Below are positions 1 to 38,805 of a stretch of 38,805 nt of DNA, in pieces (the stretch's first letter is position 1; the number at the start of each line of letters is the position of its first letter). Position numbers and translations under genes: made by a program. Source of the DNA: Pseudomonadota bacterium (GTDB lineage: Bacteria > Pseudomonadota > Gammaproteobacteria > Burkholderiales > Burkholderiaceae_D); NCBI GenBank assembly GCA_021821365.1, contig JAKACN010000016.1, positions 1 to 38,805 on the forward strand. The letters run 5' to 3'. The notes under the pieces are model-generated. The model saw only the letters and a list, made by a program, of their open reading frames with translations. It was not told the origin of the DNA and ran no database searches.

Positions 1-1476
1 CAACATCACCAGAAAGCTCCAGGTGATCAGCTGGAATACATCAATCATCGCCAGCATTTCAGCCTGTTGCGCGACTTGCCCGGCCATCAGCGCGACCGCG
101 TTCGGATCGTCCGGCCGCAGGCCCATTCCGTGCAGATAATGCAATACCGCCGGATTGAATCGGGTCAGGTTCCCACCCAGCCCGTTCCATAACACCTGAC
201 CCTGGCGCGACATGAGCGTGGTCACGATCGAGATCCCGACGGCCGATCCCATGGTGCGAACCAGGCTGTACAGGCCCGCAGCCTCAGCGATACGGGCGCG
301 CGGCAGGGTTGCGTAGGCGATCGTCGACAGCGGGACGAAAATCAGGCCCATGCCAGCTCCTTGCAGCATGGCTGGCCAGATGATCCAGAAGGCGTTGATA
401 TTGAGCGAATAATTGGTCATGAAATGTGAGCCAAGGGCGCTGATCAGCATGCCGGAGCCCACCAGGACGCGCGCATCGACCCGCCCGACGAGCCGGCCGA
501 CGACGAGCATGCTGATCGCGGTCGCCACGCCGCGTGGCGCCATGACGATGCCCGTCGTCAGAATCGGATAATTCAACAGGCGCTCCAGCAGGATCGGCTG
601 GACGACGATGGTGCCGAACATGCCGAGGCCGAGCAGCGCGATGACCAGGCAGGCCATGGCGAAATTGCGGTCGGTGAAGAGGCGGATGTCGAACAACGCA
701 CGCTCCTTCTTGCGCAGGCTGTGCCAGGCGAACCCGGCGATGCCGACCACGCCGAGCGCGATCGTGACGCGAATATCGGTGGCCGCCAGCCAGTCTTGCT
801 GGTTGCCGCGGTCGAGCGCGTATTGCGTTCCGGCGACGCCGGCGGCGAGCAGCGTAACGCCCGGCCAATCCATGCGGCGCGCGCGTTTCGGCGTATCCGG
901 CACGAATTGCGATGCCAGGAACAGTGACAGGGCGCCGACCGGGACGTTGATGTAAAAGGTCCAGCGCCAGCTGGCCGCTTCGGTCAGCCAACCGCCGAGC
1001 GTCGGGCCCAGAACGGGACCGACCATCACGCCGAGGCCCCAGATGGCCATTGCCTTGCCGCGTTCCTGCGGCGGATAGGCTTCAGTCATGATGGCTTGCG
1101 ACAGAGGTACTAGTGCAGCGCCGAAAATGCATTGCAGCATGCGGAACATGACAATCTGGAACAGGTTTTCCGAGATGCCGCACAATGCCGACGCACCCAC
1201 GAAACCGGCAATGCAGACCAGCAGATATCGCTTGCGGCCGAGGATGTCCGAAAAATAGCCGGTCAGGGGCATGAAAATCGCCGCTGTGACCAGGTAGCTG
1301 GTCAGCACCCAGCTGATCTGGTCGGTGGTCGCGCCGAGTTCGCCCTGCATGTGCGGCAAGGCCACGTTGACGATGGTCGTGTCGAGAACCTGGATCAGGG
1401 TGGCCGACATGACCGCCAGGGTAATCATCAGGCGCGACGCCTGGGCGGTCGCCGGTTCGGGCTCCGCGCTATTCAT
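1..1476 (-). CDS. emrB: MFS drug efflux transporter, DHA2/EmrB family (C-terminus truncated by window edge)
   Basis: Open minus-strand frame from ATG at 1476 to the window edge: MNSAEPEPATAQASRLMITLAVMSATLIQVLDTTIVNVALPHMQGELGATTDQISWVLTSYLVTAAIFMPLTGYFSDILGRKRY..., the classic DHA2 N-terminal signature. Not in the ORF track because no stop lies inside the window. Confidence 0.93.
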   Translation of the reverse strand, partial: MNSAEPEPATAQASRLMITLAVMSATLIQVLDTTIVNVALPHMQGELGATTDQISWVLTSYLVTAAIFMPLTGYFSDILGRKRYLLVCIAGFVGASALCGISENLFQIVMFRMLQCIFGAALVPLSQAIMTEAYPPQERGKAMAIWGLGVMVGPVLGPTLGGWLTEAASWRWTFYINVPVGALSLFLASQFVPDTPKRARRMDWPGVTLLAAGVAGTQYALDRGNQQDWLAATDIRVTIALGVVGIAGFAWHSLRKKERALFDIRLFTDRNFAMACLVIALLGLGMFGTIVVQPILLERLLNYPILTTGIVMAPRGVATAISMLVVGRLVGRVDARVLVGSGMLISALGSHFMTNYSLNINAFWIIWPAMLQGAGMGLIFVPLSTIAYATLPRARIAEAAGLYSLVRTMGSAVGISIVTTLMSRQGQVLWNGLGGNLTRFNPAVLHYLHGMGLRPDDPNAVALMAGQVAQQAEMLAMIDVFQLITWSFLVML

Positions 1477-1922
1477 GGGGCGGCGAGCGGCACTACGGCC
1501 ACCAGGATGCTGCATGGCGCGCGTTCCAGCAGCGTGGCGTCTTCCGCGTCGCTCCACCAGCGCGCCAGGCGGCTGCGGTGACGATGCCCGAGCACGATCA
1601 GGTCTGCCTTGAGCGAGCGGGCGGCAGCGTCGATCTGGGCGATCGGATCGCCGAATGCAATATACCCATGGGCATCCAGGCCTCGTTCCTTCAGCCAGTC
1701 CACGCCCTCCTTCAGGATGCGCGCCGCCTCGTCGTCTTCATGCCGTACCAGCGTCTCGGTCATGCCTTCCGGGATGGTATGCCCGGCGAGTCCGCGGATG
1801 ATGGCAAGCAGATGCGTTTCGGCCTGCATGCAGAGGGCAACGTCGGCTCCATCCTTGAGAGCGTTGCGGCCTTCGACCGATCCGTCGTAGCAGAGCAGGA
1901 TCTTGCGGTACATGTGGTTCAC
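1473..1922 (-). CDS. Universal stress protein (UspA family)
   Basis: MYRKILLCYDGSVEGRNALKDGADVA...IVLGHRHRSRLARWWSDAEDATLLERAPCSILVAV; Usp fold signature. Stop overlaps the emrB start (ATGA). Confidence 0.9.
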   Translation of the reverse strand: MNHMYRKILLCYDGSVEGRNALKDGADVALCMQAETHLLAIIRGLAGHTIPEGMTETLVRHEDDEAARILKEGVDWLKERGLDAHGYIAFGDPIAQIDAAARSLKADLIVLGHRHRSRLARWWSDAEDATLLERAPCSILVAVVPLAAP

Positions 1923-1931
1923 CCTATCCGT

Positions 1932-2978
1932 TCAGGCGCTGTCATTCGCCTTGACTTCCACCGTTGCCGTCGTGCCGATGCGTAGCGGGTGGGCCGGATC
2001 GGGATCCGTGATGCGCACGCGGACCGGCACCCGCTGCGTCACTTTCACCCAATTTCCGGTGGCGTTCTGTGGCGGTAGCAGCGAAAAGGCGGTGCCGGCG
2101 CCGCCGCTGACGCTTTCGACTACGCCATGGAAGGGATGATCCCGATACATGTCGACGGTGATGGTGGCCGGCGCGCCGGGGCGAACCCGCTCGAGCTCGG
2201 TTTCCTTGAAATTGGTGTCCACCCAGTACTCCTGATTGCTGATCAGGGCAAACAGCGGTGTACCGGCCTGGACGGTATTGCCGGGCCGCAGCGACAGGTT
2301 GGCCACGCTGCCCTGGGTTGATGCGGCGATATGGGTGTGCTGCAGGTCAAGCAGCGCCTGATTGACCGCTGCCTGCGCCGCTTTTATCGCGGCATTATTG
2401 TCGCCCGGCGTACCAAGGGCGCTGCGCGCCTGCTCGAGATTGGCCTGTGCCGTATGCAGGGAGGCCGTCGCTGTCCTCACCTGCGTGCGGGATGCTTCAG
2501 CGCCCTGCTTCGACAAGAATCCCTGTCGCACCAGTTGCTGCTGGCGCCGGTTGTTCGATTCGGCATTCTGCAGTTCGGCCTGGCGCTGCGCGACCTGCGC
2601 TTCTGCGGCCGTTATCGCCGCGCTTTGTTGCGAGACCGACTGCTCGGCGAGCCGCAATTGTGCCTGAGCCTTTTCCAGCGCCAGACGATAGGGTTGCGGA
2701 TCGATATCGAACAGCGGATCGCCGGCCTTCACCTGCTGGTTGTCGCGCACGTCGACGTGTATGACCTGTCCGCCGATTTGCGCGGCAACGTCGACGGTAT
2801 TTGCGTTCAGATAGGCATCGTCTGTGCTGACGTAAAGCGCGCTGTGCCGCCAATAGCGGTAGCCAAAGACGGCGACCGCGACGAGGATCAGCGCGATGGC
2901 TGCCCATTTGAAGATCTTTCGCCTGGAAAGTTTCTCCTTGCGCACCAACGGTTTTGATTCATGTACCGCTGCATCCAT
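1932..2978 (-). CDS. emrA: HlyD-family membrane fusion protein (EmrA-like)
   Basis: N-terminal TM, then YVSTDDAYLNANTVDVAAQIGGQVIHVDVRDNQQVKAGDPLFDIDPQPY, coiled-coil and beta-barrel; start at 2978 (MDAAVHES) preferred over 3029. Confidence 0.92.
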   Translation of the reverse strand: MDAAVHESKPLVRKEKLSRRKIFKWAAIALILVAVAVFGYRYWRHSALYVSTDDAYLNANTVDVAAQIGGQVIHVDVRDNQQVKAGDPLFDIDPQPYRLALEKAQAQLRLAEQSVSQQSAAITAAEAQVAQRQAELQNAESNNRRQQQLVRQGFLSKQGAEASRTQVRTATASLHTAQANLEQARSALGTPGDNNAAIKAAQAAVNQALLDLQHTHIAASTQGSVANLSLRPGNTVQAGTPLFALISNQEYWVDTNFKETELERVRPGAPATITVDMYRDHPFHGVVESVSGGAGTAFSLLPPQNATGNWVKVTQRVPVRVRITDPDPAHPLRIGTTATVEVKANDSA

Positions 2979-3106
2979 AGGTGTATTTGTCTTGCGGGTC
3001 GGCGGGAGTGTCGCTCTCCGGTCACGCAAATACCATGCGCGGGGCCATTCCGGCTGGCAGCGGCGGGTTCACGGCGATGCACCGTGTAAATCGGGCTCGG
3101 GTAAGG

Positions 3107-3134
3107 AAAAAAATACCGGTAGCGACGAACCGGT
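3107..3134 (-). terminator. Putative Rho-independent terminator downstream of the hemerythrin gene
   Basis: Minus strand reads ACCGGT-TCGTCGCT-ACCGGT-A-TTTTTTT: 6-bp stem, 8-nt loop, 7-T tract. Confidence 0.6.
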
Positions 3135-3225
3135 GGAGCGGGAAACGGGCCTTAACGGGCTGAAAAAGACAAGGCGAGGCGCATGGCGCATCCCCGCCCT
3201 GCTCTTTCCCGAAAGAAGGCGATCT

Positions 3226-3723
3226 TCAGCGCGCGCGCTGTTCGCTGGATTGCGCGGCCGCGTGCACCAGGTTGGCTTCGAAGGCTTGCATCTGCAGGCC
3301 AATGTCCGTCATGTCCAGGTTAGCGCGCTCCAGTTTCGGGAAGAACTGCGTTTCTTCTTCCTGGATGTGGCGCAGCACCATGTCGAGCATTTGCCGCATC
3401 GTCTGGTCGCACTGCGGATCGTCGGGCGAGGCGCCCTTCAGCGTTTGCAGCAGGTCGTCGACCTTGTGATGTTCTTCCTCGAAATGGCTGATCATCGTGG
3501 AATCGATATTGCGTACTGCCGGATAGAACACGGTCTCTTCCATGCGCGAATGCATTTCCACGAGGGAGGTGATTTGCGGCGTCAGTTCGCGCTTGATGTC
3601 TGCCTTGTCGCTGCTGAGATAGGCGTTGGCCAGGTCGCGAACCATGGTGTGTTCCTGCGTCAACGCTTCGATCGGGCGATCGGCTGGAAACGTGCCGCGT
3701 TTCTCGTTCATGTTGGTTTCCAT
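3226..3723 (-). CDS. Hemerythrin (HHE) domain-containing protein
   Basis: METNMNEKRGTFPADRPIEALTQEHTMVRDLANAY...EMHSRMEETVFYPAV...HFEEEHHKVDDLL...HIQEEETQFFPKLE: HHE-type metal ligands. Internal start 3723 preferred over 3918. Confidence 0.88.
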   Translation of the reverse strand: METNMNEKRGTFPADRPIEALTQEHTMVRDLANAYLSSDKADIKRELTPQITSLVEMHSRMEETVFYPAVRNIDSTMISHFEEEHHKVDDLLQTLKGASPDDPQCDQTMRQMLDMVLRHIQEEETQFFPKLERANLDMTDIGLQMQAFEANLVHAAAQSSEQRAR

Positions 3724-3990
3724 GTCATGCTCCAAGCTTGGATAGGTGGAAGGATGCCTGCGGGCGCGCGGCATGCGAGGCGGCGTCGGCATGCCCATGG
3801 CCGGACGGCAGGAACACGCCGATGCGCCTCCTGGCGCTCGCGCGAGCTTGTTCGATGAAGCCTTCCTTTCGAAGTTCAACAGGAGCGGCACAGGAGGCGC
3901 GGCTCCATGGTCGGGCAATCCTGCATGATGGGAACAGGAGCGAACAGAATCAGCGACGACGCGACGATGACGAGGGCATCGCCACAGAAA

Positions 3991-4554
3991 TCATTGGTCG
4001 GACGAGGTGCTTCCGGTCGTTGCGGTCGGGTTTTCGTCGACGTAGCTTTCGACCATGTCGAAGAAGCGGTCATAGAAGGCGCGTGCCTGGATGGTTTCGC
4101 TGCCGACTTTCACGAGCGAGTCGTCGGAGCTGCCGAAGGGCAAGGACAGGGAGCCGACCGCGCCGACCCCGATGCTGGCGGAATTGCTGCTCTTCTTGAG
4201 CGCGTAGGTATCGCGCACCGCGTTGGCGAAGACGGTGGCGCTGTTGCTGCCGTCGGCGTTCGGTTCGCACACGACATGGAACTCGACCTGCACATGGCGA
4301 TCCGCGCCCGGCTGAAATTTCTTCAGGGCGTTGACCTGGGAGCCGTTCATGTCGCGGATGACGTACCCCTGGCTGAGCAGCGCGCGCCGTGCTCCTTCGC
4401 ATGCCGTCATGTTCGTGCCCGGCAGCGAGCGGGAATACATGTCCGTCGAGATGAATTCGTTGTTTTCGATGTTGGCGCGAGGCGGCGACGCCGTGGTGCA
4501 GGCGATGAGGAACAGCGCGAAAAAGGCGGCGAACGAACGTGGGAGACGGGCCAT
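3991..4554 (-). CDS. DUF2242-like lipoprotein of unknown function
   Basis: MARLPRSFAAFFALFLIACTTAS with lipobox (LIAC), then NEFISTDMYSRSLPGTNMTACEGARRALLSQGYVI...; family assignment from memory of DUF2242-type proteins. Confidence 0.65.
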   Translation of the reverse strand: MARLPRSFAAFFALFLIACTTASPPRANIENNEFISTDMYSRSLPGTNMTACEGARRALLSQGYVIRDMNGSQVNALKKFQPGADRHVQVEFHVVCEPNADGSNSATVFANAVRDTYALKKSSNSASIGVGAVGSLSLPFGSSDDSLVKVGSETIQARAFYDRFFDMVESYVDENPTATTGSTSSDQ

Positions 4555-4619
4555 ACGGATCACGGCGGGGATGCGACGACAGGATTTTACCTTACGGCGC
4601 GCTGCCACGGGCGTATGGA

Positions 4620-5315
4620 TCAGGCGATCGTGCCAAACAGGGTTCCTATTCCCGCCGTCACGCCCATGGCAAGCACGCTCCAGAACGTGACGCGAAGTAT
4701 ACCCTTCGCGACGTCGGCGCCCCCCGTTTTGGCAGCCATTCCGCCCAGTAGCGCAAGGAAGACCAGCGATGCCACCGCCACTGCGGCGATCAGATAGTGA
4801 GGCGGCGCGAGCCAGGCCACCAGCAAGGGCAGCAGCGCGCCGGCCGAAAAACTCGATGCCGAGGCGAATGCCGCCTGCAGCGGCCGCGCGGCGAACGCTT
4901 CGGTAATGCCGAGTTCATCGCGGGCGTGCGCGCTGAGCGCGTCATGTTCCATCAATTGCGTGGCAACTTCGCGGGCCAGCGCGGCATCAAGGCCGCGCGC
5001 GACATAGATATTCGTGAGCTCCTGGTGTTCGCCCTTGGGGTTTTCGCCGAGTTCGGCGCGCTCCGTGGCGAGCGCGGCCTGCTCGGTATCGGCTTGCGAC
5101 TGCACGGAAATGTACTCGCCGGTTGCCATCGACATCGCCCCCGCCACCAGGCTGGCGATGCCTGCCACGAGAATGCTTTGCTGTGTGGCCTGCGAGGCGG
5201 CCACGCCAAGAATCAGGCTGGAGGTCGATACGATGCCGTCGTTCGCGCCCAGCACGGCGGCACGCAGCCAGCCGACACTGCCCAGCTTGTGTTGCTCCCG
5301 ATGACGATAGATCAC
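4620..5315 (-). CDS. VIT1/CCC1 transporter family protein (Fe/Mn)
   Basis: HKLGSVGWLRAAVLGANDGIVSTSSLILGVAAS...SLVAGAMSMATGEYISVQSQADTE: VIT family signature. Confidence 0.93.
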   Translation of the reverse strand: MIYRHREQHKLGSVGWLRAAVLGANDGIVSTSSLILGVAASQATQQSILVAGIASLVAGAMSMATGEYISVQSQADTEQAALATERAELGENPKGEHQELTNIYVARGLDAALAREVATQLMEHDALSAHARDELGITEAFAARPLQAAFASASSFSAGALLPLLVAWLAPPHYLIAAVAVASLVFLALLGGMAAKTGGADVAKGILRVTFWSVLAMGVTAGIGTLFGTIA

Positions 5316-5416
5316 GATGGAATCCGTTAGGTTTGGTCTGGCTTCGATAATGCTGCCAGGCTATGTTCTCACGGATCCACCGTATTTGCATCGGCTTGCG
5401 CCACAGCCGGCAAGTC

Positions 5417-7183
5417 TCACTGCACCGAGATGGATTTGCCTGTCAGGGACGCATCGAAGATCAGCGTGCGCGGCCAGGCCGGCCAGTAGGCATCGACCCA
5501 GCGATTGTTCGGGTCACCTTTCCTGGCGAAGGCGCCGATCGTGTGCATCATCGCATTCGAGAGGTCGAGACGGCCCGGCATGTTCGCCGTGGTGTTCATG
5601 ATATTCGCCATCAGCGACGGTCCGAAATTGCCGAAGACGAACGGCAGGTCGAACAGATGCGCCGCGCCGTAGATGTCGTTCCACGGCGCGGGCTGCTTGT
5701 CCCAGTTGAACTGGTAATACCAGACATCCGGCTGCTGCCCTTTCAATGCGTCCAGGATGTTGTCGCGGCTCGCGAGGAAGAAGATCTTGTTGAACTGGTC
5801 GGCCCGCGCGGTGAAACCGGTGACCGGCGCATCGACCGGCAGGTAGGCGGGAGCGATCCACTGGTCGACAGTGATTTGCGGCGGGTCATTCGGCCGGTAG
5901 TTGAACTGAATGGAGAACAACTGGGCATCGCTGACGATGCGCGCACTGCCGGGAATCCCGCTGACCAGCGGCAGGAAGGCCGGGAACAGTTTGCCTTCGT
6001 CACGCGTATTGCCGGCCAGGACCGGTACCCGCGCATAATCGCCGGCATGGATGGAGGCCACCGGGTCGGACGCAACCACGTTGCCTTCCGGGATCGGGCC
6101 TGAACCGGCGAGCCCCAATGGCGCGAGCTTCGTCAGCAAGGTCGCGAACAGCGTGGCGGGACTCCGGGAACGCAGGTACGCGGCGATCTGCTCCGGCGTC
6201 TGGCTGGCGACATACGCCTGGGCGGACGCGGTGTCGCTTGCCTTGCCGTCGGCGATCAGGAGGTTGTAAAGCAATGCATTCGCCTGCGCCAGATAGGTCG
6301 CGGCCGGCGACATGGTAGGAATGGTGCCGGACGGAAGATCGACCGCCAGCGACAGCCCGCCGCTGAGCGGAATCGCACGGTGGAACAGTTTCGGGTGTGG
6401 GCTGGCCATTCGCGGCGAGGTCAGCAACGCGTAGACGTTGATCGCACCCGCTGACTGTCCCATGATGCTCACGTTGTCCGGATCACCGCCGAAGCTGGCG
6501 ATGTTGTGCCGGACGAAGCGCAAGGCCTTGATGCTGTCGAGAATCGCGAAATTGCCGGAGTCGGTATCGGCGTCGATGCCGGTCTTCAGTTGCGGCAGAT
6601 TGATGAACCCGAGAATGCCGAGGCGGAAGTTGACGGTGACGACAATCGATTCGGTGGTCTGTGCGAGTCTGGCACCGTCATATACCGGGTCCGCCGTGTA
6701 GCCCGAGACGTTGCTGCCGCCATGGAAGAATACGATCACCGGGAGCTTCTGCTTCTGGTTGGCGGGACGCCAGATGTTGAGGTAAAGGCAGTCTTCGCTT
6801 CCCACCGCCTGGTTCAGCGTGGTGCCGATGGTTTCGTCATAGCGGTTGTTGGCGCCGGGGCCGTAGATGCGGCCGTACTGCGCGCAAGCGTTGCCGAACG
6901 CCTTGGCCGGCAACACGCCGTTCCACTTCGCAGGATCGAGCGGCGCCTTCCAGCGCAACTCGCCGACCGGAGGGCGTGCATAGGGCACGCCCTTCCAGGA
7001 CAGGGTTTTTGTTGCCGGAGCATTGTCCGTCCCTTCGATCATTCCGTATTCCGTCGTGCGCACCGTCAGCGGATTGACGTCTCGGCCTCGCGCATCGGGC
7101 GGGTTGGCATCGTTGGCCTGGGCTGCGAGCAGGGGAATGGACAAGACAAATGCCGTCAGCCAGCGTGTTGGGCTACTCCACAT
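5417..7183 (-). CDS. Type-B carboxylesterase family protein, secreted
   Basis: Signal peptide MWSSPTRWLTAFVLSIPLLAAQA; GVPYARPPVGELRWK; SEDCLYLNIWRP; nucleophile elbow GQSAG. AAGGAG Shine-Dalgarno upstream of ATG 7183. Confidence 0.93.
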   Translation of the reverse strand: MWSSPTRWLTAFVLSIPLLAAQANDANPPDARGRDVNPLTVRTTEYGMIEGTDNAPATKTLSWKGVPYARPPVGELRWKAPLDPAKWNGVLPAKAFGNACAQYGRIYGPGANNRYDETIGTTLNQAVGSEDCLYLNIWRPANQKQKLPVIVFFHGGSNVSGYTADPVYDGARLAQTTESIVVTVNFRLGILGFINLPQLKTGIDADTDSGNFAILDSIKALRFVRHNIASFGGDPDNVSIMGQSAGAINVYALLTSPRMASPHPKLFHRAIPLSGGLSLAVDLPSGTIPTMSPAATYLAQANALLYNLLIADGKASDTASAQAYVASQTPEQIAAYLRSRSPATLFATLLTKLAPLGLAGSGPIPEGNVVASDPVASIHAGDYARVPVLAGNTRDEGKLFPAFLPLVSGIPGSARIVSDAQLFSIQFNYRPNDPPQITVDQWIAPAYLPVDAPVTGFTARADQFNKIFFLASRDNILDALKGQQPDVWYYQFNWDKQPAPWNDIYGAAHLFDLPFVFGNFGPSLMANIMNTTANMPGRLDLSNAMMHTIGAFARKGDPNNRWVDAYWPAWPRTLIFDASLTGKSISVQ

Positions 7184-7354
7184 CGTTCGTCTCCTTGTCG
7201 TTGAAATTGTTTGAAGTACCGCTTCGCGGCGTTGCACCGCGATGGATGAAGATAACCCGTGCCTGATGCAGGTCTGCGCGCATCGCCCAACTGTTTGCGG
7301 CGAATCAAGCGCGGCAATGTTTGCGAAATGCAGCGCCGCGGGCAGGAAGGAGCG

Positions 7355-7386
7355 AAAAAAAGCCCGCGAACCGTTCGGTGGCGGGC
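7355..7386 (-). terminator. Rho-independent terminator downstream of the methyltransferase gene
   Basis: Minus strand GCCCGC-CACCGAACGGTTC-GCGGGC followed by seven T; nested ACCG/CGGT extends the stem. Confidence 0.8.
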
Positions 7387-7505
7387 AAAGAACATATCAG
7401 TGGGAGGAGACTGATGGCGTTACTTTACTGCGGTCATGATGTCGTTTCCGCTACTCTTACATCCGTTTACGCCCGGTACATTCGGATACATTGCGATACA
7501 GCAAG

Positions 7506-8150
7506 TCATTCGGCCACGGCCGTGCCCCAGTAGTGGAAGGTCATCGGGCGCGGACCGGGCAGATACATGGTCTGCATGTCCTGCGAACGAAAGCCGGCTT
7601 CGCGCAAAAGACATGCAATGTCTCTGTCCAGATGGCACCCTCCGGCGATTTTCGACCACAGCGGGGTGAGCCGATGCTGCCACTGCCGTACCGCCGCGTC
7701 GGGCGCCAATCCGTGCTCGCAGTAAATCAGCCGGCCACACGGCTTGAGGACGCGCCGCATCTCCCGCAGGGCGGCGAGAGGATCGGGAATCGTGCATAGC
7801 GAATAGGTGACGACGACCGTGTCGAAGCTCGCATCGTCGAACGGAATGCGCTCGGCCGACAGCCCCACCAGATCGACCTGGATGCCTTGCTGGCGTGCCC
7901 GTTTCGCCGCAAGGCGATGCATCTCCAGGCCGGGATCGATGCCGGTCAGCGAGGTCACCCGCGCCTTGTCGTAGTGCTCCAGGTTGCGTCCCGTGCCGAT
8001 GCCGACTTCGAGCACGCGGCCGGCGGCCAGTGGAACGAGCTTGTGCCGCTGGCGCCGGACAGGCTCGACGCCGCAGGCAATGTCGATGAGGTACGGCAGC
8101 ACGTGGCGCTCGTACCAGTTGGGAGCATGTGCAGGTTTGTCAGCGTCCAT
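7506..8150 (-). CDS. Class I SAM-dependent methyltransferase
   Basis: NWYERHVLPYLIDIACG...RVLEVGIGTGRNLEHYDKARVTSLTGIDPG...DTVVVTYSLCTIPDPLAALREMRRVLKPCGRLIYCEHG: SAM-binding motifs I to III. Confidence 0.9.
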   Translation of the reverse strand: MDADKPAHAPNWYERHVLPYLIDIACGVEPVRRQRHKLVPLAAGRVLEVGIGTGRNLEHYDKARVTSLTGIDPGLEMHRLAAKRARQQGIQVDLVGLSAERIPFDDASFDTVVVTYSLCTIPDPLAALREMRRVLKPCGRLIYCEHGLAPDAAVRQWQHRLTPLWSKIAGGCHLDRDIACLLREAGFRSQDMQTMYLPGPRPMTFHYWGTAVAE

Positions 8151-8202
8151 GAGTCCTTCGACACCCTGGCGTCAATCACCGGCCGCGGATGAGAGGGAAT
8201 CC

Positions 8203-8216
8203 TTGACCTCGGTCAA
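8203..8216 (+). promoter_or_regulatory. FNR/DNR-like binding site upstream of bacteriohemerythrin
   Basis: TTGACCTCGGTCAA: perfect 14-bp dyad of the TTGAY-N4-RTCAA form, about 100 bp upstream of the ATG at 8312. Confidence 0.6.
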
Positions 8217-8311
8217 TGGTTTCCGAACTCCCAATTTTCGGCAAAAACTTCCATGGTTAAATAGATCTGTAACCAAAAGTGTAAATGCGGCTTAACGGTT
8301 CAGGTGCCCGA

Positions 8312-8746
8312 ATGTCCAATCTTCAGACAATCAACGAATCCGAAACTCCCTACTATACGTGGACAGAGGCCATGGCGATCGGCCATCCGATGATCGATGA
8401 GGATCATCGCCACATTTTCGACATTGCCAATCGCCTGCAGGCGGAACTTCTTGAAGACCCCGAGCATTCGATCGTCGGGGAAGTGCTGGTCGAGCTGATC
8501 GAGCATACCGGGGGGCACTTCGCCCGCGAGGAAGCGTTGATGCAAGCAGCAAAATACCCGGGCTATGCCGTGCACAAGCATGAGCATGAGGTACTGATGG
8601 AAATGGTCAACGACCTTCACCATCGCTTCATGAACAGGCCCGGCAACATTACCGCCGACGTGGCGGAATTTTTCCGGAAGTCGCTCATCCCCCACTTCAT
8701 GAACTGGGATATGAAACTGGGGCGGAGCATTCTTGCGGCGGAGTAG
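8312..8746 (+). CDS. Bacteriohemerythrin (O2-binding hemerythrin-like)
   Basis: MSNLQTINESETPYYTWTEAMAIGHPMIDEDHRHIFDIANRL...HTGGHFAREEALMQAAKYPGYAVHKHEHEVLMEMV...HFMNWDMKL: canonical bacteriohemerythrin ligands. Confidence 0.95.
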   Translation: MSNLQTINESETPYYTWTEAMAIGHPMIDEDHRHIFDIANRLQAELLEDPEHSIVGEVLVELIEHTGGHFAREEALMQAAKYPGYAVHKHEHEVLMEMVNDLHHRFMNRPGNITADVAEFFRKSLIPHFMNWDMKLGRSILAAE

Positions 8747-8870
8747 AGCTACCGTCTCATGAACAGGCGCCTTCTCCTCGGGGAAGATTGGGGCGGTGTG
8801 CCGTATGCAAAAGCCGCATTCAGTTTGAACCGCCAGCACTCCGCGTCGTGATGACATATCCGGGCTAACC

Positions 8871-8889
8871 CTCCCCTTGCAAGAGGGAG
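8871..8889. repeat. Possible REP-like intergenic palindrome
   Basis: CTCCCCTTGCAAGAGGGAG, imperfect dyad centred on TTGCAA, in the convergent gap between bacteriohemerythrin and gabD. Only one copy noticed here. Confidence 0.35.
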
Positions 8890-8951
8890 AGAAATCTCGT
8901 GCCGGGCTTTTGACGCGGCGCCCCTGAAACCGGTCGGCGCCCGCAAAGTCG

Positions 8952-10406
8952 TCAAATGCCGCCCAGGCAAAGGTACTTGATGACCAGATAATCGTCCATG
9001 CCGTACTTCGAGCCCTCGCGCCCGAGGCCGGACTGCTTGACGCCGCCGAACGGCGCCACCTCATTGGAGATCAGGCCGGTGTTGATGCCGACCATGCCGC
9101 TTTCCAGCCCTTCCGCCACGCGCCACACGCGTGCAATGTCGCGCGCATAGAAATAGGCGGCCAGTCCGAATTCGGTATCGTTGGCCATCGCAATTGCTTC
9201 CGCATCGGTCTTGAAGCGGAACAGGGGCGCCAGCGGACCGAAGGTTTCCTCTTTCGCCACCTTCATCGCGGGTGTGACGTCGGCAATGACAGTCGGCTCG
9301 AAGAAGGTGTGGCCCAGTGCATGCCGCTTGCCGCCGGTCAGGATGCGGCCGCCCTTCTCCACCGCATCCGCCACGTGCTGTTCGACTTTCTTCACCGCAT
9401 CGCCATCGATCAGCGGACCCTGCGTGATGCCGGATTCGAGGCCGTTGCCGACTTTCAGCTTGCGCACCGCGTTGACCAGCTTTTCGGCGAAGGCGTCGTA
9501 CACGCCGTCCTGCACATACAGCCGGTTGGCGCAGACGCAGGTCTGGCCGGCATTGCGGTACTTGGAGACGATTGCACCTTCGACGGCGGCGTCGAGATCG
9601 GCGTCGTCGAACACGATGAACGGCGCATTGCCGCCGAGTTCGAGCGAGAGTTTCTTGATGGTCGGCGCGGATTGCTGCATGAGCAGGCGTCCCACTTCAG
9701 TGGAACCGGTGAAGCTCAATTTGCGCACCGTCGGGTTGGAGGTCATTTCGCCGCCGATGGCGCGCGCGTCGCCGGTAATCACGGAGAACACGCCGGCCGG
9801 CACACCCGCGCGCTCGGCCAGCACCGCCATCGCCAGCGCGGAAAATGGCGTGCCTTCCGCCGGTTTCACGATGATGGGACATCCGGCGGCCAGCGCGGGC
9901 CCGACCTTGCGCGTGATCATCGCTGCCGGGAAGTTCCAGGGCGTGATCGCGGCACAGACGCCGATCGGCTCCTTCGTCACGACCAGGCGGCGATCCGCCC
10001 ACGGCGATTGCAGGGTGTCGCCCGCTACGCGCTTGGCCTCCTCGGCAAACCATTCGATGAAAGATGCCGCATAGGCGATTTCGCCTCGCGCTTCGGCCAG
10101 CGGCTTGCCCTGCTCAATCGTCATGATTATCGCCAGGTCATCGGCATTGGCGAGCATCAGGTCGTTCCACTTGCGCAGGATGGCGCTGCGCTCTTTCGCC
10201 GTCTTCGCGCGCCAGCCCCGCCATGCATCGTCGGCGGCGACGATCGCGCGGCGCGTCTCGTCGGCGCCCATGTCGGGTACGTGGCCGATGGTTTCACCGG
10301 TGGCGGGATTGGTGACGGGGAAGCTCTTGCCGCTGTCGGCGTCGCACCACTTCCCGTTGAGGTAGGCCTGCTGGCGCAGCAGCGAGGGATCTTTCAGTTG
10401 CAGCAT
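8952..10406 (-). CDS. gabD: NAD(P)-dependent succinate-semialdehyde dehydrogenase
   Basis: MLQLKDPSLLRQQAYLNGKWCDADSGKSFPVTNPATGETIG...TPWNFPAAMITRKVGPALAAGCP...LELGGNAPFIVFDDADLD...NAGQTCVCANRLYVQ...GVKQSGLGREGSKYGMDDYLVIKYLCLGG: typical GabD. Confidence 0.96.
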   Translation of the reverse strand: MLQLKDPSLLRQQAYLNGKWCDADSGKSFPVTNPATGETIGHVPDMGADETRRAIVAADDAWRGWRAKTAKERSAILRKWNDLMLANADDLAIIMTIEQGKPLAEARGEIAYAASFIEWFAEEAKRVAGDTLQSPWADRRLVVTKEPIGVCAAITPWNFPAAMITRKVGPALAAGCPIIVKPAEGTPFSALAMAVLAERAGVPAGVFSVITGDARAIGGEMTSNPTVRKLSFTGSTEVGRLLMQQSAPTIKKLSLELGGNAPFIVFDDADLDAAVEGAIVSKYRNAGQTCVCANRLYVQDGVYDAFAEKLVNAVRKLKVGNGLESGITQGPLIDGDAVKKVEQHVADAVEKGGRILTGGKRHALGHTFFEPTVIADVTPAMKVAKEETFGPLAPLFRFKTDAEAIAMANDTEFGLAAYFYARDIARVWRVAEGLESGMVGINTGLISNEVAPFGGVKQSGLGREGSKYGMDDYLVIKYLCLGGI

Positions 10407-10417
10407 GGGATTGCTCC

Positions 10418-11254
10418 TTAATATTTGGCGGCGGCCTTGTTGCGCCTGCGCAGCCATTCCAGCGTCAGCAGCAGGCAGGTCGAGAACACGATGAGGATGG
10501 TTGCCAGCGCAGCGATCGCCGGACTGATGTTCTCGCGGATGCCGGAGAACATCTGGCGCGGCAGCGTCGATTGGGTCGGCCCTGCCACGAACAGCGTGAT
10601 GACGACTTCATCGAAGGACGTCGCGAACGCGAACAGCGCGCCGGAGATCAGGCCGGGCGCAATCACCGGCAGCGTGATCCGGAAAAAGGTGCGCAGCGGC
10701 CCTGCCCCGAGACTCAGGCTGGCGCGCACCAGGTTATGGTTGAAACCCTGAAGCGTGGCGGATACGGTGGTCACGACGAAGGGTGCGCCCAATGCGGCGT
10801 GCGCGAGGATCAGGCCCAGGTAGGTTTCGGACAGGCCGATGTCCGCGAAGAAGATGTAGATGCCGACGCCGACCACGACGACAGGCACGATCATCGGCGA
10901 AATCAGCAAGGCCATCACCAGCGACTTGCCGCGAAAGTCCGCCTTGTTCAACCCGACCGACGCCAGCGTGCCGAGGACGGTGGCCAGTGCGGTCGCAGCC
11001 GGCGCGACGATGAAACTATTCTGCGCGGCGCGGATCCAGTCGTCCGATTCGAACAGGCTGTGGTACCAGCGCAGCGAGAACGCCGGGATCGGGTAGGACA
11101 GGAAGGTACTGTCGGCAAAGGACAGCGGGATGATGACCAGGATCGGCAGCATCAGGAACAGCAGCGTCAGCGCATTCAGTCCGCGCAGGGTGAAGAACCA
11201 GGCGCGTTCCGCGAAGGACTGGTAAGGGGCGAATGTGGGCAAGAAAGTTTTCAT
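10418..11254 (-). CDS. ABC transporter permease, PotC/YdcV-like
   Basis: LRGLNALTLLFLMLPILVIIPLSFADSTFLSYP...FSLRWYHSLF...; binding-protein-dependent permease with EAA-like loop. Confidence 0.92.
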   Translation of the reverse strand: MKTFLPTFAPYQSFAERAWFFTLRGLNALTLLFLMLPILVIIPLSFADSTFLSYPIPAFSLRWYHSLFESDDWIRAAQNSFIVAPAATALATVLGTLASVGLNKADFRGKSLVMALLISPMIVPVVVVGVGIYIFFADIGLSETYLGLILAHAALGAPFVVTTVSATLQGFNHNLVRASLSLGAGPLRTFFRITLPVIAPGLISGALFAFATSFDEVVITLFVAGPTQSTLPRQMFSGIRENISPAIAALATILIVFSTCLLLTLEWLRRRNKAAAKY

Positions 11255-11302
11255 TGCATATCCTGTTTCATTGTGGCGTGGCGGCGGGACGGGGCGGCGC
11301 CC

Positions 11303-12589
11303 TCATCCCATGCTCACCTCCATCTTCGCGAAGCGGCGGTACACGCTGTACAGCAGCAGCGTCGCGGCCAGCAGCAGCGCGCCGAGCGCGCAGGCCATGC
11401 CCCAGTTGATGGTGACGTTGATGAAGTAGGCCACGTAGTAACTGACCATCTGCTCGCTGGTGCCGCCCAGCAGCGCCGGCGTGATGTAGTAGCCGAGCGC
11501 GAGAATGAAAACCAGCAACGCTCCGGCGCCGATGCCCGGATAGGTCTGCGGGACATACACGCGCCAGAACGCCGCGAACGGATGGCTGCCGAGCGAGATG
11601 GCCGCGCGCAGGTAGGTCGGCGGAATCGACTTCATCACGCTATACAGCGGCAGGATCATGAACGGCAGCAGGATGTGCGTCATGGAGATGTAGATGCCGG
11701 TGCGGTTGAACAGCAGTTCCAGCGGCGCATTGGTGATATGCAGCGCCATCAGTGCCTTGTTCACCAGCCCTTCCGACTGCAGCAGCACCATCCATGCGGC
11801 GACGCGCACCAGGATCGAGGTCCAGAACGGGATGAGCACGAGGATCATGAACAGGTTGGCGCGGCGTTCCGGCATCGTGGACAGCCAGTACGCCAGCGGA
11901 AAGCCGAGCACCAGGCAGCACAGGGTGACGACCAGGCTGATCGCGAAGGTGCGGACGAAGATCTGCCGGTAGGCAGATTCGCTTTCGTCCATGCTGACGA
12001 TCCGGCCGGTGCCGTCTTGCCGCAAATCGAGGGAGGCCAGCAGATAGTAAGGCGAATAATGCGAGCCGTTGCGCGCAATGGCCTGCCAGTAGTCGGGCTG
12101 GCCCCACTGCGCATCGATACCGATCAGCGCCTGCCGGACCTCCTGTGCACTCAGCGGCGCGCCACCATCCGCCGGTTGCAGGGGCATGGCGCGCGCCGTC
12201 TTCATGACGATGGAGCGCGCACCGGGCAATTCGACGTTGATCCGGCGGGCGACGTTGCCGGCGGTGTTCTGTTCATGCGCCACGGTCAGATCGGCGGCCA
12301 GCGCGGCATAGGCGGCATCGGGCGGCGTGCCGTTCCGGTCCCAGTTCCTGAGCGCCGCGACGGTCTGCGGCAAGCCGTCGGCGATTTCCGGATTCTCGAT
12401 GGCGCGCTTGAGCAGGATGGCAATGGGCGCGATGAAGACGGTCAGCAGGAAAAGAACGAGCGGCGCGATGAGTGCGATGGCGGTCATGCGCTTGCGCAAC
12501 TGCGCGCGATGCAGTTCGCGCTTGAGTTGCAGCGTCGATGGTTCGGAGCGTGGCAATTCCATGGCCGGGGCGAGCGCGGAAGTGTTCAT
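11303..12589 (-). CDS. ABC transporter permease, PotB/YdcU-like, with a long insertion between TM1 and TM2
   Basis: C-terminal two thirds typical PotB (LVLIPFWTSILVRVAAWMVLLQ...FMILPLYSVMKSIPPTYLRAAISLGSHPFAAFWRVYVPQTYPGIGAG). Confidence 0.92.
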   Translation of the reverse strand: MNTSALAPAMELPRSEPSTLQLKRELHRAQLRKRMTAIALIAPLVLFLLTVFIAPIAILLKRAIENPEIADGLPQTVAALRNWDRNGTPPDAAYAALAADLTVAHEQNTAGNVARRINVELPGARSIVMKTARAMPLQPADGGAPLSAQEVRQALIGIDAQWGQPDYWQAIARNGSHYSPYYLLASLDLRQDGTGRIVSMDESESAYRQIFVRTFAISLVVTLCCLVLGFPLAYWLSTMPERRANLFMILVLIPFWTSILVRVAAWMVLLQSEGLVNKALMALHITNAPLELLFNRTGIYISMTHILLPFMILPLYSVMKSIPPTYLRAAISLGSHPFAAFWRVYVPQTYPGIGAGALLVFILALGYYITPALLGGTSEQMVSYYVAYFINVTINWGMACALGALLLAATLLLYSVYRRFAKMEVSMG

Positions 12590-12696
12590 GTCGCAATGTC
12601 AGTCAGGATGAAAAATGATGCCGCACCGCGCGGGCGGCGCGGCATCAAGCCCGCCGGTCGGGACGAGGCTGTCCCTGCCGGCTGGAGGAGACACGC

Positions 12697-13728
12697 CTAT
12701 TTTGCGGCCCAGGCGGTGAAGCGCTGCTCCAGCTCTTCGCCGTGGTCGGTCCAGAATTTCATGTTCTGCTGCACCTGGTCCTTGACGTTGGCGGTCGAGG
12801 TCGGCAGCTGGGACAGCATCTTGTAGTCCATGCGCTTGAAGGCGTTGTTGTTCACCGGACCGTAGGCGATGTTGCCTGCATAGTGATGCTGCGCTTCCGC
12901 CGTGCTGGCGAAGGCGATGAACTTCTCGGCGAGATCCTTGTTCTTCGCGCCCTTCGGAATCACCCAGTAATCCAGGTCGTAGATGCCGCCGGTCCAGGTG
13001 ATCGCCAGGTTCTTGCCCTCACGCTGCGCGGCGTCGATGCGGCCGTTGTAGACGGTCGACATCACCACGTCGCCGGCGACCAGGAATTGCGGCGGTTGCG
13101 CGCCGGCTTCCCACCACTGGATGTTGTTCTTCAGTTCATCGAGCTTCTTGAAGGCGCGGTCCACGCCGGCCTTGGTGGACAGCACGCTATAAACTTCCTT
13201 CCGCCCATCGCCGTCCGCCATCAGGGCGAATTCGAGGTTGTAGCACGCACCCGTGCGCATGCCGCGCTTGCCCGGGAATTTCCTCACGTCCCAGAAATCG
13301 GACCAACCCTTGGGAGCGGTCTTCAACTTGTCGGCGTTGTAGCCGAGCACCGTGGACCACACGAAGGCGCCGAAACCGCATTCCTGGATGGCGGCCGGGA
13401 TGAATTCATCCTTCTTGCCGATCTTGCTGACATCGATGCGTTCCAGAAGTCCTTCTTCGCAGGCGCGGCCGACTTCACCGGACTCGACTTCGACCAGGTC
13501 CCAGCTCACTTTCTTAGCCTCGACCATGGCCTTGAGCTTGGCCATTTCGCCGTTGTATTCGACCACCGTGACCTTGTTGCCGGTCGATTTCTGGAATGGT
13601 TCGACATAGGCGGCCTTCTGGGCCAGGCTGTTGGCGCCGCCGAAATTGACGACGGTGAGTTCGCCGGCGTGCGCGAAGCCGGCAGCCAGTGCGGCGGCCA
13701 GCAGGACAGGTTTGAGGCTCGATTTCAT
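12697..13728 (-). CDS. ABC transporter substrate-binding protein, PotD/YdcS-like
   Basis: MKSSLKPVLLAAALAAGFAHAGELTVVNFGGANSLAQKAAYVEPFQKSTGNKVTVVEYNGEMAKLKAMVEA...: signal peptide plus spermidine/putrescine-type SBP. Confidence 0.93.
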   Translation of the reverse strand: MKSSLKPVLLAAALAAGFAHAGELTVVNFGGANSLAQKAAYVEPFQKSTGNKVTVVEYNGEMAKLKAMVEAKKVSWDLVEVESGEVGRACEEGLLERIDVSKIGKKDEFIPAAIQECGFGAFVWSTVLGYNADKLKTAPKGWSDFWDVRKFPGKRGMRTGACYNLEFALMADGDGRKEVYSVLSTKAGVDRAFKKLDELKNNIQWWEAGAQPPQFLVAGDVVMSTVYNGRIDAAQREGKNLAITWTGGIYDLDYWVIPKGAKNKDLAEKFIAFASTAEAQHHYAGNIAYGPVNNNAFKRMDYKMLSQLPTSTANVKDQVQQNMKFWTDHGEELEQRFTAWAAK

Positions 13729-13841
13729 GTGTTCTCCTTCTCTCGGATTGGTGTTGAACATGGATACTGCTGTGTCCCGCTAATCGTCCGGGACACCCGT
13801 GGCGCGCCTCTTCTTGTGCGGAGGCGTCGCCGTGAAACGGG

Positions 13842-14961
13842 TCAGTTGAATACGCGCAGGCGCTCGGGTTCGATCGCCAGCCGCACCGATGCGCCGGCAT
13901 TCAGCGCCAGCGACGCGGCATCGTGCAAGGCGATCTTGACGAAGCAATCGTCCTGCTTCGTCAAGGCGCAGCGCACGCGCACGTGGTCGCCGAAATAGAT
14001 CAGGTCGGAGACGGTCGCGCGGAGAGTGTTCGGCGCTTCCTGATGGCCGGCCTGCAGGCGGATGCGCTCGGGGCGCACGCAGGCGGTCACGGTCTGCCCG
14101 GGCAGCGCGGAATTGACGTTCAGTCCGCTCAACATGCTGCCGTCCGGCAGGCGCATGCCGCACTGCCCGCCGCTGGCGCTGACGACCGTGCCGCAGAGGC
14201 GGTTGTTGTCGCCGATGAATCCCGCCACGAACTGGTTCTGCGGATATTCGTAGAGTTCGTCGACCACCGCGAGCTGCTGGATCACGCCCTGGTCGAATAC
14301 CGCGACGCGGTCCGACATGGTGAGCGCCTCGCTCTGGTCGTGGGTGACGTAGACAAAGGTGAGGCCGAGCCGCTGGTGCAAGGCCTTCAGTTCCAGCTGC
14401 ATGTGTTCGCGCAACTGCTTGTCGAGCGCGCCGAGCGGCTCATCCATCAATACCAGCTTCGGCTCGAAGACGAGCGCGCGTGCCAGTGCGATGCGCTGCT
14501 GCTGGCCGCCCGACAGTTGCGCGGCGTAGCGGTCGCCGAACTTCCCCATCTGCACCATGTCCAGCGCCTGCTTCACTTTTGCGGCGCGCGTGCTGCTGTC
14601 GACGCCGCGCACGGTCAGCGGATACGCGACGTTCTGCGCCACCGTCATGTGCGGAAACAGCGCATAGTTCTGGAACACCATGCCGATGTTGCGCTTGTGC
14701 GGCGGCACCTTGTTGAGCAACTGACCGTCGAGACGGATTTCGCCGCCGGTGGGAAATTCGAAGCCGGCCAGCATCATCAGGCAGGTAGTCTTGCCCGAGC
14801 CGGACGGGCCGAGCAGCGTCAGGAATTCGCCGCGCTCGATGTTGAGGTCGAGGTTCTTGACGACAAGGTGTTCGCCGTCATAAGTCTTCTTGACGCCGCG
14901 GAATTCGACCAGCGTATCGGGTGTGCCGGTATGGCGCGTGCCATTGTCTGTATGGTTCACG
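13842..14961 (-). CDS. ABC transporter ATP-binding protein, PotA-like
   Basis: Walker A GPSGSGKTT, signature LSGGQQQRIALARAL, Walker B LVLMDEPLGALD, C-terminal TOBE region. GTG start near 14961 favoured over the upstream ATG at 15062, which overlaps gabT. Confidence 0.92.
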
Positions 14962-15018
14962 GAAGGTCTCCTTTTATGGTGGCCGATGCGGTGCGTTGCC
15001 GCATCGGCTCTGCGGGTA

Positions 15019-16287
15019 TCAGGCTTCCAGCATGGCGGCTTCGAGCACCGACAAGGCTTCATCCATCAATGCGTCGCTGATCGTCAGCGGGAACAAGAAG
15101 CGGATCACGTTGCCGTACACGCCGCAGATCAGGAGCAGCAGGCCTTTTTCCAGTGCCAGTGCCTGCACCTTCTTCGTGAACTCGGCGTCGGCTTCGGTCG
15201 TGCCCGGCTTCATGAATTCCACGGCGACCATCGCGCCCAGGCCGCGCACGTCGCCGATCTGCGGCACGCGCTTGCGCAGGCTGTGCAGGCGCTCCTTCAA
15301 TTGCAGCCCCAGCCGTTCCGCGCGCGCCGTCAGTCCTTCTTCCTCGATCACCTCGAGCACGGCGAGCGCCGAGGCGACGGCGAGCGGGTTGCCGGCATAG
15401 GTGCCGCCGAGGCCGCCGGGCGCCGGCGCATCCATGATCTCGGCACGTCCGCAGACGGCGGAGAGCGGCATGCCGCCGGCCAGGCTCTTGGCCATCGTCA
15501 TCAGGTCGGGAATCACGTCATAGTGTTCCATGGCAAACAGCTTGCCGGTGCGGGCAAAACCGGTCTGCACTTCGTCGGCGATGAGCAGGATGCCGTGCTG
15601 GTCGCACAGCGTGCGCAGCGCCTGCATGAATTCGACGGGGGCCGGGTAGAAACCGCCCTCGCCCTGCACCGGCTCCAGGATGATTGCCGCGACGCGCTTC
15701 GGCTCCACATCGGACTTGAACAGGGTCTGCAAGGCGTTGAGCGAGTCTTCCGTGCTGACGCCGTGCGCGGCAATCGGGAACGGCGCGTGGTACACCTCGC
15801 CGGGGAACGGTCCGAAACCGATCTTGTACGGCGCCACCTTCCCGGTGAGCGCCATGCCCATCATGGTGCGGCCATGGAAGCCGCCGCTGAAGGCGATGAC
15901 GCCGGAACGGCCGGTCGCTGCACGGGCGATCTTGATCGCGTTTTCCACGGCTTCGGCACCGGTCGAGAACAATGCTGTCTTTTTGGCATGGTCGCCCGGC
16001 GTGATCGCGTTGATGCGTTCCGCCAGTTCGACGTAACTCTCATAGGGAACGATCTGATAGGCGGTATGCGTGAATTTTCCGAGCTGCTGCTCGATCGCAT
16101 TCATCAGCTTCGGATGACGATGGCCGGTATTGAGGACCGCGATGCCGGCGGCGAAATCGATATAGCGGCGGTTCTCGACGTCCCAGATTTCCGCATTGGA
16201 CGCGCGCTCGGCGTAGAACTGGCACATCACGCCCACGCCGCGCGGGGTGGCGATATCCTTGCGCTTTTGCAAATCAGCGTTTTTCAT
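15019..16287 (-). CDS. gabT: 4-aminobutyrate--2-oxoglutarate transaminase
   Basis: MKNADLQKRKDIATPRGVGVMCQFYAERASNAEIWDVENRRYIDFAAGIAVLNTGHRHP...FSGGFHGRTMMGMALTGKVAPYK...LLIADEVQTGFARTGKLFAMEHY: PLP class III aminotransferase, GabT type. Confidence 0.96.
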   Translation of the reverse strand: MKNADLQKRKDIATPRGVGVMCQFYAERASNAEIWDVENRRYIDFAAGIAVLNTGHRHPKLMNAIEQQLGKFTHTAYQIVPYESYVELAERINAITPGDHAKKTALFSTGAEAVENAIKIARAATGRSGVIAFSGGFHGRTMMGMALTGKVAPYKIGFGPFPGEVYHAPFPIAAHGVSTEDSLNALQTLFKSDVEPKRVAAIILEPVQGEGGFYPAPVEFMQALRTLCDQHGILLIADEVQTGFARTGKLFAMEHYDVIPDLMTMAKSLAGGMPLSAVCGRAEIMDAPAPGGLGGTYAGNPLAVASALAVLEVIEEEGLTARAERLGLQLKERLHSLRKRVPQIGDVRGLGAMVAVEFMKPGTTEADAEFTKKVQALALEKGLLLLICGVYGNVIRFLFPLTISDALMDEALSVLEAAMLEA

Positions 16288-16323
16288 GTCTTCTCCAAAC
16301 GTGTTGTGGGAGAGATACTAAGG

Positions 16324-16378
16324 CCGCTTTGGCGCTACAATGTAGATCCACTTTGAATTATTCGATGGTGCCACTTTG
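16324..16378. promoter_or_regulatory. Three direct repeats (C)C(G/A)CTTTG in the gabT/mocR divergent region
   Basis: CCGCTTTG (16324), CCACTTTG (16348), CCACTTTG (16371); spacings 24 and 23 bp. Confidence 0.55.
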
Positions 16379-17857
16379 CGCGTCGCAGCCCTTTCCGATT
16401 TCCTGCTCCAGCGCATCGACCGCGGCAGCGGCATGCCGATGAACCGCCAGCTCTACCAGGTGGTCCGCGAAGCCATCCTAGAACGCGTGATGCCGGTCGG
16501 CCTGCAACTGCCCTCTTCGCGCGACCTCGCGCGCGAACTGAAGATCTCGCGCAATACCGTCACCCATGCTTATGATCAGCTGATGGCCGAGGGCTATCTC
16601 GAAACCCGCAAGGGCGCGGGCACTTTCATTGCCGATACCGTGCCGGACCAGATTCCGGAAGCCGACGAGGCCAGCGCACAGGATGCGCGACAGGCCAGCA
16701 GCGCCGGCCTGTCGGAGCGCGGCGCGCAACTGATCCGCCATGCGGGCGCGTACAAGCTGCAATGGGGCGCGTTCATGCCCGGCGTGCCGGACGTCAGCGC
16801 CTTTCCGAACAAGGTGTGGAGCCGCCTGCAGAACAAGCACTGGCGGCGTTCCCGGCCCGAGCTGCTGACCTACGGGCATGGCGGCGGCTACCTGCCCTTG
16901 CGCGAAGCGATTGCCGAGTACCTGCGCGTGGCGCGCTCGGTCAATTGCACCGCGGATCAGGTCATCGTCACTTCCGGCATCCACCAGTCGATCGACCTTG
17001 CGTCCCGGCTGCTTGCGGACGTCGGCGACCGTGCCTGGGTGGAAGATCCCTGTTACTGGGGCACGCGCAATGTGCTCACCTCGCTCAATCTGAAACCCGT
17101 GCCGATCGCGGTCGACGCCGAAGGAATTTGCCCCGGCAATGCGGACCTGCGTCACCCGCCGCGCTTCATCCACGTCTCGCCTTCGCACCAGTATCCGCTC
17201 GGCCAGGTGATGAGCCTGTCGCGCCGGCGCATGCTGCTCGAATACGCGGCGAAGCACAACATCTGGGTCATGGAAGACGATTACGACAGCGAATTCCGCT
17301 ACGCGAGCCGTCCGCTGGCTTCGCTGCAGGGCATGGACACCCATGATCGCGTGATCTATTTCGGTTCGTTCAGCAAGACGCTGTTTCCGGGGTTGCGCAT
17401 CGGCTTCATCGTGGTGCCGCAGGCGCTCGCCGATTCATTCGCGACCGGCTTGTCCGACCTGTACCGTTGCGGACAGTCCTTCACGCAGGCGATCCTGGCC
17501 GAATTCATGACGGAGGGACATTTCGCCTCGCACATCCGGCGCATGCGCGTGCTGTACGCCGAACGGCTGAACCTGCTGCTGGAGGCCATCGAGCGCAATT
17601 TCGGCGGCGAACTGACCATCTCGGGAGACAACGCCGGCCTGCACCTTGTGCTGCTCCTGCCGGACCACTGCGACGATGCGGCGCTCTGCCGCGCCGCACA
17701 GGAACAAGGCATCATCGCGCGCCCTCTCTCGCGTTATTACATGAAACCCTCGCGGGCGAAAAAGGGCCTGCTTCTCGGGTATGCCTGCGTGCCCCATGCA
17801 CAGGTCGGGCCGGCATTCGACCGCCTGTCGCAACTCATACGCCGGCACATCGCCTGA
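16376..17857 (+). CDS. MocR/GabR-type PLP-dependent transcriptional regulator (GntR wHTH + aminotransferase fold)
   Basis: SDFLLQRIDRGSGMPMNRQLYQVVREAILERVMPVGLQLPSSRDLARELKISRNTVTHAYDQLMAEGYLETRKGAGTFI, then type-I aminotransferase domain with VIYFGSFSKTLFPGLRIGF. TTG start (no in-frame ATG upstream before a stop). Confidence 0.94.
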   Translation: MRVAALSDFLLQRIDRGSGMPMNRQLYQVVREAILERVMPVGLQLPSSRDLARELKISRNTVTHAYDQLMAEGYLETRKGAGTFIADTVPDQIPEADEASAQDARQASSAGLSERGAQLIRHAGAYKLQWGAFMPGVPDVSAFPNKVWSRLQNKHWRRSRPELLTYGHGGGYLPLREAIAEYLRVARSVNCTADQVIVTSGIHQSIDLASRLLADVGDRAWVEDPCYWGTRNVLTSLNLKPVPIAVDAEGICPGNADLRHPPRFIHVSPSHQYPLGQVMSLSRRRMLLEYAAKHNIWVMEDDYDSEFRYASRPLASLQGMDTHDRVIYFGSFSKTLFPGLRIGFIVVPQALADSFATGLSDLYRCGQSFTQAILAEFMTEGHFASHIRRMRVLYAERLNLLLEAIERNFGGELTISGDNAGLHLVLLLPDHCDDAALCRAAQEQGIIARPLSRYYMKPSRAKKGLLLGYACVPHAQVGPAFDRLSQLIRRHIA

Positions 17858-17956
17858 ATCGGGCGTAAAGACTGGTGCAGCGCAAACCCATGCAGCCTGC
17901 AATCCGCTAATATGTGCCACACACCATCACCCGAAACGCCGCTCATAGCCGCCATC

Positions 17957-18442
17957 ATGAATCAGGAAGCCAGCACCGCAGCGCCGCAGGACCGGATCGT
18001 ATCCATCCTCGAGCAAGGCGCAGCCGAACCGGGAGGCTTGCTTCCCTCCCTTCACGCCATCCAGGACGCTACAGGATTCATACCGGAGGAATGCATCGCG
18101 AATATCGCGCGTGCATTCAACCTTTCCCAAGCCGAGGTCCATGGCGTGATCACCTTCTATCACGATTTCCGCACGACGCCGCCGGCGAAACACGCCGTGA
18201 GGATTTGCCGCGCGGAGGCATGCCAAAGCATGGGCGCGGAAAAACTGCTCGCGCATGCGGTACAGGCGCTCGGATGCGGTCTGCATGAAAAGACTCCCGA
18301 CGGCATGTTCTCGCTCGAACCCGTGTACTGTCTCGGCCACTGTGCGTGTTCGCCGGCCATCATGCTCGATGGCGCGATGCACGCGCGGGTGACGCCGGAG
18401 CGCTTCGATCAGCTCGTCGCCAGCGTGAAGGAAGGCACATGA
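17957..18442 (+). CDS. fdsG: NAD-dependent formate dehydrogenase, gamma subunit (NuoE-like [2Fe-2S])
   Basis: SILEQGAAEPGGLLPSLHAIQDATGFIPEECIANIARAFNLSQAEVHGVITFYHDFR...VRICRAEACQSMGAEKL...VYCLGHCACSPAIMLDG. Start could be 17912 instead. Confidence 0.95.
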   Translation: MNQEASTAAPQDRIVSILEQGAAEPGGLLPSLHAIQDATGFIPEECIANIARAFNLSQAEVHGVITFYHDFRTTPPAKHAVRICRAEACQSMGAEKLLAHAVQALGCGLHEKTPDGMFSLEPVYCLGHCACSPAIMLDGAMHARVTPERFDQLVASVKEGT

Positions 18443-19980
18443 CAATCCGGATCTTCGTGCCGCGCGACGCCACTGCGCTTGCACTCGGTGCGCAGGAGGT
18501 GGCGGAGGCAATCGCAGCGGAGGCGCATCGCCGGCAGATGAATGTGCAGATCGTGCGCAACGGCACGCGCGGCATGCTGTGGCTGGAGCCGCTGGTCGAG
18601 GTGCAGACGCCGGCCGGGCGTATCGGCTTCGGACCGGTGCAAGCCGCCGACGTGGCGTCGCTGTTCGACGCAGGGTTCCATTCCGGGCATGCGGTGCATC
18701 CGCTCGCCGTCGGTCTGGTGGAACGCATCCCCTATTTTCGCAATCAGCAGCGCCTCACCTTCGCGCGTGCCGGCATCACCGATCCGCTGTCGTTGTCGGA
18801 TTATGAATTCCACGGTGGCTATGAAGGCTTGCGCGAGGCGCTCAAGCTGGACAGCGCTGCCATCGTCGATGCGATCGGTGAGTCCGGCCTGCGCGGACGC
18901 GGCGGCGCGGCGTTCCCGGCCGGTATCAAATGGAAGACGGTGCTGGACGCGCCGGCGGCGCAGAAGTACGTGGTCTGCAATGCCGATGAGGGCGATTCCG
19001 GCAGCTTCGCCGACCGCATCCTGATGGAAGCCGACCCGTTCGCGCTGATCGAAGGTATGACGATTGCGGCCATCGCAGTTGGCGCGAGCAAGGGATACAT
19101 CTATGTGCGCAGCGAATATCCGCACGCCATTGACGCGCTCAACGCAGCCATCGACATCGCCCAGGACAAGGGATATCTCGGCGACGACGTGCTGGGCTCG
19201 GGAAAATCTTTCCACCTGCAGGTGCGCAAGGGGGCCGGCGCGTATATCTGCGGCGAGGAAACCGCCTTGCTGGAAAGCCTCGAAGGCAAGCGCGGCATCG
19301 TGCGCGCCAAGCCGCCGCTGCCGGCGCTGCATGGCCTGTTCGGCAAGCCGACCATCGTCAACAATGTGCTGACGCTTGCAAGCGTGCCGGTGATCCTCGC
19401 CAGGGGCGCGGCACATTACCGGGAATTCGGCACCGGACGCTCGCGCGGCACCCTGCCGATCCAGCTTGCCGGCAACATCAAGCGCGGCGGCCTGATCGAA
19501 GTGCCGTTTGGCGTGCGTCTGCGCGACATCCTGTTCGACTATGGCGGTGGCACGGCGTCCGGCCGTCCGATCAAGGCGGTGCAGGTCGGCGGTCCGCTCG
19601 GCGCCTACCTGCCCGAGGCCCATTGGGACATGCCGCTCGACTATGAAACCTTCGCCGGATTCGGTGCAGTGCTCGGCCATGGCAGCATCGTGGTGCATGA
19701 CGACAGCGCGGACATGGCAAAGCTGGCGCGTTACGCGATGGAATTCTGCGCCATCGAGTCCTGCGGCAAATGCACGCCATGTCGCATTGGTTCTACGCGC
19801 GGCGTCGAGGTTATGGACCGGATCATCGCCGGCAAGGACCGGCCGCAGCAAATCCACCTCCTGCGCGATTTGTGCGACACCATGCTGCATGGCTCGCTAT
19901 GCGCCATGGGCGGCATGACGCCCTACCCTGTCCTGTCGGCGCTGCACCATTTTCCGCAGGATTTCGGCCAGGAGAAATGA
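18439..19980 (+). CDS. fdsB: NAD-dependent formate dehydrogenase, beta subunit (NuoF-like, FMN/4Fe-4S)
   Basis: GLRGRGGAAFPAGIKWKTV...YVVCNADEGDSGSFADRILMEADPFALIEGM...GAGAYICGEETALLESLEG...ESCGKCTPCRIGSTRGVEVMD; ATGA overlap with fdsG. Confidence 0.96.
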   Translation: MTIRIFVPRDATALALGAQEVAEAIAAEAHRRQMNVQIVRNGTRGMLWLEPLVEVQTPAGRIGFGPVQAADVASLFDAGFHSGHAVHPLAVGLVERIPYFRNQQRLTFARAGITDPLSLSDYEFHGGYEGLREALKLDSAAIVDAIGESGLRGRGGAAFPAGIKWKTVLDAPAAQKYVVCNADEGDSGSFADRILMEADPFALIEGMTIAAIAVGASKGYIYVRSEYPHAIDALNAAIDIAQDKGYLGDDVLGSGKSFHLQVRKGAGAYICGEETALLESLEGKRGIVRAKPPLPALHGLFGKPTIVNNVLTLASVPVILARGAAHYREFGTGRSRGTLPIQLAGNIKRGGLIEVPFGVRLRDILFDYGGGTASGRPIKAVQVGGPLGAYLPEAHWDMPLDYETFAGFGAVLGHGSIVVHDDSADMAKLARYAMEFCAIESCGKCTPCRIGSTRGVEVMDRIIAGKDRPQQIHLLRDLCDTMLHGSLCAMGGMTPYPVLSALHHFPQDFGQEK

Positions 19981-22835
19981 TGAGGGAAACCATACTGAAG
20001 CGCGATTTCGGCACGCCGGCCCGCGTCTCCAACGAAACCGTCACCCTGGAGATCGACGGTGTCGAAGTGACGGTTCCGGCCGGCACCTCGGTCATGCGCG
20101 CAGCCGCCGAGAGCGGCATCAACATCCCGAAACTCTGCGCTACCGACAGCCTGGAAGCCTTCGGTTCCTGCCGCCTGTGCCTCGTCGAAATCGAGGGACG
20201 CAAGAGTTATCCAGCTTCCTGCACCACGCCGGTCGAGCCGGGCATGAAGGTGCGCACGCAGACGCCAAAACTGCAAGCCTTGCGCAAGGGCGTGATGGAA
20301 CTCTACATCTCCGACCATCCGCTCGACTGCCTCACCTGCCCGGCCAACGGCAACTGCGAGCTGCAGGACATGGCTGGCGTGGTCGGCCTGCGGGAAGTGC
20401 GCTACGGCTTCGATGGTGCCAATCACCTCGACAGCAGGAAAGACGAATCGAATCCGTACTTTACTTTCGATCCGTCGAAGTGCATCGTGTGCAGCCGCTG
20501 CGTGCGCGCTTGCGAGGACATCCAGGGCACGTTCGCGCTGACGATTTCCGGCCGCGGTTTCGAATCGCGGGTGTCGCCCGGGCGCAACCAGCCCTTCATG
20601 GACTCCGAATGCGTATCCTGCGGCGCCTGCGTCGAGGCGTGCCCTACTGCCACGCTGATGGAAAAGACCGTCATCCGGCTTGGACAGGCGGAACACAGTA
20701 TTACCACTACCTGCGCCTACTGCGGTGTCGGCTGTTCGCTGCGCGCCGAGATGAAGGGCAATGAAGTCGTGCGCATGGTGCCGCACAAGGACGGCAAGGC
20801 CAACGAGGGGCATGCCTGCGTGAAGGGGCGTTTTGCGTGGGGCTACGCGACGCACAAGGACCGCATCACGAAGCCGATGATCCGCCGCAAGATCAGCGAT
20901 CCCTGGCAGGAAGTGTCGTGGGACGAGGCGCTCGATTACGCGGCGTCGGAGTTCAGACGCGTCCAGGCGAAATACGGCAGGGATGCGGTCGGCGGCATCG
21001 TCTCCTCGCGCTGCACGAACGAGGAAGACTACCTCATGCAGAAGCTGGTGCGCGCCGCCTTCGGTAACAACAACGTCGACAATTGCGCCCGCGTCTGCCA
21101 TTCGCCGACGGGTTACGGATTGAAGCAGACGCTGGGCGAATCAGCCGGTACGCAGACCTTCAAGTCAGTCGAACAATCGGACGTGATCATGGTGATCGGC
21201 GCCAATCCGACCGATGGCCATCCGGTGTTCGCCTCTCGCCTGAAGCGGCGGCTGCGAGAAGGAGCAAGGCTGATTGTCATCGATCCGCGCCGCATCGACC
21301 TGGTGAAAGCGCCGCACATTGCGGCGGACTACCATCTGCAACTCAAGCCGGGCACGAACGTCGCCGTCATCAGCGCGCTGGCGCATGTGATCGTGACCGA
21401 AGGTCTGCTGACCGAGGCATTCATCGCGCAACGTTGCGAGGAAAAATCCTTCGCACAGTGGAAGGCGTTCGTCGCGCTGCCCGAAAACTCGCCGGAAGCG
21501 ATGGAAGCCGTCACCGGCGTTCCGGCGCGGATGATGCGCGATGCCGGGCGTCTTTATGCGACCGGCGGTAACGCAGCCATCTATTACGGGCTTGGCGTGA
21601 CCGAGCACGCGCAGGGATCGACCATGGTGATGGGCATCGCCAACCTCGCGATGGCGACCGGCAATGTCGGCCGCGAAGGCGTGGGTGTGAACCCGCTGCG
21701 AGGCCAGAATAATGTGCAGGGCTCATGCGACATGGGCTCCTTCCCGCATGAACTGCCGGGCTATCGGCATGTGTCCGACGCGACGGCGCGCATGCAGTTC
21801 GAAGCCGCCTGGGGTGTGGAACTCCAGCCGGAGCCGGGGCTGCGCATTCCGAACATGTTCGACGCCGCGCTGCATGGCAGCTTCAAGGGCCTGTACTGCC
21901 AGGGCGAAGACATCGTGCAGTCGGATCCGAATACTCAGCACGTCGCTGCGGCGCTGGCAGCGATGGAATGCATCGTCGTGCAGGATATCTTCCTGAACGA
22001 GACCGCGAAATATGCACACGTGCTGTTGCCCGGTTCGTCATTCCTTGAAAAGGACGGCACCTTCACGAACGCCGAGCGCCGCATCTCGCGCGTGCGCAAG
22101 GTCATGCCGCCGAAGGCCGGCTATGCCGACTGGGAAGTGACGATGCATCTGGCGAAGCGGCTCGGCTATGACATGCATTACAAGCACCCTTCCGAGATCA
22201 TGGACGAGATCGCCCGGCTGACACCGACTTTCCGTGGCGTCAGTTACGGGAAGCTTGACCGTCTCGGCAGCATCCAGTGGCCGTGCAATGACGATGCGCC
22301 GGGGGGGACACCGATCATGCACAAGGAGCAGTTCGTGCGCGGCAAGGGCCGCTTCATGATCACGAAATATGTAGCGACGGATGAGAAGGTCACGCGCAAG
22401 TATCCGCTGATCCTCACCACCGGCCGCATCCTGTCGCAATACAACGCCGGCGTGCAGACGCGCCGCACGGACAACGTGCGCTGGTATCCGGAGGACCGGC
22501 TAGAGATCCATCCTCATGATGCGCAGGAGCGCGGCATCAAGGACGGCGATTGGGCCGGCGTGCAGAGCCGTGCCGGCGATACGGTCCTGCGTGCGCTGGT
22601 CACCGAACGCGTTCAACCTGGCGTGGTATACAGCACCTTCCATTTCCCCGAATCCGGTGCGAACGTGATCACCACCGACAACTCCGATTGGGCCACCAAC
22701 TGCCCCGAGTACAAGGTGACGGCGGTACAGGTCATGCCGGTGACGCACCCGTCCGCATGGCAGCAGCATTTCTCGGAATTCAGCCGCACGCAACTGGGTC
22801 TTCATCATGCCGCCGCGCCGGCAGGAAGCGAGTGA
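19977..22835 (+). CDS. fdsA: NAD-dependent formate dehydrogenase, alpha (catalytic Mo-bisMGD) subunit
   Basis: Start MMRETILKRDFG; N-terminal 2Fe-2S/4Fe-4S domains; CAYCGVGCSLRAEMKGNEVVRMVP; Cys-type active site NCARVCHSPTGYGLKQTLGESAGTQTF; MopB C-terminal domain. Confidence 0.96.
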   Translation: MMRETILKRDFGTPARVSNETVTLEIDGVEVTVPAGTSVMRAAAESGINIPKLCATDSLEAFGSCRLCLVEIEGRKSYPASCTTPVEPGMKVRTQTPKLQALRKGVMELYISDHPLDCLTCPANGNCELQDMAGVVGLREVRYGFDGANHLDSRKDESNPYFTFDPSKCIVCSRCVRACEDIQGTFALTISGRGFESRVSPGRNQPFMDSECVSCGACVEACPTATLMEKTVIRLGQAEHSITTTCAYCGVGCSLRAEMKGNEVVRMVPHKDGKANEGHACVKGRFAWGYATHKDRITKPMIRRKISDPWQEVSWDEALDYAASEFRRVQAKYGRDAVGGIVSSRCTNEEDYLMQKLVRAAFGNNNVDNCARVCHSPTGYGLKQTLGESAGTQTFKSVEQSDVIMVIGANPTDGHPVFASRLKRRLREGARLIVIDPRRIDLVKAPHIAADYHLQLKPGTNVAVISALAHVIVTEGLLTEAFIAQRCEEKSFAQWKAFVALPENSPEAMEAVTGVPARMMRDAGRLYATGGNAAIYYGLGVTEHAQGSTMVMGIANLAMATGNVGREGVGVNPLRGQNNVQGSCDMGSFPHELPGYRHVSDATARMQFEAAWGVELQPEPGLRIPNMFDAALHGSFKGLYCQGEDIVQSDPNTQHVAAALAAMECIVVQDIFLNETAKYAHVLLPGSSFLEKDGTFTNAERRISRVRKVMPPKAGYADWEVTMHLAKRLGYDMHYKHPSEIMDEIARLTPTFRGVSYGKLDRLGSIQWPCNDDAPGGTPIMHKEQFVRGKGRFMITKYVATDEKVTRKYPLILTTGRILSQYNAGVQTRRTDNVRWYPEDRLEIHPHDAQERGIKDGDWAGVQSRAGDTVLRALVTERVQPGVVYSTFHFPESGANVITTDNSDWATNCPEYKVTAVQVMPVTHPSAWQQHFSEFSRTQLGLHHAAAPAGSE

Positions 22836-22841
22836 CAAGGC

Positions 22842-23660
22842 ATGGACGATCTGGAAACCATCGAACGCCGGTCGGATCGTCGTCCGGTCAAGCGCCTGCG
22901 CGGCGGAACGTGGATGGATGCGCACGACGAGTTGGCCGAGGAAGTGCCGATCGCACTGGAATACAACGGCATTTCGCACGCCGTCATGCTCGCCACACCG
23001 GCTGACCTGGAGGAATTCGCACTGGGATTTTCCCTCAGCGAAGGAGTGATCGCATCGCCGCGGGAGTGCCATGACATGGCAACTTCGCGCGGCGACGCAG
23101 GCATCACATTACATATCACCATCGGCAACGCAGCCTTCGCGCGACTGAAGGAGCGTCGCCGCAACCTGGTCGGGCGCACCGGCTGCGGCCTCTGCGGTAC
23201 GGAAAGCCTGGAACATGTGCTTCGACCGCTTCCGTGCCTTGCGCAACCCCGGCCGCTGTCGCCGGCGGGCATCCGCCGCGCCCTCGCCGGCCTCGACGCC
23301 CTGCAGCCGCTCAACCGCATGACCGGCGGCACGCATGCCGCCGCCTGGTGCGCGCCGGACGGCGAACTGCGGCTCGCCTTCGAAGACGTAGGCCGCCACA
23401 ATGCACTCGATAAGCTGATCGGGGCGATGGCGAAGTCACGCATGGATTTTGCGGACGGTTTTGTGTTGATCACGAGTCGTGCCAGCGTGGAGATGGTGCA
23501 GAAGGCAATCACGGTGGGAATACCGGCGCTGGTGGCGATTTCGGCGCCCACGGCACTGGCTGTACGCGTCGCGCAGGAGCATGGCATGACATTGATTGCC
23601 TTCGCGCGTGGCGGCGATTTCGTGGCTTATGCGAATCGCGGAAACATCGAGGCGGAATAG
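22842..23660 (+). CDS. fdhD: Formate dehydrogenase accessory sulfurtransferase
   Basis: DDELAEEVPIALEYNGISHAVMLATPADLEEFALGFSLSEGVI...RTGCGLCGTESLE...TGGTHAAAWCAPDGELRLAFEDVGRHNALDKLIG: FdhD/FdsC. Confidence 0.96.
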   Translation: MDDLETIERRSDRRPVKRLRGGTWMDAHDELAEEVPIALEYNGISHAVMLATPADLEEFALGFSLSEGVIASPRECHDMATSRGDAGITLHITIGNAAFARLKERRRNLVGRTGCGLCGTESLEHVLRPLPCLAQPRPLSPAGIRRALAGLDALQPLNRMTGGTHAAAWCAPDGELRLAFEDVGRHNALDKLIGAMAKSRMDFADGFVLITSRASVEMVQKAITVGIPALVAISAPTALAVRVAQEHGMTLIAFARGGDFVAYANRGNIEAE

Positions 23661-23664
23661 CAAT

Positions 23665-23898
23665 ATGGATAGTCGAAACCTTGTAAAAATGGCCAACCAG
23701 ATCGGCGACTATTTCGAGGCCTGGCCCGACCGGACGGAAGCGTCGCTGGAGATCGTCAGCCACCTGCGCAGGTTCTGGGCGCCTGCCATGCGCAGCGAGC
23801 TGCTGCGGCATGTGGACGAGCACCATGGCGAAGGTTTGAAGGACATGGTCCTGGCTGCGATCACGCTGCATCGCGACAAGCTGGAAGCACGGGCGTGA
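23665..23898 (+). CDS. fdsD: NAD-dependent formate dehydrogenase, delta subunit
   Basis: MDSRNLVKMANQIGDYFEAWPDRTEASLEIVSHLRRFWAPAMRSELLRHVDEH...: FdsD family small protein ending the operon. Confidence 0.93.
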   Translation: MDSRNLVKMANQIGDYFEAWPDRTEASLEIVSHLRRFWAPAMRSELLRHVDEHHGEGLKDMVLAAITLHRDKLEARA

Positions 23899-23916
23899 AT
23901 TTCCCGCGCGGCAGTA

Positions 23917-25479
23917 TCAGGCTATCGTCCTGCCTCCGCCGCGCGCCACCACGATGCGACGTTTCCCCAGGGCCTTGGCTTCATACATCGCGTCGTCGGC
24001 GCAGTGGAATATCGCCTTGCCGGTGGTCCCGGAATCCGGGAAGCCGGCTACACCGATGCTGGCCGAAATGGTCATCGATACATCGTCGATGACGTAGGGC
24101 GTCGAAAGGCTGTCCACCAGTTTGCGTGCGACGCCGGCGGCATCCTCGATGGCGGCGTCGATCAGCACCAGGGCGAATTCGTCTCCGCCCAGGCGCGCTG
24201 CCAGGTCGGACTCGCGGATACCCGTCTCCAGACGCTCGGCCACCATGCACAGCAGCTTGTCGCCGGTTGCGTGGCCGTGTTCGTCATTGATGTTCTTGAA
24301 GCCGTCGAGATCGATATAAAGCACGGCAAGGCAGGAGCCGTTGCGCTGGCAGAGCGCGAGCTGCTTCTCGACGATCTCGGCGATCAAGGCACGATTCGGC
24401 AGACCCGTGAGCACATCGTGCCTGGCCTGGTGCTGCGCCTCGATCAACATTCCCGATGCTTTTACCAGCGATGCGCCCACTTCATCCGCTTCCTTCAGGT
24501 GAAGAGGCGGCACGACCACCTTCTTTCCCGCGCCGAGCGCCAATGCCGGCACGCGCAAACCGCGCACCGAGCGCGCAATGCGGCCACCGACCCACCATGC
24601 CACCCCGAGGCTGCACGAGAGCAGAATCGCGGCGGCAACGATGAGCCAGGACAGCGTCCGCCGCAGTTCGTGCTCCAGTGTGCTGGTCGGGATATCGATC
24701 GCAATCGTCCAGTTCGATACCGAGGACCGGCTGAATACCGTCACTGCCGGAATCCCTTCGACGGTGAGGCGTTCGAAAGCCCCTTCCCTGGCGCTGGCGA
24801 TCTGCTGGCGCAAAAGAGGCATGCCTTGCTTGCCGACGGCGCGCGCATCGTCGCGGGTGCTGGCAATGATCGTTCCGTTGCCGTCGAAAATGATTCCCCG
24901 CCAGTCCGCCGGAAGGTTTTGGCGGTGCAGGAGCCTGATGAAGCGCTCCGCAAAGATGCCGGAACTGAGAGCGCATGGATCGACGCCTGGGCAATGCACC
25001 GGAACGCCGATCGCGATCGCGGGCCGTCCGAAGATGGGGCCATAGAACAGGTCCGACACCATTGGCTTGCGGGTCATTGCCATGGGCGCCAGGGGCACGG
25101 TGCGCGAACGTACGGGAAGTTTTGTGCCATAGGCCTGGCTGGTATTGATCAGTTGGCCGCCGCGGAGATCGCTGAGCACGATGTTGTCGCCAAACTGGTG
25201 CCGAAGGACGTCCCTTGCCTGGCCATAAAACGCCGCGAGGTCGTTCGATGCCAGGTAAGGCGAAGTGCCGAGCGCATTCAGGGAAGCGGTAATGGTCGCC
25301 AGATCGCCGTCGAGCACGGCCGCCATGGCATGGACCGTCGCGAGGGAATTGCGCGCAAGCTGCTCGCGGGCTCGCTGGTAGTCATGAAAGATCAGCAGTG
25401 CGGCCATGACGACTGCCGGGATCACGCAGCCCATGACAAGAAGCGCAAGCTGCGAGCGAATGGAAGGGCTCTTGCTCAT
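23917..25479 (-). CDS. Diguanylate cyclase with N-terminal TM and Cache-like periplasmic sensor domain
   Basis: GGDEF (RLGGDEFALVLID), DVLTGLPNRALIAEIVEKQL; two TM segments flanking a ~250-aa extracytoplasmic domain. RESD I-site five residues before GGDEF. Confidence 0.92.
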   Translation of the reverse strand: MSKSPSIRSQLALLVMGCVIPAVVMAALLIFHDYQRAREQLARNSLATVHAMAAVLDGDLATITASLNALGTSPYLASNDLAAFYGQARDVLRHQFGDNIVLSDLRGGQLINTSQAYGTKLPVRSRTVPLAPMAMTRKPMVSDLFYGPIFGRPAIAIGVPVHCPGVDPCALSSGIFAERFIRLLHRQNLPADWRGIIFDGNGTIIASTRDDARAVGKQGMPLLRQQIASAREGAFERLTVEGIPAVTVFSRSSVSNWTIAIDIPTSTLEHELRRTLSWLIVAAAILLSCSLGVAWWVGGRIARSVRGLRVPALALGAGKKVVVPPLHLKEADEVGASLVKASGMLIEAQHQARHDVLTGLPNRALIAEIVEKQLALCQRNGSCLAVLYIDLDGFKNINDEHGHATGDKLLCMVAERLETGIRESDLAARLGGDEFALVLIDAAIEDAAGVARKLVDSLSTPYVIDDVSMTISASIGVAGFPDSGTTGKAIFHCADDAMYEAKALGKRRIVVARGGGRTIA

Positions 25480-25602
25480 GTGCATTTGCGGTGGACGTCC
25501 GTGACGAGGGAAAGATCGCACACGCAGCGTCAACCGCTAAAACATCGATTTCCCATTCTACATTACCTTATGGAAATATTTCATTGTTGTCGAACAAATG
25601 CA

Positions 25603-27207
25603 CTACAGCATCCATTCGAAAGGCAGGAGCGATAACAGGAATATGCCCGCGCGCTGCCAGAACCCGGTACCCGGTTCGGTATCGTGGCGGAGCACTTCGC
25701 CGTCCCGCCGTTCGAGCCAGTAGAGGCTGCCATCCTCCGTGAGGCGGACTTCATAGGCGCTGAATGGCACGCGCTGGGTGAAAGCGTCAGCGATCTGGTT
25801 CGCCAGCGCGGGGCTTTCGATGATGAAGCCCAGTTCCGTGTTCAGACGGGCCGAGCGCGGATCGAAATTGAAGGAGCCGATGAAGACCCGGGAGCGGTCG
25901 ACCGCGAATGTTTTCGCATGCAGGCTGGAACCGGACGAACCCGACGACAGGCCGCGTTCGCGCCGGCCTTGCGGCTCCGGCCCGATCCGTTTCAGTTCGA
26001 ACAGGCGGATACCGGCCGCGAGCAGTTCCTTGCGCCGCTTCGCATAGCCGGCATGTACCACGCTGACATCCGTCGCTTCCAGTGCGTTGGTCAGTACGCT
26101 GATTTTCACGCCGCGCCGGGCCATCGCGGCAAACGTCGCGACGCCGCTTGCCGTGGGCACGAAATAGGATGAAACGAGCTCAACCTCGCTCGCCGGTTCT
26201 CCGATCGCCTGTTTGAGCTTGTCCGGAAACTGGTCTTCGCGGGACGCTTTTCCGAGCCCTTTGCCGGGGCTGTCGCTGATGATCTGTGTACGCGCCCATT
26301 CGAAGGGGAGCTTACCCGTGAGCAGGCCGCGTTCGAACGACGATTCGTGCACCGTACGAAGGTACGCCATGGCCTGTGGACTGTTTGAGACGCGCGATGC
26401 GGCAGGTTGCACCTGCGGTCCATGCACCTCACTGGACCGCGGCAGCAGCCGGTCGACGGGATAGGACGAGCCGCTGGCCCAGTAGCGATCGAAATCACGG
26501 GAAACTGCGCCGACGATCGGGCCGACCGCGAGCACGTCGAGGTCGGCGAACAGGACATCATTGGTCGCGTCGAAATAGGCGTCGCCGATGTTGCGTCCGC
26601 CGATGATCGTTGCCTGGTTGTCGGCCGTGAACGACTTGTTGTGCATGCGCCGGTTCAGTCGCGAGAAATCGGTGAGATAGCCGAACCAGCGCATGGAGCG
26701 CTGCACGAAGGGATTGAACAGGCGCACTTCGATGTTGGGATGGGCATCCAGTGCCGCGAGCACCGGATCAAGCCCGGCCGTGTTGTTGTCGTCCAGCAGG
26801 AGCCGCACTCGCACGCCGCGGTCGGCGGCATGGCGCAGGGCGTCGAACAGCAAGGCGCCGGTCATGTCATTGCGCCAGATATAGGACTGTACGTCCAGCG
26901 CGCGCTCCGCTGTCTGCGCCAGCAGCGACCGTGCTGCGAAGGCATCCCGCCCGCTACGCAAGGGGTAAATGCCGGAGGTGCCCGGATGCGCCGCCACCAG
27001 CGGGCCCATGGTGCGGCCGAGCGGCGTCTGCGCGGTATCCGCAATTACCGCCGTCACGCTCCTTCCCTCCAGTGACGGCAGGCTGGCGCACCCCGTGATG
27101 AACCCGGCGCACAGGATGGCGGCGAGCAGGCGGAACGGCCTGTTCCGGCGCGCGGGAGCCGCCTTCGCGGGAGGGCTGTTCTCCGTAGACAGGGCACATG
27201 TGCGCAT
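25603..27207 (-). CDS. Phospholipase D family lipoprotein, ClsC-like cardiolipin synthase candidate
   Basis: Lipobox ITGC; two HKD motifs (MHNKSFTADNQATIIGGRNIGDAYF and LHAKTFAVDRSRVFIGSFNFDPRS). Confidence 0.92.
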   Translation of the reverse strand: MRTCALSTENSPPAKAAPARRNRPFRLLAAILCAGFITGCASLPSLEGRSVTAVIADTAQTPLGRTMGPLVAAHPGTSGIYPLRSGRDAFAARSLLAQTAERALDVQSYIWRNDMTGALLFDALRHAADRGVRVRLLLDDNNTAGLDPVLAALDAHPNIEVRLFNPFVQRSMRWFGYLTDFSRLNRRMHNKSFTADNQATIIGGRNIGDAYFDATNDVLFADLDVLAVGPIVGAVSRDFDRYWASGSSYPVDRLLPRSSEVHGPQVQPAASRVSNSPQAMAYLRTVHESSFERGLLTGKLPFEWARTQIISDSPGKGLGKASREDQFPDKLKQAIGEPASEVELVSSYFVPTASGVATFAAMARRGVKISVLTNALEATDVSVVHAGYAKRRKELLAAGIRLFELKRIGPEPQGRRERGLSSGSSGSSLHAKTFAVDRSRVFIGSFNFDPRSARLNTELGFIIESPALANQIADAFTQRVPFSAYEVRLTEDGSLYWLERRDGEVLRHDTEPGTGFWQRAGIFLLSLLPFEWML

Positions 27208-27381
27208 AGCGGGAGCGAGGCCGTGTTCCTGGTGCAATGGCGGGCAAGGACGCGTGGCGCGACCGTTCGCTCCTCGCCCCTCTTTTCAGCTTATCGCGTT
27301 TCGACAGACGGTCAACCGCGGCCTTGCTGATGAAATTCAAGCTTTCGTCAGGACTGGTGGTCCGGAGCATCTGCCACGGAT

Positions 27382-27403
27382 AGCTTATAATAAGCTTTGC
27401 TTA
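27382..27403. promoter_or_regulatory. Overlapping inverted repeats covering a TATAAT -10 box: probable MarR autoregulatory operator
   Basis: AGCTTA-TAA-TAAGCT (27382-27396) and TAAGC-TTT-GCTTA (27391-27403); TATAAT at 27386-27391, 34 nt before the marR ATG. Confidence 0.65.
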
Positions 27404-27425
27404 CTAATTGGTTGAGAGAAATTAA

Positions 27426-27884
27426 ATGGAGCGTCCCCAAGAAGGCTTCGGCTTCCTCCTTGCCGATCTTTCACGTCTCATGCGCCAGGCCTTCCAGCAG
27501 CGCACCGGCGCCAGCAACCTTACGCTCGCCCAGGCACGGGTGCTGCTCTACGTCGCGCGCCACGAAGGCATTCGCCAGGTCGAACTTGCGGGATTGCTCG
27601 AAGTGCAGCCGATCACGCTCGCGCGCCTGATCGATCACCTGCACGAGGAAGGGCTGGTCGAGCGGCGCAACGATCCGTCCGATCGCCGCGCCTACCACCT
27701 GCATCTTACGCCCGCCGCCACGCCACGACTGCAGGCCCTCCGCGAAGTTGTCGCCGAGGTTCGCGCCGACGCCTTGCGCGGTGTCGATCCGGAAGCCGCC
27801 GCGCTCGTCCTTGCCACCTTGCATACGATGCGCGACAACCTTCTTTCGCTTCCCCGTACCGCTACCGGAGGGACTGAACGATGA
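27426..27884 (+). CDS. MarR-family transcriptional regulator
   Basis: LADLSRLMRQAFQQRTGASNLTLAQARVLLYVARHEGIRQVELAGLLEVQPITLARLIDHLHEEGLVERRNDPSDRRAYHLHLT: MarR wHTH. Confidence 0.96.
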   Translation: MERPQEGFGFLLADLSRLMRQAFQQRTGASNLTLAQARVLLYVARHEGIRQVELAGLLEVQPITLARLIDHLHEEGLVERRNDPSDRRAYHLHLTPAATPRLQALREVVAEVRADALRGVDPEAAALVLATLHTMRDNLLSLPRTATGGTER

Positions 27885-28957
27885 CACAAGCCATTCAGGC
27901 CGAACAGCACGCCATGGCGGCGGCCCGCTCGCGCAAGCTGCGCATGAGGCGCTGGCTGTTGCTGGTCGTGATCCCGTTGATTGCCGCGATTGCAGGGGGC
28001 GTCGTCTACCTGAAGGGCGGCCGCTTCGTGGAAACCGACAATGCGTATGTCAAGGCGGACAAGATTCCGGTGAGCGCCGAAGTGTCGGGCGCGGTAAAGG
28101 AAGTGCTTGTCGGGGAAAACCAGAAAGTCGCGGCCGGCCAGGTGCTGTTCCGTCTCGACCCGGCGTCGTTCCAGGTCGCAGTGGCGAAGGCCGAGGCGAA
28201 ACTGGCGCAGGTGCGGACCGACCTCGCGGCGCTCAAGGCGAGCTACCGCCAGAAGCAGGCGGAAATCACGCTGGCGCGCACACGGCACGCCTTCGCGCTG
28301 CGCGAGCAGAGAAGGCAGGCCGACCTCGCGGCGCGCAATTTCATCTCGACAGCACGGCTGGACGAAGCCAGGGAGAATGCCGATATCGCCGCGCAGCAGA
28401 TCGCCACGCTCGAGCAGGACCTGAAGCGCATCGCCGAATCCCTCGGCGGCAGCGTCGACGCACCCGTGGAACAGCATCCGAGCTACCTGGCCGCGCAGGC
28501 GGAACTACAGCAGGCGAAGCTTGACCTCTCGCGTGTCGACGTACGCTCGTCCGTGCCGGGCATCGTCAGCAAGCCGCCCAAGCCCGGCCAGTTTGTTGCG
28601 GCCGGAAGCACGGCGATGGCGCTGGTAGCCGGCAACAACCTGTGGATCGAAGCCAACTTCACCGAGACCGACCTGACGAACGTCGTACCGGGACAGGCGG
28701 TCACCATCCGTGTCGATACCTATCCGGATGTCGAATGGCGCGGCGTGGTCGAAAGCTTGAGCCCGGCCACGGGCGCCGAGTTTTCCATCATCCCGGCGCA
28801 GAACGCGACCGGCAACTGGGTGAAGATCGCGCAGCGCGTGCCCTTGCGCATCAGGTTCGACGACAAGCCGAACCTGCCGCAGTTGCGCGCCGGGTTGTCC
28901 ACCACGGTGGAAATCGATACCGGACACCATCGCCGCCTGTTCGGTTTTTCGCTGTGA
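27881..28957 (+). CDS. emrA: HlyD-family membrane fusion protein (EmrA-like)
   Basis: RWLLLVVIPLIAAIAGGVVYLKGGRFVETDNAYVKADKIPVSAEVSGAVKEVLVGENQKVAAGQVLFRLD...; ATGA overlap with marR. Confidence 0.94.
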   Translation: MTQAIQAEQHAMAAARSRKLRMRRWLLLVVIPLIAAIAGGVVYLKGGRFVETDNAYVKADKIPVSAEVSGAVKEVLVGENQKVAAGQVLFRLDPASFQVAVAKAEAKLAQVRTDLAALKASYRQKQAEITLARTRHAFALREQRRQADLAARNFISTARLDEARENADIAAQQIATLEQDLKRIAESLGGSVDAPVEQHPSYLAAQAELQQAKLDLSRVDVRSSVPGIVSKPPKPGQFVAAGSTAMALVAGNNLWIEANFTETDLTNVVPGQAVTIRVDTYPDVEWRGVVESLSPATGAEFSIIPAQNATGNWVKIAQRVPLRIRFDDKPNLPQLRAGLSTTVEIDTGHHRRLFGFSL

Positions 28958-28966
28958 GAGTGAAGC

Positions 28967-30499
28967 ATGAGCGCCGGCCATCCTGAAGAAACGCATCGCG
29001 GGCTGGTCACGGTCTCCGTGATGCTGGCCACGATCATGCAGGCGCTCGACACCACCATCGCCAACGTCGCCCTGCCGCACATGCAGGGCTCCATGAGCGC
29101 GACCCAGGACCAGATCTCCTGGGTACTCACCTCCTATATCGTGGCGGCGGCCATCTTCATGCCGCTCACCGGTTTCCTGAGCGCGCGCTTCGGCCGCAAG
29201 CGGATTTTCATGTGGGCCGTGGTCGGCTTCACGATTGCATCCATGATGTGCGGCGCGGCGCAGAGCCTGACGCAGATCGTGCTGTTCCGCCTGTTGCAGG
29301 GCGTGTTCGGCGCCAGTCTGGTGCCATTGTCGCAATCGGTGCTGCTCGACACCTATCCGCGCGAGCAGCATGGATCGGCGATGGCGCTGTGGGGCGTGGG
29401 CGTGATGGTCGGCCCCATCCTCGGTCCGACGCTCGGCGGCTGGCTGACCGAATACTACAACTGGCGCTGGGTGTTCTACATCAACCTGCCCTTCGGGCTG
29501 CTGGCCTGGCTCGGACTCGCCGCCTATGTGCACGAGACCGAGATCGATCGCTCGCGCCGCTTCGACCTGCTCGGTTTTGCCTTCCTCAGCGTCAGCATCG
29601 GAGCGCTGCAGATGATGCTCGATCGCGGCGAATCGCTCGACTGGTTCTCGAACCGCGAAGTGATCATCGAGGCCATCCTGGCCGGCTTGTGCTTCTATCT
29701 TTTCATCGCGCACATCTTCACCGACGAGCATCCGTTCATCGAGCCCTCGCTGTTCAAGGACCGCAACTTCAGCGTCGGGCTGGTTTTCATCTTCATCGTC
29801 GGCATCATCCTGCTGGCCACGATGGCCCTGCTGCCGCCCTTCCTGCAGAACCTGATGGGTTATCCGGTGATCGACGTCGGCTACCTGCTGGCGCCGCGCG
29901 GCGTGGGCACCATGATTGCGATGATGGTAGTCGGAAAACTGTCGGGCAAGGTCGACGTCCGCTACAAGATTTTCCTCGGATTGATGCTCACCAGTCTGTC
30001 GCTGTGGGAAATGACGCATTTCAACACGGACATCACCGGCTGGGATGTGGTGCGTACTGGTATCACGCAGGGGCTGGGGCTCGGCTTCATCTTCGTGCCG
30101 CTGTCGACCATCACGTTCTCGACGCTTGCACCGCGTTACCGCAACGAGGGTACGTCCCTATTCAGCCTGGTGCGCAATATCGGCAGCAGCATCGGCATTT
30201 CGGTGGTGATCACCATGCTGTCGCAGAACCTGCAGGCCAACCATGCCGCGCTGGCGGACTACATCAACCCGTTCAGCCTGGCATTGCGGCAGGCGGCTGA
30301 ATCGGGTGCGATCAATCTTGATTCCGCGCAGGGCCTGGCGGCGCTCAATGGCGAAGTGACAAGGCAGGCTGCGACCCTGGCCTACCTGCAGGATTTCCGC
30401 CTGATGATGTGGATCACGCTGGCCGCCCTGCCATTGATTTTCCTCTTGCGCGCGCCGGCGAAGAAGGCGCCGGGCGAGGTCCATGCCGCGCTCGATTAA
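28967..30499 (+). CDS. emrB: MFS drug efflux transporter, DHA2/EmrB family
   Basis: LVTVSVMLATIMQALDTTIANVALPHMQGSMSATQDQISWVLTSYIVAAAIFMPLTGFLSARFGRKRIF... Confidence 0.95.
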   Translation: MSAGHPEETHRGLVTVSVMLATIMQALDTTIANVALPHMQGSMSATQDQISWVLTSYIVAAAIFMPLTGFLSARFGRKRIFMWAVVGFTIASMMCGAAQSLTQIVLFRLLQGVFGASLVPLSQSVLLDTYPREQHGSAMALWGVGVMVGPILGPTLGGWLTEYYNWRWVFYINLPFGLLAWLGLAAYVHETEIDRSRRFDLLGFAFLSVSIGALQMMLDRGESLDWFSNREVIIEAILAGLCFYLFIAHIFTDEHPFIEPSLFKDRNFSVGLVFIFIVGIILLATMALLPPFLQNLMGYPVIDVGYLLAPRGVGTMIAMMVVGKLSGKVDVRYKIFLGLMLTSLSLWEMTHFNTDITGWDVVRTGITQGLGLGFIFVPLSTITFSTLAPRYRNEGTSLFSLVRNIGSSIGISVVITMLSQNLQANHAALADYINPFSLALRQAAESGAINLDSAQGLAALNGEVTRQAATLAYLQDFRLMMWITLAALPLIFLLRAPAKKAPGEVHAALD

Positions 30500-30565
30500 G
30501 GGAACGTCCGGACGTCTGCTCAAGCGCGGTTCACAGTACCGCGCCTCATGACTGTCCGCGTGCTG

Positions 30566-30587
30566 CACGGAAAATTTCCGTGTTTTT
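30566..30587 (+). terminator. Rho-independent terminator downstream of emrB
   Basis: CACGGAAA-A-TTTCCGTG followed by TTTTT; effective stem probably the GC-rich outer part. Confidence 0.6.
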
Positions 30588-30639
30588 CGTGCTTTCCGAG
30601 GACAAGATTTTTCACCCTCTCCGATAACACCGCGCGCGT

Positions 30640-31719
30640 TCACATCTGTGGCGCGCGGAAGGATTCCAGCCACTTGCGGACGCGGCCTGCGTCCGCGGCG
30701 CGGCCATACTTGCCCTTTGCGTCAAGGAATACCATCACGATGGCACGGCCCTGGATCATGGTCTGCATGACCAGGCAGCGCCCTGCTTCGGAAATGTAGC
30801 CGGTCTTCTGCAGCACGATTTCCCAGCCCGGATTGGCGATCAGGCGGTTGGAATTCCGGTATTGCAGCGACGGCCCGCCCGGCTCGACTTCGTATTCGCG
30901 GTTGGTGGAATATTCACGAATGACTGGATGCTTCTGGGCCGCCATCACGAGCTTGGCAAGATCGCGCGCGCTCGACACGTTCTCGCTGGAGAGCCCTGTC
31001 GGCTCCACGTAATGCGTGTCGTTCATGCCGAGTTCCTTCGCCTTGGCGTTCATGGCGCGCACAAATACCGCAAGACCGCCAGGATAGTTGCGTCCAAGCG
31101 CGGAGGCCGCACGGTTTTCCGAGCTCATGAGCGCGATGTGCAGCATATCGGCGCGCGTCAGCCGGGAGCCGATGCGCAGGCGCGACGAGGTGTGCTTGAT
31201 CCGGTCGATATCGTCGGCCGTCACTTCCAGCACCTCATGCATGTCCAGATGGGCCTCGACCACCACCAGCGCCGTCATCAACTTGCTGATGGAGGCAATC
31301 GGCTGCACCGTGCTCGAATTCTTCTCGAACAATATTCTGGCGGTGGCCGGATCCCAGACCAGGACCGCGCTCGAAAGAAGGTCGAGCCGGCCCGAATGTG
31401 GGGACTGCTGCCGCGCATCCTTCGGAGCCGCCGCAAAAGCAGCCGGGTTCGATACAGCCTTCTTTCGCCGGACCGTCCGGGCTTTGGCGCGCCGCGCCGG
31501 GGATGCGCGCGGAATAGCCCTTGCGGCGCGGACATGCCGCTTTCCTTTTACCGCGTGTGCCTTGTATCCCTTGTGGGATGCGTGTTTTCGGGCCGATGGC
31601 GAAGTTTTCACGTGCTCCCTCGCCCAGGCGGAGGACGCGCCAAGGATGACATGCAGCGACATCAACATTATCGCCATTACAAGCGTTCCCGCGCGGCGCC
31701 ATCTCGCGCGATGTGTCAT
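30640..31719 (-). CDS. pbpG: D-alanyl-D-alanine endopeptidase, PBP7/PbpG-like
   Basis: Signal peptide; S-x-x-K (SISKLMTALVV), S-x-N (SSENRAASALGRNYPGG), KTG (LQKTGYISEAGRCLVM); basic linker after the signal peptide. Confidence 0.9.
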   Translation of the reverse strand: MTHRARWRRAGTLVMAIMLMSLHVILGASSAWAREHVKTSPSARKHASHKGYKAHAVKGKRHVRAARAIPRASPARRAKARTVRRKKAVSNPAAFAAAPKDARQQSPHSGRLDLLSSAVLVWDPATARILFEKNSSTVQPIASISKLMTALVVVEAHLDMHEVLEVTADDIDRIKHTSSRLRIGSRLTRADMLHIALMSSENRAASALGRNYPGGLAVFVRAMNAKAKELGMNDTHYVEPTGLSSENVSSARDLAKLVMAAQKHPVIREYSTNREYEVEPGGPSLQYRNSNRLIANPGWEIVLQKTGYISEAGRCLVMQTMIQGRAIVMVFLDAKGKYGRAADAGRVRKWLESFRAPQM

Positions 31720-31865
31720 CGGCGTGCGGCCGGGGAATGCATTGGCAAGGCGCGTGCAAACGAATAGAGCGGACATGGCATCTGGTGTGACGTTAGCGAA
31801 TGGCGGTTTGGCGAATTATTCGATTGGCATGGCGTCGCCACGGCGGAAAGAAAGAGTGTGACGGC

Positions 31866-32636
31866 TCACGAGTGTCTCCGAAGCCGGGAAATCAACTCGT
31901 CGAGCAACTGCACCATGCCGAGACGATGATGCAGGAAGAAATCGGCACAGGTGCCGGTCGCCGGCTCCACGCGTACGGTGACCAGATCCCTGCGCCGCAA
32001 GCGGAACACATCTTCATCGGTAACGTCGTCGCCGACGTACAACGCACCAGCGGCTCCGCAGTCTTCCATCAGGCGGTTCACGGCAGCGCCCTTGTCCATG
32101 CCGGCGGCCGGCAGCAAATTGAACACGCATTTGCCTCCGACCAGATGCGGTGCCGGCGTCAATCGCTCGATCAGGGTCGCCAGTTGCGACTCGACATATT
32201 CGCGATCGCGCGCCAACCGGTAGTGCACCGACAGCGAACAGCCTTTATTCTCGATCCTCACCCCGGAACTGGCGAGGCCGTGCCGTTGCAGCATGGCATG
32301 AAGGCTCTTTTCCCATTCCGCGCACAGCAAGGGAAAATGCGCGTCGAAGACGCAGCCGGGGACGCCCTCCAGGCCGTGGTTCCCGACGACATAGGATGGA
32401 GCAAATCCCAGCCTCGCCTGCACGTCGGCGACCGCCCGGCCGGTCACCACGGCGATCGAAGCGTAGCTGGAGAGAATGTCCAGCCGCCGTGCAACGGCCG
32501 CCGGCATGTAGACCAGGCCGGGATCGACTTCGATCGGAGCCAGCGTGCCGTCGAAGTCGAACGCGCACAGCATTCCGGGCCTTGCCACGTCATCGAGCCT
32601 GGCGGCGGCACAATCAAAGAATGGCAAGGGCGCCAT
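31866..32636 (-). CDS. otsB: Trehalose-6-phosphate phosphatase
   Basis: LCAFDFDGTLAPIEVDPGLVYMPAAVARRLDILSSYASIAVVTGRAVADVQARLG...VGNHGLEG...YVGDDVTDEDVFR: HAD-IIB, OtsB family. Confidence 0.95.
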   Translation of the reverse strand: MAPLPFFDCAAARLDDVARPGMLCAFDFDGTLAPIEVDPGLVYMPAAVARRLDILSSYASIAVVTGRAVADVQARLGFAPSYVVGNHGLEGVPGCVFDAHFPLLCAEWEKSLHAMLQRHGLASSGVRIENKGCSLSVHYRLARDREYVESQLATLIERLTPAPHLVGGKCVFNLLPAAGMDKGAAVNRLMEDCGAAGALYVGDDVTDEDVFRLRRRDLVTVRVEPATGTCADFFLHHRLGMVQLLDELISRLRRHS

Positions 32637-32639
32637 CTA

Positions 32640-34895
32640 TTACACCACCCGACGCAAGGACGCACGACTATGCGAGCGGATCTTGGTCATTACGCGCTCG
32701 CGCTGGCGAAGGCGTGCTGCATCCAGCAGCATGCGTCCGGCCCATCGGTATACGTTGAAATCCTTCACCAGGGACCGCATGCTCCGCATCCGTTCCCGTT
32801 GCTCGTCGGCCGGCATGGTCAGGGCGCGATACAGGGCATCTGCACCCTGCTCGATGTGATACGGGTTGACGATGAGCGCCTCGTGCAATTCGCGCGCCGC
32901 GCCGGTGAACTGGCTCAGTATCAGGACACCGCGCTCATCGTCGCGGGCTGCCACGAACTCCTTGGCCACGAGGTTCATCCCGTCATGCAGGCTGCTCACG
33001 ACGCAGACGTCGGCGGCACGATAATAGCGCTGCAACTGGTCCTGGTCATGGTGCTCCGCCTTGAGCAGGATCGGCTGGTAGTTGCCGTTCGAAAAACGCT
33101 GGTTAATGCGCTGCACGAGGCCGCGCACGCGCGCTTCGAAGTTCTGGTACTCATCCAGCGACGAACGGCTCGGCGCGGCAATCTGCACGAAGGTGAACCG
33201 CCCGATCATCTTCGGATGCAGCTCCAGCATTCTCTCCACGGCCTGCAACCGCTCGATGATGCCCTTGGTGTAATCCATGCGATCGACACCGACGCCGAGC
33301 AGGTGCCCTTCACCAAGGCCGAGTTCGTGGCGAACATCCGCGTGGAGCGTGGCAGTGCTGCCAATGCCGGATGCGTTCGCCTCCGGCCACGCGATCGAAA
33401 TCGGATAGTGCTCGACCTGCGTCAGTTTTCCGCCATAGGAAATGGTCGAAGCTTCGCCCTCGATGCGGGTTTCCAGGTAGCGGTCGACGGTCTCGATGAA
33501 GTTCTTGCGATGGAACGGCGTGTGGAATCCGAGGATGGTGCTGCCCAGCAGGCCTTCAAGCAGCTCTTCGCGCCACGGGCAGATGCCGAACGACTCGGGA
33601 TTCGGCCATGGGATGTGCCAGAAGGTGATGATGGTTGCCCTGGGCAAGGCTTCGCGCACCATGCGCGGCAGCAGCGCGAAATGATAGTCCTGCACCAGGA
33701 TGACCGGATCGTCGGTGCGCGCCTCGGCGATCACCGCATCGGCAAAGCGCCGGTTGACGGCGACGTAGCGATCCCAGTCGGACGAACGGAATACCGGCCT
33801 CACATGGGCGATATGGCAAAGCGGCCACAGTCCTTCGTTGGAAAAGCCATAGTAATAGCCCTGCTCTTCATCCTTCGACAGCCAGACGCGGCGCAAGGTG
33901 TAGCTCGGATTCGACGGCGGTACCTGCACCCGGTTCTGGCGGTCGACGGTCTGCCGGTCGCCCGACCCGCTGCCATGCGCGATCCAGGTGCCCGAGCATG
34001 CGCGCATGACCGCCTCGACCGCCGTAACCAGGCCGCTCGCCGGACGCCGCACTTCGATGCCGTTGGGCGTCGCCTCATGGATGTAGGGCTCGCGATTGGA
34101 AACCACCAGCACTTCGTCGCCCGCGAGTTCGTTGCGCAGCAGGGAGCGTAGCGTATCGGGCGTCCAGGTCGACGACATGTCGTCGCGCCCTCTTCGCTCG
34201 ACGTTGAGGTCGCGCAGGAGCGAGCGCAAATCGCCGATCACAGGCTGGATCTCCGGAAGCGCCGGCGCCTGCAGCGGCTGAAGGATGTCGCCGCGCAGGA
34301 CATCGCGCAGCGACTGCACCCACCCGCGCAGGCTGGCATGAGCGATGAATACGGTGATGAAGGAGATCACCACCGCCAGCAGCGCAAAAAGGCTGATGAC
34401 GTATTTCTTGGTGTCCGCGCTGCGCTTCTCGATGAAGCTCACGTCATGCACCAGGATCAGCTTTCCGACCTCCTTGCCATCCTGCAGCATCGGGCTTGCC
34501 GCCACGTGCAGGGAGCCTTGAGGCATCGAAACCAGCGACTCGGCCTCCCCCTTTTTCTGCGGTGTATGCCAGCAGCCGAGAGCGTCCGGATAGGTTTTCG
34601 TCTTGTAGAGCAGCTTTCCCGCCGTGTCGCAGAAGGCTAGTGCGTACAGGCGTTCGTCCTGGATGGCGCGATCGAAAAGCTGGTTGATCTTCCTGCGTTC
34701 CTTTTGCTGGACATAGTCGAGCAGCGGCTCTTCGAGCGCGCCGGCGAGGAACCGGGAACGGATATCCAGGTCCCTGACGAACCAGCGCAGAGTCAGATTG
34801 TCCATCATCGGGACGACGGCATACGCGAAAACGCCAAGCACCAGGGCAAGCGGCAGCACAAAACGCAGGGAGAGACGGACGGAACGCAACTTCAT
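32640..34895 (-). CDS. otsA: GT20-family trehalose-6-phosphate synthase with N-terminal TM/extracytoplasmic/TM/HAMP-like extension
   Basis: GT20 core from about residue 258: [12 protein letters not shown]...[13 protein letters not shown]...[17 protein letters not shown]...[23 protein letters not shown]...[18 protein letters not shown]...[25 protein letters not shown]. Start at 34895 favoured (AAGGA Shine-Dalgarno 6 nt upstream); alternative ATG 34913. Confidence 0.9.
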
Positions 34896-34909
34896 CGTGA
34901 ATCCTTTTC

Positions 34910-36016
34910 TCATGCCTTCGAAGCGCGGATGAGACCGGGCTGGGGGAGTCCTTCCGGTGCCATCGCATATCGCGCGGGAGCGCGAACCAGGTGCAAGGTG
35001 CGCGTCGGATAGGCAATGGATATGTCCAGCTCCCTCAGTTGTTCCAGAAGGTCGAGGTTGATTCGCTGCTGGATGTCCATGTAGTGGTTGTAGTCGGGCG
35101 TGAGTACGTAGTACACGACTTCGAACTGGAGCGCACTGTCGCCGTACGCCTTGAAGTGCGCGCGGTCGAAGCGTGTTTCGGCGCCGAGGCTTTCGACGAT
35201 CTTCCGGACGAGATCCGGGATGCGGCGCACATCGTCGAGCGCGGTTTCGTAGGCGATTCCGAATTCGAACTGCACGCGGCGCTCCTGCATGCGCTTGTAG
35301 TTGCGGATCCGGTTTTTCAGCAATTCGGTATTGGAAAAGACGATCTGCTCGCCGCCAAGGCTGCGAATGCGCGTGGTCTTGAGACCGACGTATTCGACGG
35401 TCCCGAGATAGTCGTCGACGACGATGAAATCGCCGATCACGAACGGTTTGTCCAGTGCGATCGACACCGACGAAAACACATCGCCGAGGATGTTCTGTAC
35501 CGCCAGCGCCACCGCGATGCCGCCGATGCCGAGGCTTGCCATCAGCGTCGTGATGTTGAATCCCAGGTTATCCAGTGCCAGGAGCGCCGCGAGCGACCAC
35601 AGAACGATGCGGGCGATCAGCCCGACCACCATCAGGTGCGTCGCTCCCGAGGGATCATGCTCGCGATGCCGTTCGAACGCGCGTTTCACCGCGACGACCA
35701 CCATACGGTTGCCCCACAGCGCAAGCTGCGTCATCAGCACCACCACCCATGCGTGGTGAACAAGCTTTTCGTGCGATGGCGACAGATCGACTTCGCTGAG
35801 CACGATCAACAGCGAAAGCGCGATGACGAACGGCAGGCGCGTTGCATTCAGCAACTGCTCCGGGTAGTCGAGCACGTGCAGCAGTTCGTTCTTTGCCGCA
35901 AGCCGATGCAGTTGGCGGGCAAGGAAGGATTTCAGCAGAAGCAGCGCGATGAAGACCGTGGCGAATCCGCCGCTTGTCCACATCAATTCATAGGCAGAGA
36001 TATCAGGTGCAATCAT
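34910..36016 (-). CDS. MscS-family mechanosensitive ion channel
   Basis: ...NLGFNITTLMASLGIGGIAVALAVQNILGDVFSSVSIALDKPFVIGDFIVVDDYLGTVEYVGLKTTRIRSLGGEQIVFSNTELLKNRIRNYKRMQERRVQFEFGIAYET: MscS pore helix and beta domain, YnaI-like. Confidence 0.95.
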   Translation of the reverse strand: MIAPDISAYELMWTSGGFATVFIALLLLKSFLARQLHRLAAKNELLHVLDYPEQLLNATRLPFVIALSLLIVLSEVDLSPSHEKLVHHAWVVVLMTQLALWGNRMVVVAVKRAFERHREHDPSGATHLMVVGLIARIVLWSLAALLALDNLGFNITTLMASLGIGGIAVALAVQNILGDVFSSVSIALDKPFVIGDFIVVDDYLGTVEYVGLKTTRIRSLGGEQIVFSNTELLKNRIRNYKRMQERRVQFEFGIAYETALDDVRRIPDLVRKIVESLGAETRFDRAHFKAYGDSALQFEVVYYVLTPDYNHYMDIQQRINLDLLEQLRELDISIAYPTRTLHLVRAPARYAMAPEGLPQPGLIRASKA

Positions 36017-36164
36017 TCTTTCGTTCTGGCATCGGCGTGTCGGCCGGTGGCTCTCACGCCGCGTCGCGCACGCTAAACCGATTCAGCAGTTGCGGGATTT
36101 CCGGTGAATTCCCGGCAACAGGAAAGAAAGGCCGGCAGGAGCGGGTCCTGCGGGCCGATGGGGA

Positions 36165-36279
36165 TCATCGGGCATTGCCCGGAATGAACAGGTGCCATAT
36201 TGCACCACGACACTTAGGGGAAACTTAACCCCCGGAAAAACGGTGGAGGAGCAACACAGCCGTCCTAAGTTTCACCTAA
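36165..36279. promoter_or_regulatory. Dyad-rich intergenic regulatory region between the mscS-type gene and the M48-like lipoprotein gene
   Basis: CGGGCA-T-TGCCCG (36169-36181, outer TCAT/ATGA); GGTGC-CATATT-GCACC (36191-36206); TTAGGGGAAACTTA (36214-36227) and inverted TAAGTTTCACCTAA (36266-36279). Confidence 0.5.
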
Positions 36280-36305
36280 TTTTTCGGGTGCATGCTTCCT
36301 TCATC

Positions 36306-37490
36306 ATGAACACGACACTGCGATTTCCCGATCTGCCCTGCGTGATGCGTCACATGCTGTGCGCAGGAGGCGCAGCAATGCTGGCGGCTATCCTCTCGTC
36401 CTGCGGTACGGTGCCTGTTGCCGCGCCCATCGCCGAGCCCCCGCTCGCAACTTCGTCAGTTGCGGTGACGGACGCGCCGCATATACCGGCGTCACCCCCG
36501 TCCGTCGATCATGCCGGGGTCTCGTCGCAGCCTTCCATGGCGCCACCGGCACCATCGGATGCTGACAAGGCAGCGGCATTGCGTGCATGGGTCCGGGAGC
36601 AGCGGCGAATTTATCGGGTAGCGGCGCCCTTGCTGATCAACAATGCGGAATTTTGCCCCCAGCACGCCCGGCAGGTTCTCGGGTTTACAGCGAAGAACAT
36701 GTATTCCTACTCCGATGCGTTCATCGACATCGCCAGGTCCGCGCTTGGATTGGGCGAGGACTTGCAGATCATGGACGTCCTGCCGGGGAGCGGCGCGGAG
36801 CAGGTCGGATTGCGCGAGGGCGACGTGCTTCTGGCCGTCGAGATCGAACCGATGCCCAAGGGGGCGGAGGCGGAGCGCGAGGCAGCCGAGTTGATCGGTT
36901 CGGAGATGCGTGGGCGGACGAGCCTGCGCATGGGGATACGGCGCGACGGGCAGCACATCAGAATCGACGTGCCGCTGACATCGACGTGCGCCATGGCAAT
37001 GGATCTGGGAAATGCAATGGAACCGCTTGGCTTTGCCGATGGCCAGCGGGTAATGATTACGCGTGGCATGCTCGATTTCGTGCAATCCGATCAAGAGCTC
37101 GCCTACGTTCTGGCCAGGGAAATGGCTCGCAATGAAACCATGACGGAGGGAAGTGTGGAAATGCGCGACATTATCGATCGCCTCCATTCTCTTGACGCCA
37201 GCACCCTATCCGGCGACGTTCCGGATGCGCTCAACGGCGCTATGCAATCCTATGCGAAGGACATGGATTCCGATACCGGCAGGCTGGCGCTCAAGATGCT
37301 CGCGCGCGCCGGCTACGATATCGCGGACTATCAGGCATTCTGGCAGCGGCTTGCGACGCGACTGGCGGACGGAATCAACACCGGTGCACCGGCCGTCGCG
37401 CGGCCCGAAACCGTTCGGCTTTCCGCGCTCGATCGGGCGGCAAGGGGCACTACGCCGGGTGCAGCAGGAGAACTTCCGCATGCACAATGA
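36306..37490 (+). CDS. M48-like lipoprotein with embedded PDZ-like domain and degenerate zinc site (predicted inactive)
   Basis: Lipobox (ILSSCGT); PDZ-like IMDVLPGSGAEQVGLREGDVLLAVEI; M48-like context DQELAYVLAREMARNE and SDTGRLALKMLARAGYDIADYQAFWQRL. Confidence 0.75.
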   Translation: MNTTLRFPDLPCVMRHMLCAGGAAMLAAILSSCGTVPVAAPIAEPPLATSSVAVTDAPHIPASPPSVDHAGVSSQPSMAPPAPSDADKAAALRAWVREQRRIYRVAAPLLINNAEFCPQHARQVLGFTAKNMYSYSDAFIDIARSALGLGEDLQIMDVLPGSGAEQVGLREGDVLLAVEIEPMPKGAEAEREAAELIGSEMRGRTSLRMGIRRDGQHIRIDVPLTSTCAMAMDLGNAMEPLGFADGQRVMITRGMLDFVQSDQELAYVLAREMARNETMTEGSVEMRDIIDRLHSLDASTLSGDVPDALNGAMQSYAKDMDSDTGRLALKMLARAGYDIADYQAFWQRLATRLADGINTGAPAVARPETVRLSALDRAARGTTPGAAGELPHAQ

Positions 37491-37646
37491 CCCGCATGGA
37501 TCTTTCCTCATGCTTTGAGGGCAATCACGTTGAGTGAAACCGGTTTCCGCCGCATGTTATGGTCGCTTCGCCCCGCACTTCATGGTCAAGGGGCCACTCC
37601 TGCCTGCCACCCATTATCGTCCAGCCGTGAGCACTAAGAGGAAATG

Positions 37647-38036
37647 ATGAATCGGGAAGAAATACCCGATGAGGTAAAGCGATTCATTCTGATCAGCATC
37701 CCCTCGGTTCCCTACCTGGAGGCTATCCTGTTGCTGCGCAGGGAGAGAGACCGCGGCTGGACCGCCGGCGAGCTTGCACAAAGGCTATACGTGAGCGCAA
37801 AGGTTGCCGCCGAGGTGTTGTCCGGTTCCGCGGCTGCGGGAATCGCGGCGATCGAAGACACCTCGGCGCTCGTGTATCGCTATCAGCCGGCCTCTGCCGG
37901 CCTGGAGCAAATGATCGACCGGTTGGCGGCGATCTATGCGAAGAACCTGATCGACGTAACCAATCTGATCCACTCGAAAACGAGCAAGAGCGCGCAGCAA
38001 TTTGCCGACGCGTTCATCTGGCGAAAGGATGGATGA
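37647..38036 (+). CDS. Uncharacterised protein, winged-helix-like
   Basis: MNREEIPDEVKRFILISIPSVPYLEAILLLRRERDRGWTAGELAQRLYVSAKVAAEVLSGSAAAGIAAIEDTSALVYRYQPA...: HTH-like helices (GWTAGELAQRLYVSAKVAAEVL). First ATG at 37644 is also possible. Confidence 0.7.
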   Translation: MNREEIPDEVKRFILISIPSVPYLEAILLLRRERDRGWTAGELAQRLYVSAKVAAEVLSGSAAAGIAAIEDTSALVYRYQPASAGLEQMIDRLAAIYAKNLIDVTNLIHSKTSKSAQQFADAFIWRKDG

Positions 38037-38037
38037 C

Positions 38038-38295
38038 ATGGCAGCACTGATCTATGCCCTGTGCGCGTTGACTGCGCTGACGTGCGCCTTTTTGCTGCTG
38101 CGCGGCTACACCAGGCTAAAGTCCGGCATGCTGCTCTGGAGCGGCATTTGTTTCGCCGGTTTGGCGGCCAATAACTTTCTGCTCGTATTGGATCGGATCT
38201 TCCTGCCCGGGACGGATCTGCTGACCATACGACTTTTCACGGCACTGATCGCACTGCTGCCCTTGCTTTACGGGTTGATATGGACAGACGAGTGA
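38038..38295 (+). CDS. Small membrane protein, DUF5985-like
   Basis: MAALIYALCALTALTCAFLLLRGYTRLKSGMLLWSGICFAGLAANNFLLVLDRIFLPGTDLLTIRLFTALIALLPLLYGLIWTDE: three hydrophobic segments; family call from memory. Confidence 0.75.
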   Translation: MAALIYALCALTALTCAFLLLRGYTRLKSGMLLWSGICFAGLAANNFLLVLDRIFLPGTDLLTIRLFTALIALLPLLYGLIWTDE

Positions 38296-38302
38296 GGCTG
38301 CC

Positions 38303-38569
38303 ATGAATCAAATGCTGGTCGGCGCGATTGCCATGGCTTCCCTGGTTGTCAGCCTCGTCTTCCTTCGTTTCTGGAGAAGCACGGGCGACCGCTTTTTCCT
38401 TTACTTCGCCCTGTCGTTTTTCCTGCAGGCGTTCGGCCGCGTGGTGCTGGGCAGCTCCGCGATACAGGATGAGGATACGCCGTTGTTCTACTTGATCAGG
38501 CTGGTGGCGTATGGCCTGATCCTGCTTGCCATCATTCAGAAAAACAGCGGATCGAGCAAAGACAACTGA
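38303..38569 (+). CDS. Small membrane protein, DUF5985-like
   Basis: MNQMLVGAIAMASLVVSLVFLRFWRSTGDRFFLYFALSFFLQAFGRVVLGSSAIQDEDTPLFYLIRLVAYGLILLAIIQKNSGSSKDN. Confidence 0.75.
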   Translation: MNQMLVGAIAMASLVVSLVFLRFWRSTGDRFFLYFALSFFLQAFGRVVLGSSAIQDEDTPLFYLIRLVAYGLILLAIIQKNSGSSKDN

Positions 38570-38604
38570 GCGTGCGCAAGAAGAGCGGCATGGGTTCCGG
38601 ACGT

Positions 38605-38805
38605 TCAGCCCCCTCTGCGCACTGCTTCCAGCATCTGTGCCAGCTTCGCCGCCGAAACCTCTCCCACGCGCGCCCCGACCAGCCTTCCCCGTGCATTGAA
38701 TACGAGCGTGGTGGGCATGGCCGCGGCGCCTGTTTGTTTCGCCACGGCGCCGGTCTGGTCCAGCAACACATTGGCGAGAGCCAACCCGGCCGCGTCGAGG
38801 GACTC
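38605..38805 (-). CDS. TlpA-like thioredoxin-family protein, C-terminal fragment (truncated by window edge)
   Basis: Minus-strand reading ...ESLDAAGLALANVLLDQTGAVAKQTGAAAMPTTLVFNARGRLVGARVGEVSAAKLAQMLEAVRRGG*: cis-Pro (MPTT) and G-x-L-V-G typical of TlpA/ResA. Not in the ORF track in this frame. Confidence 0.75.
   Translation of the reverse strand, partial: ESLDAAGLALANVLLDQTGAVAKQTGAAAMPTTLVFNARGRLVGARVGEVSAAKLAQMLEAVRRGG

Follow-up and report, generated by a model that had tools for sequence, protein, structure and literature searches.

A membrane-anchored subfamily of predicted trehalose-6-phosphate synthases carrying a sensor-type N-terminal module

Osmoprotectant synthesis is usually seen as being under the control of transcription and cytoplasmic effectors. 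The described OtsA/Tps1 enzymes of Escherichia coli, Mycobacterium thermoresistibile and Candida albicans are soluble; soluble OtsA is regulated at its oligomer interfaces in mycobacteria and forms dimers or tetramers, varying with the species (PMC6879718). OtsA of Arthrobacter A3 is reported to be an osmotic stress sensor, a tie to osmotic conditions that may extend to the protein described here, but it acts via trehalose-6-phosphate (T6P) depletion and OtsA self-assembly, and the part of that paper drawn on here reports no transmembrane sensor (PMC5685639). A 2024 review of alpha-glucan enzymes covers OtsA, and the word 'transmembrane' is absent from the portion of its text examined (PMC11046441). 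No paper on an anchored OtsA, a GT20-HAMP protein or an otsA-mechanosensitive channel association was found in a search of an open-access library, and the subfamily appears to be unstudied, although priority is uncertain.

The window (the whole 38,805-nucleotide stretch of DNA analysed) encodes an OtsA that has the GT-B fold and catalytic motifs in common with the soluble enzymes and, like soluble bacterial OtsA, is partnered by otsB. Unlike the solved OtsA/Tps1 chains, which have no membrane or sensor module, it is anchored in the membrane, and its core is only ~36% identical to the closest of them and belongs to a separate clade.

Architecture of the anchored OtsA

The otsA reading frame is intact and its stop codon ends at 32640 (Table 1). 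Its start ATG at 34895 is preceded by the ribosome-binding-like AAAAGGA, and a second ATG in the same frame (34913) overlaps the mscS stop codon. A preliminary description had placed an extension of about 257 residues before the GT20 domain (34125-34895, exactly residues 1-257), and this was borne out: approximately 260 residues, made up of a transmembrane (TM) helix, an extracytoplasmic domain of ~125 residues, a second TM helix and a HAMP-like linker, precede a Pfam GT20 match (PF00982) that starts at residue 261 and spans model positions 2-470 of 473 (E 2.4e-121). A chance or artefactual open reading frame was rejected as an explanation for the extension, the same domain layout being conserved across many genomes. 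An open frame of 783 codons lies antisense to otsA-otsB (window 31800-34151, plus strand) and most likely results merely from high-GC codon usage.

Table 1. Features of the anchored otsA locus and of its sensor-less relatives (window positions unless loci are named)
Feature	Position	Strand	Basis
Membrane-anchored OtsA (GT20), 751 aa	32640..34895	-	ORF; RBS before ATG 34895; Pfam GT20
TM1, ~residues 12-31, preceded by positively charged N-terminus	34803..34862	-	Hydropathy; modelled helix 3-63
PDC/Cache-type extracytoplasmic sensor domain, residues 32-158	34422..34802	-	AlphaFold; Foldseek (WalK, CitA, CusS); conservation
Cys89 codon, invariant column	34629..34631	-	Conservation
Cys108 codon, nearly invariant (98%)	34572..34574	-	Conservation
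TM2, ~residues 165-186	34338..34403	-	Hydropathy; modelled helix 153-200
HAMP-like linker, residues 187-240	34176..34337	-	In-register profile alignments; helix-connector-helix in models; no Pfam HAMP
GT20 catalytic core, residues 261-735	32691..34115	-	Pfam; Foldseek to OtsA structures; motifs aligned and invariant in family
otsB, trehalose-6-phosphate phosphatase, 3 nt past otsA	31866..32636	-	TIGR00685 above cut-off; spacing
MscS-type mechanosensitive channel gene, directly upstream of otsA	34910..36016	-	Pfam MS_channel domains; recurrent linkage
Single-TM sensor-less relatives	L067-L070, L265		Family f91; same phylum, other class

Both of the hydrophobic helices proposed earlier are present, with Kyte-Doolittle window scores of 2.33 for TM1 and 2.94 for TM2. 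As there are two TM helices, the N-terminus and the core should lie on the same side of the membrane, and since the core depends on substrates and a partner found in the cytoplasm, the domain between the helices would be periplasmic. An AlphaFold model of the extension, built with 18 homologues, contains helices at residues 3-63, 67-78 (short), 153-200 and 217-239 and five strands within 83-151, i.e. the long N-terminal helix, short helix and beta sheet running into TM2 of a PDC/Cache-type fold. The pLDDT, taken in steps of ten residues, lies mostly between 80 and 91 over the extracytoplasmic part, the loop at ~111-120 excepted, and the folded periplasmic domain on which the preliminary description depended is thus found in the model. 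Foldseek comparison of this domain with the PDB gave matches at probability 1.00 to a WalK model (E 6e-8), the WalK sensor domain (3e-4), CitA (1e-3) and CusS (1.7e-3), with LuxQ and the LapD orthologue CdgS9 also among the matches.

Sequence comparison likewise identifies membrane sensor histidine kinases as the nearest non-GT20 relatives of the extension. TIGR01386, the model of CzcS/SilS/CopS kinases, matches the window extension over residues 5-215 and 9 of 18 extensions overall (best E 3.4e-6, far below its full-length cut-off), and the N-termini of CzcS-type kinases from related genomes align collinearly over residues 3-236 in hhalign (P 3.7e-4). In Pfam, the window protein matches no Cache, CHASE or sensor family; among 41 members, weak CHASE4 matches occur in four (best E 0.0013) and a CusS domain in one (E 0.081). 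Searching PDB sequences with a profile of the extension returned nothing meaningful. Weak Pfam matches to LPD1, TssR_M and Adeno_E3B were rejected as chance or hydrophobic. In the sensor domain of the 41 sequences W38, D42, R46, C89, P103 and R158 are invariant and C108 is 98% conserved; a C89-C108 disulfide in the periplasmic domain is plausible. The length of the domain is kept (gap fraction 0.005), and the layout persists among two-TM relatives whose extensions are as little as 31% identical. The extension is well supported as a folded, membrane-anchored module of the sensor type.

PF00672 (HAMP) matched none of 18 extensions and none of 41 full-length members. The linker aligns in register with 29 HAMP domains encoded in its own genome, at a probability of only 4.6% (P 0.009), through a glycine-acid pair past the first helix, at the end of AS1, and an acidic residue ahead of AS2, and the AlphaFold models place a helix-connector-helix after TM2. 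A search for distant relatives also drew in membrane histidine kinases whose HAMP is recognised by Pfam, one of which aligns over the last part of the sensor domain, TM2 and HAMP with a pairwise BLASTP E of 1e-8, a value that overstates significance because these kinases were picked from ~400 genomes searched; a fairer measure is provided by hhalign, in which the extension and the HAMP-bearing kinase score 37.7 and 30 reversed or block-shuffled controls reach at most 26.3. The full-length AlphaFold model has its lowest confidence in the linker (pLDDT 40-50) and therefore does not predict the geometry of any coupling. Because the Pfam Cache and HAMP models do not match, the terms 'Cache/PAS-like' and 'HAMP-like' rest on structure and profile comparison and not on a family match; in that sense both earlier assignments are supported.

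Foldseek aligns the core with OtsA structures at E 2e-41 and with a TM-score of 0.90 to 5jio (normalised by target), its catalytic motifs can be matched position by position to the solved M. thermoresistibile OtsA, and R268, D403, H427, R539, K544, R577, D638 and E646 are invariant in 41 members. By homology, the protein is a trehalose-6-phosphate synthase predicted to make T6P from NDP-glucose and glucose-6-phosphate, for which the adjacent otsB gives indirect support.

A distinct subfamily and its gene neighbourhood

The extension occurs in 21 of 300 genomes of the order, GT20 proteins above cut-off being found in 46, and three further strong two-TM matches were obtained in a sample of the phylum. 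A scan of GTDB genomes yielded at least 561 relatives, 80 of which were retrieved; these came from Oxalobacteraceae, Geobacter-like, Syntrophus/Smithella-like and other genomes, including four metagenome-assembled genomes (MAGs) with other labels: one Spirochaetia, one Verrucomicrobia and two Acidobacteria. The Acidobacteria labels, and possibly those of the other two, may be binning errors. Beta-, alpha- and deltaproteobacteria are all represented in the clade, along with the MAGs of other phyla. The nearest named relatives of the window protein are in the Oxalobacteraceae, e.g. Noviherbaspirillum, Herbaspirillum and Massilia, which makes a burkholderialean from this group the probable source.

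Core profile scores fall into two ranges that do not overlap, 783-955 bits for the anchored GT20s and 233-338 bits for the rest, and the contrast with soluble OtsA drawn in the preliminary description extends to the whole family: N-terminal TM helices are present in every examined member of the anchored set with an intact N-terminus and in none of 49 other GT20s. In a tree of 144 proteins the 95 anchored proteins form one clade with a support of 100 on a branch of 2.14 changes per site. Nested within it is a subclade (support 99) of five proteins that keep the linker and the core, the latter ~58% identical, but have a single hydrophobic helix and no sensor domain; as members of another class of the same phylum they appear to be alphaproteobacterial, and the domain may have been lost from them or never gained. 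The window genome encodes a second anchored OtsA, 76% identical and with its own OtsB (G000:C160; L066:7669-9972, minus strand), and two anchored copies are also found in each of Keguizhuia sedimenti, Noviherbaspirillum malthae and N. aerium. Anchored OtsA is a distinct and large subfamily and not a one-off; both this status and the anatomy given above are close to certain. The subfamily, the second genomic copy and the mscS-otsA-otsB cluster were all missed by the preliminary description.

Anchored otsA is followed immediately by otsB in 92 of the 98 loci with room to tell, and the window otsB product passes the T6P phosphatase cut-off (TIGR00685). From their spacing, mscS, otsA and otsB look like one transcription unit; a promoter scan of the cluster returned no more sites than expected by chance. 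Three other Oxalobacteraceae loci (L100, L111 and L122) also have an MscS gene directly upstream, 66-68% identical to that of the window, and a different MscS (46-48%) is found downstream of otsB in three loci of a Smithella/Syntrophaceae-type clade (L158, L161 and L174). The linkage of otsA and MscS therefore recurs in two lineages, in a minority of loci, and the second link looks independent. Antisense matches to mscS in Janthinobacterium loci were weak (21-25% identity) and were taken as spurious.

Several other neighbours were recorded. The gene order in L158, L161 and L174 is anchored otsA, otsB, a small protein that by eye resembles universal stress proteins, and MscS. Judged by inspection of N-terminal sequences, a GH15-type hydrolase lookalike sits beside otsA or otsB in several loci. 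In the window, a putative lipoprotein with a sub-threshold PDZ match (36192-37490, plus strand) is divergent from the mscS-otsA-otsB cluster, followed by a small uncharacterised protein with no Pfam match (37644-38036, plus strand) and two adjacent small membrane proteins, both DUF5985 (38002-38295 and 38303-38569, plus strand). A small protein similar in appearance to the uncharacterised one adjoins the mscS-otsA-otsB cluster of N. aerium (L122:9146-9571).

Proposed working and alternative explanations

The window protein is probably a T6P synthase of an anchored GT20 subfamily in which an input module of the sensor-kinase type controls the cytoplasmic core. A broader proposal, for which the case is evenly balanced, is that its members are widespread transmembrane sensor-glycosyltransferases, in which an extracytoplasmic signal directly gates a biosynthetic enzyme of primary metabolism, T6P synthase, without a kinase, a second messenger or a transcription step; the sensor-less single-TM relatives would then be constitutive counterparts. 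In the working proposed for the window protein, OtsA would be a dimer or higher oligomer, the periplasmic domain would answer to a ligand or to the envelope or osmotic state, and a change in the PDC domain, relayed by TM2 and the HAMP-like helices, would determine how active the core is; there, UDP-glucose and glucose-6-phosphate would be converted to T6P, which the co-encoded OtsB would turn into trehalose. Coupling through oligomer geometry is reasonable because soluble OtsA is regulated at its oligomer interfaces in mycobacteria and differs in oligomeric state between species, and the link to MscS channels makes osmotic or envelope stress the first candidate cue.

The extension could instead be an anchor only, an inner-membrane tether (e.g. 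beside MscS or OtsB) whose periplasmic domain is a non-signalling inherited spacer. This is rather unlikely, although the alphaproteobacterial relatives, which share the linker and have a single TM helix but lack a sensor domain, speak for it, as does the lack of a Pfam HAMP match in the linker; as the subclade keeps its anchor without a sensor, anchoring alone probably has a role, and a simple anchor retains some probability. The PDC domain is also more variable than the core, mean pairwise identity across the 41 sequences being 0.44 for the sensor domain, 0.43 for the linker and 0.70 for the core, but ligand-sensing domains usually vary faster than a catalytic core. Moreover, the length of the sensor domain and its six invariant residues are kept in the aligned two-TM members, and the domain matches sensor domains specifically, all of which argues against a mere tether.

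Two further explanations concern the output. The sensor may be real and its output mainly signalling, the anchored enzyme setting local T6P or a partner (OtsB or MscS) and not the bulk osmolyte, which is improbable: in Arthrobacter A3, cell morphology is reported to be controlled by OtsA and T6P without the involvement of trehalose (PMC5685639), and the two anchored paralogues of the window genome, each with its own otsB, would suit a signalling role, but the co-encoding of OtsB almost everywhere suggests flux to trehalose and no conserved signalling partner was seen in the neighbourhoods read. Slightly less probable still is a core product other than T6P, such as glucosylglycerol phosphate or another phosphorylated glucoside. 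The core falls below the curated cut-offs of the OtsA equivalog TIGR02400 (424.6 vs 564.85) and the OtsA-OtsB fusion NF011071 (489 vs 634), so that annotation rules do not fix its exact donor and acceptor, and the long branch that sets off the anchored clade is consistent with a change of product. Against this, the OtsA model scores well above that of GgpS (TIGR02398, 302.5 bits and itself below cut-off), the neighbouring phosphatase passes its T6P cut-off, and the catalytic motifs align with those of solved OtsA.

If the sensor-gated synthase is real, it would constitute a one-protein, post-translational connection between the cell envelope and osmolyte synthesis, and would account for any rapid adjustment of trehalose by many Burkholderiales, Geobacter-like and Smithella-like bacteria. 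Furthermore, the coexistence of sensor-bearing, sensor-less and soluble forms makes the idea directly testable by domain swaps.

Relationship to sensor kinases and sensor cyclases

The closest parallels to the N-terminal half of the protein are sensor histidine kinases such as WalK, CusS/CopS and CitA, together with HAMP-bearing kinases that have a LapD/MoxY-like sensor, all of which share the collinear TM1-PDC-TM2-HAMP(-like) module; they differ in having a kinase as output, whereas that of anchored OtsA is a glycosyltransferase, joined by a linker that fails the Pfam HAMP model. By analogy, direct gating of catalysis by an extracytoplasmic signal, as the preliminary description had proposed, is likely. 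In this respect anchored OtsA is likely akin to sensor diguanylate cyclases and LapD-type receptors, in which an extracytoplasmic sensor is joined straight to a cytoplasmic catalytic or output domain, although sensor diguanylate cyclases make a dedicated second messenger and the predicted product of anchored OtsA is a metabolic intermediate.
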